A stretch of 64,000 bases of DNA, from NCBI GenBank assembly GCA_950295325.1, contig OX485809.1, positions 41,323,081-41,387,080 of the forward strand. The letters are read 5' to 3'. The stretch is from Polytrichum commune (taxonomy: Eukaryota; Streptophyta; Polytrichopsida; Polytrichales; Polytrichaceae). Both the position numbers and the translations under genes were made by a program. Below, one piece after another: positions 1 through 64,000 of this stretch. The notes below the pieces were generated by a model. That model did no database searches and was not told the DNA's origin. It saw only the letters and a list, made by a program, of their open reading frames with translations. The stretch's first letter is position 1. Each line of letters begins with the position of its first letter.

Positions 1-1477
1 TCCTGCTTGAAGTAGATAGACATAAGACCAACCAAAACTCCTCTAATTTATCTTGAGAAATTGTTTCTAGCATTCAAAAATACTAGCAAAACTGTTCATA
101 GCAAATGAAAGATGTCATGTTCATCTTGCAAAACAATTTCTAGCTTTTAAGAACACTAGTATATAATCAACAAATAATGCATGCCTTTAATCCTAAACCT
201 AGGAATCTGTCATCCGCCCTCATCAATCTTTCATCCCATTTTTTCAATTGAATCGACGTAGTTTTTCATCCAAAATCTTCCTGCCTCTGAATACAAAGGA
301 CACCTTATTTCAAAAAAAACCTAGGATCCTTAAATCCTACGGTATATTTTTACAAATATTTTAAAAATATGCATTATTTGTATCAAGCCTAAATTATTTA
401 TAATTCAAATTTTATCATACATACTCACCTATATTACTTCTAAGAAAATTCTAAGTTTTTCCTTTTGTGAATATAAATTACCCTATATTTTCCCGCACGT
501 TGTTTTCTAATATTATCGCAGTGAACTCCCCGAGCTCACACATGACACTATACAACCAAAAAAACTTCATTGCCCACTGTCAACCTGGGGTGCACCTTTC
601 ATCAAAAACCAAGAACCATACGCGTTTGCAACATACTCTAAAAACTCCCTGTATACAAGTTTTTATTTTGTTAAATCAAGCAATACACATACAATCTCAA
701 TGATAAAAATACAAGTGACAATATGTGCATGTAAAAAGAATCATATTCATGTATAGTCATTAAGATAAGTATACAAACATACTTTTGTATAATAATCATC
801 CCCTATCATATGAATAATGTAAAACTCTACCATTCATTAATAAAGTTGTTGAAGACTTCATCCCCCGGATGCAACTCATAAGCATCTAAGTCAATAACAT
901 ATGTCATAAAAGCTAATGCAATTACTCTTTCCAAGTCTATCATCAAATTATCTATAAGATCGTAAGTCCACTTATTGTTGGTTCCTTTTTTATACCAACA
1001 TAAACCAATCTCCATGCTTGATCCTAAAACCTACATGCTTAATCCAAATTGTTACACACATCAGAGGTTTGCTAATGATATGGAAATGATTGAGAGAAAA
1101 CCCACATGGAAATCAATACCTTTGCCATTTTGATGTTGTCCATGATCTAATGAAGGCATCAACTTCCTACAACTACCTGCATCAACCACAAAAAGGCATT
1201 GGTTGTTTCTCTTGCAACCCTAAGCAAGAAGAGGCTTTGTTCTCAACTCAACCATCCCTTTCCAAAACCCTAATATTGCCTCTTCCATGTATACATGGAT
1301 GACATAAGGAATTGAGAAAACTATTCATCATAGTTTCATCCAATATTAAATACTTATCCCATAAAGTCTAGTGGCCCTACCATACAAGTCCAAAAAAAAT
1401 ACTTCTTCTAGAAGTCTTCCATGCATGCACATAACCACGAGTTATAATTTGTGTAGCATATGTATACATAGTACGGG
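1..1477. other. AT-rich stretch, no gene recognised
   Basis: Short open frames here (up to 78 codons) show no family motif, no codon bias and no splice context that I can support. The sequence is AT-rich with scattered A and T runs. I see no rRNA, tRNA or clear terminal repeats. Confidence 0.5.
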
Positions 1478-2047
1478 AAAAGTTCAAATTAATGCCCCTT
1501 TTTTGCACTCACATATACTCATACATGTTATGAAAGGTGCACCCCCCCCCCCCCGGATTGTCGGTTATTGAGGAAACACAATAAGTCCTTTGACTCTCAA
1601 TTCTTGAGTGTGGGAAGGAGTTCAAAGTGTTGCAACTATGTAAGGAGGACAATAGGAACAAAGAAAAAAATGTAGGTGCTTCTCAACACTTGCATAAATA
1701 AGAACCCATTTATCACCATAAAATACTTTGGCATCACATGAATAGTCTTCATGTTAGTACAATGATCAAATTAATGTCCCTTTTGTGCACTCACATATAT
1801 TCATACATGTTATGAAAGGTGCACCCCCCCCCCCCCCGGCGGGACAGTTGACTATTGAGGAAACATAATAAGTCCTTTGACTCTCAATTCTTGAGTGTGG
1901 AAAGGAGTTCAAAGTGTTAGAGATTTTGTATGGAGGACAATAGGAACAAAGAAAAAAAATGTAGGTGCTTCTCAACACTTGCATGAATAAGAACCCATTT
2001 ATCACCATAAAATACTTTGGCATTGCATGAATGGTCTCCATGTTAGT
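1478..2047. repeat. Tandem duplication, about 283-bp unit, with C-runs
   Basis: Two adjacent copies (about 1478-1760 and 1763-2047) share nearly all their sequence, including the anchor GCACTCACATAT at 1505 and 1787 (offset 282), the segment TTGACTCTCAATTCTTGAG and the end TTCATGTTAGTA. Each copy carries a C-run at the same place (C13 at 1542-1554, C14 at 1824-1837), so the run predates the duplication. No open frame crosses both copies. This is an unclassified local duplication. Confidence 0.85.
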
Positions 2048-2825
2048 ATGATGAATACTAGTGAGGATTTGGAAAACATTTGAACTTTATGGGTGGAATG
2101 AGCATGCAGCCTTGGCCCCTAAACACCCTAGAAAGCTACGAGAATATAAGTCTCCTCAATTATGTTGATTATTAAATTTAGAACAATTAACAAATGTTGA
2201 ACACTCAATCCAATCATTGTTAAGCAAGTGTCTCTTTTGTGCTTGATCTTCATTAAACACTTAATCACACACCATTCAAATATGGATGTAAGATTAGGAG
2301 AAGTAACCGCATTAGGCCTGCTAACTACACTGTGGATGGTGAAAGTATGAATACATGTCCCTATTCTAACGACATGTTTGAAATCAATTTCCTAATTATG
2401 GGTCCAATCACAAAGTTATTCAACTGCTAGGCATCAGTCAACTATTAGCCGTTCCAATATGATAATATTTGGTGACAATGCTTCACCCAAATATCACTCG
2501 TTCTTCAAGCTGAATCTACTTACTAACAAGCACCCGCAAGGTATAAATCTAGAACATTACATGACATATTCCCATCCCCACCCAACTTTGATCACTCAAC
2601 TAAATAATGTTATGATTACGGCAACCTAGACAGATAACTTACTCAATTTCAAATTCTTGAAGTAGTCGAGAAAGTGCTAAAATGGTACTTGAAAACAATG
2701 TGGCCCCTGGTGATATAATAGTATTCAATACAATATGAATGGGTACTAGAGCCACATTGTTACAAGATGATTTAAGGTACACAACCCTTATTTGGTTATT
2801 GTTCTTATTTAGACACCATATATGA

Positions 2826-3045
2826 GTGGTAATTGGTTTGGTTTGGCTCCAAGAACAGACACCAAAAAGACACATGTTTAAGAGAAATTGGATTGCGTGC
2901 TCAGAATTTGATAATCATACTAGGCTCAACAGTCAACATAATTGGAGGGACCTATATAACCATTCAATGACCACAAGAATTTTCGCTTTGATTATGGATA
3001 AGATATTCATATGAGCTTCAAAAAGTATAAGGAAAAAAACTATAG
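2826..3045 (+). repeat. Dispersed 210-bp repeat, copy 1
   Basis: This segment is clearly related to 53774-53998 and more distantly to 52160-52375. Shared landmarks in order are a GGTTTGG-like start, GACATGTG-type and GATTGCGTGCTCA segments, CACAAGAATTTTC and GATATTCA. It looks like part of a non-coding transposon; I could not define its ends. Confidence 0.6.
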
Positions 3046-3390
3046 ACTTCACAATGTTGTAGCGTTTTCAATCACATTGGCCACAACAAATGACTTCTCA
3101 CTCTTCTTACGAATGTCAACATTTTGCATATTTTGGGGTTTTGTTTTATATTATAGTAAGACAAGAGAGCGGGACCACCAAGAGAAGATGAACATGAAGA
3201 GAAGATGAGGACAATCACATGACGATGGAGGAGCACCACCAAAGACATGACCGAGGGAGCTGAGGCCGAGGAGTGTCATGAAAGCAGGAGGGCCATGTGA
3301 GCAAGAAGATAAACTTCTCCTTTGGGAACGCAAAGGGAACGGTATGGGAACGTGTGAACGAGCCACTAGGAGTTGCAACGTAAGGCCGCG

Positions 3391-3700
3391 GAAAACCCCA
3401 ATCTTAAAGGTGGATTGTGAAGACCCCGGTCTTGGAGACCATAGGAGACCCCAATCTTAAAGGTGGATTTTGAAGACCCCGATCTTGGAGGCCGTAGGAG
3501 ACCCCAATCTTAAAGGCCGATTTTGAAGACCCCGATCTTGGAGGCCGTAGGAGACCCCAATCTTAAAGGCCGGTTTTGAAGACCCTGATCTTGGAGGCCG
3601 TAGGAGACCCCAATCTTAAAGGCCGGTTTTGAAGACCCTGATCTTGGAGGCCGTAGGAGACCCCAATCTTAAAGGCCAATTTTAAAGACTCCGGCTTTGG
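3391..3700. repeat. 53-bp satellite, about 5.5 copies, itself a dimer
   Basis: GAAGACCCC recurs at 3419, 3472, 3525, 3578 and 3631, exactly 53 bp apart, with partial units at both ends. Each 53-bp unit holds two related halves of 26-27 bp: one containing CCCCGATCTTGGAGG and one containing CCCCAATCTTAAAGG. The array was therefore made in two steps: a 26-bp unit doubled, then the dimer amplified. The purine-rich sequence to about 3960 (repeated ACTTGGAGAATT) may be a decayed extension. Confidence 0.9.
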
Positions 3701-5509
3701 AAATAACGAAGACCTTAGTCTTAGAAATTACTCAAGACACCCAGACTTAGATTTCAAGACTAAGTATTGGAGTATTGGAGAATGTTAGTTGGAATTCGAG
3801 AACTTGAGCATTTCAGTAACGTGAGAGTTGACACTTTGAACATTTACCACGCTTGAAAAATTAGTTTTACGTGGATACTTGAGACTTGGAGAATTGCGAC
3901 TTGGAGAATTAATTACTTAGAAGAATTCAGAATCGATACTTGGTATACTCGATTCTGAGACTTAAGTTGAAAACTTCAGATATCAAAGTACAATAAACAA
4001 TGCTTAAAACTTTTGAAATGGTGGAAAGATAACTACATCAAGAAATTTATAAGCATAGAGAAACTTGAACCTTCTCACATGTTTTGAAGAGAACATGAAA
4101 GAGTTGAACAAAGTAAAGTAAAGCAAAGCAAAGCAAATGACAAAAAATTAATTAAAATCGAAAGAATTAAGGTTTGAAACATCCTACCAAGGTTAATAGT
4201 CAACTAGAAATAGATTGGTAAATTAGTAAAGTGTACCCAAAGGATGCCATGTGGAATTCAATTAACGTGAAGAAAGGCCTTTATGTCTTAAAAATTTCTA
4301 AGGTGAAGGAAAGATCATGCCAATGATTCATACGAGGCCGCCAAGTAATCAATCATCACCTCATCTTCAAATTATAAAATTATAAAATTAATAATAATAA
4401 TAATAATTTCAAATGAACTTATTATTAAAAATATTTAAATAAAAACAAAACTAAGATTTCACATCATAAGGGTTTTCAATCAAATCGGGTAGAATCAAAC
4501 ATTAATAAATAAAGGAATAAACCCACTAATTATATCTGGTAACTCATGAAGGAATTTAAAAGAGATCTTTGACCAATGGACTTGAAATCAAGATAGGAGA
4601 ATTTTCCACTTGGTCCATATAAGTTGTAAAGGGGTGACGAATCACTTAACTTTAATATCAAACGTGGTATAATCCTAGTTCTATCCTAAAGACATCAAAC
4701 CTTGACATTAAGGTTTTAGAAGAACATAAGCTTGCAAAAACTTCAGAGTCCCTAATACTAGGAAAACTTTCTATGAGTTTGGGAAAAACTTTTGGTAAAG
4801 CAGAAACATGTGTTTGAATATGCAATCATGATATCAAAGAAATTTAAAGAATTCATGTGGGTAATCAAGTGTTAGAAATGGTCTTGGAAGATTAAGTGTT
4901 ATAATTAGGTGATAGTTTGAGCCTTTAAGGAAATCAAAAGTATACCTAGAAGAGGATGCTCCTCTTCACCTCTAGATTACCAAAAAGAGCCTAAGTTCAA
5001 AACTAACATGCAAAATTTTATCTTGACATTATTTAGATTTTTAGTATTTTTTAAAAGCCTAATTCTTATAGGAGTGATATTCATGTAACCAATCTGTAGT
5101 GAATTATATTGTTTTCAGGGGGAGGACTCTTTATTAAAAACCTAGATGATGTGCTTGGGCCACTATGAAATTAAGCCACCTATATACAAGAATTTTATAG
5201 ACAAAAAATAAATGCTTACATATTAGTGGCATGCTAGAAAATGGACTCATGTATTTATACTAAGCTTTTCAATTTAATGTGATGAATGCCTCCACTACAT
5301 ACACAAAATAAAAATCATGAATTCAATATGGCTTTATTACATGTAAAATCTATGTTCACTTTCTAATGAGAAAGCCATTGAACAATCTATCAATCATAGC
5401 ATGTAACTTGATGGTTGCATCAAACAAACAAAGACAAGAGAAAAATAACCTAGCCACAATTCAGAGAGCAAGACTCAAGGGAGCCCATGAGCACTTTAAG
5501 AGTCTCCAA
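3700..5509. other. AT-rich stretch, no gene recognised
   Basis: After the degenerate purine-rich tail of the satellite I see only AT-rich sequence, a short AATAAT microsatellite near 4388-4411 and an AAAGC-rich patch near 4109-4136. No coding region, RNA gene or terminal repeat can be supported. Confidence 0.5.
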
Positions 5510-5517
5510 CTTGTCCT

Positions 5518-6079
5518 CACGGGTAGGTCACTTAGTGCATTTTAAAAACGACGTGCGGCATAATATAGAGAGGATTAAAATCAATTGAAATAAAAATTAT
5601 AAAGGAATTCCAAATAATGAAGGGGCCATTAAATGTAGACAATCCCATTATAAGTAAGTTAGATGGACATAAAATGTAGGCCATTATTTTTTTGTAAAAT
5701 TAATATAGGGGCTAAAGATAAGGATCCTAGAAGGTATGTTTAGTATGTTTGCTATGGTCTCCTATGTGTTTTCTTCATAATTTTGTTTGCAATGATATTA
5801 CTGTTTGCACCCTTCTTTGTTTCCATGGTTTCCCTTAACACTTGTCAATGCGTTAGGAAGTAGATTAGCTTTTATTACTTAAAAAGAATATAGAGTACAA
5901 AAAATTGCAGTGACTTGGACAATATAAGTAATGGAAGGGTGCAAACAAATGGGCCATTTTTGAAATTTAAGTAATTATAGGGAGGCTTTAATTCAGCCCT
6001 TGAAGGTAAATAACCCCAAAACAAAAAAAACCCCAGCCGCACGTGGTGCACAAAAATGCCTTAGAGTGACCTACCCGTG
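5518..6079. mobile_element. hAT-type MITE with 8-bp TSD
   Basis: The element starts CACGGGTAGGTCACT and ends AGTGACCTACCCGTG, and the inverted similarity continues inward through GTGCATTTT and GTGCGGC. It is flanked by the 8-bp direct repeat CTTGTCCT at 5510-5517 and 6080-6087. An 8-bp TSD and short CA-starting ends are typical of hAT transposons. No transposase is present, so it is non-autonomous. Its terminus resembles that of the MITEs at 18182, 49381 and 59425 (CACGGG-AGGTCACT). Confidence 0.88.
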
Positions 6080-6087
6080 CTTGTCCT

Positions 6088-8892
6088 ATAACCCAAATTT
6101 GAACCCTAACAGAAATAAATACAGAAGTCATTGAAGACTATTACCATATGAAAACAATTATGATTGAAAATTATGTGAATTAGATGAAACTAACACATCT
6201 AATGTCAAAACCTTAGGGCCACATTTACTACATTTATTTTTACTTCATATTTCTTATAAGTCTTACTAAATTTACACACAAGAGAAAATGAATGTCTCTC
6301 CCTCATGTATAATATGTACGCTAGTGCCTCAAATAATACCCCTTCTTACACTCACGTTACTTCGTACGTTCTATGAGGAGTTTCATCTACGGGGCCTTGT
6401 TGTTCAACATGCAAGTTGAAATGTGACCGTCCTCATATTTATCTATTTTGTTGCATGACTAGACTAATAAGACTTTATGTCTTCAGATGCTACAAATATA
6501 AAAATAAATTCAAAACTTGAAATATTAAGAATATGGCATCACAAAAAAAAATGTAAAGTTCAACACTCTTGAATCCACACCAACATGTTTATGCAAATCA
6601 AGTTAATTTCCGAGTTTTGAGAGAGAGAGAGGGGCACCATTCTCCTTCCTTAAACATGGACTACCAATACCCTATAGTCATGCTAGCCATTAATTTTTAT
6701 TTTATTTTGAGTCTTTTCTTTGTAGATAAATTAATTGCATGCTTTCACGTGGTCCATTGAGGGGATCCAAATTTTTGTTATCTAATGATTTTTGCCAACT
6801 TTACCAACACATGAAATTACAGCTTTAGACATGTTCTAAAACCATAGTGTATTGCACATTGGCCACCAATATCTTCATATATATTGTCGGATTAACATTT
6901 CATATACTTCTAGGAATTATGAAGGGATTAGTAACTATCATATTTAGATATGAGAGAGATATGGATGATCAATTAACATCAACCCCTAACTTCTTGGAGC
7001 GCATTGTGGTTTCATTAAATCATCTAAAAAGTAAGTTTTATAGAGTTCAATTTTTAATGTGCCTAAAAAAATAATTGATGCTAATGACTTTAAGATCACA
7101 TCAATACAATACCATTGTGGTGATAATTGCTACTCCAACTAAAGTAACAACCCACAAGATTGGCCGGGTGAGTGGACTACTCCAATTCCTTCAAACAATG
7201 TTTTTTTATTTTCTACAATCATCCAAATGCATCACATTCATCCGTATATCACATTCATCCATGCAAACAACCTTGGTTCATTTTAAGTTCATCATTTCAT
7301 CCCTCACGGAACCACTCTTCATACAATATAAATCATCTTAGCTTCATCTAAAATTCATCCATCGCTACCGCGAGGGGAATGCTCAAAGTATCGAACTTCC
7401 ATCAGATTTCACACTGGCCACCCTCGGTTGAGTTGGTTGAGTAGTGTGAGGATTAGAGTTAAGCCACCCTTCCTAGGAATAATACCTGGATAAATGACAT
7501 TTTGTCATATTCCAAGCCAACACTCCAACCAAGACTAAAGCTAGAGCTTCAGTCTCTAACTTAATATCTAACTTAAAACTCTAACATTGTCTGTAACTAC
7601 TAACTCTATCTCTACCTCATCTCTCGAAGCCTCTAAACCCTAGACTTATGTAGCCAGAAACTTATGCAACCAGCAACATAACAACCTAGAAGTGCAATTG
7701 ATTGCAGCCTTTGCTCCGGCAACCACTCGCCCACACATAGTTCACTCCAGCAGCCACATATCTAATAGCTATTCGCTCCAACGAACACATATCTGTACAA
7801 AAATTATCTAACAAGCTTCAAAAAAAAAATTTATCAAACGTTAGTAAGGTTTATAAACCCTCTTATTCAACATTTATTTTACTAGCATTCTAGAAACTTT
7901 GCACCTCTACCCATATAAAGGGGAGGAGAAAGAGAAGAGAATGTCCTAACCAAATGAGACATTGAGAATGAGTTTAACGCTTACATTCGCAAACCACCCC
8001 TTTCCAACCACAAAGTCTTACCAGCCGTAAATCTTGCCATACCTAAATCCAACAGATAGCATCTACGGCCGACTTCACCCTAGTTATCCTTCTCTAAACT
8101 CCTATACCAATAGTCTTTTTTCGTTGCCCTCTTGATTCAACGGCCTTCATCCACTCAATACCTTCCTCCGTATACGTCCTTGTCTGCTTACACATTCATC
8201 TGCTTGACGCTTCATCCACTCAACGCCGTGCCAGTCTTTTTATATTGTCTAATTACCTTAACAATGTAAATTAATAGATATTAATCTAGTTCCTAAGAAC
8301 TAACTTCCTTTCTTACTAGACCGTGAGCCTTAATTCAACCGTGAGTGGTTTGGGTGGCTCACATTTTTAATCAATTTAGAATCATCAAAATTCAAGAAAT
8401 TATGATAAATTTATAAAAGAAAATTATAATCCAAACTTTCAAGATTATATTAAGAATAGATATACATTTTAAGGTAATGAAAAGAATCCACAAAAAATGA
8501 TAATTTTCTATATATGTTATTGTATCAACGAAGTGATAAATGGTTTACTATTAATTTTAAATATTTCATGTGACAACCATCTTTCCATATTGAAATGAGA
8601 TCATTGCAGTTGACCAAAAAAAAATTAAATTTTTAAAAATAAAAATCACAATCAAGGTGATAATTCTCTTTCTTATCAAATGAATATACAGGTCCTAACC
8701 CCATCCTCATACTGTTTAATTATACATTAACTATTACAACTAGAATGGTTAACAAGATTTGAGCTCGTAGTTCAATATCTTTTAAACACATCTTTCAAGT
8801 GACTCATTCTCAAACCCACACCTAATCACACACCCCTTAAATATAGATGTCCAATTAAGAGGAGTAGCCAAATTAGGCCTTCTTATCTTTTT
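6088..8892. other. AT-rich stretch, no gene recognised
   Basis: Open frames reach 88 codons but none shows a recognisable domain. Repeated CATTCATCC and CATCCACTCAA words occur between about 7210 and 8230, which looks like decayed transposon sequence. No RNA gene or clear element boundary is visible. Confidence 0.45.
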
Positions 8893-11800
8893 TGAAGCAT
8901 AATAAAACTAGAGACAAATACACATACACAAGCAAATACACATACACAAAGACATGTGAACAAAGTTTGGAGTGAGATAGTCACCTCCACCTCTTACCTT
9001 GCTCTTTATTGCATTTTTTTCTCTTTGGCTCATACAATGCATATGGGTTATGGGTTATGCATAGTTGTGCACTTTTCCGCAAACCATATGGGTTTATTCG
9101 AACCTTATTCACTTTTAAACCTCTAACAACAACATCTTATGACTACAAGTAACCTAATGCTCTACCTTCAACACTCCTACTTTGCGAGCAGTCAAATGAT
9201 TGCGATTTTATTGCCCTTGATAGTGATTGTTGCCTATCATTCGTAAATATCATATTCACATATGGCATAGTTTTAGGAAACCTCAAATGATCATCTAAAT
9301 ATGTCCCATTTAACTTTTCTTCATCATGTTGGAACAACATGTGATTCTTCCACCATTCTCCAAACACCCGGTGCATCCTTGAGAGGGTTTTTTTCTCCTC
9401 TAAAGGTTATCCTTCTCCATCAACATGCAAAAATGCTTACATTTCACGTAAACATCAATACAATTTTAAGGCCGTGGTGTTGGAAAATGCCCTTTGCTTG
9501 CTAGACCTTCACTCGGTTCTTGAAATGCAATTAATTTAACTCCCACTTCCTCCTCACACTCCTCAAGATCAATTGAAGGTGATTTGGAAAATTTGGCCAC
9601 CCCAACTACCATGGGAGCCTCATTTCTCCCACTTCAACACATTTTTAAACCACTCTCACAACTTGTACTATCATCTATAAAAAACAACATCTTTCATGTA
9701 GCCCAACACATTCAAACATGTTATCTTCAAAGGTTTATTAGCTCACATATCCCCATTGTTTGGAAACGCCGCCCTAAGTTGTTGTCCCCCAATGCATCCT
9801 TCACTTATCAATGAAAGTTTGGAACAATTAATTTAGCCAAGGTTCATGTCACTCATCATGCTTTCAAGTGCATAAACACACTTCACATTCAAATGCATAA
9901 GCCAATGATGCCCAACGCCAAATGCATTATTATTCTTTCATGATGGTCCCAAATTGACCATATTCGCTCCATGCACCTTGGTAAAGTTTTTTTCGTACAA
10001 ACCGTCACTATATTGTCTCATTACAATCACCTCTCCATCTGGACCTCTCACAATATAGTTATTAGGTTGAATTGCATTTTCAACCCATTCGACAAAAAAT
10101 TGCTCACTGACCCTACACAGATCCTTCTATTTCATAAAATCTGCACATCTAGATTATGGTTTCTAGAATAAAAAAATTAGACCTTAACGACAACAAATTT
10201 GATTGTAATTTGGGCACATGGAGGACATCTTTGATATGAAATCTTTTGATTTTTTTTTACCATCACCTCAATAAAAATGGAATCTATTTCAATCGCTTAC
10301 ATGACACTATCATCACCCATATACACAATGCATAGAGCAACTACCTCATATGTATCCAATGCCTCCTTACAAGAAGTTATGTGGTTCGATATTCCCAAAT
10401 TCGTGATCCACTTACACATCCCTTTCAAATGCGTTGCATATTGTGTTGCAAAGATGAATTCTTCGTTATTTTTTGTGTTATTTGCATTATCTTGATGATT
10501 GTTCTTTGTCTTGTAGCAAAAACGTGCAATGTGGTTGAGTTTACCATAATAATAGCAAGTCTTGACGTCTCCTTGCCAAGATAGATTGTTCATTTTGCCT
10601 TTATGCAACACCAATACGACATCATCACCTTGGGGCTTCTTCTCTTTTGTCTTCAACATCTCGAGCAAAATCATGACAACATCTTCACTTTTCATGGGCA
10701 ACTCCAAACAAACAAGATAATTTGCAAGTGTCTTACCTTCTTTATGTGGTCCAATAAGTCATCACCTTATTCCATCTTGCGTATAAAAGCATTGGGACGA
10801 ATGCAGATAATGTTTGACAGAATCTTTGTTTCATAGATGTTATAAAGGGTCTTCCATGTTCTGTTGGTCCTTTGCAACTCTTTATGTGCGCAAGGTAGTT
10901 GTCCACCAAGTTGAGTGCAATTATGGACATTGCCTTCTTCACATGCCTTTGGTGTTCTTTCTTCATCTTCGGATCAACGTTGAGAGGTAGAGCTCCCTCG
11001 GATTCGTCCACAATGCCTCAAAGGCCTATGGAAGCCAACCCTATCTCCAATTTAAACTTCCAAAGATTAAGGTTTTCTTCATTGAACTTATCAATGATTT
11101 ACCACTATCACTCTCAAGTAATGTCATCTTATGCTCAAAAAACTAGAGATATACTCTCTAGTCACTCAAATCAACATTTTCTTAGCGATTATACACACTC
11201 AATGACTTGCAAACCTCAAACAACCCCTCTTAAGCTAAATATACCTTTATTGGATTCAAATGCACCCTTGCACCTCAATCCATTTAAATCATGTTTTTTT
11301 CTTTATAATATATCTTTCCACCTCAATCCTAATCTAATCATGTTTTGTTACTCTCAAATGTGCCCTTGAACTCTAACTCCATGCAAATAAGCCCTTTTGT
11401 ACTTAAATGTACCTTTGCAACCTTGATCAACTCAAGTCAAATCCTTTTGAACTCTAATAAACCCTCTTGCTTTCAAATTTGCCTTTGCACCCTAGATCCA
11501 TTCAAAACATGCCTTCTACAATTGTAACATGCATTTCAGCCTCAAACCACTCAAATCAGGTTTTCTAGAACTCAAATGTCCATTTTGACCTTCAAACCAC
11601 TCAAAATAAACCCTCTTCAATTCAATTGCACTTTTGCACACCCAATACACCCAAATTGGCCCTATTCAACTCAATGTGCCATTGCACCCTCAAACCACTC
11701 AAAACAAACCCTCTTCAATTCAAAACAAACCCTATTCAACTAAAATCAAGCGTTCTTTAACTCAAATGAAGCCTTCTTCAACTCATATGTACCATTGCAC

Positions 11801-12756
11801 CCTCAAACCACTCAACACAAACCCTCTTCAATTCAAATGTGCATTTTTACCCTCAATAAACTCAAATTATCTTCAATACTTTCAAACGTGCCCGCTGCAA
11901 TCAACCAACTCACATCATGTTATCTTCAATCCAAATGATCTTAATACCATCAAATGTGCTTAGTTGCAAATAAACAACCTCAAATTACATCCTCTTATTT
12001 TTAGATGACCTTATTGCCCACAAATGTGCATAGTTGCATTCAACAACATCAAATTTGGTCCATTTCAACTCAAATATCCTTAATACCCTTAACTATGCAC
12101 AACTTGCACCTAACACCCTCAAATCATGTTATCTTGAACTCAAATCACCTTATTACTCTCAAATGTGCATAATTTTTATTCAAAATCCTCAATCATGTCT
12201 TTTTTTTTAACACAAATGACTTCAATACCCTCAAATGTGCACAACTTGCACTCAACACCTTCAAATTAGGTCCTCTTCAACTCAAATGACCTTAATACAC
12301 TCAAAGATGCACAAATGCACTCAATTAACTCAAATCAACACTCACAACTTCCAAATGTGCACTTGTACACCTCCAATACTCCAATCTCTAGAGCACCAAA
12401 CCTCCAAACCTCCAAGCACCAACCGATGCCCCAAATGTGCACCAATGCATCTCCAACACTAAAACCTCTCAAGATCCACTTCATATTCAACAAGCCAATC
12501 AAATCCTTAACTATAGAACTTGCATGAATGGCCCAAAACCTATTGAAGCACAATAAAACTAGAGATTAGATTGCACAAAGCAAAGATACACAAAGGCATA
12601 TGAACAAGGCTTGCATATTTCCTCCTTGGCGCATACAATGCATATGGGATATGTCAACTCCCACTTTCTCACAAACTATATGAACCTTATTCACTCTTAA
12701 ATCTCTAACAAACACCATCATATGACTATGAGCAACCTAATGCTCTACCTTCAACA
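8893..12756 (-). mobile_element. Ty1/copia LTR retrotransposon fossil
   Basis: Direct repeats at 8893-9173 and 12544-12756 share the same order of segments (GAAGCA-AATAAAACTAGAGA, CATACAATGCATATGGG, AACCTTATTCAC, CTACCTTCAACA). On the - strand they begin TG and end CA, as LTRs do. Between them, on the - strand, are gag-like sequence (about 10742-11011), a zinc-knuckle region (about 10540) and a protease-like region (about 10400), followed by a poorly preserved pol remainder. The internal region is much shorter than that of a whole copia element. It is an old, heavily broken copy with many interruptions; no matching TSD was seen. Confidence 0.75.
11180..12480. repeat. Degenerate 48-70 bp tandem repeat inside the copia fossil
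   Basis: The phrase (C/T)TCAAATGTGC followed by TTGCACC-like text recurs about every 48-70 bp (for example near 11355, 11403, 11473, 11569, 11621, 11669, 11780, 11833, 11880, 11949, 12019, 12231, 12351, 12433). This makes a C+A-rich, G-poor array of some twenty diverged units. It lies between the gag-like sequence and the upstream LTR of the fossil. The threonine-, proline- and serine-rich open frames here are by-products of the composition. Confidence 0.7.
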
Positions 12757-15255
12757 ACCTTAACCCCTAGAGGTTCACTTCTTTTGCACCTCATAACACA
12801 CATTGTTTGTCACAACCCAAACCCACACTTAGCTTGAAGGTGACATGTTGTATACCAAATGGAGGCCATCTAGTGAGATTTAATGGAATTGGAATATCCC
12901 CAACCTTGCAAACCAATGGCCACACAACTGATATCCTTAATCTCTTTAACTGCACGGCATACGTCCCATTAATCGAGACCATGAACCCCTTGTCCAATAA
13001 GGTTCAAGGTTGGGACTTAGGAGCCATCCAACCACATGCACCAACTCCCCAAAACTTTAGCATCATCACTCACTAGCCTCAAGACCTCAATCGGTAGTTG
13101 GGCACATCCTTACGGGTCTAGGTAGCTAAAGAGGCCAATGTCTTCATCATGACTAGTTGCACTAATCGCGGAAGTGGGGGAAGTCATGGACACCACCATC
13201 TTATCACTTTACTAGCCATTCCCACTCATTCTAACATCTAGCCTTCAATCTAGGCCCCTGACCTCACCATTAAAAATGGTATGTCCACCAAAATTGAGGC
13301 CAAATAACAATTATGGGGTTAACTACCCCAACAAACTTTGGAGGATTCTACATGTTGTGTCCTTTGTCTGATTGGGAGGTTCTTTATGCAATTGGAGATC
13401 TCTTGAAAATGGATTTCTAAAGGTGTATTTATTTGTTCATACTTGACTACATCTAATTAGTTGTGCTCAAAGGGTGTTGTTTTCCATGGGAGGCATCGTG
13501 TGGCTCTTGTTGAAGCAACACCCATACATAGCCTCCATGAGGCTTTGTGTAGCTCCTTTTGAAACAACACCTACACTTAGACTTTGTGAAGCTTTGCATG
13601 GTCCCTCAACATCTCTTTAGTGTCACTCATGTGCTTAACCACCCCTCCACATGGGTGGCCATTATCACCGCCAAAGGACATTGTTTTTGGACGGACTTCA
13701 CTTTGTTGCCTTGTGGGACTTGGGTGTCGCCCCAACGTCCATGCCACGCAAGCAATGTGTCTCGCCATTATGGATAGGCGCAGGATATTGAATCCATCTA
13801 GCAAGGTTTGAACATAATAGCTCCATGAAGCAAATTTGTTGGTATATATATAAAGAAAATATTTATATGATTGGTGTTCTCAAATAACTTGGTAACCTCC
13901 ATGCAAGCTCTTTTAATTTTATCTTTTAATAGATTTATCATACATCAAAACTTCAAAACTTCATGTGTACTAAGCACATGAAGGTTTGATGTATTAAAAC
14001 ATGAAAGTAGATTATGACTAGTTGTAGATGATACAAAAATAAACATCAGTTCAAATGAAAAGTGATACTACTTTAATCCATGTAATATGTGAGGTATCTT
14101 ATATGCTACAAGTAACAATTATAGAATAGATAACCCCATAAGAAATATTGAAGGTTTTTCACAAATGGCTACATATGTCATATATTGTCAAGAAAATTTT
14201 GAGCAAAAATTATTTTCATTTGCAATCCGCATCCCCATCCACATTTTCCAAAATTCTCATTTGGACCAAAATATCCACATGGCATTGAGGGATATTGGAG
14301 ATCAAAAACGTAAACTTGAATCTAATCAACATCATTTTATAATGATAATATGCGTAGGTGGCCAACTTCTAGATTATGGGTTACCACACAAACTGCAACC
14401 CTCTCTTGGAAGTTGGTTGTGCACCCATTCAATTTGATTATAAGAACAAAGTCAAGTACATGTACTTTGCTTAAAATATATAAAAATGTAATATGTATGA
14501 AGTACCATAGTTAAAAAGGTACCTTGGCACATGCCCATTCACTTTGATAGTGTACTATGATTATGATCCCTAGTAAGTACGTCGTTGAGTCAAGTTGTAA
14601 TTGTAGGTAACTACCCCGTGTTCGAATAAAACCCAAAGAAAGTGTTGTACTATTGCATGTATCAAATGATAGACTCAAGCGTGTGAAAGCAACATGATGG
14701 CTCACATAGTAGGGTGAATGCATCAACAATTAGGCAAGAACAACTTGTAGCTTGGTGAAAGGTTTTTATTTTATAATGAAACACACACACATGTCACATA
14801 CAATTGGGTGAGTAAGAAGCGTTCTTTTGTTTTTCTATGATGCAACTCCCCACCCATAGTTATCTCTCTAATCATGGGTGATCAAGAGCCTAGCACAAGG
14901 TCTATATGCCATACAAGCGTATAATATGCTCTCACAACTTGGAATGTCTTTGCACATTGAAGTGGTCAAACGCAAAAAAAAATTAAAAATTAAAAAAATC
15001 TACACCTGTTTTTTTTTTATAATTATGATGTTTGGCTCTGATCATAAGAAAAAAATCACACGGCATGTCCAATACGTAACAAAGTGTTCATGAACCTAGT
15101 ATTGTGACGTGGGGTTCTAACATTTGCATGGTATGATGCTAGAATAATGCTTTCGTGTCGGAATGTGAGCAGTTGATCAATCTAAGGTTCGCTTATTATG
15201 TTGTAGTTAAGATCATCACCTGTGCCAGGAGAAAAGGGAAATAAATGTATGACCA
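12757..15255. other. No gene recognised
   Basis: The segment holds short open frames on both strands (up to 90 codons) with no recognisable domain. A short internal duplication lies near 13500-13600 (two versions of a TTGAAGCAACACC / TTGAAACAACACC block). Nothing else can be named. Confidence 0.45.
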
Positions 15256-15434
15256 TACCTCTCATTCATCAAACACAAAAACTATGAAATAGGATGGAAC
15301 CCAAAGGTTTTTTTGGTTGATCTAACACCAAAGTTAGCTTTATAACCCCCAAATTAGTTTACTCGAGGTCATTTGAGATGAATCGGCGGCAAACCTATAG
15401 GGGGTAAAGTTTTATCTTGGATGGATGAGAGGTA
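15256..15434. repeat. Small inverted-repeat element, copy 1
   Basis: It starts TACCTCTCATTCATC and ends GATGGATGAGAGGTA, so the two ends are inverted copies. The interior carries AAACACAAAAAC and TATAGGGGGTAAAG. Related copies lie at 61794-61939 and 62119-62277. It is a short non-autonomous, MITE-like repeat of unknown superfamily. Confidence 0.65.
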
Positions 15435-15667
15435 GCTCACATTTGATAACTCCCTCTGCCCCTTGTGTCAAGTGTATGGGGTTTGTGAATGGCACTTGGG
15501 TGAAAACGGTTGGCCCTTATTTTTGAGTCCATAACTTTTCCTTGGGTAGAAAATAGAATACAATGAATGATCACCGTGCACAAAGATTTTATGTTAGCGT
15601 CTGTCATGTTGCGTTGCAATACAACCTATGATGGCAACATGATGCCAGACCCAAAATGTCACGTCGA

Positions 15668-15687
15668 GGGGGGGGGGGGGGGGGGGG
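15668..15687 (+). repeat. Run of 20 G
   Basis: Twenty consecutive G residues follow CGTCGA. This is one of several long G or C runs in the window (also 1542, 1824, 37664, 39130, 39163). Confidence 0.9.
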
Positions 15688-15769
15688 ACAAAACAATTAC
15701 CTTGGAACTATTGATTGTTGACAAGTGTTACGTGCATGAGCACTTGAAGTTAGGGTTTAGCAGACGACT

Positions 15770-15925
15770 TGCATGGATGATTGCTTTAGAGTAGTCAACA
15801 ACCTTGGACAATTTTGCGGAGCAATCAATGGCCAATTGCCTTGGAACAATCAATGGCCTTGGTCGACTTCTTTGGGGTAGTTGACGGCCTTAGTCAACTA
15901 CTGCCCAATAGTCAACCAAATCTTG
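15770..15925. repeat. Degenerate short tandem repeat
   Basis: Variants of GTCAACAACCTTGG and CAATCAATGGCCTTGG alternate several times, giving a diverged minisatellite of roughly 30-35 bp period. No coding signal is visible. Confidence 0.5.
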
Positions 15926-16769
15926 GGATCAAATGGAGCGCTAGTTTAGCCACATCATACATTGATTGCTTATAATCATTATAATGGAGGCATATGTGTA
16001 GCAAGGCCCACCTCACTTTGGCCTCATTCCCGAGCTTTCCATTGGAATAGCTTGTTTTAGCAAGCTTTACATACGGAGAACAAGCAGGGAAGGGTGGTTG
16101 GTGATTTAAGTCAATATTAGGCCAAGCTATTTTCAAGAAGATAGCGGACTCCACACTTATCCCCGGCCATCTTGAGAACATAGTGGCAGAATATATTGTG
16201 CCCACGACAATAGAGTTTTTAATGGTTATCACGCCAAATCTTGCCCAATACATCGACTATGATGTCTTCTTGAGGGATCTTATGGTTCTCTTATATATTT
16301 ATAAATACATGGGAGTTAAGAAGGTTTGGCGCCTTCATTATGGCATGGGAGCAATGAACGGGTATTGTCGGCAGTTAGTTACGAGCTAGCCGGTTGATTT
16401 TGAGAATTTCCGAATGCAATTGGAAAGTTTAGGAAGGGGTTCCGGAAGAAAATGAAGGTTTGCGGAAATGGGCCGATTAGAAAAATAAAATGCCGGCATT
16501 TCGGCAAGCTGCCCTAGAGTATCCACGGCGAATTGCCAATTGAGAAATTATTTTCACGGCGGGCAGCCGACCAAATATATATATTTTAGGTAAGGTTTTC
16601 AATACTATGCATAGTTGGAGACTATGCCTTGTTTGCTTGTGGTTTAGGCCCTTTAGGGTTAGAGTGGCTTGTGGTTTAGGGCTCCCCTTGCTTCCCTAAA
16701 CCAGCTTTGACTCCGTAGTAGTGGAGGTTCCATTTTCGTTGTCGGTTTCACAAACAAGCACCCTGGACC

Positions 16770-17027
16770 CTAAATTTGTCGGTTAGAAATAGGTTGGGTA
16801 GTAGGAATCTCAATGCAATGTTGCGAATTGCCTTGGAAGGGCCAGATGAAGAGGTAGATGACATAATTTGTGATGCTATCCCACTTTGGAAGAAAGACAG
16901 TAAGTACCATTTTTTGTATGCTAATCCTTCTTCTTATTTGAATTCTCCTAATACAGTGAGTATGAGTGATGTGCCTTGTTCGTTTGGGGCAATTGATACT
17001 AACGGCAATGGTACGCAAATCTCGTGA
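16770..17027 (+). pseudogene. hAT transposase C-terminal fragment
   Basis: The + strand translation contains NRLGSRNLNAMLRIALEG, then a D/E-rich stretch, LWKKDSKYHFLYANPSSYL and a stop. This is the typical C-terminal end of one branch of plant hAT transposases: the R-N-R-L motif after the dimerisation helix, then LxRIALEGP and FLYxNPSxYL. Only the last 80 or so codons are readable, with no upstream catalytic region in frame. A second hAT piece lies at 17469-17738. Confidence 0.6.
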
Positions 17028-17468
17028 CTTTTCAATACTAACTAGCCTCCGAATAATACTTGGACCCTTTTGTGGTGCTTGTATTTTTCGAAGGCTAAAT
17101 CCTTAGCCCTAATATGGTAGGGGCTTTGCCATGTTCAAATCCTGCTAAGGATACTATTTAGATGACAATAAATGGAGAGTGAATGCCCACATTGAATTAA
17201 TCCACATTAATTCAAAAAAAATTGAATAAATGATCATGAAACATCCACCACCAAAATATAAAACCGGCCACACTTTAGACCTTCCGGAAATTGCATACAT
17301 GAAAAAAAAATTGCCGGCTAATTGCCTAAACACATTAGGAAATGGGGGCTATCAACCGATAAATTTTGCACTCTTTAGGCCACTTCCGGGTAAAATTTGT
17401 AAAATCCGAGCCACCTCCAGAAACCTCGGCAATTAGCCGGTTTCTCTACAGAACTCCCCGGACCGTGC

Positions 17469-17738
17469 ATGGGAGAAGTCCACAACGCACTCCCATTGGT
17501 TCTTTCTAAATTGGGCATTAATAATAACTATAGATACCTTGGACTGAGAGGAATGATATTGCTTGACAAAGCAATTCGCAAAAATTCCTGCAATCGATTT
17601 ATTTTCAACACCACGTGGCCAATAGTCAACCCAACTGAGTGGTGGGTTCAATATGCTCGATTGAAAAATCTGAAAAATCATGCAAATTCGATACTTTCGA
17701 GACATGCTTGTAGAAATAGAAATTATCGCGATTGACAT
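17469..17738 (+). pseudogene. hAT transposase dimerisation-region fragment
   Basis: The translation has NPTEWWVQYARLKNLK followed by ILSRHACRN. This resembles the hAT signature P-x-W-W-x-Q-Y-G...L...A...ILS-x(3)-S/C. In an intact hAT protein this block precedes the NRL block, yet here it lies about 700 bp downstream of one (16770-17027), so the two pieces come from different copies or a rearranged one. No start or catalytic core is seen. Confidence 0.45.
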
Positions 17739-18181
17739 CCCACCAAACTATGTAGATGCATCAACTATTGGATTTGTCCTTCACAATGACTTATGCCGTG
17801 AACATATATATTAGGCAAGTATAAATTTACAAGATCGTGGAGTACACGTATATCTTTGATCTTCCCAACGACATAGTGCAGGATCATATCATGTCAAAGT
17901 TGATGGAGTTCATATAGCCATCCCAATTCATTGGTAGGTTCAACGTACTTAATTAAATGATTTAGAGATCATGAAACTTGCAGAATTGTGGAACAAGCTC
18001 ATCACTAACAAAGAGTATTGGCTCCAATTAGATGGGCATTGTGTCGAACTTTGGTGATGTTCTAATTTTTAAATTTGTCCTTTGGAGAGACTTTTGCCAT
18101 GAACATATGTGCAATGTGGTGGTGTTATATTATTTTTAGTTTGCCAATGTAATCCAAGCAAACACTCTATAATGGTAGATG

Positions 18182-18561
18182 CACGGGGAGGTCACTCCAT
18201 TGTCAAGTTGAACATCACGTGTGAACAAAGATTGCTACCCCTATATTACATGTCATAGAAAATTTTAAAATTTATGATATTTTTTCTACATATACATAAC
18301 CATTGATAGTATCTGTACATATACATAATACATATACATAATTCATTGATAGTATTTCTACATATACATAATCATTGATAATATTAAAATTTATAGATAT
18401 TTTTTACTATGTAATAGGTACCATGTATATCTACTCATGAAAAAAAAAATTGATAAAATTTTGACCCATTTTGGTGATGCTTTATGTAAAAAGTAGGATT
18501 TTTTACATGTAAAGTGTTTGCACGTGGTTGTTCAACTTTACAATGGAGTGACCTCCCCGTG
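18182..18561. mobile_element. hAT-type MITE with 8-bp TSD (family A)
   Basis: The 380-bp element begins CACGGGGAGGTCACTCCATT and ends AATGGAGTGACCTCCCCGTG, with inverted similarity continuing inward (TGTCAAGTTGAA / TTCAACTTTACA). The direct repeat GGTAGATG flanks it exactly at 18174-18181 and 18562-18569. It has no coding capacity. It is the same family as 59425-59833 and 49381-49683. Confidence 0.95.
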
Positions 18562-18693
18562 GGTAGATGTAGCTTGTGGATATGATTGCAATATGTGCAC
18601 TTGAATGTGAAAAGAACTTCATTCTCCAAATGTATTTTTTGCATTATTAATTTGAGTTCACTACAAGTTTGTAATGGTTATACCTATTGTATG

Positions 18694-20425
18694 GAGGGAA
18701 GGTAAGACATGAGCAATAAGTGGTTAACAGTGAACGATGAGTGGTAACACATAATTAGTGAGCAATAACACATGACAAGTGAGCAACAACACATGAGTGG
18801 TGAGTGGCAACATGTGAAAGATGGAGCCAAATTAGGTGAATATGCATGGTTGTAGGGTCCACACTCTAAATTTGGCTCTCGTTTAATTTCATTTTTCCAA
18901 GTGTAAAGTTACAACATTACCAAAAAAAACAAGAGTGTTGGGGGCCTATTACCATGGACACTTGAAATTTCTATCATTCCATTATTAATTTTTACTATAA
19001 AAATTCAAAGCAATACATGTCACTTACAAACATTATAAATATGTGGTTGAACACATCTTTTGGAGCATCACTCACTCCTTACAACACCAACAAGTTCAAG
19101 TAGTCGTATGACCTTGTTGTAGGTGAACATTGAGACGCAAATGAACTTGTCACTGTCATTATCCACCTTGCATAAAAATTTAGACACATAATATAAATGT
19201 TTGAAATAGACCCAATTCTCCTCTTTCCCAATGCATAAGAACACATTTTCGTGAAGTTGGGGCATGTGCAATGTGGGATGTCGCCGATTACGACACGGTA
19301 GGAGTTGTCTTCCCTAGAGACAATGTTGATAATTACTTTGAATCCAAGATATGGAATGGCAATGACTCCAACCACATAGTAACCTTCCATGAGCCCAATG
19401 CTCTCCCACTTGTATTTGTAATCCGTTGTGGGTGTAGATTGCGATGCATTGCCTTTGAAAACCAAGAAGTTGGGTGGACATCTGGGTTTGGGGGTATACG
19501 AAAATAAGACCAAGGGATTGGAAATATCGCAATTGTTGAGAGCCTATGCTATGGTGAGAGGGCCTCCCTCTATTGCAATTAGAACCCAATGTCTTCAAGC
19601 GCCAACACCTTTTCTTTTGAGAGATCGGTACCTATCTTCACCGGCCATGTGTTGGGTACTATAGGCCAGTCCACCACATAATTCTTCTTGTTTCTTTCCA
19701 CACAACGCTTGATGTCATTAGGGTAGACCAAAACTCATACTCTACATTGTTTGTGAAGCAAAATATTTCTTCAATCCTTTGTAAGTTGGAGTAGCAATGC
19801 CATGTTTGCCAATACCAACTTTGGCAATACACAAAGTCCATGTATTCGCTTGCATTTCCCAACATCTTGTGGTTGAGTTAAGGGGCAATCTAGCAACGTG
19901 CCATGATTGTGAAACAAGGAAGTTTTGTCTCTAAAACTGATGTATTATGAGCCATACCATGCTCTGCAAAATTTTAAGACTCCTCTATGCATGACATTTT
20001 AGCACAACCATTAGGGCGAGGAATTGAGTAGTTCACTTTGTCATGTCAATGAGAGTCACAATGAGCATCGGGTAGCAAGTCTAGTTTCTATTTGGGGGAC
20101 CCAAATAGCTTCAAGCTCTCCAAGGTAGATCTTTTGTTCCAGGAAAATATTTCATTGCATCTACAATAATTGGGATCTCCACACCTCGCTATGGCCTTCA
20201 ATTTCAAGGACGTCAAATTCGGATATTAACCAATAGATCATTTTTTTCAACCATAAGTTGTGAGATATAATATGTATGAACACACGGATCAAATTGTCAA
20301 CTATTGCTTTGTACATGCAAACCATCTTGTTCCTGGATTATTGCAACCACTTGTTGCGTACCGTTTCTACAAGGTCACAGGTTCGTTAGACAAACCAATA
20401 GGTTTGGTCGTGCAAGAGATCTTGG
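18694..20425 (-). mobile_element. MULE relic: SWIM-type transposase, 3' half
   Basis: The - strand encodes a decayed relative of the transposase at 43186-46254. Readable blocks in order are VETVRNKWL (about 20390), LFGSPK and DKVNYSIPRPN (about 20000-20100), WYWQTWHCY (about 19810), GYYVVGVIAIPYLGFK, the SWIM zinc finger HCTCPNFTKM followed by FKHLYYVSKFLCKVD, and the C-terminal LLELVGV. The lower end, GAGGGAAGG-TA-ACATGAGC at 18694, matches the terminal repeat of the complete MULE and lies at the same distance from the stop. The upstream half is missing: homology stops near 20425, next to LINE sequence. Several frameshifts and stops are present. Confidence 0.8.
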
Positions 20426-21108
20426 TGACCATCATTTGGGGGGATTGAGGTGGAACATCCCATCCTTGGGGGGTGAAAAATAGGCGGATGAGATCAAGAG
20501 AAGTGAGAGACCGAACACGAATCGGCGGTGAGCCCATACGTGTTGATGATTCACCGTAGTGGCCGCAGGTCGAATCGGCGGCGTGTCAAGCTTTGAAGCT
20601 TGAGAGGGTGAGTGCCCCCCGTCAGGCCTCACACTTGCGTCAAAGTCAAGTACGTACCTTTCATCAAAGGCAATGGGTATGGGGGGTTCAATTCAGCAAA
20701 CCGGGTGGTGGATTCATCTTGAGCATTTTCACTTGTGAGTGCTTGTGATTCGGGAGCAGGCAAAGAGTGGTGTCTCCAACCTGCCCTCTTTGCCGCTCTC
20801 CTTGAGAGTGTTGCCTCCAACCTACCTTGCTCGCCGCTCTCACTGAGAGTGTTTTCTCAGTTCATAATGGCAACCGTTCATTCTGAATCCCTTGCTCAGA
20901 ATGTGTATTGAGAATTGCAGAGTGATCTTCTGGCCTATTCCACTTCCCAGTGTAGAGCGGGAGGTCGGGGGGAGGGTTGCTTCAAGCCTATGCGACAGAG
21001 TCCCAAGAAGAGGGCTCCGGGAGCTTGCTGCGGGCTCGAGGTGGCGTGGCGTGTAGAGGTGTCGAAGGCGGACAGTGTGTGATGTACCAAATGGTGGGAG
21101 TGTTCCCT

Positions 21109-22698
21109 TCAATCATAGGCGTCAAGGAGACTGATGTTGTGAGCATCCCAACTCATATCGAAGTTGAAGCGGGTTTCTCCAAGGTTGGCCGCCCACCTAT
21201 ACATTCCGAGGAGAGTACCTGATGTGGGTCTTTCCATCCCTCTGAACATGCGAAGGCACTCTTCCTTTGAAATTGGGCGTTCAGGGGGCGCTGCTTCTGG
21301 CGGCGGGAGAGCTTCCGCAGGTATCATTTTAGAATCCTCAATTTCCTTGAGAAGATCCTCTATATCTTCATTGATGCGCTCCTCAAATTCATCTTCTATA
21401 ATGCCGAGCTTCCGTTGTATGAACCTGTAAGGATTCGCTCTTTGAGCCGGTTGAGCTCGTGCTTTGTAGTGGTCGAAGGGTGTTTGCCGAATGGGTGCGG
21501 CCGGCATCAATGTGACTCTCTTGGGGTATGTGGAGGAGGTGGTTTGTTTGTGAAGGGGCTCGTGGTGGTCATCATTTGGAAGGTGATGTGATGATGCATC
21601 CCATCTACGGGGCGATTTTCGACCGTGGAGTGTCCGAGCACGAGCCGATGGTGGGTCCGTGCGTGATGGTGAGCGTCCCCTTCTTGGTCGCGGTCCGAAT
21701 CGGCACCGTGTCTTATGTATGCTTTTTGGTTTTGTGGGGAGGTCAGTGGGAGAGCCGTCTGTCCTCTCACTATCGTCAAAGTTCGGTATGTTGCTTTGAT
21801 CTTGGACAATGGGTGGGGGAGAGTCTGCTCTGTTTACTAGGTGGTGAAACCGTCTTGGGCATTTCTTCTTGTTTCTGCTTGTGACTTTAGAGCTGGCTTG
21901 CTTTAGTGGCTCTGACCTGCCTGTGTCTCCGCTCTCCTTGAGAATGTTTTCTCTGTTCGTGAGGGGTTGAAATGGCTGGCGGTTATCTTGCGTCCTTTGG
22001 TTCAGATTGCTGTACTGGGGGTGGGTGTGTTCGTGAGATCTGTTGGGTGGGCTTAAGCCCTGTTCCTCTTCCCTATTCGGGGTGGGTGTCCCCCTCCCTT
22101 GTGTTGATTCTGTAGCAGCGTGTGTGTGCGCGGTGAGTTCCGGTTCTTGCAATGCTTCCGGAGCCTCTTCCTGGTTTGGTCGCCAATTGTTGGCCATCGC
22201 TTGCAGAAATTCGTCAATATGTTCTTCCAGGTTAGTTTGTGCCATAAAGTCCGCTTCTAGGTCCGGCAACTGAGAAAGTCTGTTGATTTGAATGGGTGGA
22301 ACGAGCCATGCGCCTAATTCTCTGGGGAGGAAGTTCGGATTGGGGGTAAGGTTCCACCGGATTTTGTCTCCTTGGAGTCTGCCAAAGATACTTTCAGGTG
22401 TCCATATTGCTTGGAAGCATGCAATGGCCTCTTGGCGCTTTTCTTCGTTGCGCTTGTGGCGGAATAATTCCTTGTAAGCCTCCATTGCGCAATAGATTGG
22501 ATTCCTCCAAACATTCCATAAGACCAGCCCTAGGTGGAATTGTTCGTTTCTGAATGCCAATTCTACCCTCTCACACCAGATTGCCCAGAGTAGGTGTGCT
22601 CGTAATATATCCCATGGTGTGTTGGTGGTGATCGTATATGCAGCTGCGGTGTCCCATTTGAGTTCTTCCTCGATGCTTGGGCTTGGGGGTTCTTTCAT
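21109..22698 (-). CDS. LINE C-terminal extension, disordered Pro/Arg/Ser-rich
   Basis: This 529-codon open frame continues in phase from the zf-RVT domain. The first 130 residues (WDILRAHLLWAIWCERVELAF, then LFRHKRNEEKRQEAIACFQ) resemble the usual plant LINE C-terminal end. The remaining 400 residues are rich in P, R, S, T, E and H (RPRRGRSPSRTDPPSARAR and similar) and end with an acidic stretch and LLDAYD. I know of no standard plant LINE domain of this kind. Its openness over 1.6 kb while the rest has stops may partly reflect its GC-rich codons. It could be an RNA-binding tail or a captured segment. Confidence 0.5.
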   Translation of the reverse strand: MKEPPSPSIEEELKWDTAAAYTITTNTPWDILRAHLLWAIWCERVELAFRNEQFHLGLVLWNVWRNPIYCAMEAYKELFRHKRNEEKRQEAIACFQAIWTPESIFGRLQGDKIRWNLTPNPNFLPRELGAWLVPPIQINRLSQLPDLEADFMAQTNLEEHIDEFLQAMANNWRPNQEEAPEALQEPELTAHTHAATESTQGRGTPTPNREEEQGLSPPNRSHEHTHPQYSNLNQRTQDNRQPFQPLTNRENILKESGDTGRSEPLKQASSKVTSRNKKKCPRRFHHLVNRADSPPPIVQDQSNIPNFDDSERTDGSPTDLPTKPKSIHKTRCRFGPRPRRGRSPSRTDPPSARARTLHGRKSPRRWDASSHHLPNDDHHEPLHKQTTSSTYPKRVTLMPAAPIRQTPFDHYKARAQPAQRANPYRFIQRKLGIIEDEFEERINEDIEDLLKEIEDSKMIPAEALPPPEAAPPERPISKEECLRMFRGMERPTSGTLLGMYRWAANLGETRFNFDMSWDAHNISLLDAYD

Positions 22699-22708
22699 TA
22701 GGCCTCGG

Positions 22709-22942
22709 CTAATCTATGTCCATGTGTGGAAGGCAGTGGGTAATCCCGCGCTTTGTCTGGTGTTGCGAAAGAGGCTCCATACTCTGTTGATTTCCGGGCA
22801 GTCCTGAAACGTGTGTTGCAGTGTCTCTTTGGTTTGTTTGGTGCAGAGTTGGCACGCGCTTGGTGGGCCTAGTCTTTCCCTCCAAGCGCCCACTAGTAAG
22901 CCCTTCGTCAATATCAGCCATTGCATTGCTGAGACTTTGCAA
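22709..22942 (-). pseudogene. LINE zf-RVT zinc-binding domain
   Basis: The frame reads CQLCTKQTKETLQHTFQDCP, with the C-x2-C ... H-x4-C spacing of the zf-RVT domain (PF13966) found after the RT of plant LINEs. It is preceded by WHPYLPCKVSAMQWLIL-type sequence typical of the same domain. An in-frame TAG at 22714 separates it from the downstream tail (21109-22698), which is in the same phase. Confidence 0.75.
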
Positions 22943-23269
22943 GGTAAGTAGGGGTGCCAGATTCTATTGAAGAGTTTTGCTCTTGTCTTGCTATTGTATC
23001 CTGCCGCTTCTAATTATGCATCCACTCGCATTGTGTGATTGTTTTGTCGGAGGGCGACTATGTATCCTCGCTTGGTTGTATAATTGAGGACTAATGTTTC
23101 TGCGAGTATACCTATGCATCGCCATTGCCATTCTTTTGGATCCCATTCAAGGTCGCTGGCCCATTCGTTGCCCCATAGCCATAAGGTATGTTCGGTGTTT
23201 GGTTCCTCTTTTGGGTTGCAGTTGAGGATTGTTCTTTTGGGTCCTCCACATTGGATAATTGTAGTGCGA

Positions 23270-24886
23270 ATTTTTTGGCTATAGCTTAGTTTGACTAAGG
23301 GCAGGAGGCTAATTAGTAGTAAAATCGTGCAAAAAGACAATTTTAAGCTTAAGGCAGTGTGAATCAAAGGCTATAGGCAGTTACAGGCGGTTTTGCACCC
23401 TGTCAGCAGTTACTGAAGCGGGCCGGCCATAAGCAGTCTCTCTCTGACGAGAGAGGCGGATCATTTTCAAGTTAAAAATCTGATCACAGCTGTGAGAGCT
23501 GAAGGAGTCGTGCAGGCGATAGGCTAGGCACAGATTGTAGAGGCAAGTCGTAGCTATGGAATCCTGAGAGAGGAGCATAGGCTATAGACAGTAGTGGTGT
23601 GTTAGGATAATCGGCTAGCCAGGATATAGCCTGGCAGCTTTGTTAAACTTTACTTGATGGATAATCGAAGTGATGTTTTGTGGAACGTAATGATGTTGAG
23701 TGGCAGAAAAGTTATATGAAATATGGCCAAAGTGATACGTATAAGTATAAGTGAGATAAACATGAGTGATAAGTGAAGGATTAGGCTATAATCATGAAGA
23801 ATATCAGAGAGAGAGTGGCTGCAAACTGAGAGAATGAGCAAAGAAGAGGAATGATTAAGACAGATGTGGAGATAGAAGTATCATAAGCGTGTAACCTAAG
23901 TTTGAGAGAGATTGAAGGAGATGATTAAACAGGATTGTAGCTATAGCCAGGGCTAAACGTAATTGAATTAAGATACCTAATATTAGCCCTTATAGACTGC
24001 AAAGCATGTCAGTGAGTCAAAATGGAAACATAGAACAACTGTGGAGAGTTGTCATTGAAATCGAGATGGTTTACCAGCAGTGAGATCAGAGAGAGAAATT
24101 TGATTATAAGCGGGCTATATCCTCGAGCAATAAAGGGAGTCAGAGTGATTAACTACAGGAGAGTAATATATAGCCGAGGGAGAAAGATGACATTGACTAC
24201 GGAAGAGTAGAGTACAGTTCTTTGATAGTGAAACGCAGGCATCCGAGAGAATGTATGAGATTAAGTGTATAGCCAGGTAAGGGTACGTTGACTTGGTCCT
24301 ATGGCTATATGAATTTAACTATCATTCGTGAATTACAGAGAATACTAGAATGATATAAACAAATCTATATACTATACAGTGATGATTGCAGGCTTGTGAC
24401 ACCAGACTTCTTCCGTGTTAGGAAATGGTGGCTATAGTCTCGGAACCGGTATTAGGTTACCTGTGAGTAAATCTAATTATAGTCTTTCATTGAAGAGCAA
24501 TACACAATTAAACAAAGAGATAATCAATCAACCCACACATGAGACCATGATAATTAAGAGAGACGGAAAGGGAGAGATGGCAGTCACAAGATTATAGCGC
24601 CCTAAGGGTGAAGATAAAGCATATAGCCTTTTAATCAAAACCCCACGACTGAATTAAGTCCAAACCTTAGAGTTATAGAAAATTTCCTGAAGATAGGACG
24701 GAATCACTCACTACTGAGAAAACACAAAGGAATCATAAGAGTGAAGGATAAATAGAATAATTAATGAACGAAGTGAGAGATGACTTAAATTGTTAAGATG
24801 AACCTTAATCCAATGTGACATTAACCCTTATAGACACTAGCTCAGTCTTCCTGGAGACCTTGTTCCCTGGGTTTTTTGTGGGTTTA
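23270..24886. mobile_element. Unclassified 1.6-kb insertion inside the LINE
   Basis: LINE coding similarity stops near 24890 and resumes near 23285 in the same reading frame, so this block is foreign to the LINE. It has no open frame above 66 codons and is rich in CTATAG-like words (for example GGCTATAG, ATAGCCAGG, GGCTATATC). Its two ends are weakly inverted (TTTTTTGGCTATAGCTTA at the low end; TTTTTTGCTATGTCTTA read from the high end). On the - strand it begins TGCTATG and ends ATAGCCA, so a solo LTR is one possibility and a TIR element another. No target duplication was found. Confidence 0.4.
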
Positions 24887-26179
24887 AGACATAGCAAAAA
24901 ACTTACTACAATAATGCGTACTTCTTGTAGTTGATTGTCTACAGGTTGGTAGTGCTGCTCTATGCAATGTAGTCTCTCCGTTGTGTCTTTGTGATAAAGA
25001 GTTGCTTGTATTGGCTCAATGTTGGTGACATGGAAGATTCTTCGAATGGATCCGTCTTTGTCTTTAGGAGCAATCCATTGACCTAGGGTTGGTGTGGGTG
25101 CAGGTGTCGCTTCCCATGGTATGTTGTTGCGTACCCGGGAGTAGAGGGTTGGGGTAACTCGCGTTCGGCGGAGTGACCACTGCTCTTCACATATTTTCCG
25201 GCCGTGTGCATCGGGCCTGATAATGACCTGGAGTGATCGGAGGTTTCTTCCGGGTCACCATCTCATTGTTGTGGTTGGCTCCATGCCCCATTGAACCCCT
25301 TCTTTGTTTGTGAGCATTCTGTTTCCGAAGAGCGGTTGTCTTATGAATTCCGACCACCTTGTGGGGTCTTGTTGCTCTAGTCCCGATTGCAACGTGCTCC
25401 ATGCTTTCATTACTCCTTGCCACACTATGGAGCCTTGTTTCACTAACGTTCTCGAGTTCATGATCCAGTTAGCGTGTGCCGGCCATTTTCCCCTTCTAGA
25501 TTGTTTGGTTTGGGCGACTCGGTAACGGACCATGATTTTCCAGGGTTCATATCCTACTGACAATTCCCTTATGAGCAGTTTGACCAACAGGGCTGATGTT
25601 TGCCATTGTGGATCGAGTATTTTGATTCCACCGCGTACTATTGGTAATATTGCCGTATCCCATTTCACTCTTGCCCTTGTGCTTGATTCTCTTCTCTCTG
25701 ACCACATGTAGTTGCGGACCATAGATCTTGCTAGCTTGAGTGCTTTGCCTGACAGGTATGTGCAAGATACTAGGTACCAAATGAAAGAGAGCACCACTTG
25801 ATTGGCTATCATTATTCTCCCTGCTAATGATAATTTCTGGTTGGACCATTTGAAGAGATATTTCCTTAGCTGATTTAGCATTTTTCCATTTTGTTCGTGT
25901 TGTGGTATGCAAAGGCCAAACGGGTATCCCAGGTAGCACGTAACCTCCCCTAGAAGGATCCATTTGACACCTGATGTCTCCCCCCATTGCCAGTTCCTCT
26001 CTGTTGGTGCCAACCATAGTCCCACCGACTTGTAGAGATTTAATTTTGCCCCTGATGCGGCTCCGAAGCGGTCGATGACGGTTAGTGCTCGATCCATGTT
26101 GTCTTTGGTGCCATCAAGAAATAATAGTGTGTCATCTGCAAACATTTGGTTAGTGATGGAAGTGTTGTCTCATTAATGT

Positions 26180-27560
26180 GCTACTCCTCGCCGAATCCTT
26201 CAACAATAACATCATCATTTGTCAGTCCTTCACTTGCATTTTCAATTGCAACTCCATTACCTCCCATTTGATCATTGCTATCCACAAATTGTCCACCGCC
26301 ATCGAACAAAGCCGGTTTGGAATATTTGTCCATTACCATCATTGTATGGCCTTCATTTCTCCCACTTGGATGCATCTCCAAATTGGTTCTAATGCTCCCA
26401 CTATTTTCCATAAACACAACATTTATATTTTTATATTTTTTTTGTTTCCAAACACATCAGTCTTTACGCCCTCATACCTTTGCAATATCCAAAAACACAC
26501 ATTATATTCATTTCGCATCGAGCTTATCCTTCTATTCGTCCGAAACCATTGCACAAGCAATGCTTCCAAATACACTCATGTGTGCAACGTAAGGCCTTTT
26601 CCCGCTCCACAATTCTTCAAGTGTGACAGAGCGCAAGGCCCTCGTCGGACATCGGACATCAGGCATCGGACATCGGACAACGTCAAAATTGTATTTACCA
26701 CCGCTCTCGCCCAAAATAATTCTCAATTTTTTGAGCTTCGAGCATATGCTTTGCTATTGCAACAACGGTTTGATTTTAACACTCCGTTGGTCCAATGTCT
26801 TCAGGCGTTCTCTCAATGCCATTTTCCATCAAAAAACTCCAAAAAAATTGAAATGGAGTCCCCTCTGCTCATCCACTGAAATGCCTTGATTTCATGCTCC
26901 GATTGTGTTTCTACAAATGCTTAGAACTCCTTACACCTCTCAAGCCACTCTCCTTTGGATTTCATCATGTAAACCCACACCTTCAAAAAATCATCAGCAA
27001 AAGTAACAAAATGCTTTGCCCCTCCCCATGGACATGTTTTTCATGGAGCCACAAACAACCAAATGCACAATCCCTAAGCACTAGTAGAAAACTATGCAGC
27101 ACATCCTTCAAGTTTGCCTTCGACCACCATGATCGTAACGCATGAGGACATGCAAAGTTGGAGTTGCAAGCACATTGACATGAATTCTTGAGGTAGATGA
27201 AAGGCACTTGGAGGTACCCACCCACAATTACCTTATAAAACATGTCGCCCTCTTGGAGTTCAACATCCATTGCAACGATTTCTTCATAGCTTTCAAAGCA
27301 CTCGCCACCCCATCCACCTTCTACTTCCAACACTCACTCGATCCAATGGTTTCCAATGCCAATACTGCACTCTTGTTCATGCTCCTCACATTGAAGGTGC
27401 TCACCATCACTTGGTATTGTTGGTGGACACAATTCTTTAAACCTTCAATGTCATCCTTGCATTATGTTTGTAATTTTCTTCCATGACCAATTCCTTAGAT
27501 AACCATTACATATATCTCTTCATTGAGGCGCCTCTAGTGTTCTTAGCTAGAATTATCTTA
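26180..27560 (-). mobile_element. Ty1/copia integrase-region fossil
   Basis: The - strand contains copia integrase landmarks in the right order: a KHFVTFADDF-like block and nearby MKSKGE block (about 26950-27060), then TRALRSVTLEELWSGKRPYV and VFGSIACAMV (about 26530-26660), then VVFMENSGSIR (about 26400). It is an old partial copy with many interruptions. Its downstream part is missing where LINE sequence begins (about 26172), so the two elements are juxtaposed or nested. LTRs were not identified. Confidence 0.7.
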
Positions 27561-29278
27561 CCTTGTTGCCCAATCACAAGTACAAAGCTCAACATTGGTC
27601 TACCAACAATTAAGATCAAGTGCCTTCAGCATATAGAGATGTTTATATATAGTGTGACATTTAAAACTCTTAGATTTGTATTGGTGGATGTATTGCCATG
27701 CGAACGTAGGTTACAAAGGCTTTCAACCAATTACCCTTTGAGTTCTTTATGGTGTTTTTCATGGGTTCAAATGCCACCAACCCCAAAGTTGGGCTTGAAG
27801 GGGTTTCAAAAGTCTTCCATTTCCATAAGCTTTATTATCAAAATTCTATTATAAACGAAATCATAGAATTTGATGTACGTTAGGAAGGAATTTTCTAATA
27901 GATTTTGATACTAAGTTGGTGTGACACATAAATCATATAGATACACCACGCACATATTTAGACACATGCAACAACACATTGCAACGCATGTTTAAAGCTT
28001 CTTGATGTCATCTTGAATCTCATGTTGGACATGAGAAAGTTAAGATATTTGACACTTACTATGCATCGAATTTTTTTTGCATTTCAATGGCATGCACCCA
28101 GAATGTCATCAATTTGAGATGAATGATACAACTTAGTTGTGTATGGCTAATGGACTATTCTATTATGTCATGTTGTCAAAATTGTCAACGTGTACATCAT
28201 TTGGTTGTATTCAAGTTTGTGGTGGTCATAGGAGTTTTAAGTGACAAAAGTTTGTTGTTCAGTGGCAATATTTCTGGATTATTGATACTACACAACTTGT
28301 CATATTTTATTGCCACCAAAAGGTATTAAATATGAGAAATGTATGGAAATTGAGTTCTTGATTGGAACATTTTGTGAATAACCTAAATTTGGTCATTGGC
28401 AACCATGAAGTTGCTAAGTCGTTGTCAAATAAATTGTAGTATCGTCCTGAGAGCCTTCCCTAAAATTTGAGCATAACATTAGTTAGAGCACAATTGATGG
28501 TCTATTGACCTGGGAGTCCTTTGTGAATTGCACCCCCTTTATTTTGGGGTTTGCCACAAGGACCAACTCATTTGGTTGTATGTTAAAAAAACAGAATGGG
28601 GATATTGAAAAAGATTTGTACCTAAATACACATAACAACATGCATTGTAAATGGTACCAATATAGAGCATGTAACATAATCTTGATTCATGGAGAACTTC
28701 CACCGGTCACCTGAGAGCCTTGCAGCACTTGCCAGTCATAAAGTCACTCCAATTCTGTGATTGACTCTTTTACACACGGGAATGTGGGCCTCGGTTAGGA
28801 ATCGCTAAACCATCTCCCCTTTGGTCCCCTTCACACTTGAGCTAAGCAATTGCTAGGGTGCAATTTAGGCAACTACATAATCCATCACTATAGTGGAAGA
28901 ATAATGCTCCGACTATCATCATTACCTCGTCCAGGCAATGAGCATTAGGGCAAGGCCACTCACCTTGCATCTGCATCTACAAATGCGGATGCAGGGCAGT
29001 TGCCCACTCACCCTGATATAGTATAAAATTGCATGAAATTTAATATAGGACCCGTTGAACTCCCTGCATATGGTCGAGATATGCAGGGAGCCTTCTATCA
29101 TAACAGGACAAGTAACATTATTGCAGCTTTCAGAAGAGACGCTACACTAAAAAAGGATATTTACTGTTTGGTACACTAGACACAAATGCATACACTAATC
29201 GTCAATAACCCTATAAAAGTAAGTAACATTAAGTGTAAACTCAAACACTAAATACCAACTACAGTAATATGTGGAAGT
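27561..29278. other. No gene recognised
   Basis: Short open frames only. No domain, RNA gene or terminal repeat can be supported. Sequence upstream of 27860 may be a further decayed part of the copia fossil. Confidence 0.4.
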
Positions 29279-29420
29279 TACAGATGAAGCGGATGGGTTT
29301 AAGAAGCAACCGGTTGAGGTTTCAGACTAAAGATAAATTACTAGCTACACATGACCTGGATGAATTTGACAAATAAGCGGTCAAGGTTTCAGGCAACCCT
29401 AAACTAACCGGTTGAAGTTC
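29279..29420 (+). repeat. Single arm of an ACCGGTTGA-type fold-back repeat
   Basis: TTACAGATGAAGCGGATGGG and then CAACCGGTTGAGGTTTCA match one arm of the fold-back element at 61383-61723; ACCGGTTGAAGTTC recurs near 29400. Only scattered arm-like blocks are present, just downstream of RPS13. Confidence 0.5.
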
Positions 29421-29464
29421 ATAAGTTCATAAAATTACCGTTCATTTCAAAGGAAATACAAAGG

Positions 29465-29760
29465 TTACTGAGAAAACAATGCAGATGAGTTGCAGTTTTG
29501 CCTGGGTTTGGATCTACGTCCTGGACGGGAGGCCACTTTCATTGCCGGATGCAAATACAGATCCAGGATCGACTGAGCTTGCTTCTGGAAGTTAGGTAAG
29601 CACGTCCCATCTCCACTCACAACCACCGTCCACAACGAACTTTCCCAAAACCTCGCATTTTGACAGACATTTCGAAACGTTGTGCCTGAACTGTTTCTGT
29701 GCAATTGATGTTTCGGTTTCTGTAAACTGCAGCAGGAGCTTGGTGAAGCTCGGACTCTTT
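29465..29760 (-). other. Unrecognised open frame downstream of RPS13
   Basis: A frame of about 95 codons, including HRNSSGTTFRNVCQNARFW and ending NSSALFSQ, is more GC-balanced than its surroundings. I recognise no family, and there is no supporting start or splice context. It may be the 3' exon of an unrecognised gene, a gene fragment or chance. Confidence 0.15.
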
Positions 29761-30221
29761 AAAGATTGCTGTCGATTTTCTTAGTTTCGAAGGTTGTATT
29801 TTAGCACCACCCTCGAAGGATGGCTATATTGACGAGGGTTATTCAATTGAAGAATGGATCTGACCAATGAGACAATTTGAAAGCACTTGAGAAGGGTTTA
29901 TGTACTTGTGCTCCCATTGCAGGCACATTGCAAATATCACAAAGACGATCATCAAATCATTGTGGACGTCCTAGCAGCTTAAGACATTCATCACAACTGA
30001 AATGAGAACACAACACAACCAGTCGCACCAACATTTTACAGGCTCAAGCAAAACACCAAATCCACTTCGACTAGTTTGGAACCATACACAGGTCATACTG
30101 AAAGATTGAATGATTCGTCATGGTAGAAGAATACATTAGAGAAAACTTAGGACACTGGTATGTGAGGACTAGTTATCAGACGCCAATTTTCCTCCAAAAA
30201 GATGGACTTCAGTTTCTTCAT

Positions 30222-31428
<1,207 letters not shown>

Positions 31429-31554
31429 GTTGACAAGATTGCGGGCGCCAGGCAGACGCCAATATTGATGCAGACGCGGCCGAAGGTGAGGCGGGGCGAG
31501 CGAAAAGAGAGTTTCAATGGCAACCACGCTGCCAATATACTACGGAGCAGATTG

Positions 31555-31563
31555 TTAGGGTTT
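31555..31563 (-). promoter_or_regulatory. Telo-box of RPS13
   Basis: TTAGGGTTT on + reads AAACCCTAA on the gene strand, about 130 bp upstream of the RPS13 ATG. Telo-boxes are a known element of plant ribosomal-protein and translation-factor promoters, usually close to the transcription start and paired with site II motifs. Confidence 0.75.
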
Positions 31564-31694
31564 GGGAGAGAGAGTTCCCCAAGATGATTCCGACGTTCTC
31601 TTGAAGTTCCCGTCTTGCGTTCCACTCCGAACCCATTGCCAATTAGGACTGTGGAAATAAGGGCCGGTTCACACGGCTGAGGCTAGAGTAGAGG

Positions 31695-31700
31695 AGCCCA
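31695..31700 (-). promoter_or_regulatory. Site II motif (TGGGCT) of RPS13
   Basis: AGCCCA on + reads TGGGCT on the gene strand, about 130 bp upstream of the telo-box. TGGGCY site II motifs bind TCP factors and act together with telo-boxes in plant ribosomal-protein genes. A six-base match alone is weak; its position upstream of the telo-box supports it. Confidence 0.55.
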
Positions 31701-32503
31701 TAACCGACTGCCATAACCGCTCATTCCTCTTCACTTTAGCATTCAAACTAAAACATTATCATGGCAAAATGGTTCCGACTTGATTGAAATCTAGTGTTCC
31801 CATGGGGTTTTGATTGGGAATAGATGCTTCTACTCTAAATCTCATGCAATTTTGCACAGGCCTCATTGTGCCAAATCATGACCCCATCATAATATAGCAT
31901 GTCCATGCCCCATGCACATGCCCTTGCATGCATGTCTGTTCTTCGACTTATATTCATTGAATTTGGTTGAAAACCATATAGCAGTTTTTGTAAGTTGCCA
32001 TAACCGCTCATTCCCCCTCACTTTAGAACTCAAACCAAAACATTGGCACGGCACTAATGGTTATGGCTTGATTGAAATCCAATGTCCCAATGGGGTTTTG
32101 ATCACGAATAGATGCCTCTACTCTAAATCTCATGCAATTTTGCATGAGCCTCACTCTGCCAAACCATGACCCTGTCATAATATAGCATGTCCAAGCCCCA
32201 TGAGCTTGCCCTTGCCTGCATGTATGTTCTTCAACTTATATCCATTGAAAACCATATAGCATTTTTTGTAAGCGTTTGAATACTTGGTGGCTTTCGCATT
32301 TTTTACATCTTCAAGAAATTAAAAATTTCTAAAACCACAATTCATATGACATCCATCTGCTTGACATGCTTGATACTTGCAATGGAGGCCATTTTCTCCA
32401 TGTTTGATAGTGTTAGGGCCATAAAGAAAAAGACATAAGAGATGATTATAACCATTTAGATTTGTAAACAATTCAACAATGTTCATTGCAAGAAAAAAAC
32501 ATA

Positions 32504-32574
<71 letters not shown>

Positions 32575-35500
32575 CTACAAACACAATGAAAACTACTCTA
32601 CGACATAGTAGTTCTTATGGTTTTTTTATGAGATAGAAGGAAAATAATTCTAAAATTATATATTCTTTTTGATTGAATATGCAATTGGCCCAAATTAGCT
32701 TTTCATTCTCGATGCACTCAAATTGTACACTCAGGGCTATGTTAAATCTCGTTGTTAAAAAAACTAAGTTGGTATTGATATTTTCACCTCGAGTCTTGCT
32801 GGACAAGTGAGGATGATTTAAGAATGTGGACCAATGACAAGTGAGGATTTGAGCCATATTACACATCAAAACAACCTTGATTTCATATGTAAAACAACCT
32901 CAATGTCCTAAACCATAATCATAGAACTTCCTTCTCCGCTACAAGAGATGCACTTCAACAAATGGTCTAATGCTTCAAGAGCTTGTAAATCTAATGTCAC
33001 TTGTGATCTACTACCAATCATTCACATACAAAAGATTATTATTTGCATCACATCACATTCAAGAAAATTAATTATTTTAACAATTTTTTTACATGATTAG
33101 TGAACCTTGCAAAATTTGATATTAATATTATTGCATACAATAATACTCAAACAATAATTCAATATGTAGGTTTGTTTGCAAAGTAGGACGTCACCACTTG
33201 TATGTCCGCCCATATATCATAACGTTTTGATATGAATATGAATGCAAAATATTACATATTTGCATTTTGGTATGAAAGGATCGTCAGGCTCCACTATTTA
33301 TTTTTTCCTTTCTACATAGAACTTCAACCAAGGGGTTTCTTTCTTAAGAGAAACATCCAAGTCATCACTAACTTTAGATAATGGATCACTAGGATGAAGG
33401 ATTCTTTCATGCAATTTGCTCTTAATATTTAAAGACCACACCACATTTTCAAAATTATAGATTTGAAATGAAGTAACACACGCTTAAAGTATCTATCAAG
33501 AAAAAGATAAGAATAAAAAGTAAAAGAGTTACAAAAATTAAACATGACAAATACAATATAAAGTGTCACCTTAAACAAATCCAAATCTTAGCTTAAAATC
33601 CACCAAAGTACTTTTCAAAAGTTTTTTGGTTTTCATAATGTCATCATTCAACTCGAACATGAATAAAACAATGTTTTCCAACAAGTCACCCTAAGAGTCA
33701 ATATAATCAACAAGAATTAGCAAGGTTCAATTGCATTAAAGGTAACCTTGATGATATTGTTTGTTTCACAAACGATAGAATCGTAAAGAACATATGTGCG
33801 TAAAATTTTCATACCTAACTTCAAAACGTTATCTTGTATTACGAAAGATCAAGACCTTGTTAGAAATGAGCGTATTTGAAAACCTCAAAGCCATTTGATA
33901 AGCAAAAGTGAAATTCTAAAACTCCAACTACTGAACCTTTTGTTGAGATTCCATTTTTGATGTCACAAAATGTTGATTTTTTTTCTTCAATTGGGACTTA
34001 TTATAATATGAATCATAATGTCATTCAACTTTAGCGAACAATTCCAGATCTAAAAAAGGATATGCAATATGTAATGCTTTATATGACTAGAATTTAATTT
34101 GACACGTTTAGTGTTCATTGTTATATTCATTAACTTGGTGACATCTTTAGAAGTATATTTGTGCTTTGGATTGAATACAAATTATTTTGTTTGGGCTAAA
34201 TTTTTGGCTTTAATAAAATTTTGTTTAAAAAAAACACAATGATATGATATAACATATGAAGATTTAAAAATAAAAGTATAATATAAAATTCATATTTGTC
34301 ACGATATGCGGCGTCGGCGGCCACACCTTATATGTTGGGTTTCATCCATTTAGATATGGATGAATGAATCTTAGATGTGAAGAGGAAGGCTCCTAAGTGA
34401 GGATCCTCCTCCTTGGCTTGGCATTCTTGCCAAGTCAAGCCTTGTGAGTAAGTGTGTGGAGAGAGCTTGTATGAGGTGAAGATTGCATGTTTTTGCAATA
34501 AATTTTGAGTTCTTCTCCCCCTATTTACACTCTTGGATTCTCCCGTGGTGGAGTGAGAGATAATTTGACTCATTGTGTGCATTTGAAGAGAGATCTAAAG
34601 CTCTTGTAAGGGTTTGACTCTCTTCCTTTTCTGTCGAGGTGTGTTGTTTATGTGTGACTTTGCTATGTTTTAGTGTTGTTTGTTAGTGGTGGTTGGTACT
34701 CGAGGTGCAGTGACACACGATTGCTATTTACACGACATATCGTATAAAAATCCAAAAAACAATCTCACATAAGTATATACCACATTTGCAATTGTTTTTG
34801 TGACGCATTTTTTGAACTGGTGTCAACAAATTTTTGAGTTTTTCAAAAGCCAAACTTCTAATAGTTGGCACCCAATATAATTAATGAACTAGATTGGACT
34901 TCATATGTGAATTTTTAAGATGATTGAAATAATTTATATACATATAATAATACATTGATTATATATAGCAAAAATCTTGATATAATCATCAATACATGTT
35001 TTAAAAGAAATAAATCAATATTTTTACCTATTGAAGTGATACCTTGAAGTGGGTAACATAACAATATCAGATGAGGAATATAATAATATGGAGTCCACTA
35101 AAATGTGTCAATTTACCTATTCAAAATGAATATTATTGATAATCAATCTCCACGCTTACAAACAATGATTTTTATTTCAAAAATTAGAATATTTTACTTA
35201 CAAAGGTTTTAAGATTCATTTTTAAAAATAACATCAAATTATTTAATGGATTTTATCTAGTGAATATTTCAAGAATCTATCAACTCTGAGGTCATATTAT
35301 GCATTTCCATATAAGTGTTGCTCAACAAAACATAAAACATTGTATTTCCACATCTATAACCATGAATAAAAACACTAGTCCAATTTTATGACATCTGATA
35401 TGAAAGTGGGTTGAACCAAAGCCATAGATATAAAATAATATAAATAAATAAAGAACTTTGACTTTCAAAAAGGATGAAAATGAAGCTTCCCAATCGTGGA

Positions 35501-36176
35501 TTATGAATCAAACATATATTCAGTCAAAATTACATTTGTTTCCATGTGAGAAGAAATGAAATCAACAATAAATTCTAATGAATCATTAAGCAACTTAAAA
35601 TTAAAAACCAAGTCATCAAACAATCATTAGTATCTATTTGCAACGAAAAGATGACAATAATCTTTTGAAATAAAAAACATATTTGAATGCAACAATACAA
35701 ATAAAGTACATAATTTTAAATAATTTTGGTCATAGAAGATGAAATTAAATGTAAACATTTGACTTAAACAAGTTTAGAATACACAATGATGAAAATAATC
35801 CAATGTATTTTCATATTTAGATTTATAAAAATGAAATTTCTTTAAACACTTAAAGTTGCCTCACTAAAAGAGGCATTTGAGAAGTTTTAAAAAATTGACA
35901 CTAAACCTTGAATTCCCCCAGGAAAAAACTCTAGCATATATCATAAGCAGGCTACTAACCGTGCACATTTGACTTTGATGTTTTATTTTTTGAGGCGGGT
36001 AGCAAAAATTTCCAAATTTGGTATTTTAATTAAATTAATGGCTCACTTAATATTAGTGTTGAAAAGTAAAATAGAAAATTTTATTGAAAAATCATGACCT
36101 TTTCATAGTTCTTTATACAACTGTATTGGGCATTGGAAATTAACTACCTTAACCACTAACCGTGCACTATCAATGT
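31701..36176. other. AT-rich stretch, no gene recognised
   Basis: Apart from the CT microsatellite, a direct repeat pair near 31780-31910 and 32080-32210 (AAATCTCATGCAATTTTGCA and surrounding text, about 300 bp apart), and a less AT-rich block at 34290-34740 that could be an LTR remnant, nothing is recognisable. The part from 33000 to 36000 is strongly AT-rich. Confidence 0.45.
32506..32571. repeat. (CT)n microsatellite
   Basis: An uninterrupted run of about 33 CT dinucleotides. Confidence 0.98.
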
Positions 36177-36446
36177 TCATTCAACTTTTGCTAGAGGCGT
36201 TACAAAAGAAGCTCTTTTTTTGGCAAACATGATTGTCATATATTGACAAATAGTGGTTTGCATCAATTCTTCAGTCCATTGGCCTCTAGCAAAACCTTTA
36301 TGTACAACAAAAAAATTATTTGAAATAGGTTTTTGTAATGGCTTTGGTTTTGGTTTAGCTGAAGGCTTCAAATTGTATAATGCAACGTGAGGCTTTTGAG
36401 CTTGAACTTGGTTGCGCTTTTGAGGACCTCTAGTCATGGCTACCAT
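36177..36446 (-). other. Unrecognised basic open frame
   Basis: An 89-codon frame (MTRGPQKRNQVQAQ..., a K/P-rich stretch, then GQWTEELMQ and KKRASFV) ends at 36177. The W-T-E-E-x-M...KKRA pattern is faintly like the psq-type helix-turn-helix at the start of some transposases, but the match is weak. No further exons were found. Confidence 0.15.
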
Positions 36447-37663
36447 TCCATCCAGGCTACCACTTCACCGGAAACAACAATTTACTTGAGCAGAGTCTGC
36501 ACAAATGTAACACACAATTACAACCCTTTCCAGAACTAAGACCTCATTCAGAATAGAACAAAGACTTCTCTTTCCCGTCCAGTTGCAGCTCTACACATCA
36601 TTTGAAACAAACTACAAAGAATTTAGGTCCACTGATTACGATACACAAGTTGCGCCATGTTCATCACCAGTTCATCAAGATACTGAGCAAGACCATAATC
36701 ATACCTTCCGAAGTTGCCACAACATCAATTTCTTTGAAAGAAGAGCTTCAAATCTTATTTTCAATATTCCAAGCTTCCCTGTGAGAGAGTGTGGTGACCT
36801 TCACTCGGTCAATACACATTAATTAGTGGCGAACTTGAGCCGCCTAATTTCTTTTAGAGCATATCCAGGCTATGAGAACCCTCTATCAATATATACTGGA
36901 CAACGAAAATTTGACCTCCAGTATAAGAAGAAACGAACATGATTTGAAAGCAACAATCTCAACCATGGTATGCTTGATTTCCCTGAATTAGCTAGCTACT
37001 TTGAAATACACACAGATGAGACCGCAGGTGACCTCAAATACGATAAAATTTTAAAACCATAAAGGATGCCATATTTGTCTTTAGATAAATTTGGCGACCC
37101 CAGCTAGCCTCCTTCATTCGTTGCTATCAAATGTGCGAGATGTATGGCAATGTGCCTCCTTCATATCCCACTCAAGCAATTGGCTTGGCCTGCAAGTGGC
37201 CGCATCATACAACAAACTAAGTTAGCTAATTGGACCAAGAGGCTTGATTCGATGAAGTTTGCTACAGCAACCAGAAGTGATGGAGGAAGATGACAACGAG
37301 AAGTGAGACAGAGAGAGACACAAAGAAAGAAAGAGAGGTAGGGTTTCTCTACAGTCCCAAAAACAGGGTCGACGAAAACAGGGTCGAGATTAAAAAGCAC
37401 GGATATTGGACGGTCGAGATTAAAAGTGCACTGTGAAGTGCACGGTAAAGTGCGCGGTCAGTGGCTGTGAGCGGTAAGTGGCCTATGTACGATATACATG
37501 CTTTAAATGTATTCACTTAAATTATTTGAATTCAACCCAAGTTAATTTGATTGTTTTCAAAAATCATCTTCCAAAGAGCATATTTTACCAATCTCATATT
37601 TTTAATAAAATAATTTTTTTCATCATTAGTTTTGTCATCAATGTTTATCAACACTAATATATT

Positions 37664-37678
37664 TTCCCCCCCCCCCCC
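37664..37678 (+). repeat. C-run
   Basis: A long uninterrupted C run between TTTT and TTTATCC, with no associated gene. Confidence 0.85.
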
Positions 37679-37864
37679 TTTATCCATCCTCTCTTCTCAT
37701 CTCTTCCTTTTAGAGTCTAAAGAGAAGAAGGAAAAAAAATCAAAATTAGAGTTTCTTATCTCTTATACATAAACTATTTATGATGAATGAATGAAAATTG
37801 TCAGAAAATATGTCTTTTTGGATGGGGAATCTTATTGAAAAACATTTTTGTTTTTCAGCTCATA

Positions 37865-38140
37865 GGTATAGACGGCGCTACCAATACCCCCAAATCCACC
37901 TATCCCCATTTTCATTTTTCTGCACACATGTATTGGCGTCACCGCCAATACCCATAGATCTATCTAAATCTATTCCTATTTTCCCTCTCCCAATTTTTGA
38001 TGGCATTGCCAATACTCCTAGACCTACCTAGTTCCATTTGCATTCTTTGCCTCCTTGGTATTAGCGGCACAACCAATACCCCTAAACCTACCTAAACCCA
38101 TTTTCATTTCCCGCTTGTAGGTCTTGGCAGCACCAATACT
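37865..38140. repeat. 60-69 bp tandem repeat with an internal inverted core
   Basis: Five diverged units start near 37865, 37930, 37999, 38058 and 38117. Each has a core like TATTGGCG-CACCGCCAATA (an inverted repeat) followed by CCCCTAAACCTACCTAAACCC and a T-rich spacer. The core is imperfect in several units. Nothing is coded. Confidence 0.7.
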
Positions 38141-38217
38141 ATCCCTCTGTGCTCTTACATATATATTTTCATTCTTAGTATCTATATTATGTTCATATGA
38201 TATTGGTTTAGACACCA

Positions 38218-38842
38218 TTATGGGTGCAAGCATGGTAAAGTGGACCAAAAAAGTGCTCTGGTATACTAAAACCATAATTTTTTTGGTCAAAGGCCCAAAA
38301 GTAGTAGCAAAGAGTTATTTAAATTGGAATTTTTTTTATGATGACCTCTATTGTTGTGTTAAATACTCAAATGTAGAATATCAAGTTGAGATCTTCAATA
38401 CTTAGCATCAAAAGTGATGCTCAAAAACAAATGGTTGAGTCTGGTTTTGAATGTAAATTTCATGACCTTAACTATTTTGAAGTTAGAATTTTTTTTTATT
38501 CCTTGAATTCATTATCTACTTGAGGGCATCACCACACAACTTTGTAAAAAACCATCAATTTAATGTAATTTTATCATATTTTAAACAAATTTTAGACAAT
38601 CACTTATTCAATATCACCTACTTGCACGCCACTTGCACCGTCTTCTAAAATAGGTAGACTTTTCTTGGAATTCTTTTTGTCATCATAAATTGCTTGGCTT
38701 TGTAGATCAAGATGTTTTTAAAATGTTTATGATTTATTTCTTCACAAAATTCAAAGTTAGTACATAAAATTGAATCACTTTCACTTAACACTAGGCAGGG
38801 ATAAGGAGTTGTCCACTTTACCGTGCTTGCACCTACTACAAT
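38218..38842. repeat. Inverted-repeat pair, possible MITE
   Basis: GGTGCAAGCATGGTAAAGTG near 38222 and the inverted copy of GGTGCAAGCACGGTAAAGTG near 38830 face each other across about 600 bp of AT-rich sequence. Inner similarity is weak and no target duplication was established. Confidence 0.4.
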
Positions 38843-39123
38843 CACTTCCTCTTTAAATTGTTATTGATGCCTATTAGTTAAAGATTTGAAGCTTGTTAAA
38901 TCTTTTGTGATTTTCTTTAGCACTTTAATTTGCTCCAAATAAAATATGTTCAAGGTGCATATTCACGTTTTGCAAATTGCCTCCACCCTCATCTACTTTG
39001 TGTTTGTCATCGGTGTTGTTGTTGTTTTCTTCAAAGCTCCATTCTTCCACAATCTCGGTGAATTCAAGATGGCTAAGGGGTTGGGCATCATTTGCCTTTA
39101 AGCACACATTAAGAGTTGGTTTT

Positions 39124-39176
39124 GGGGGAGGGGGGGGGGGGGGGGCGTTGATTGTTAACCCACCCCCCCCCCCCCC
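39124..39176. repeat. G16-C14 hairpin-forming run pair
   Basis: A run of 16 G (39130-39145, preceded by GGGGGA) is followed after 17 bases by a run of 14 C (39163-39176). The two runs can pair, or each strand can form a G-quadruplex. Such runs are also prone to sequencing and assembly error. Confidence 0.85.
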
Positions 39177-39402
39177 ACGCTTTATCTGTGTCCTCAGTCC
39201 TAAATGCATCATAGCCCTAAATCCATCCACCAACATAAGTCCACCTCCCTACACACTCCCCCCAAATAAACTACGGTTGCAAAGGTTGAGTTAGGGTTAG
39301 GAGGGTCACCGAGTTTGAGCCCAAGAACAAGTTCGAGGTTCTAGAGGGATGCCACTCCCCTTTTGAACATAGAAGGGATACATAAGGTGAATGGTCTGTG
39401 TA

Positions 39403-39412
39403 CCGTAGCACC
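39403..39412. other. MULE target-site duplication, left copy
   Basis: CCGTAGCACC abuts the MULE start at 39413 and is repeated perfectly at 46622-46631. Confidence 0.88.
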
Positions 39413-39964
39413 GGGGAGTGCTATCATGTGAGCGGTGAGCGATGAGCAGTAAACTTGTGAACGGTGAGTGAGGAAAGATTTTTGGAAATACACGCACTAG
39501 TACCCTATATCCGTGGTATTTTGGCATAAATAATAATATCTTTTTCTAAAATAAAATTAATGGAGAGTTAAAAAAATGTAATTATCCTCATGAATGCCTA
39601 ACTCTATTTTTAAATTCAACAACTGCAAACTTAGCTTGAGGGTTTGAAAAAGAATTTTAATATTGTTGTTGGATTCAACATCCAATTGTAATATCAATGC
39701 AAGCACCTTCCAAGTATTGCTTTGAACTGTATTTCTAAAATTCATGTAAGTTTGAGAAATGAATTGATGGAGGTAATTAAGTTTTAGGATATAGGGTTCA
39801 GGAATAAGAGGAAATTGCTCACACAATTCAATGTTCACTAATGGTGGTAATTTAGAATGATGAATCCAAACTTTGTCACACATCCAACCAAATAATATCC
39901 AATCCAATCAAATACATAGTGGATGATATTGACAACTACCTAAATGTCCCTAAACTAATTTAGC

Positions 39965-41823
39965 TTAATCATTTAGATCATCGCATTGAATCGCCTCATC
40001 ATCTACGTACGGGTTACGGGCAATCCGTGCAGACATACGGCGAGGTGTTGACATCACTGATCTTGCCATGATTTGAACAACATTTTCAACATATATTGGC
40101 AAACCCATATTCGGAAATGAATCATGTTGTTCTTTTTTCTACGAAATAAAATCATAAGTGTTAGACTTCTAGTGCACACATACCAGACATTGGAGGCCAA
40201 GTCAACAAACAATATGGAGAAATTAAAAACTTACGTTCTCAATCGATTTTTACTCGCAACCTTCTTAACATGCTCTTCATCGGAATCGATAGAGGCATTA
40301 TGTGGCATAAATCCACCTACACTAGAAGTTGGTAGTGGATCACTTAATGGAGATAGAATATCATGAAACAATGTAGAATCTTCCTCGTATGCAATTAGAT
40401 GGCGGCCACTATTTCTGCAAGCATGAATAGATGCACCTGCCAATGAAATGTTGCAATATCAGTTAATTTGCAAAAACCACTGACAACATTATAGTGACTT
40501 CATTAAAACACATTGAGAGATGATATAATAGGTCCTTGACTAAGAGATAAACCGACCTGTAGATGCGTAAGCATCGAGGACAACCGATGCGGGGGTTGTT
40601 AAAGCCTCTATTAAGATTTGCATAGATTCCGATTCCTTCTCCCTACCACCTCTCCATGACACTTTTCCATTCATGAGTTGAGTGCTCGCCGATGTGAGAT
40701 TGAATAACACATCCAAGGCCTCCACATCCACCTCAGTATTTGCGTTTCTTTTTTGAAAAACAAACTCCGACTTGGGAGTAGAACGAAGAAACAACATGAT
40801 GCGGAAACGACGAGTTTATAAAGCCCAAGAAAATCTTTAGCAGGGGATTCGAGTGCAAAATTGAGGAGAACATTGTAATACAATGAAAAAGTAGAAATTG
40901 AAGTAATAAATAATAGAATTTAATGTATACCGTCAACGACGTCTCAAGTGGATAACACAAAAGCAACTTATTGAAGCCCCACCAATCTTTTCGCAATATA
41001 AAATCATAGGAGGCTGCGAATGTCCTTACATCGTCTCTGACATCTTTCTTCTCAGGGACAAACAAAAACAAGGGGCCATCATCGGTGAGATATGCACATG
41101 CAAATTCAAATAGAGCCCTCAATGTTCTTTCTCTTGTAGTCGTTCCAAGCTGGGATTACATGTGGAGGAGATGAAACGTTAGGTACAAGTAAACCTTCTG
41201 GCAAATCTGCAATAATAAGATCAAAACCTCCAAAATTACAATCCTCTGAAGAAACCCTCCTCTTGCGTCCGGAACCCACCTATTAAAAGAACCAAAAAAC
41301 AATAATTACACTCAAGTCCAAAGCATGTTGCAAAATCAACACCATATTTTATAAAATAAAAATAAGTTCAATGTTCAATATACTAACCTTAGTCACAAAT
41401 TCGAATGTTTTCAACATTAACGGATTCTCATGACAACCATTCTCCATCAATGTTTGTATTGAAATCTTCTCCAACATCACTGAAGAAATTGGCCCAAAAT
41501 ATGAAACACCATTGACAATAATTTTTGACACATATTGAGATCGTTGTGATCTCGAAATAGGAGAAAACTTAGGTCCATGATTGCCTTGAGTGCTAGGTGT
41601 AGATGTTGAAGGACTAGGATTGCGTGCCATAATACCAATTTGAAATGAAGGTGTTGGATTACCCTCATCCACCTTTAAGCCACACTTACGTTTAGTTTTT
41701 CCCTCCGGTTTGACTACTTTCACCACACACATATCCTCATTGTTTATCATGTCAATATCATCAGGAGGCAAGTCTATTGGACATGACTGTTTCCTGAGCT
41801 CCTCCTCCCCACTTGAACAAAAT
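39965..41823 (-). CDS. Methyltransferase-like accessory gene of the MULE
   Basis: Five exons on - are supported by GT-AG sites: about 41388-41813, 40931-41279, 40557-40834, 40235-40436 and 39965-40138. Exon 1 is Ser/Pro-rich (RNPSPSTSTPSTQG). Exon 2 has DLIIADLPEG, in the position of the DPPY motif of N4/N6 DNA methyltransferases, then FACAYLTDDGPLFLFVPEKK and DWWGFNKLLL. Exon 3 has RSTPKSEFVFQ, then ESMQILIEALTTPASVVLDA-YAST. Exon 4 continues GASIHACRNSGRHLIAYEED, matching the family pattern VLDPFAGSGT...A...GR..IGIE.D. The motif order (IV before I) is that of PF01555-type enzymes. The catalytic and AdoMet motifs are altered (DLPE; YASTG), so activity is doubtful. Probable frameshifts lie near 41150, near 40815 and in the A-run at 40133-40138. 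The true first exon is uncertain and may lie in the 359-bp array. Confidence 0.6.
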
Positions 41824-41883
41824 ATAAGAGGACACTTTATAAATCATGGACAAGACTGCAAAGTGGCATAATCCCACTTTAAT

Positions 41884-43189
41884 GGTTTTTTCTTGCTTCT
41901 TCATTTCTTGTTGTTGTCGACATTAATGTTTCATTTTCAGCACCTTATAAACGCAAGGGCTAGGTGAAGGTCATGAAATCCGTACCCTCAACCTTTTAGA
42001 AATTCTTAAAGCTTCAATTTCAACCTTGAAGCTTTTTCATTGAAATTCTTTGATGCACTAAAAATCCATCAAACAAACCATACAATAACTTCCAAGCGTA
42101 CATATCAAGGCAAGATACAAGTAATGAAAATAAACAAGTGCAACAAGAAGAACAAAAACAAGACATGAAGAGGCAAAAAAAAAACCCTAAAATTCTAAAA
42201 AACCTAGTCTCAGAACCGGAACTCACTTTGTTGAAATTTTGATGTTTTCTCTTGCTTCTTTATTTCTTGTTTTTGTGGTTATTAATGTCTCATTTTCAGC
42301 ACCTTATGAAAGCAAGGGCTAGGTGAAGGGCATGAAATCCGTGCCCTCAACCTTTTAGAAATCCTTGAAGCTTCAATTTCAACCTTGAAGCTTCTTCATT
42401 GAAATTCTTTTATGCACTAAAAACCCATCAAGCAAATCACACAACAACTTCCATGCATACATATCAAGGCAAGATACAAGTAATGAAAATAAACAAGTGC
42501 AGCAGTAAGAACAAAAACAAGACATGAAGATGTAAGAAGAAAACCCGAAAATTCCAAAAAACCTAGTCTCGGAACCGGAACTCACTTTGTTGAAATTTTG
42601 ATGTTTTTTCTTGCTTCTTCATTTCTTGTTTTTGTGGAAATTAATGTTTTATTTTAAGCACCTTATAAAAGCGAGGGCTAGGTGAAGGGCATGAAATCCG
42701 TGCCCTCAACCTCTTAGAAATAATTGAAGCTTCAATTTCAACCTTGAAGCTTCTTCATTGAAATTCTTTGATGCACTAAAAGCCCATCAAGCAAACCACA
42801 TAACAACTTCCAAGCATACATATCAAGGCAAGATACAAGTAATGAAAATAAACAAGTGCAAGAAGAAGGTAAAAAATAAGACATGAAGAAGTAAGAAGAA
42901 AACCCGAAAATTCTAAAAAACCTAGTCTCGGAACCGGAACTCACTTTGTTGAAGTTTTGATTTTTTTTTTGCTTCTTCATTTCTTGTTTTTGTGGTTATT
43001 AATGTTTTATTTTAAGCACCTTATGAAAGTAAGGGCTAGGTGAAGGGCATGAAATCCGTGCCCTCAACCTTTTAGAAATCCTTGAAGCTTCAATTTCAAC
43101 TTTAAAGCTTCTTCATTGAAATTCTTTGATGCACTAAAAGTCCATCAAGCAAACCACACAACAACTTCCAAGCATACATATCAAGGCAA
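41884..43189. repeat. 359-bp tandem array between the two MULE genes
   Basis: The anchor TTGCTTCTTCATTTCTTG-like segment recurs at 41893, 42252, 42611 and 42969, giving a 359/359/358-bp period and about 3.6 copies at high identity. Read on -, several units carry a TATA-like CTTTTATAAGG, then (about 80 bp on) ATGAAGAAGCAAGAA in two units, then CAACAAA followed by the donor-like GTGAGT. The array ends on + at ATATCAAGG, where the transposase frame becomes open. It therefore occupies the promoter/5' region of both divergent genes. A conserved 68-80 codon - frame appears in three units but is probably incidental. Confidence 0.9.
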
Positions 43190-46100
43190 CCTCACGTTCA
43201 TCCTACATCATCTATATCTGATATCCATGTATTAGAAGCCCTCAAAATCACCAAATATCGTAGAAGATCCAAATCTGATCTCACAAATATTGACTTCGAT
43301 AACATTGCTATAGAAGATGTGAAGTATGTGCCGTCTTCATTCAATGAGAATGTTTTTTTCATTTTGCCACCGGTCAAGACTGGAATTCTAGATGGTTATG
43401 GCAAGACGATGGATGGCATGGACAAGATTTACGACGGACATGCCTGGTGCAGAACCAAAACAACAAACATTCAAAATGAATTTGGTTTGACTTTTCAGAG
43501 GTCTTTATGCGTTGGTCATCTCCAATATGCTAACGACTCATGTGAGTATTTTTCACGAAATGGTGGAGTTCGCAAAGGTACTGAATGGATAGGTACTACA
43601 CCCACTCCTTTCATGGTTGGTACAGACCCACCAGAGAAATCTAAGGTTCAACGCAAGGTTTGTCATGCCGCTCCCATATGTCTTGATATTTGCTATGCAA
43701 AAATTATATACGTGCATTCACAATCGTCAAACATATCCGGTGTTTGTATTCATTTAGGTGTTCACAACCACCCTATGTCTAGTGGAGTGTGTCGTGAGTC
43801 ACTACACATGGCTTACCAGTGTGTGGCAAATGAGGTGGCTAAAACTTCAACTGCAAAGAACTCGGCTATTGTCATGGCTGCCAATAAACAGTTTTTGGCT
43901 GATTACATCCTCAAATCCTCAATTCTAGGAGAAAAAAACCATCTTCATAGAGCATCATTGGAGGTGGTAATGGATAAATTCTCTACTTTGGCTTCCTCTA
44001 AATGTAGAAACTTTGTGGCGGGTTCCAAATGTTTCATTCGTAGTGGAATGGGTTCCCTGGATAGCATCGTGGCACTATAAAACTACTATGGGTTCAAATA
44101 TGTGCATAATAGTCGATTTCCAGGGCAATCCAAAGATAAGGTCTTTGTGTTCAAGATGTCTGTGGATCTTGCTGGAAGCGAAGTCGATTTGGTGAAGCGC
44201 ATGCAGTATGGAGGAGACATGGAAAATTTGTGGATCATGTTTGATCATATGAAGCGATTACGAGACTGGACTACAATGGCGTGTCATGTCTACGATAGCA
44301 AATATTGCAAGGTTCTCACAATAGCATGTTGTGATATGCAATCGGAGGATGCTCGGGCCCAAACCATTTTTTGGGAAATTTTAAATGTTGTCATGTTGGA
44401 GAATGGTGTTCCCAATGTCAATTTCAAAGGATTCATGGCGGATAGTGCCCAAGCAAATTGGATTGATGTGAGGAAGATTTACGGGAATGGTGACCCATCT
44501 GTTCCCCTCGAGGGTCACGAACGTAGATGTTTTTTTCATCGATCTGCCAATTTGGATAAAATAACACAAAAACACATCCGACCGTCATTGCAACATGAAC
44601 ACAAACAACTTTGTAAAGACTACAAGGATGCCAAGAGTTTGGAGGACGCCAACATCAAATACCATGTAATATGGGCATGGTGGTTGTTATCAAGGGCAAC
44701 CAATGAGGAGGGCATATACAACTTATCAGAATGGTTGGGGTTTTGGCATTATCGATATAGACAATGGGGAGGTCACATGCTCATTGTAAGTTTCTCCTAT
44801 ATACAAGTGCCCCTCCTCTACTATTGATAAAATTGTTGTGTCATCTCAATTTTTAAAACTAAAAATATTCCCAATATGTACTACAGGATCTGGCTTTGGA
44901 TCAGCATGCTGAGATGCCAACTTGCAACCTAGCAGAAATAGTGCATAACAAGTGGCTACAACAATCAGGGAACAAAATGACATGCTTGTACGAGGCAACC
45001 GTGGATGACATGATCCGCGCATTCATGCAAATCGCAAATTATCGTTCTTGGCTTAAAGGGGGTTCTTTAGGGAAAGGGCTAGATCAAGCATCATTGAAGC
45101 TCAAAGCTGCAGCATACACTGGTGATCCCAAGCTTCTTGCAGAGGCAATGAGCTTATTTTCTGGGGCAGAGGATCTTAATACAAAGAATTGTGCACTTGA
45201 GGGCTCTGAGTTATTTGGATCAACCAAGAGACAACTAGACTTACCACCTGGATCTGAGTATGATTCTCATCGTCCCGACAAAGTGAACTACTCCATCCCT
45301 CACCCTAATACAAGGTCAACGAGGGCACGCATAGATGAATCCTTCAAGCGTGATGAGAATGTGGTGTCTCACACCACTAATGTGTTGGGGTCAGATTGTC
45401 CTAAATCCCAATGGTATATTTCACGATTGTCTTATCCGTCCAATAAAGAGTGTCAGGCATTGCAGGCCAATACTGGACATCCATGTAGGGCTAAAGTTGG
45501 GAAAAGTACACATGGCACACCTGTGCCAACGTACACAGGCATGAAAAAATAATACCGTTCCAACAACCATGTTCCAACAAATTTTTGGTTTTGTGCATAT
45601 TATATTAATCGATGTGTGAAGGGGAGCAAGAAGAAATGGGTGTTTGATTGGCCAAATCTCCCTAAGGTGTGGCCAGTGAAGGTTGGTACAAACCTTACAC
45701 GGGAGGAGGTGTTTGCATTGGAAGATGTTGGGTTTCAACTGCAACAGAAAGAGGCACTGTCACCACATCGTCGATTGAGAACAATGACAAACCTCCCCAT
45801 CCCTCGTTCATATTTCTGTGTTCCTCCAAACCCAAATGCGCATCCAAACACACGGTTTTCCAAGGCAGTTCGATGGAACATGGCAACACCATTATCAAAC
45901 CACATGAATAAATGGGAGAGCGCATTACACATGGATGGGTATTATGTGGTTGGTGTGACTCCCATTCCATACCCTGGATATGGATGCATCATAACCATAG
46001 TTTCCAAAGAAGAGAAGACATACCTTGTCTCCATTGCAGATATTCCACAATGCACTTGCCCGGACTTTGTGAAAATGTTGTCTTTGGCAGTGGGAAAAAG

Positions 46101-46254
46101 GGGTAAGTGGGTTTCATGCAAGCACTTGTATTACGTGTTCAGATATTTGTGCAAGGTTGACTACGCCACTGACAAGTTCATTCATGCACCGACATTCAGC
46201 TACAATGAGGTGATGCGACTTCTTGAGCTCGCAGGTGTTGCAGAAGAGGCGTAG
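43186..46254 (+). CDS. MULE transposase with WRKY/GCM-like and SWIM zinc fingers
   Basis: The protein frame opens near 43186 after an acceptor-like ATATCAAG (upstream exon unknown) and runs to TAG at 46254, with one intron at 44786-44886 (GTAAGT...CTACAG). The N-terminal third has spaced cysteines ending GVHNHP, the C...HxH arrangement of the WRKY/GCM-type cluster in MULE and FAR1 proteins. The middle has VHNSRFPGQSKDK, VLTIACCDMQSEDA, GFMADSAQANW and RRCFFHRSANLDK, the DDE-type core followed by a C/H segment. The C-terminus has the SWIM finger QCTCPDFVKM ... WVSCKHLYYVFRYLCKVD. Two compensating frameshifts near 44030 and 44080 and an in-frame TAA at 45550 interrupt it; the rest is open. The relic at 18694-20425 is the same family. 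Confidence 0.82.
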
Positions 46255-46621
46255 TGACATATGGGTGAAGGGCATGGACACAATTATTCATCATTTTTAC
46301 ATATATAGAAATAGTTGTGTATATCCATATGAAATGTATGTAGTACAAACTGATGGTACAACTAAATAGTTGTTTGTCACAATAAAGTGCTCGACATGTC
46401 AATAAAATGCCTATCACCGTGGATCAACAAACTTCCTGAAATCCATGGTAATAGGGCCGAGTTCAATACATTTTTTTCCCACAATTTTTTTTTCATAATA
46501 TATAATCCAACTATATTGGAATATTTTCTTTTAAAATCCTATTATTGGTCATTTTTTTGTTGACTGCTCACATGTTACCGCTCACTGCTCACTGCTCACC
46601 GCTCACATGCTAGCTTCCCTC

Positions 46622-46631
46622 CCGTAGCACC
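46622..46631. other. MULE target-site duplication, right copy
   Basis: CCGTAGCACC directly follows the MULE end at 46621 and is identical to 39403-39412. Confidence 0.88.
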
Positions 46632-47900
46632 ATAGCTGGTTCGTGCAAAAATAATTCCCAAATAAAAAACCGAAAAAAATCAGAAATTATGAGTCCAATC
46701 AAACGAATAAGTGAAAATTTACATTAGAAAAAAATGAATAATGGAAAATTTGGACTCTTCTAAGCTCCAACCACGTCAACGTGTTATAAGAGGCTGCATG
46801 ATTACGCGTTAATGGCTCGGCGTCTTGCTCATGAGCTTCACGAGGTTGCTCAAGTTACGGGACAAAGACGCCGAGCACTTCCCAACGCTACCCATAAAAT
46901 GCCTTGCCTTCATCTTGCTTAGTAAGTGTAGAGGAGGGGCTCATGAGGGCGAGGAGATCCAAAGGCTTATACACGGGGAGCGGCTCTACCAACCTATACC
47001 TAACCATCGTTTTTGTGCTTTTATATTTGCAAATCATGTTGTTCTCATTCGTTAAGGGGTTAAGATACACGTTGTTGGATTTTGTGTTGAGAACGTGGGA
47101 TGGCTTGAATTTGCTTTGTACTTGAAAGATCTATACTAAGTTGCTAGTTGTATTATGCACTGACATTCTCAAAATTTGATTAGTCTATAATTACTGAACA
47201 TGTCTGGACCCATTCTTGAAACCTGTTGCAAAAGGTGAAGAGTTCAGTGCTTCGATTGTGGATGTCAAGGTAGGAGTTTGCCTCCTGGGTGCTGTGCAAT
47301 CTATGGGAAGAAAAAGTAGTGTGTGTGTGTTCCAGATCATTGGTAAATTTTCATCTGGATTAATAACCCGATCTGTGTAGACATGAATATCTTGGAACAT
47401 GTTGCAAGGGTGAAGGGTTTGAATAATGCTTCAATTGTGGATGCCAAGGTTGGAGTAATTTGCACCCTGAAAGGTTGTGGATTTGACGGGTTGTGCAACC
47501 CTGAAAGGTTGTGGATGCCAAGGTTGGAGTAATTTGCTAATAAGGATAAAAGAAAAATCAACCCGTCGTTGTTTTGGTGCCACTCTTCTCACACATATCA
47601 AAGTGCAAATACATACAAAAGACCTAATACATACATTGTGCAAAGACAAACAAGAGCCGCACTAAGTAAAGTTAAGGTGGATACTTAGGTCTAAAGCCAA
47701 GAAGCTGCCACAAATGAATGAAAAAAACAACAACCTACTTGCACAACTGCTGGACCTTAACAAAAAAAAACGAATTAATCTTTTTAAAATCATAAGATTG
47801 ACGAAATTGCATAAATTATATTTTTCATTGACGAACCTTATTTTTCAAAAAATAAATAAATATTCATTTTGAGGTGCACGAACCAACTATGGTGCTACGG

Positions 47901-49372
47901 TACTACATCACCTAGCACAGGATGAATACAATTTAATATGATGTGCACAAGTTGAGTCACTCAATACAAGATTTTTAATTATGTTAGCATGCACATAGCT
48001 CGAAACAAGTGCAATGCAAAACAACAAAAGAGATGAGAACCAATCAACAGACAAGCCTCTAAAAAATCTTAAATTACTTGCCTCCTTAGATATCTCCTTT
48101 TCTTTGCCAATGTCATATGAGTCTTGTGCAATGTTGCTAACCTCGTGCACGCTACCATCTGTAAAATAATAATAATAATTGTTGGACATCATTGCCACCT
48201 TGCATTGGCTTCAACTCTAAACCTTTGCTCATCCTTCTATGCATTTTAGATCTCTCCAACTACTGCCGTGTAGAACAATTAGACCACCTCCCCAACTCCT
48301 TCTTTTAGGAGGTTTTGTAATTCCCGCCCCAATCATTTGCAAATCTCCTTATGAGCTCAACATTTGTTCCCTTTGCATTTGCTTCAGACACTGTGCATGG
48401 GGTCAAAATTATGGATTGTTTATTGCATGTCTATGATAGCAACAAGATGTTGTGTTTTCGACCGACTGGGTGTTGAGGTAATATTTTTGAGAGTCCTAAA
48501 ATTCTATGTATGCAATAAAGGGAAACTTGATGAGCTCTATAGCTAGTTGCATCCTCGAAGGCTTTTGAATTATGTTTTGAGTATTCAAAACTTCACAAGC
48601 ACAAAATGAGAAGGGTCTTGGAGTCTATAAAGGACAATTTGTATTTCACATGTTGTGTCAGAAGGGTCCATAATAAACCAACGATGAACAAGGAATTAAG
48701 TAGGATCCACAAGTGTGTGTAGTGAAATGTCCATTGGATGAATGCCATGAGGAGGTAGGTAGTTATTGCCAGTTGATTAATGTGTATGATGATAGGTCCT
48801 AAACTTTTGTTAATATGTAGGAAATAGTGGCTAAATGTGCAGCATGGATTACATTGAGGCCATCCAGACAGGTGGAGGTGATTAGATGCCTTCTTTCAAA
48901 AGTGGCTACGATATTGCGTGAGGGGTGATTGCAACAAAGGGTTGCCAATATGAGATGAGGTTTGTGGAGTTGGATATGCCTCCAAAAATGAGAGGTGAAA
49001 TTGTTTATGAGCATGTGGGCTTTCATGAACCATTGGAGGGTTAGTAATGATAAAGGTTTAATAACCCATGTGACCAATGACTCAGATGACATTGATGTGA
49101 GCCACATGTTATTCATGCTTTGGCACAATATAATGAAAACACAATAAAAACAAAATTGGAAAATATTAATTTCCATATGATAAATGCATTAAGTAAATGT
49201 GGATATGTATGTTATCATTGGTTTTAGGCCCGAAAATGCAATGAGATCTACAAATTCACTCATGTGATAATCACAAATTTATGCATGCATGTAAATGGAA
49301 AATTAATACAATGTTAACATTACTTAACTACAATATAATGTCATGTACATGGCCATGTTGCTTTTACCATTT
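47901..49372. other. No gene recognised
   Basis: Open frames reach 125 codons on - (48799-49176) but carry no motif I know. A short AAT-rich microsatellite lies near 48163-48178. No terminal repeats are evident. Confidence 0.45.
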
Positions 49373-49380
49373 GATGTCCA

Positions 49381-49683
49381 CACGAGCCCGTCACTCCATG
49401 CACATCAGGACACCATGTGTGTCCAAAGTTTGCTACCCCTATGTAGGGTAGTTTGTAGTAATTGTCTTAGTTGCATCATTTAGTTAGAAATGATATGTTT
49501 TATACAAAGAAGAGGTCTCCATATTTAGTAACCATTTTTTGCATGTAATAGTTACCATGTACATCTACTCAAGGAGAACAATTGGTAGAATTTCGACATG
49601 TTTTGGTGATGCATCGTAGAAGTATTAGTTTCAATTTGGGCGAACATGGTCTTGAACTTGACAAATGGAGTGACGTCCTTGTG
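49381..49683. mobile_element. hAT-type MITE, diverged copy (family A)
   Basis: It starts CACGAGCCCGTCACTCCATG and ends AAATGGAGTGACGTCCTTGTG. It shares GTTTGCTACCCCTAT and the ACTTGACAAATGGAG segment with 18182-18561 and 59425-59833. The flanks GATGTCCA (49373-49380) and GCTGTCCA (49684-49691) match at 7 of 8 bases, so this is an older insertion. Confidence 0.8.
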
Positions 49684-50131
49684 GCTGTCCAAATTTATTG
49701 AAAGACAAATGCATATCATACAAAATTTTTAAAACTCAACCCATTTGACTAGAGCAAGGTTTTAGTCATAATCAAGTATGTTGGGAGAACCACGATCCTA
49801 CTAGTGAGGTGGCACCAAGAATTTGGCAAATTTTGTTGAAGGGAATGCTCACAATGCCTACCAAGGGAAGCTGAATTAGGGGAAGGGAGGGTGGATTCGC
49901 TAATTATTGTTCTATAGCTTGATGGTTTTTACTTTTAGCCAACTATACCCCTAAACTGGGTTCAAAGACCCTAACTTAGTTGATTGAAATTAAAATTGAG
50001 GTGAAGCGACGACCAACTTATAGGGGCCATAATTTTACTATTACCCCCTAAGTACGTGTTATGAATGAAAGGCCATCTCTTTCACAAGGCCATATATAAA
50101 TGCCAATCATGTGAAGTTGCGATCAATCTAA

Positions 50132-50576
50132 GGGGCGGTTTACACTATGGACCATGAAGTCGTCCCACGGCTGTCTAAGCGATGTGATTGGACGTTGAAG
50201 TCGTCCCGGGACGACTTGGGTTTACACCAAGGAAAAAATGGCAAAGTGACCACGGAGGTTGAGGTCCACAAAATATTATTTTTTAAGCCTACTCTATCCA
50301 CTGCCATGGTCCAACGGGTTTTCCGTTGGGACAAGCAAAAGAGGTGGTCCGGGAAAAAGAGCAAGGACCCATGTCAAAAAAATGCCGTTTTAAGCCTTTT
50401 TGGTGCATGGTCATTCTTCATGGTCCACATTCGGTTTACACCTAGTGAAGGGCCCATGAACCATGAAAACTAATATTTTAGTAACTCGGACCATGGAAGT
50501 CGTCCCATGAAGTCGTCCCACGCAAAATAGGCCTCTTACGTGGGACGACTTCATGGTCCGTAGTGTAAACCGCCCC
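50132..50576. mobile_element. PIF/Harbinger-like MITE with TAA target duplication
   Basis: The termini are GGGGCGGTTTACACTA and the inverted TAGTGTAAACCGCCCC, continuing with GGACCATGAAGTCGTCCCA inverted at the other end. TAA flanks both ends (50129-50131, 50577-50579). A 3-bp TWA duplication and G-rich termini suit PIF/Harbinger (Tourist-like) MITEs. The 108-codon frame inside is not a known transposase. Confidence 0.85.
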
Positions 50577-51248
50577 TAAGTTTCCCTCATTGAATGGAAC
50601 CAAAGGAACATTTGGTTTGCTAATAAAGGAGTGTTGTATGGTAAATTTTGATTAGGCATATTATATGCATCAACCATTTTCAACCCTCACCAAGCTACAA
50701 AAATCCATCACAAGTGGTATTATAATATGAATGCTCACAACACCCACATAGGGGGAGGGGGAATTGAGGAGGGCCTCAATCGGGACGAACTAGCAATGAC
50801 CATATAGGTGGCAATTTTCAATATTCCTCGTCAACGGGATTTGAAACGAAATCTACATTTATGTATTTAAAAATGTAAGGAAATACTTGGAATCACGCAA
50901 TGCACATACATACATATCCATGACATAATGTATTTGGTAATGGCCATTGGTGAACCTCTATGAAGGTCGAGTGCTCACAAGCCGGGTGCAAACCAATGGC
51001 CAAGGTCTAATGTAATTTTCATCACGAAGAGATTAGACAAATCATTCCAAACTTTTACACATGATTTCTTGAACTCTATGACAAGTTTGGAAACGAGGTG
51101 GATGCATTTAACTTAGATGCATGTGCATGGGTCATTCTAAGAAACTTTGCATGGGTGGCATTATTTCCAATATATATATCCCCTTGGAACACAATTCTGT
51201 GTTTGACAAATAAAACACAAATGGTTCCGGCCACCTTCAATCTCCTTA

Positions 51249-51781
51249 GGGCCGCTTTACACTTAGAGGCCGGGCCAATTCGTTGTGTAAGAGGCTTGAA
51301 ATCCTCATTTGTGATTGGTCAAAAGGCTCAAATTTGCCCCAACCCCTTTACATCTAGAGGCCGGGCCGATTTGGTGGTATGATTTTTTAAATTAAAAAAT
51401 GTATGTTATGACACGGCCCGAGCTCGTTGAATTGGGTGCACCCAAAATGGAAGGCCAATTCTTGGCCTAGAGGCCAATGTCATATTTCACTAAAAAAATC
51501 TTCTTAAATAAAGTATAATTTTTTAAAGTGAACTAGATCCATTGGATTATGTGGAATCTAAAGGCTCTATCTTAGATTATGCTACATCCGTTGGATTAGG
51601 CTAATTTTTTTGAATCAGCTTGGCTTCTTGGCCCGAGGGCCTTTACATATGGGAAAATTGGCCCCCGGTATAATCTTATTATAATGTGTAGTAGAGGCCG
51701 GCCTCCAACCCAAAAAAGGCTGAAATTTTGTGCAATTGGCCTCAAGGGAAATTGGCCCGGCCTCTAGGTGTAAAGCGGCCC
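51249..51781. mobile_element. PIF/Harbinger-like MITE with TTA target duplication
   Basis: It begins GGGCCGCTTTACACTTAGAG and ends as its inverted copy (TAGGTGTAAAGCGGCCC), followed inward by GGCCGGGCCAATT and its complement. TTA flanks both ends (51246-51248, 51782-51784). A second, inner version of the terminal sequence (TCTAGAGGCCGGGCCGATTT at about 51353) suggests that one copy sits inside another or that the end was duplicated. Confidence 0.87.
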
Positions 51782-51839
51782 TTAGATACTCTTTATGTCA
51801 TGCTTGCATCCTGATGACATAGCCGTGATAAAGAGCACT

Positions 51840-52090
51840 GTTTGGGGAGATTTTTGGGCATGATCGATCAAATCCTAGTGTTTCAAGTCCTATCGGTTAC
51901 ATGTTGTGATCTTTCGAATTTTCTTGAATAGATTGAGGTATGTTTCAAAGATTCCTTTAACTTGTCGGTTATTTTTATGAAGTCTTGAACTTCAACTGGT
52001 TTATTTGTAACTAGTGGTTGATTCTCCTTGTTCATTGCTAGAATGAGAAACATGTTGCCTTTTAATGGTATTTCAACACCCCTTGCCACT
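51840..52090 (-). repeat. Single arm of the ACCGGTTGA-type fold-back repeat
   Basis: Segments TTTCAAGTCCTATCGGTTAC, GAGGTATGTTTCAAAGATTC, AAGTCTTGAACTTCAACTGG and GTGGTTGATTCTCC match the right arm of 61383-61723 in the same order. The other arm is not seen. Confidence 0.65.
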
Positions 52091-52159
52091 CCATGTTATT
52101 GCTCTTGTGAATGAGGCAGATGTGCCTGATCCAATGTACTTGGTTTTTAGTAGTCTGTG

Positions 52160-52375
52160 ATTAGGTTTGGCTCCAACAATTGATATTAGGAAAAAACACG
52201 TGTTACAAAAAGATAGGACTCCATGCTCAAAATAGGAGTAAACTCCATTCTAAACTCAATACTCAATGTAGTGAGGGGGGCATATATGACCATGTATTGA
52301 GCACAAGAATCTTCACTTTGATAATATATAAGAATTTCATACGAGTTCCAAAAGATCTGAGGGAAGTGGCTAAGC
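52160..52375 (+). repeat. Dispersed 210-bp repeat, copy 2
   Basis: Related to 2826-3045 and 53774-53998: GGTTTGGCTCCAA, a GACTCCATGCTCAAAAT block, GAGCACAAGAATCTTCACTT and GAGTTCCAAAAG in order. This is the most diverged copy. Confidence 0.55.
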
Positions 52376-53412
52376 CCTCGATTTAGATTTGCTAACCCTC
52401 TCATGCTTAACACATGTTTAATATCCTAGGAGAAGTGGGTTAGTAAGAGTAAGTAACCAATTAAGGACCCATATGCTTTATTACATGGAGGTGACTATAT
52501 TTCACATAATGGCCCTTTGAGGTAAGCCGGCCTTAAACATACATTCTTCGCTTTGCACAAACATAGGATATGAAACATGGGATTACTGCAAGATGATTAG
52601 TAAGTGTAAATTGTGCCCGTAGCCATTTTCCTCATACGTTTTTAAGTTCGTATGAATATCAAATACATTATCAAAGCAAAGATTCTCTTTCTATTAGTTG
52701 ATCATGATTTACATGTATAATCCCCCATTATGATTAATGTTGAACCTAGCATGTAGTTCAATCTCTTTTAAACATATGTCTTTTTGGTGTCCTTAGATTC
52801 ACACCTAACCACGTGCCACTCAAATACATGTGTTTGTTTAAGATGAGCAAAAGACCAAATTAGACCTGCTCACCGGGCACTTAGCTTATACGAAACCCGT
52901 GAAAACCTCCTTTGGCCAAGCTGGAGTGGTATATTTTAATTGCCTTGTAAAAGTGTTATGAATCCCACATGCATGTGAAGTAGCATAATCTTCCTCCTTC
53001 ACATGATATATATATGTCTTCAATGTCCATTACTTATCCACATGTGCGTAAACCAACGTCAAACTTGTCATGTGCTTCCAAATTCACATATTGGAGTTAT
53101 TCTCAAAATAGCCTTGTGTATTAAGGGAATCCAACCCTCTAAGTGGGTTTTAGGGGCGAGAATGAGTTCTCCAAGGATTAAAGACACTTCGGGGATTCAA
53201 ATAAGTATTTGCACACCATGAATTATGAACCTTTTTTATACCTCAAATAACATGAGGACAACATCAACTTGGCCTATTGGAAGAGGGTGATGCCTGTGTG
53301 GGGGGTGGTTCATTAACCCAAACTCAAAACCGGACTCAAATCATGAATCCTCTTTGCTTGATCCAAAATTCGATCTTCCCTTGAATAGTCTTGGTCAATC
53401 CTAGAGAAATTT

Positions 53413-53433
53413 TTTAGGGTTTAGGGTTTAGGG
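53413..53433 (+). repeat. Three TTTAGGG telomere-type units
   Basis: TTTAGGG occurs three times in tandem. This is the plant telomere unit in a very short interstitial tract. Confidence 0.9.
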
Positions 53434-53773
53434 TTCATGAATGTTATGTTTTGATTGTAATCAAAAGTGTTTGAATGAACAATGAAGAACATAACCTTTA
53501 AGATATAAAAAATATTTCTTCCCTTGTTATCCCTTGCACATGTTACTAGCATTTTGTAAATGCATCTAGATGTAGTTGGTAGAAACTGACTCCAGAAATC
53601 AATCAAAGTCAGCCTTCCTTGTATTTGAGAAAATGGCATTTGTGACATTGTTGCGTGCCATGTGGTGTTTCCACAAATATTATGTTGAATGGACTAGTTG
53701 ATAGCAACTAAATAATGTTAAGAAGCTACTAAGATAGAAAACCCCTATTTGATTACTTATCTTATGAAAACAC

Positions 53774-53998
53774 ATGTATTTGAGTGGTATGCGGTTTGGT
53801 GTGCCTCCAAGACCAAATAGCAAAAGACATGTGCTTAAAAGAGACTGGATTGCGTGCTCAAAATATGACTATGATTCTTCGCTTAATACTTGGCATAATT
53901 GGGGGGCCCTACTATATGAACATTCAAATGAGCACAAGAATTTTCACTTTGACATTGAATATGATATTCAAATGAGCTCCAAAAGTTGTGAGGAAAAT
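53774..53998 (+). repeat. Dispersed 210-bp repeat, copy 3
   Basis: Close relative of 2826-3045, sharing GACATGTG, GATTGCGTGCTCA, ATAATTGG, GCACAAGAATTTTCACTTTG and GATATTCA in the same order and spacing. Confidence 0.65.
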
Positions 53999-54861
53999 GA
54001 ATACAATGTCAGTTTCGATTTGCTAACTATCTCGTACTGATCAAAGTATTTTAAATCCTAAAAGAAGTAGGATAGTCGGAGAAAGTAACCATCTAAGACC
54101 CATCTACCGTAGGTGTCAAAGACAATAAATTTGTTTGGGTACTTGGGTTGGGGACTCATAACATAACATAACAATACTCAACTAATGAGTTGTGTTCAGT
54201 TGTCTTGACTTCATTTTCAGTGTGAAGCAATGAGATTCCGACATCCGGAGTCTTTATTTTCGAATCTATTGCTGGACTTATGAACACAGCTCATCAGCTG
54301 ATTAATGTTATAAAATAAAGTGACATAGAAGTGACATACCATTTTGTGCAGAAAGGCCAATGTTCCTGCAGTACCATGACACCATCTCATCGTCACCCGT
54401 GGTGGCATGTGGGCCTGGCAGCCCCACACTGCCACAGTAACTGAGTCAGTAGCCTTCCTAGCTTCGTCGGTAGCCCTGACCCTTAAGCCTCCACCCCTTC
54501 ACATTTTACGCAACGAAAGGGAAGAACCAGTGTTTTTTTTTTTCAAAAGAAATGGGTCTCTACATTGGCTCTTGGCCCATCCATTGGCTAGCTTCTTTGG
54601 CAATTTGAGTTGGCTTGAAGGAGCCCTAGCTGGCCACGTGGGATGACTTAACATATGGCGAATGCGACTAGATGTCATAGAAGGTTTGAGTATGTGGCGA
54701 TATATAATTTTTTTGGGGCGAGTGTATGTGGCTATGTTTTGCCAACGTAGAGTTGAAATATGGCCCCCACTTCCTACGTTGTTGATGTAAATGTGGCTAA
54801 TACAACCCAAAGTACATCAAAATTTGGCTACATCTAAGATTCAATGTACAAAAAATATTTG

Positions 54862-54926
54862 TTCCACGGGGGAATTGAACCCCGGTTTTTCAACCCTGCA
54901 CCCTCAACCATGCCACACATGCTTCA
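54862..54926 (-). repeat. tRNA-like promoter boxes (SINE or tRNA pseudogene)
   Basis: On - the sequence has TGGCATGGTTGAGG, like an A box, and about 20 bp further GGTTCAATTCC, a good B box followed by CCCCG. No cloverleaf can be completed, so a functional tRNA is unlikely. A tRNA-derived SINE fragment is the best guess. Conserved 3' features were not found. Confidence 0.35.
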
Positions 54927-55158
54927 AAGCAGTACCCAGACACCACAATCTTGAGGTATAAATTCATGCCCTCCCTCGTCATGTTCCAAAAATTGAGTGT
55001 GGGTTTAGTACATTGGGTACCTCTCATAGAACTAGCATTGCACTAGTCCTTCATTTTCCAAGCCACTACTTTGTTGTTGCTAGCTGCCCCTAACCTTTGC
55101 ATACATCAACTACCATTGCATTTAGAAACTACTTCCAGCAACATACATTAGAACTCAT

Positions 55159-57546
55159 CTAAGTTTCTCCTCCATAGCGAACCTTCTGAGCTTTCCAATC
55201 TGTTATGGCCGTTTGGTAAGGGAAAATGTTCAAGGTATAAAAGTCTTGCGCAAACATGCGGACCACCAAGTCTAGGTGGGTTGTAAGCCGGTTCCTCAAC
55301 TTGCTCTTCAAGAAGGACAAGGAGCTAAATGTTCTCTCATCTTCCACACTACCCAACACTTGAACGTGAGCAATCTCAACGACTTTCATGAACTCGGAGA
55401 GTTTCGCTGAAATGAAGGCATTGCTAGAAAGCTTGCGCCAAAGTCGGGACATCGGGTTTTCGGTCATGGGTAAGGCTATGGCAGCTTGGGCATTTGATAT
55501 CATGGTGATTTTGAAGAAGGAGCTTTGGAGCTCTAGGTTGCGGATGTCAAGGGGTGGAGGCACCCACTCCTCAGCATCCTCGGTCTCAGCATCCACAGGT
55601 ACCCACAACTTCTTCGCTGTCCCATAGAATGATTTCAGTGTTGCAATATGCCCAGAATATGTAGCCTCGAATGTATCATTCAGCCAATATTGGGGGTAGC
55701 ATATCCCCAAAGCACACATCACCTCTTGGTGAGGGAACCTCTTCTCTAACTCCTCTATAAGTTGTTTCGCTGCGCTGGTTAATTGCCGCTGCACCTCACC
55801 AAGGATGACCTCACGGTCAATCTTGTTCACCTCTTCCCACTGCCCTGGGAAGGCTACTGATCTCATGGTTGCCATGTGGGGCACACATGCAACCCTGAAA
55901 ACCAGGTGGTCTTCCTCACGATTGTAGCAGAACAACCAATCTTGTTCGATTACCATGGACGTGTCATATGCTAGTGACCGAAATGTGCTAAACTCCTCTC
56001 CGTGGAAAGCAAAGGTTGGATCTACATAAAGTCAATATAGATCACCCTGGCATATCTTGGCCGCAGAAATGAAATCAACAATGTAACATGCTGGACTTTG
56101 TGCAAACTTGATGAGGGAATTCACAGAGTGCAGCATGGGCATCAAGCGAGGTAGGGTGAGCATGTTCTGCCAATCTAGGAGAATGGAAAGGTTCTTCTTT
56201 GCTGCAAGCTCCTTGGGCGCATCCACTGCCATCTTCGTCACCAACGGTTTGTATTCCTCAAGCACCCTCCTTGCAGGTCCAAACATGGATATCCAACGAG
56301 TCTTGACGTTTCTAAGTATCTTGTTGCCTTTGGATTCCAAGCAAGCTGCTAGCTTCTGGAACTCAAGACTGCGTTTGGAAGACGAACTGAAGTAAGAGTA
56401 CAGCGCTGCCAAAAGATCTTCTACATGTTTCACCACCTCAAACTCGGATAGGGTTTGGACAACAAGATTCGTGCGGTGTGCCATGCAATGGACACCCACC
56501 ATGAAAGGAGCGTGCTTGTTGATAAGTTGTACAGTGACACCGGATTTAGCACCTTGAAATGTAGAAACCCCATCTGCCCCAAATGTGATCAACCTTTCCC
56601 TAATCTTCTGCTCGGTTAGACCTCCATAAGCGCGAGCATCATTGACAATGACAGTAGTAAAATTATCAGCTGTCCCTCCTTCAATAACTCTATCTAGGGT
56701 AAGGAGTACAGGGGTTCGCTTCCAATCTATCACAACATAACCATGGACACTAATGCATGACTGACAGTCCACAGAAGTAACCTCATCACAAGACAAACTA
56801 AAGAAGTTAGCAACCTGCATAACCTCCTTTGTTCTCTTCAGCATAACACGCTCTATCGCCTCTGCCATTGCCCACCCACTATTGTCACTCCAGTGGTGGT
56901 GTGGATTGTTCTTTAATTTGAGGGTTTCAAACAAGATGTACATTTGCTCATAGTTTGTGATAGGTCTACCTCTCTAGAGCAAGTGTAAGAGGGTAGTAAA
57001 CTATATCCATTTATTCTTCCTATCTTTAACCGTGTTCTCTGCCACTTGGGCCGCAATACAATTTGTGGGGATGGCTGCAAACAGTCTTTCATTTTTTAGA
57101 TGGATAGAATTAAAATCCATGTACTTCTCCCCTACAACAACCCCATGACCATGACCCTTAGCGGTTTTCCTCCCTTGATGCTTCCAAAGATTATCGCTCT
57201 TAGCACACAAAATTATAGACTTCCCTCGGATTTTAGAGCAGACTTTGCAAATTACCTTTGTGACCTCATCACCTTTGTAGATGGGTTCCGCCCAAGGGAA
57301 AATTGGCAACCATAGGAGTTGGAATTGACGAGTCTTGTCATACGTCTTTTTATTGACACTAGACTCTACCAACGGAGTTGCTGGTTGCACATCACCATCA
57401 CCAAGGGTCAGGATATCAACATCAGAGGGGGGCACATGACTACTACTAGCGCCATTGGGATCAGGCCTAGAGAAAAATCTTCTAAATTTGAAACCTTTTG
57501 GAAGGGCAAGAGGTGGAGCCATGGTTATGGTCACAACTATGGCCAA
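55159..57546 (-). pseudogene. hAT transposase, one long frame with three stops
   Basis: A single reading frame of about 795 codons runs from 57546 to 55159. Order: a likely start at MAPPLALPKGFKF (57522), a BED-type zinc finger region (ICKVCSKIRGK ... NLWKHQGRKTA), a catalytic block (FFSLSCDEVTSVD, LITFGADGVSTFQGA, VGVHCMAHRTNLVVQTL, KTRWISMF), a connecting region (RLMPMLHSVNSLIKFAQ) and the C-terminal dimerisation region (VLGSVEDERTFSSLSFLKS-KLRNRL). This is a nearly complete hAT protein of the BED/KIAA1586-like type. In-frame stops are TAG at 57001, TAG at 56974 and TGA at 56032, each inside conserved text (NKWI-stop-FTTLLHLL-stop-RGRPITNYEQM and DLY-stop-LYVDP). No frameshift was found. 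Terminal repeats were not located. Confidence 0.88.
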
Positions 57547-57919
57547 AACGAAGAAAATAACAAAAAGAAGGCACCCAATGACCTAACAACTTCAAACTAC
57601 AAACAAGACCACCTAAAAAACCAACCAACAAGGATTTAAAGCACTTAAGGTTGCAATCACAAATACATGCGGCGAAGGGGAGCCGAAAACTAGCAAAGGA
57701 TGCGTCCTACCAAGGATGAAACACTACTTTAGCAATGAGAGAACCCACAAAAACCTCACCAAAACATTGGAAAAGGGTGAGAGGTCCGAAGACCACAAAA
57801 GAGGGCGGTTGCCCATGGGAAGAATGCTCAAAAATATGGCTACAGCCTATATATGTGAGGTATTTCTCCTCAAATACAAGGAGAGGGCCACAAGAACATG
57901 TCCCATAACCCTTGTCCAA

Positions 57920-58480
57920 ACCCCAATGAGCAGAAATAAAGGAAAAAAAAGACGGAGAAGGAGCTGGAGCGGGAGCGGCATGGCGTGGCTCAGAAACAAG
58001 CCAAAGTTAAACAAAAAGTGCCCACCTGTAGAAACCTAGGCGCCCGACGTGGAGGGAGTCTAAACTTGCCGGGGCCTGCCTCGAAAACCCGGCAGACCGT
58101 AGGACGGTGGGGACTTTTTGTTGGCCCGGGCCGCGCTGGGGACCGTTGGTGCCCACGGTGGCGATGCCCTAAGCAATCTGCAACATCCTCCACCTAAGAA
58201 CACATGAGAAGGGGCCATTAGAACTTGAAATGCAAAACATAAAGTCCAAGACAAAAAATGAGGAAAGGAAAAAAAATTGAAATGGGGTGATGGTTGGGAG
58301 TTTGCTTTGCAATTTTGAAATGGCCATGAAGGTTTAAATTTGAACATTCATTCAAGCAATAAACTGTAGATTTTGTAAGTGCAGCCGCCGCCACACAATC
58401 ACTAGCCAACCTACACACCCATAACTCCAAGAGATCTAAAGGGTTCAACTACCAAATACAAAGTGAAGATGACATGTGAG
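57920..58480. other. GC-richer segment upstream of the hAT frame, no gene
   Basis: Sequence between the hAT start and the minisatellite is GC-richer than the window, with several overlapping frames that share no motif. It may be the 5' region of the hAT element or unrelated DNA. Confidence 0.35.
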
Positions 58481-58484
58481 GCAC

Positions 58485-59010
58485 TGAGGATGGAGCAGCA
58501 AGGACCGAGGATGGAGCAGCGAGGATGGAGCAGCGGGGATGGAGCACCACAGAGCGGGGATGCATAAACACAGAGGGGGATGAAGAAACACAGAGTGGGG
58601 AAGGAGCGCCAAGGAGCTGGGATGGAGCGCCAAGGATCAAGGATGGAGCGCCAAGGAGCGGGGATGAAGCAGCGGGGATGAAGCAGCGGGGATGGAGCAA
58701 CAAGGAGCGGCCACATCAACAAACACGGCGCGGGGAAGGAACCAGGTGCAGTTGCCAGTCGGGTGCAGGTGCATAGAGCGGAGCACGTGCAGGGAGCAGG
58801 AGCGGCAGCTACAAGGACTCAGGAGCGGAGCAGGTGCAAGGAATGGAGCGGAGCAGGAGCAGGTGCCGGGAGCGAGAGCGGAGCAGGAGCAGGAGCATAG
58901 GTGGCTTCAGAGCGGCAGGAGAGGAGCAGAGCGGCGATGGAGAAGCACACAACGGGCTTGGGGTGGCGAAGGCAGCAAAGGGAGGAGATGACGGAAGAGG
59001 CGAGGGGTTG
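58485..59010 (+). repeat. G-rich minisatellite (GGATGGAGC / GGAGCAGGAGC)
   Basis: From 58485 to about 58720 units like GGATGGAGCAGC(A/G)AGG recur every 15-30 bp. From about 58740 to 58990 the unit drifts to GGAGCAGGAGCGG. Strongly purine-rich on +, it makes long but meaningless frames in all phases. Confidence 0.75.
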
Positions 59011-59424
59011 GAGTGAGGGTTAGGGTTTGGGCCCCCTATCCCTCGGCCGTTAGATCGACGGCGATACGGGCGGCTGTGATTGAGCCGGGGGGTGGCCTCT
59101 AACACCGTGGTAATGGGGCCGGGTTGGCTACAATGCATGCCGCCCGACCCGGTTTGAGGCTAACCCAACGGGCATTTTCAAAATAAACCATGTGTAAACA
59201 TAGCATGGCCCTAACTAGTGTAGCAAAAAACATCTCTATAGCCAGATATAAAAACGCTGGGAAGAACCGTTTACACCCTAGACTCCGTAATATCAACTCC
59301 CATAATGTCACACATTCTCTAATATCCCGAAACCCTAGGGAACGGATGTTCGTAGTTCAAATCTCACTCCTTATTGCCACATTTCTCTTCCTTTTATCAC
59401 GAAATTTGTCATTAATGCAAACCA

Positions 59425-59833
59425 CACGGGGAGGTCACTCCATTGTCAAGTTGAAAACCATGTGCGAACAAAGTTTGCTACCCCTATATTATATGCCATA
59501 GATAATTTTAAAATTATGATATTTTTCTATATATACATATCCATTGATAATATCTTTTGTATATTTTTTTGATATTTTTAGTCATCTCCATTTTTTCTAG
59601 TAATTGTTTTAGTTCAATTCTGCGTCATTCTAGTTAGAAACGGTATGTTTTCTAGAAAAAACAAATTATCAATTTTGGTTATCAATTTTTACTATGTAAT
59701 AGATACCATGTATATGTACTCATAATTTTTTTTTGATAAAAGTTTGACCCATTTTGTTGATGCAACTTAGAAAAAGTAGATTTTTTTTGTTCGCACATGG
59801 TTTTCAACTTGACAATGGAGTGACCTCCCCGTG
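59425..59833. mobile_element. hAT-type MITE with 8-bp TSD (family A)
   Basis: The ends are CACGGGGAGGTCACTCCATT and AATGGAGTGACCTCCCCGTG, with inverted similarity through TGTCAAGTTGAAAACCATG. The 8-bp direct repeat GCAAACCA flanks it at 59417-59424 and 59834-59841. The interior matches 18182-18561 (GCTACCCCTATATTA, TTTTACTATGTAATAG, TTTGACCCATTTTG). Confidence 0.95.
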
Positions 59834-60194
59834 GCAAACCACCAAAGAAGTCAACCCACACCCTCGCATTATGCCATGTGTCCACATGGGGAGTGTCACC
59901 TTTTTATTCTTATTCTTCTTCTTATGTCACTTGTTGAATGTTGGTGCATGCGTCCGCCACATCGCCCGGAAAGGATAAGTGGAGTGGACCGCACTAGCGT
60001 AGGTGACAGGAGGACGAATTCAAATTGTCCTCACATCTCCTTTGTGTTATTCTATAATGTCACATTCTACACTTATTCTATAGTATCACGGCATCCATGT
60101 TAATACTACAAACTCCATAATATCACGTGCACTTTGGTTGCCACATGTGTGATGATACGGAGTTTAGAGTGTACTACTTTGTTTTGTCTAATTA

Positions 60195-60796
60195 AGGGTT
60201 GTTTACATCATGACCGTGAAGTTGCCCCTTGCTCCTCTAAAAATTATGTGATTGGCGGTTGAACTCGTCCCAGGATCACTTCAGTTTACATGAAGAAAAA
60301 AAAATGTAAGAGTGACCATGGAACTTGAGGTCCCCAAAAGGCCTATTTTAAGGCCTCCATTATCCAATGTCATGGTCCAACAAGTTTTGTAGTTGGAGAG
60401 GCAAAAGAGGTTCTCCCATTGCAAATGTTAGGGGACCATGGCAGAGAAATGCCATTTTAATATTTCCTAATCCTTTTATTATTAAATTTTCCCATTTTTT
60501 TGACAAACGTTTTTCATAGTTACAAGGAAAGAAGAGAAGAAGAAGGAGAGAAGGTTGAACATGAAGAAAATTCCTAAAGCTTTCCTTATTGGACATATAT
60601 TCAAACAATCAACACATTCAGAGGTGCATGGTCACTTCTCTTGATTCATTTCTAGTTTACATCTAGTCAGGGGTCCAAAGGCTTTAAGAATGCATTTTTT
60701 AGAAATTGGAGCATGAAAGTGTTACCACGAAGTCTGAACATGAGAAAATGCCCTCTAACATGGGACAACTTCATGGTCCATGATGTGAACAACCCC
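60195..60796. mobile_element. PIF/Harbinger-like MITE, diverged copy
   Basis: The start AGGGTTGTTTACATCATGAC and the inverted end GTCCATGATGTGAACAACCCC match with few differences. TTA flanks both ends (60192-60194, 60797-60799). Internal text (GTGATTGGCGGTTGAACTCGT, CATGGTCCAACA) is related to 50132-50576, so it is an older member of that family. Confidence 0.8.
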
Positions 60797-61382
60797 TTAG
60801 TGTGGGTTTCCATTTGGAGTAATATATTGCTAAAACATTTTCCTAAGAGTATCACTTTTTATCCAAATCATATAAGTACGCTAAATATGATATAATTTAG
60901 TGTTATATGGTATTATATGTCACTATGGTAACGTTTCGGATGACACTTATGAATATGTGAACAAATATTCTGATGGATGATGGATGATGGATGAGTTCGT
61001 CCATTGGCCAAAACCCTACCTTCTTTTGTCAGTAACTTGTGATGAAATATTGTCGTGCATGATTAAAATTTGGATGAAAATCACTTGGTAAGTGACAATA
61101 TTGCAACACTGTAAATTCCATAATCCCCCCCCCCAAGAAATTTTTTTACAAGGAATTTACAAGGGTTAACATTCAGTGTTGGTAACACTATACCGCAATT
61201 TACAATTAGTATTGAGCAATACAATTAGAATTGGTGCCACTAAATATCATATTTAGTGTACTTAGAATGCACACTGAAGAACATGATATAACTTAGTTGC
61301 CATGATAATGTTGGTAAAAAGAATATAGCAACACATACTATGAATGGTTACCCACACTAATTAGAAAAAAAACAGTGTAGAT

Positions 61383-61723
61383 ACAGATGAACCGGTTGAA
61401 GTTTCAAGACTTGAGGAAAATTACCGATCAAATTAGAGGAATACATGGAATATACCTCAAATTAGTAAAGAAAAACTGAAAGATGTCAACATGTGACCGG
61501 TTGGACTTGGGAACACTAGGATATATGCCTGGGGAGATTTCTGGGTATAATGGGTCAAAATCCTAGTGGTTCCAAGTCCAACCAGTTACATGTTGTGATC
61601 GTTCGGTTTTATTTTACTGATTTGAGGTATATTCCACAGATCCTTCTAAAATACTAGGCAATTTTCCTCAAGTCTTGAACCTTAACTGGTTGATTCTCAA
61701 ACCCAACTTGTTCATCTGTAACC
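61383..61723. repeat. Fold-back element with arms of about 140 and 160 bp
   Basis: The left arm (61383-61521) and right arm (61561-61723) are inverted copies with a loop of about 40 bp. Matching segments include CAAGACTTGAGGAAAATT, GGAATATACCTCAAAT, GTTGGACTTGG and CACTAGG against their complements. A transcript would form a long hairpin. Single arms of the family lie at 29279-29420 and 51840-52090. Confidence 0.85.
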
Positions 61724-61793
61724 AGCGGTTGGTTCTCCTGTTCATTAGTCGGGGCGCAGGCAGAGGTGAGACTAAATTATTGTATGATGGACA

Positions 61794-62345
61794 TACCTCT
61801 CATTCATCCAACATAAAAACACTTTGATTGACTGACAGTGAACTTCGTTTGTGAACACCCCAAATTAATCAATTAAAGATGAATCAGAAACAAACTACTT
61901 ATAGGGGGTGAAGGTTTAATGTTGGGTGGATGAGAGGTATTCTTTGTGTTTGTGAGAAATTCTTCTCATCCTTGCCCTCGGTTTTTGGCATGCCTTGCCC
62001 ATGCCTTGGGAAGTGCACATCCTCATGGGCATTCTATAATGTTAGAGCTGTCATGCTCCTGAACATGTTGGACCACAGACATAGGCGACATAGAATTCTT
62101 GCAACTATATATCGAGTGAACCTCTCATCCCATCCAACACAAAAACCTTACTGTGATGGATTTCTGACCAGAATCGGTGTCAAGATCCCAAACTCAACTA
62201 GTACACCATATCTATCGACATAAATCAGCAATAAACCTATACGAAAGTAAAGTTTTCATGTTGGATGGGCAAGACTAGATATTCCCGCCCCTGTCCTCCC
62301 CTCGGGAAGCGCGATCCCTTGGGGGCTCATAATGTTAGGGGATCC
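61794..62345. repeat. Two adjacent copies of the TACCTCTCAT inverted-repeat element
   Basis: 61794-61939 starts TACCTCTCATTCATCCAACA and ends TGTTGGGTGGATGAGAGGTA. 62119-62277 is a second, weaker copy (AACCTCTCATCCCATCC ... ATGTTGGATGGGCAAG). Flanking text after each (GGGAAG(T/C)GC ... CATAATGTTAG-like) is also repeated, so a unit of about 320 bp was duplicated. The family also occurs at 15256-15434. Confidence 0.7.
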
Positions 62346-62481
62346 TCCCCTCTCTTTCACATGCGTCCAATTATCTGCCTACTAGTCTAAAAGTTAAGTT
62401 TGTGTGTCACCCGCTGCACTAAGTCGCCGGAGGTCGATCATCACTTCTGAGTCATTCCGACTGCTTCCGTCTCCCAACATC

Positions 62482-62515
62482 ATCGTCATCGTCATCGTCA
62501 TCGTCATCATCATCA
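62482..62515 (+). repeat. CATCGT/CAT microsatellite
   Basis: Alternating CATCGT units followed by CATCATCAT, about 34 bp. Confidence 0.9.
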
Positions 62516-62637
62516 GCCCACTGGGTCTGACCTCTCCTGCGGCTAACCTGAGATCGGCCTGCCTGCCCTCATAGTACAGGCTCCGTAATCTGAATCTCCA
62601 GGTATAAACTACCAGCTGGACAAGTACTGTGATTCGT

Positions 62638-63045
62638 TGGGGACAGATCATCGGTAAGGTATTTGTTTTGTCCACAACGGTATCTCCGCTGCTTGTCACA
62701 TTTCAAGTGAGCTTGTGCACTTGAGTCCATGAGGCTTTTGGAGGATCATGTCCTGTACAGAAGGGGTCTGAGCTAGCTGCAAGCACAATTACTGTGAGGA
62801 AGTAGTGTAGAGATTATGTGCTTAGTGTATTATGTTGGCGGGCTGAGTGCATTAACCATGGGGGCTGATCATCTGTATGGTATTTGTTAACAAAAGGGAA
62901 ATCGCTGCCGGTTGTTTAAGTTACAAGCGAGCTTGTGCACTTGCATTGGTGAGGCTTTGCGAAGATCTTGTCATGTAGAGCAGGGGTCCGAGCTACCTGC
63001 AGGCACAATTACTGTGACAAATTAGTATAGAGATTATTTTTTGGG
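62638..63045. repeat. Tandem duplication, 220-bp offset, upstream of MYB
   Basis: Two copies of about 180 bp (62638-62820 and 62862-63045) share GATCAT (62645/62867), GAGCTTGTGCACTTG (62709/62929) and CACAATTACTGTGA (62784/63004), at a nearly constant 220-bp offset. They lie 0.6-1 kb upstream of the MYB start codon, in its probable promoter. Confidence 0.85.
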
Positions 63046-63604
63046 TGGGATGTGAGCAGGCTGAGTAATTTGAAAAGTGGCCTGTAAGATGGATACTGTA
63101 CTGGATGTCTGCATAAGCTTGCAGGGGAGGGCAGTTTTGGATCATCGTATGGGAGGAGCTGGGACCACCTGGGGCACCAGATAATGAGCCTAAGAGAGAT
63201 TAGATATGCAGCGGGGAGAGATTCTTAATTTAGTTTGTTCGTAAATTTGTGAGTTTAATGGATTTCCAAAGTCTGGGTTAGCAATTCGGAGTCTGAAGAC
63301 GTGGTAGACGAGGAGCTGCATCCATGTTTGAGCATTGATCAACACTTTCCTGTCCACACAGTTGATTTTCTTGCAATTCTCTCCACTCTCGGCAGTCAAT
63401 GTCGCGATGTTGTTGTGATGAGATCAAGCTTGGCAGGCAGACCGTCGACATCACAACAACTATCCCGACCTAATTAGAAGCTGTGGGATCTGTCTGTGCG
63501 CGTTTGGGGAAATACTTCCTCCTGAGTCGGCCTTAGGGTGTAGAATTCTCTCCTTAAGTCCATTGAATTGGAAGATCTGACAGTGAACAAGAGGAGGAGC
63601 ACCA

Positions 63605-63767
63605 ATGGGGCGGTCGCCTTCCTGCAGCAGCAAGGCAGCAGGACCAGGACCAGGACCAGGGGGGCTGGTCACCAAAGGGCCTTGGACCGAAGGCGAGGAT
63701 GCCATTCTCGCAGCCTACATCAAGGCACACGGCGAGGGGAACTGGCGCACCATTCCCAAACTTTCAG
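63605..63767 (+). CDS. R2R3-MYB transcription factor, exon 1
   Basis: The ATG at 63605 opens MGRSPSC, the family's usual MGRxPC-type start. It continues to [20 protein letters not shown] and [12 protein letters not shown], then the donor GGTATT after a phase-1 G at 63767. This is exactly the standard exon 1/intron 1 position of plant R2R3-MYB genes (after KKAG in R2). The first two R2 tryptophans are 19 residues apart, as required. An extra [10 protein letters not shown] insertion, coded by repeated CAGGAC units, precedes R2, and the usual PCC is PSC. The remaining exons lie beyond the window, so the subgroup cannot be assigned. The protein would be a nuclear DNA-binding activator or repressor. 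Confidence 0.88.
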
Positions 63768-64000
63768 GTATTCTCCTAATCTATTCACCTAGAATCCACT
63801 AAGTATGAGCATGTCTATAAGCTCTCCTCCCTCATAACCGGTCGCTCATCAAGTGGATATCACTTCCAACAACTATATGGTCTCTGTGCTTTTCTATCTG
63901 CACAGCGAACATTTCATTCCTAAGCTTCAATTTATTTCCATGAGCAGACGGGTTATCTCGCAGCTCGTCATCCATTCGGTTGCCCTCCTGCCGGCTATTT
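63768..64000 (+). other. MYB intron 1, running out of the window
   Basis: The next conserved block (LLRCGKSCRLRW) is not found before 64000 in any frame, so the intron continues past the edge. Confidence 0.6.

Follow-up and report, generated by a model that had tools for sequence, protein, structure and literature searches.

How does a gene resembling a DNA methyltransferase come to sit inside a Mutator-like transposon (MULE), and what might it do there? The question is raised by an element in the window (by which we mean the whole 64,000-nucleotide stretch of Polytrichum commune DNA analysed here), where positions 39413–46621 form a terminal inverted repeat (TIR) element with a perfect 10 bp target-site duplication. 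An earlier note on this DNA had described a 7,209 bp element with inverted ends and a perfect 10 bp duplication, and this description is borne out: the flanks are identical, and the ends form a 31 nt inverted repeat at 90%. The features of the element, which contains two divergent genes, are as follows.

39403–39412 (unstranded): left target-site duplication, CCGTAGCACC, identical to 46622–46631
39413–39450 (+): left TIR, with short GTGAGCGG-like repeats inside; 31 nt, 90% complementary to 46584–46614
40235–40436 (−): exon 4 of the second gene, ASIHACRNSGRHLIAYEED (where the motif I region closes, followed by the acidic strand end); AG border in 6/6 copies, GT border in 5/6, no stop in 6/6
40557–40770 (−): second gene, exon 3, WRGGREKES...LIEAL...VVLDAYAST (start of motif I); phase-consistent acceptor CCCAAG in 5/6 copies; PF01555 and PDB DpnA align here
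40931–41279 (−): second gene, exon 2, with DLIIADLPEG at the motif IV position; 348 nt in 4/6 copies, one base longer (349 nt) in L018 and the window copy
41388–41813 (−): linker-like exon 1 of the second gene, its start provisional; two copies (window, L017) are open here, and the other 4/6 have stops or deletions
41885–43189 (+): 359 bp tandem repeat, 3.6 copies, between the divergent genes (TRF)
42008–42035 (unstranded): palindrome of repeat unit 1, 28 nt (stem 10, loop 8)
42367–42394 (unstranded): 28 nt palindrome, GAAGCTTCAA-N8-TTGAAGCTTC, in repeat unit 2
42726–42753 (unstranded): 28 nt palindrome in repeat unit 3
43130–46254 (+): transposase reading frames, interrupted by in-frame stops after 44077 and after 45549; show homology to other subfamilies' transposases
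46584–46621 (−): right TIR, pairing with the left TIR
46622–46631 (unstranded): right target-site duplication, CCGTAGCACC, identical to 39403–39412

The related elements fall into subfamilies, here called types 1 to 5, with the window copy in type 1. The first 24 nt of its left TIR are the same in all five other type 1 copies fetched. Among ten elements with both ends seen, the target-site duplications measure 9–10 bp, within the MULE range of 8–11 bp; nine are perfect (window, L016–L020, EB, T21 and T23), while that of element EA matches at 8/10 bases.

The + strand gene had been claimed as a SWIM-type MULE transposase. What stands is a + strand frame that, to judge by its first open stretch, begins within the 359 bp array, has one intron at about 44786–44886 (placed by eye), and carries a SWIM-like C-x-C...C-x-H pattern (CTCPDF...CKHLYY, near 46050–46130) close to the transposase C-terminus. 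The domain assignment is less secure: Pfam SWIM scores lie under the cut-off in relatives' transposases (E 0.039 and 0.076), a Pfam search with the four window transposase pieces gave 0 matches, and the MULE transposase domain (PF10551) has no Pfam match in these pieces, nor in the type 2 and type 3 transposases, which are less broken. MULE is therefore used as a working label, since it is based on duplication length, TIRs and the SWIM-like pattern. With two in-frame stops in the transposase, and a one-base frameshift in exon 2 of the second gene (absent from 4 of the other 5 copies), neither gene of the window copy is intact, and the copy is thus dead.

The second gene had been read as a multi-exon − strand gene with a PF01555-type product. 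Its structure holds in the main, with GT/AG exon borders preserved in most of the six type 1 copies; exon 3, however, starts at 40770 rather than 40834, on grounds of phase. The homology is upheld by Pfam, PDB, hhalign and PHROG. The joined window product matches PF01555 (N6_N4_Mtase) at E=4e-5 over residues 318–367, its 24.1 bits just missing the gathering cut-off of 26.7 bits; type 2 products score above it (32.4 and 34.7 bits), and the uninterrupted 577 aa frame of a type 2 relative matches at E=1.1e-7 over residues 309–524. A type 3 exon reaches 12.7 bits, below the cut-off. All five aligned second-gene members match PF01555, and 5/6 members match PHROG DNA methyltransferases. The PDB profile match is DpnA (3.4e-5), and profile–profile comparison by hhalign gives a probability of 95.2 (E 2.8e-8), where two pairs of mismatched domains gave 0.1 and 0.2. 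An AlphaFold2 model of P0003, built from an 18-row alignment, had a pLDDT of 43.8, too low for use. Of 54 profile matches to the second gene, most are short proteins that look like single exons, from contigs of ENA, JGI, NCBI or LGN (P0002 and 22 others read). By homology, the second gene is a descendant of a prokaryotic or phage-type amino-methyltransferase (N6-A/N4-C class, PF01555).

Is the gene a regular part of these elements? In the 408 Mb plant genome, four subfamilies that have diverged from one another all have the second gene in the same place, divergent from the transposase. The genome has seven large contigs, and rbcL on contig C8 indicates a plastid and hence a plant or alga. A fifth subfamily carries it too (gene side only fetched), and in all ten elements with both ends seen it lies on the strand opposite to the transposase. 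The note had also raised the prospect that most related copies lack the gene. Transposase-side matches lie at 29 loci, the window included, of which 13 were examined: the second gene is shown at 12 and was not seen within 9 kb at one (presence scoring covered 101 of 2256 candidates). A genome scan with PF01555 at E<=1e-3 gave five matches, two on these elements and three on small prokaryotic-looking contigs; no host donor gene was seen in this exon-by-exon scan, which missed most element copies too. Rather than a one-off passenger, the second gene is a resident of this element family. Type 5 copies are near-identical (99.4% over 6.5 kb), and this suggests recent activity of the type 5 elements.

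As to function, we tentatively favour, at a little under an even chance, a VANC/MURB-like accessory gene: a methyltransferase fold recast as a self-directed DNA-binding regulator of the MULE family. The catalytic motifs bear on this directly. Canonical motif IV is DPPY, with the general form (D/N/S)PP(Y/F/W), and the SAM motif consensus is FxGxG. Motif IV of the second gene departs from this consensus, reading [D/Q]hP[E/D] in most copies read: DLPE in 5/6 type 1 copies (DLPK in the sixth), DIPD in 2/3 type 2 frames (DIPY in the third), QFPD in type 3 (fourth position D in 21/21 copies with the stretch present), DLPE in type 4 (fourth position E in 2/2) and DIPE in the one type 5 frame read. 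At motif I, types 2 and 5 have GTG; types 1 and 3 have STG (type 4 was read in part only). Methyl transfer by the protein is doubtful, given that most copies read have an altered motif IV and two subfamilies an altered motif I; activity may persist in types 2 and 5, since these retain the GTG of motif I and one type 2 copy has DIPY. Along the lines of the earlier note, the protein might instead be an active enzyme that methylates N6 of adenine or N4 of cytosine to mark the element ends or arrays, for example protecting excised DNA or opposing silencing. This reading would draw on these same retained residues, on the PF01555 homology, on the QFPY of metagenome relative P0013, and on published retrotransposon-borne enzymes that do methylate (PMC5890265). 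Yet the mostly acidic rather than aromatic motif IV, and STG rather than GxG in types 1 and 3, make such an enzyme unlikely.

A DNA-binding regulator would need sites to bind, and candidates lie between the two genes. Intergenic tandem arrays with palindromes occur in three subfamilies (types 1, 2 and 3). In the window array, the fourth 359 bp unit holds a degenerate form of the palindrome (43084–43111). The window palindrome was reached by 2/500 shuffles, and by 9/300 under another score; that of type 2 was reached by 0/300, and those of type 3 by 1 and 0 of 300. For six control arrays in the window, the palindrome score was reached by 18–196 of 200 shuffles. Palindromes are not above chance in type 4 (65/300 shuffles) or type 5 (67/300), and TRF found no tandem array in the type 4 stretch L027. 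The arrays differ among types 1, 2, 3 and 5, and so are family-specific noncoding tandem repeats.

Types 2–5 share a conserved domain upstream of the methyltransferase part, with invariant W-x-G-N-H and A-W; at E<=0.1 it was found in none of the six type 1 copies. An identity with ParB, an idea that arose from a by-eye DGNHR resemblance and from phage ParB-methyltransferase fusions, was rejected (no Pfam or PDB match; hhalign probability 0.1). This domain could instead point to a protein with a direct part in transposition (end binding, synapsis, target choice or nicking) and not in silencing control, a role that would also fit the linkage of maize MURB to insertion and the presence of type 3 palindromes inside the transposase region as well. 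Such a role is nevertheless improbable: type 1 copies, in which the domain was not found at that threshold, have moved with clean duplications, and Pfam, PDB and hhalign searches with the domain showed no homology to a nuclease.

In sequence comparison, the second gene is shown to be under long-term protein-level constraint. Exon 2 has pS 0.81 and pN 0.33 between types 1 and 4, and the second genes of two type 4 copies differ by dS 0.18 and dN 0.06. Within subfamilies, replacement changes show no significant deficit among the 22 copies of type 3 (P=0.17 and 0.18), nor among the six of type 1 (P=0.78 and 0.97); the one low count is that of stops in type 3 singletons (1 vs 4.9 expected, P=0.04). 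Identity in the type 1 second gene is 94.8% in exons vs 95.6% in introns, and dN/dS is 0.96 (14 changes) in the methyltransferase part of a type 2 pair. That the gene is a captured Pack-MULE passenger, useless to the element, is highly improbable: MULEs do capture genes, type 2 elements additionally hold a protein-kinase-like gene (PF00069, 1.8e-7), and constraint among recent copies is not significant, but place and orientation are constant in four subfamilies, deep pN lies far below pS, and the PF01555 scan described above gave no host donor.

The two genes of an element also differ in their divergence. Between types 1 and 4, the transposases have dS 0.29–0.39 (80 codons only), while the second genes are saturated or have dS 1.65–1.99; between types 2 and 3, the transposases have dS 0.36 and dN 0.05 (455 codons) and the second genes dS 2.04 and dN 0.70 (108 codons). 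Divergence of the second genes (saturated, or dS at least 1.65) far exceeds that of the transposases they accompany (dS 0.29–0.39), an indication of module exchange.

The self-directed regulator that we favour would work as follows. The protein would have given up most of its methyl transfer (Glu or Asp mostly stands in place of the aromatic of motif IV, and the motif I glycine pattern is altered in two subfamilies) and kept the methyltransferase fold as a DNA-recognition module. Together with the conserved upstream domain in the long subfamilies, it would bind sites specific to the element, of which the palindromic tandem arrays between both genes are the probable ones, and from there counter silencing or set element expression, much as VANC does in VANDAL or MURB in MuDR. 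The module's rapid divergence and its exchange would be in keeping with an arms race against host silencing. A bolder version is possible, though we think it rather unlikely: a catalytically dead self-recognition protein from a phage-type amino-methyltransferase reads family-specific palindromic arrays, and reader and array pass together between transposase lineages. If so, the recognition half of a restriction-modification-like system would have been reused by a eukaryotic transposon for knowing its own DNA. Few accessory proteins by which DNA transposons escape or shape host silencing are known in molecular detail (VANC, TET/JBP). A large, diversified family with a recognisably methyltransferase-derived accessory protein offers a testable case, in which the fold predicts a DNA target and the arrays are candidate sites; the regulator, if real, would clearly illustrate how a mobile element can put a modification enzyme to new use as a non-catalytic reader.

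How does this compare with known systems? VANDAL elements are MULEs. Maize MuDR likewise has two genes, the second of which (mudrB) is not a transposase; MURB has no known relation to methyltransferases. Phage ParB-methyltransferase fusions resemble the present protein in that the PF01555 domain is C-terminal, after another domain, and differ in that the upstream domain here has no ParB match (hhalign probability 0.1). No plant MULE with a methyltransferase gene was found in the open-licence literature, judged mostly by title and start of abstract, and PMC6446971 has 0 occurrences of "methyl". VANDAL elements with VANC also have a second gene: according to passages of PMC10398659, VANC binds noncoding tandem repeats that belong to its own elements and diverge rapidly, and the second gene diversifies between families. 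Those passages describe no methyltransferase origin for VANC, and call the VANDAL TIRs degenerate, whereas those of the present element are clear. Transposon-borne DNA methyltransferase homologues occur in DIRS, LINE and Gypsy elements of dinoflagellates and Klebsormidium, with Dam-like adenine enzymes mentioned for DIRS (PMC5890265); unlike the present element, these are retrotransposons, mostly with C5 DNMTs, some of demonstrated activity. Lastly, TET/JBP genes in fungal DNA transposons, and SET genes in HarbingerS and MuDR of Phytophthora (MuDR being a MULE), likewise represent DNA transposons with acquired epigenetic enzymes, of other classes and in other hosts (PMC12730594).

Transposon-related features of the window (the last three were read by eye):
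39403-39412 and 46622-46631: identical 10-mers CCGTAGCACC flanking the element
39413-46621: Mutator-like element (MULE, a working label), transposase on the + strand and second gene on the - strand
19082-19543, - strand: relic of the same transposase family, C-terminal SWIM-bearing part (from the ORF list)
25258-26169, - strand: reverse-transcriptase-like frame
55162-57582, - strand: hAT-like transposase frame

The terminal inverted repeat (TIR) of the element is 31 nt long at 90% and is made up of short GTGAGCGG-like repeats; the inverted ends and perfect 10-bp duplication described in the earlier note are thus borne out. The transposase frames are interrupted by two in-frame stops. Four exons are visible in the second gene, and a comparison of six copies of the same subfamily (type 1) shows its splice borders to be mostly conserved; by phase, the third exon must be 40770-40557. 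Exon 2 carries a one-base frameshift that is absent from four of the five other type-1 copies. Owing to the stops and the frameshift, the window copy can make neither protein, and the argument therefore rests on its relatives.

These relatives were sought in 408 Mb of genome assembly (64 contigs), in which the presence of rbcL on contig C8 indicates that the host bears plastids. A DNA search with the window element gave at least 77 matches (38 of 2045 candidates scored); 52 of these cluster into 35 loci, to which the remaining 25 short rows add no further one. Apart from the window, eight loci are matched on both element sides, and all five fetched (type 1) contain both genes in divergent orientation, flanked by perfect 9-10 bp duplications. 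Type 2 comprises two copies of 15.2 kb (contig C1) and 19.8 kb (C4, with a nested insertion), both with the window-type TIR, second gene on the - strand and transposase on the + strand; the duplication is perfect in the former (AGGTAACAGA) and matches at 8 of 10 bases in the latter. Of the 84 rows of a second-gene search (76 of 1417 candidates scored), 41 were assigned to type 3, 38 of them stop-free in the matched stretch. The three type-3 elements read with flanks have a window-type TIR and a divergent transposase (in one, T21, a C-terminal piece only), and both whose stretch included the right end show perfect duplications. Among four loci with a transposase-half match only, three (type 4) have a second gene that has diverged (40-51% amino acid identity to type 1 in aligned pieces) but keeps its position and orientation; the fourth, L030, shows none within 9 kb. 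Type 5 consists of two gene-carrying copies, 99.4% identical across 6.5 kb, with a GGGGA-type terminus on the second-gene side, the side read.

The second gene is a resident of an element family. A protein search with the window second gene returned at least 168 matches (101 of 2256 candidates scored), representing at least 66 loci among the 150 matches listed. A transposase-side match is present at 29 of the 35 DNA-search loci, window included; of the 13 among these 29 that were assessed, 12 have the second gene (10 from the protein search, two more from inspection of type-4 loci) and one (L030) shows none within 9 kb. Because few candidates were scored, absence of a row says little. The two-gene divergent layout, for which the earlier note proposed a genome-wide search, recurs in types 1-4. 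A count of at least 12 of 29 does not establish that a majority of related copies have the gene. Six further DNA-search loci (e.g., C7:1029769-1032220 and C6:27518542-27520991) match the window element on the second-gene side only; their other half may come from a different transposase lineage.

Profile comparisons show a methyltransferase origin for the second gene. PF01555 matches the window product at E=4e-5 (24.1 bits, under the cut-off of 26.7) and, at 1.1e-7 over residues 309-524, a 577-aa frame of a type-2 relative, C1:9661226-9662956, that runs from stop to stop without a break; this upholds the PF01555-type relationship read in the earlier note. PF01555 is also matched by all five members of second-gene protein alignment A2, and PHROG DNA methyltransferases by five of six members. 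Searched against the PDB, a six-sequence profile retrieves DpnA (5hek; 3.4e-5), further methyltransferases (0.0016-0.0019) and, as the next row, an unrelated DARPin (0.023). In hhalign, the gene aligns with phage methyltransferases over 62 columns (probability 95.2, E 2.8e-8; two mismatched domain pairs gave 0.1 and 0.2). Most of the signal comes from the half around motif I; the half with motif IV is collinear but contributes little score.

Upstream, types 2-5 share an exon, VPLCR (IPLCR in type 2)...GY...KMF.xW(D/E)GNH...AW, 33-55% identical to its type-5 version; a search at E<=0.1 did not detect it in any of six type-1 copies. By eye the exon resembles ParB/Srx, and ParB-methyltransferase fusions occur in phages; Pfam, PDB profiles and hhalign do not support that identity. 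Separately, ParB_N and N6_N4_Mtase match within one gene each at L010 and L012 (C10; ParB_N below cut-off) and L011 (C12). C10 (47 kb, GC 63-64% in stretches read) and C12 (61 kb, GC 49%) are short contigs within the plant assembly that look prokaryotic or phage-like. Both type-2 elements also have a multi-exon, protein-kinase-like stretch, which in the C1 copy (EB, about 9.65-9.66 Mb) lies upstream of the methyltransferase part (PF00069 1.8e-7, joined exons); it was undetected in three type-3 elements and the tested type-4 and type-5 stretches.

The motif IV consensus of such enzymes is DPPY or similar. Compared with this, the second gene reads DLPE (five of six) or DLPK (one) in type 1, DIPD (two of three) or DIPY (one) in type 2, DLPE in both type-4 copies and DIPE in the one type-5 frame read; in type 3 the fourth position is D in all 21 copies covering it, one of which has S instead of P. 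Metagenome relatives vary (e.g., P0013 QFPY, P0008 QIPN, P0006 NFPN). Motif I is STG in types 1 and 3 and GTG in types 2 and 5. An active methyltransferase, the foremost rival explanation, would share the profile matches; the recurrence of an acidic motif IV replacement across subfamilies instead points to a changed function, probably a non-catalytic one. METTL14 (EPPL) offers an earlier case of a partner protein that does not catalyse.

What the copies record is history as well as anatomy. Between types 1 and 4, second-gene exon 2 has pS 0.81 and pN 0.33 (108 codons) and exon 4 dS 1.65-1.99 and dN 0.50-0.52 (65-66 codons), against a transposase dS of 0.29-0.39 (80 codons). The comparison of types 2 and 3 gives the same order: dS 2.04 and dN 0.70 for the second genes (108 codons), dS 0.36 and dN 0.05 for the transposases (455 codons). 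Two type-4 second-gene copies differ by dS 0.18 and dN 0.06 (112 codons). Since pN is well below a high or saturated pS, the gene is constrained at the protein level over long times. By these estimates its history is deeper than that of the accompanying transposase, for which exchange of half-elements is the simplest account, a locally raised rate being possible. For recent copies, tests of replacement changes gave no significant deficit: P=0.17 (singletons) and 0.18 (shared changes) with 22 type-3 copies, P=0.78 and 0.97 with six of type 1. Pairwise pN/pS is 0.51 in type 3, where 19 of 22 copies are stop-free in the compared stretch, and dN/dS is 0.96 in the methyltransferase part of the type-2 pair, from 14 changes. 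The sole significant signal is a shortage of stop codons among type-3 singletons (1 vs 4.9 expected, P=0.04). The missing deficit is the pattern that decaying transposon copies would give, and is not positive evidence. A transposition factor ranks second among the rivals; a passenger gene, for which the recent copies might speak, ranks third, set against residence in a family and long-term constraint.

Subfamily-specific tandem arrays separate the two genes: 359 bp in type 1, 105 bp in type 2 (one copy) and 32/64 bp in type 3. In type 5, a 94-bp array lies on the upstream side of the second gene; TRF reported none in type-4 stretch L027, which is nevertheless internally repetitive. Palindrome scores were reached by 9 of 300 shuffles in type 1, 0 of 300 in type 2, and 1 and 0 of 300 in two type-3 arrays, and were not above chance in types 4 (65/300) and 5 (67/300); six other window arrays gave 18-196 of 200. 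Because the feature was picked after being seen, these counts somewhat overstate the palindromes, and the type-1 signal is marginal. TGTGCG-N4-CGCACA is common to types 2 and 3. Two type-3 elements, T22 (L025+L022) and T23 (L026+L023), have GTTTGGGTCG-NN-CGACCCAAAC palindromes both between the genes and inside the transposase region, there at an apparent intron.

Transposons bearing epigenetic enzymes are already known: two sources describe (i) retrotransposons with DNMTs and Dam-like enzymes (PMC5890265), and (ii) fungal DNA transposons with TET/JBP, oomycete MuDR with SET, and VANDAL regulators (PMC12730594). In a literature search of partial coverage, no plant MULE bearing a gene of PF01555 origin turned up. 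Most likely, by analogy with VANC of VANDAL elements and MURB of maize MuDR, the second gene would encode a DNA-binding regulator directed at the element's own copies; that it binds DNA, has lost catalysis and acts on silencing is inferred. VANC proteins are reported to bind fast-diverging noncoding tandem repeats and lift silencing (PMC10398659).
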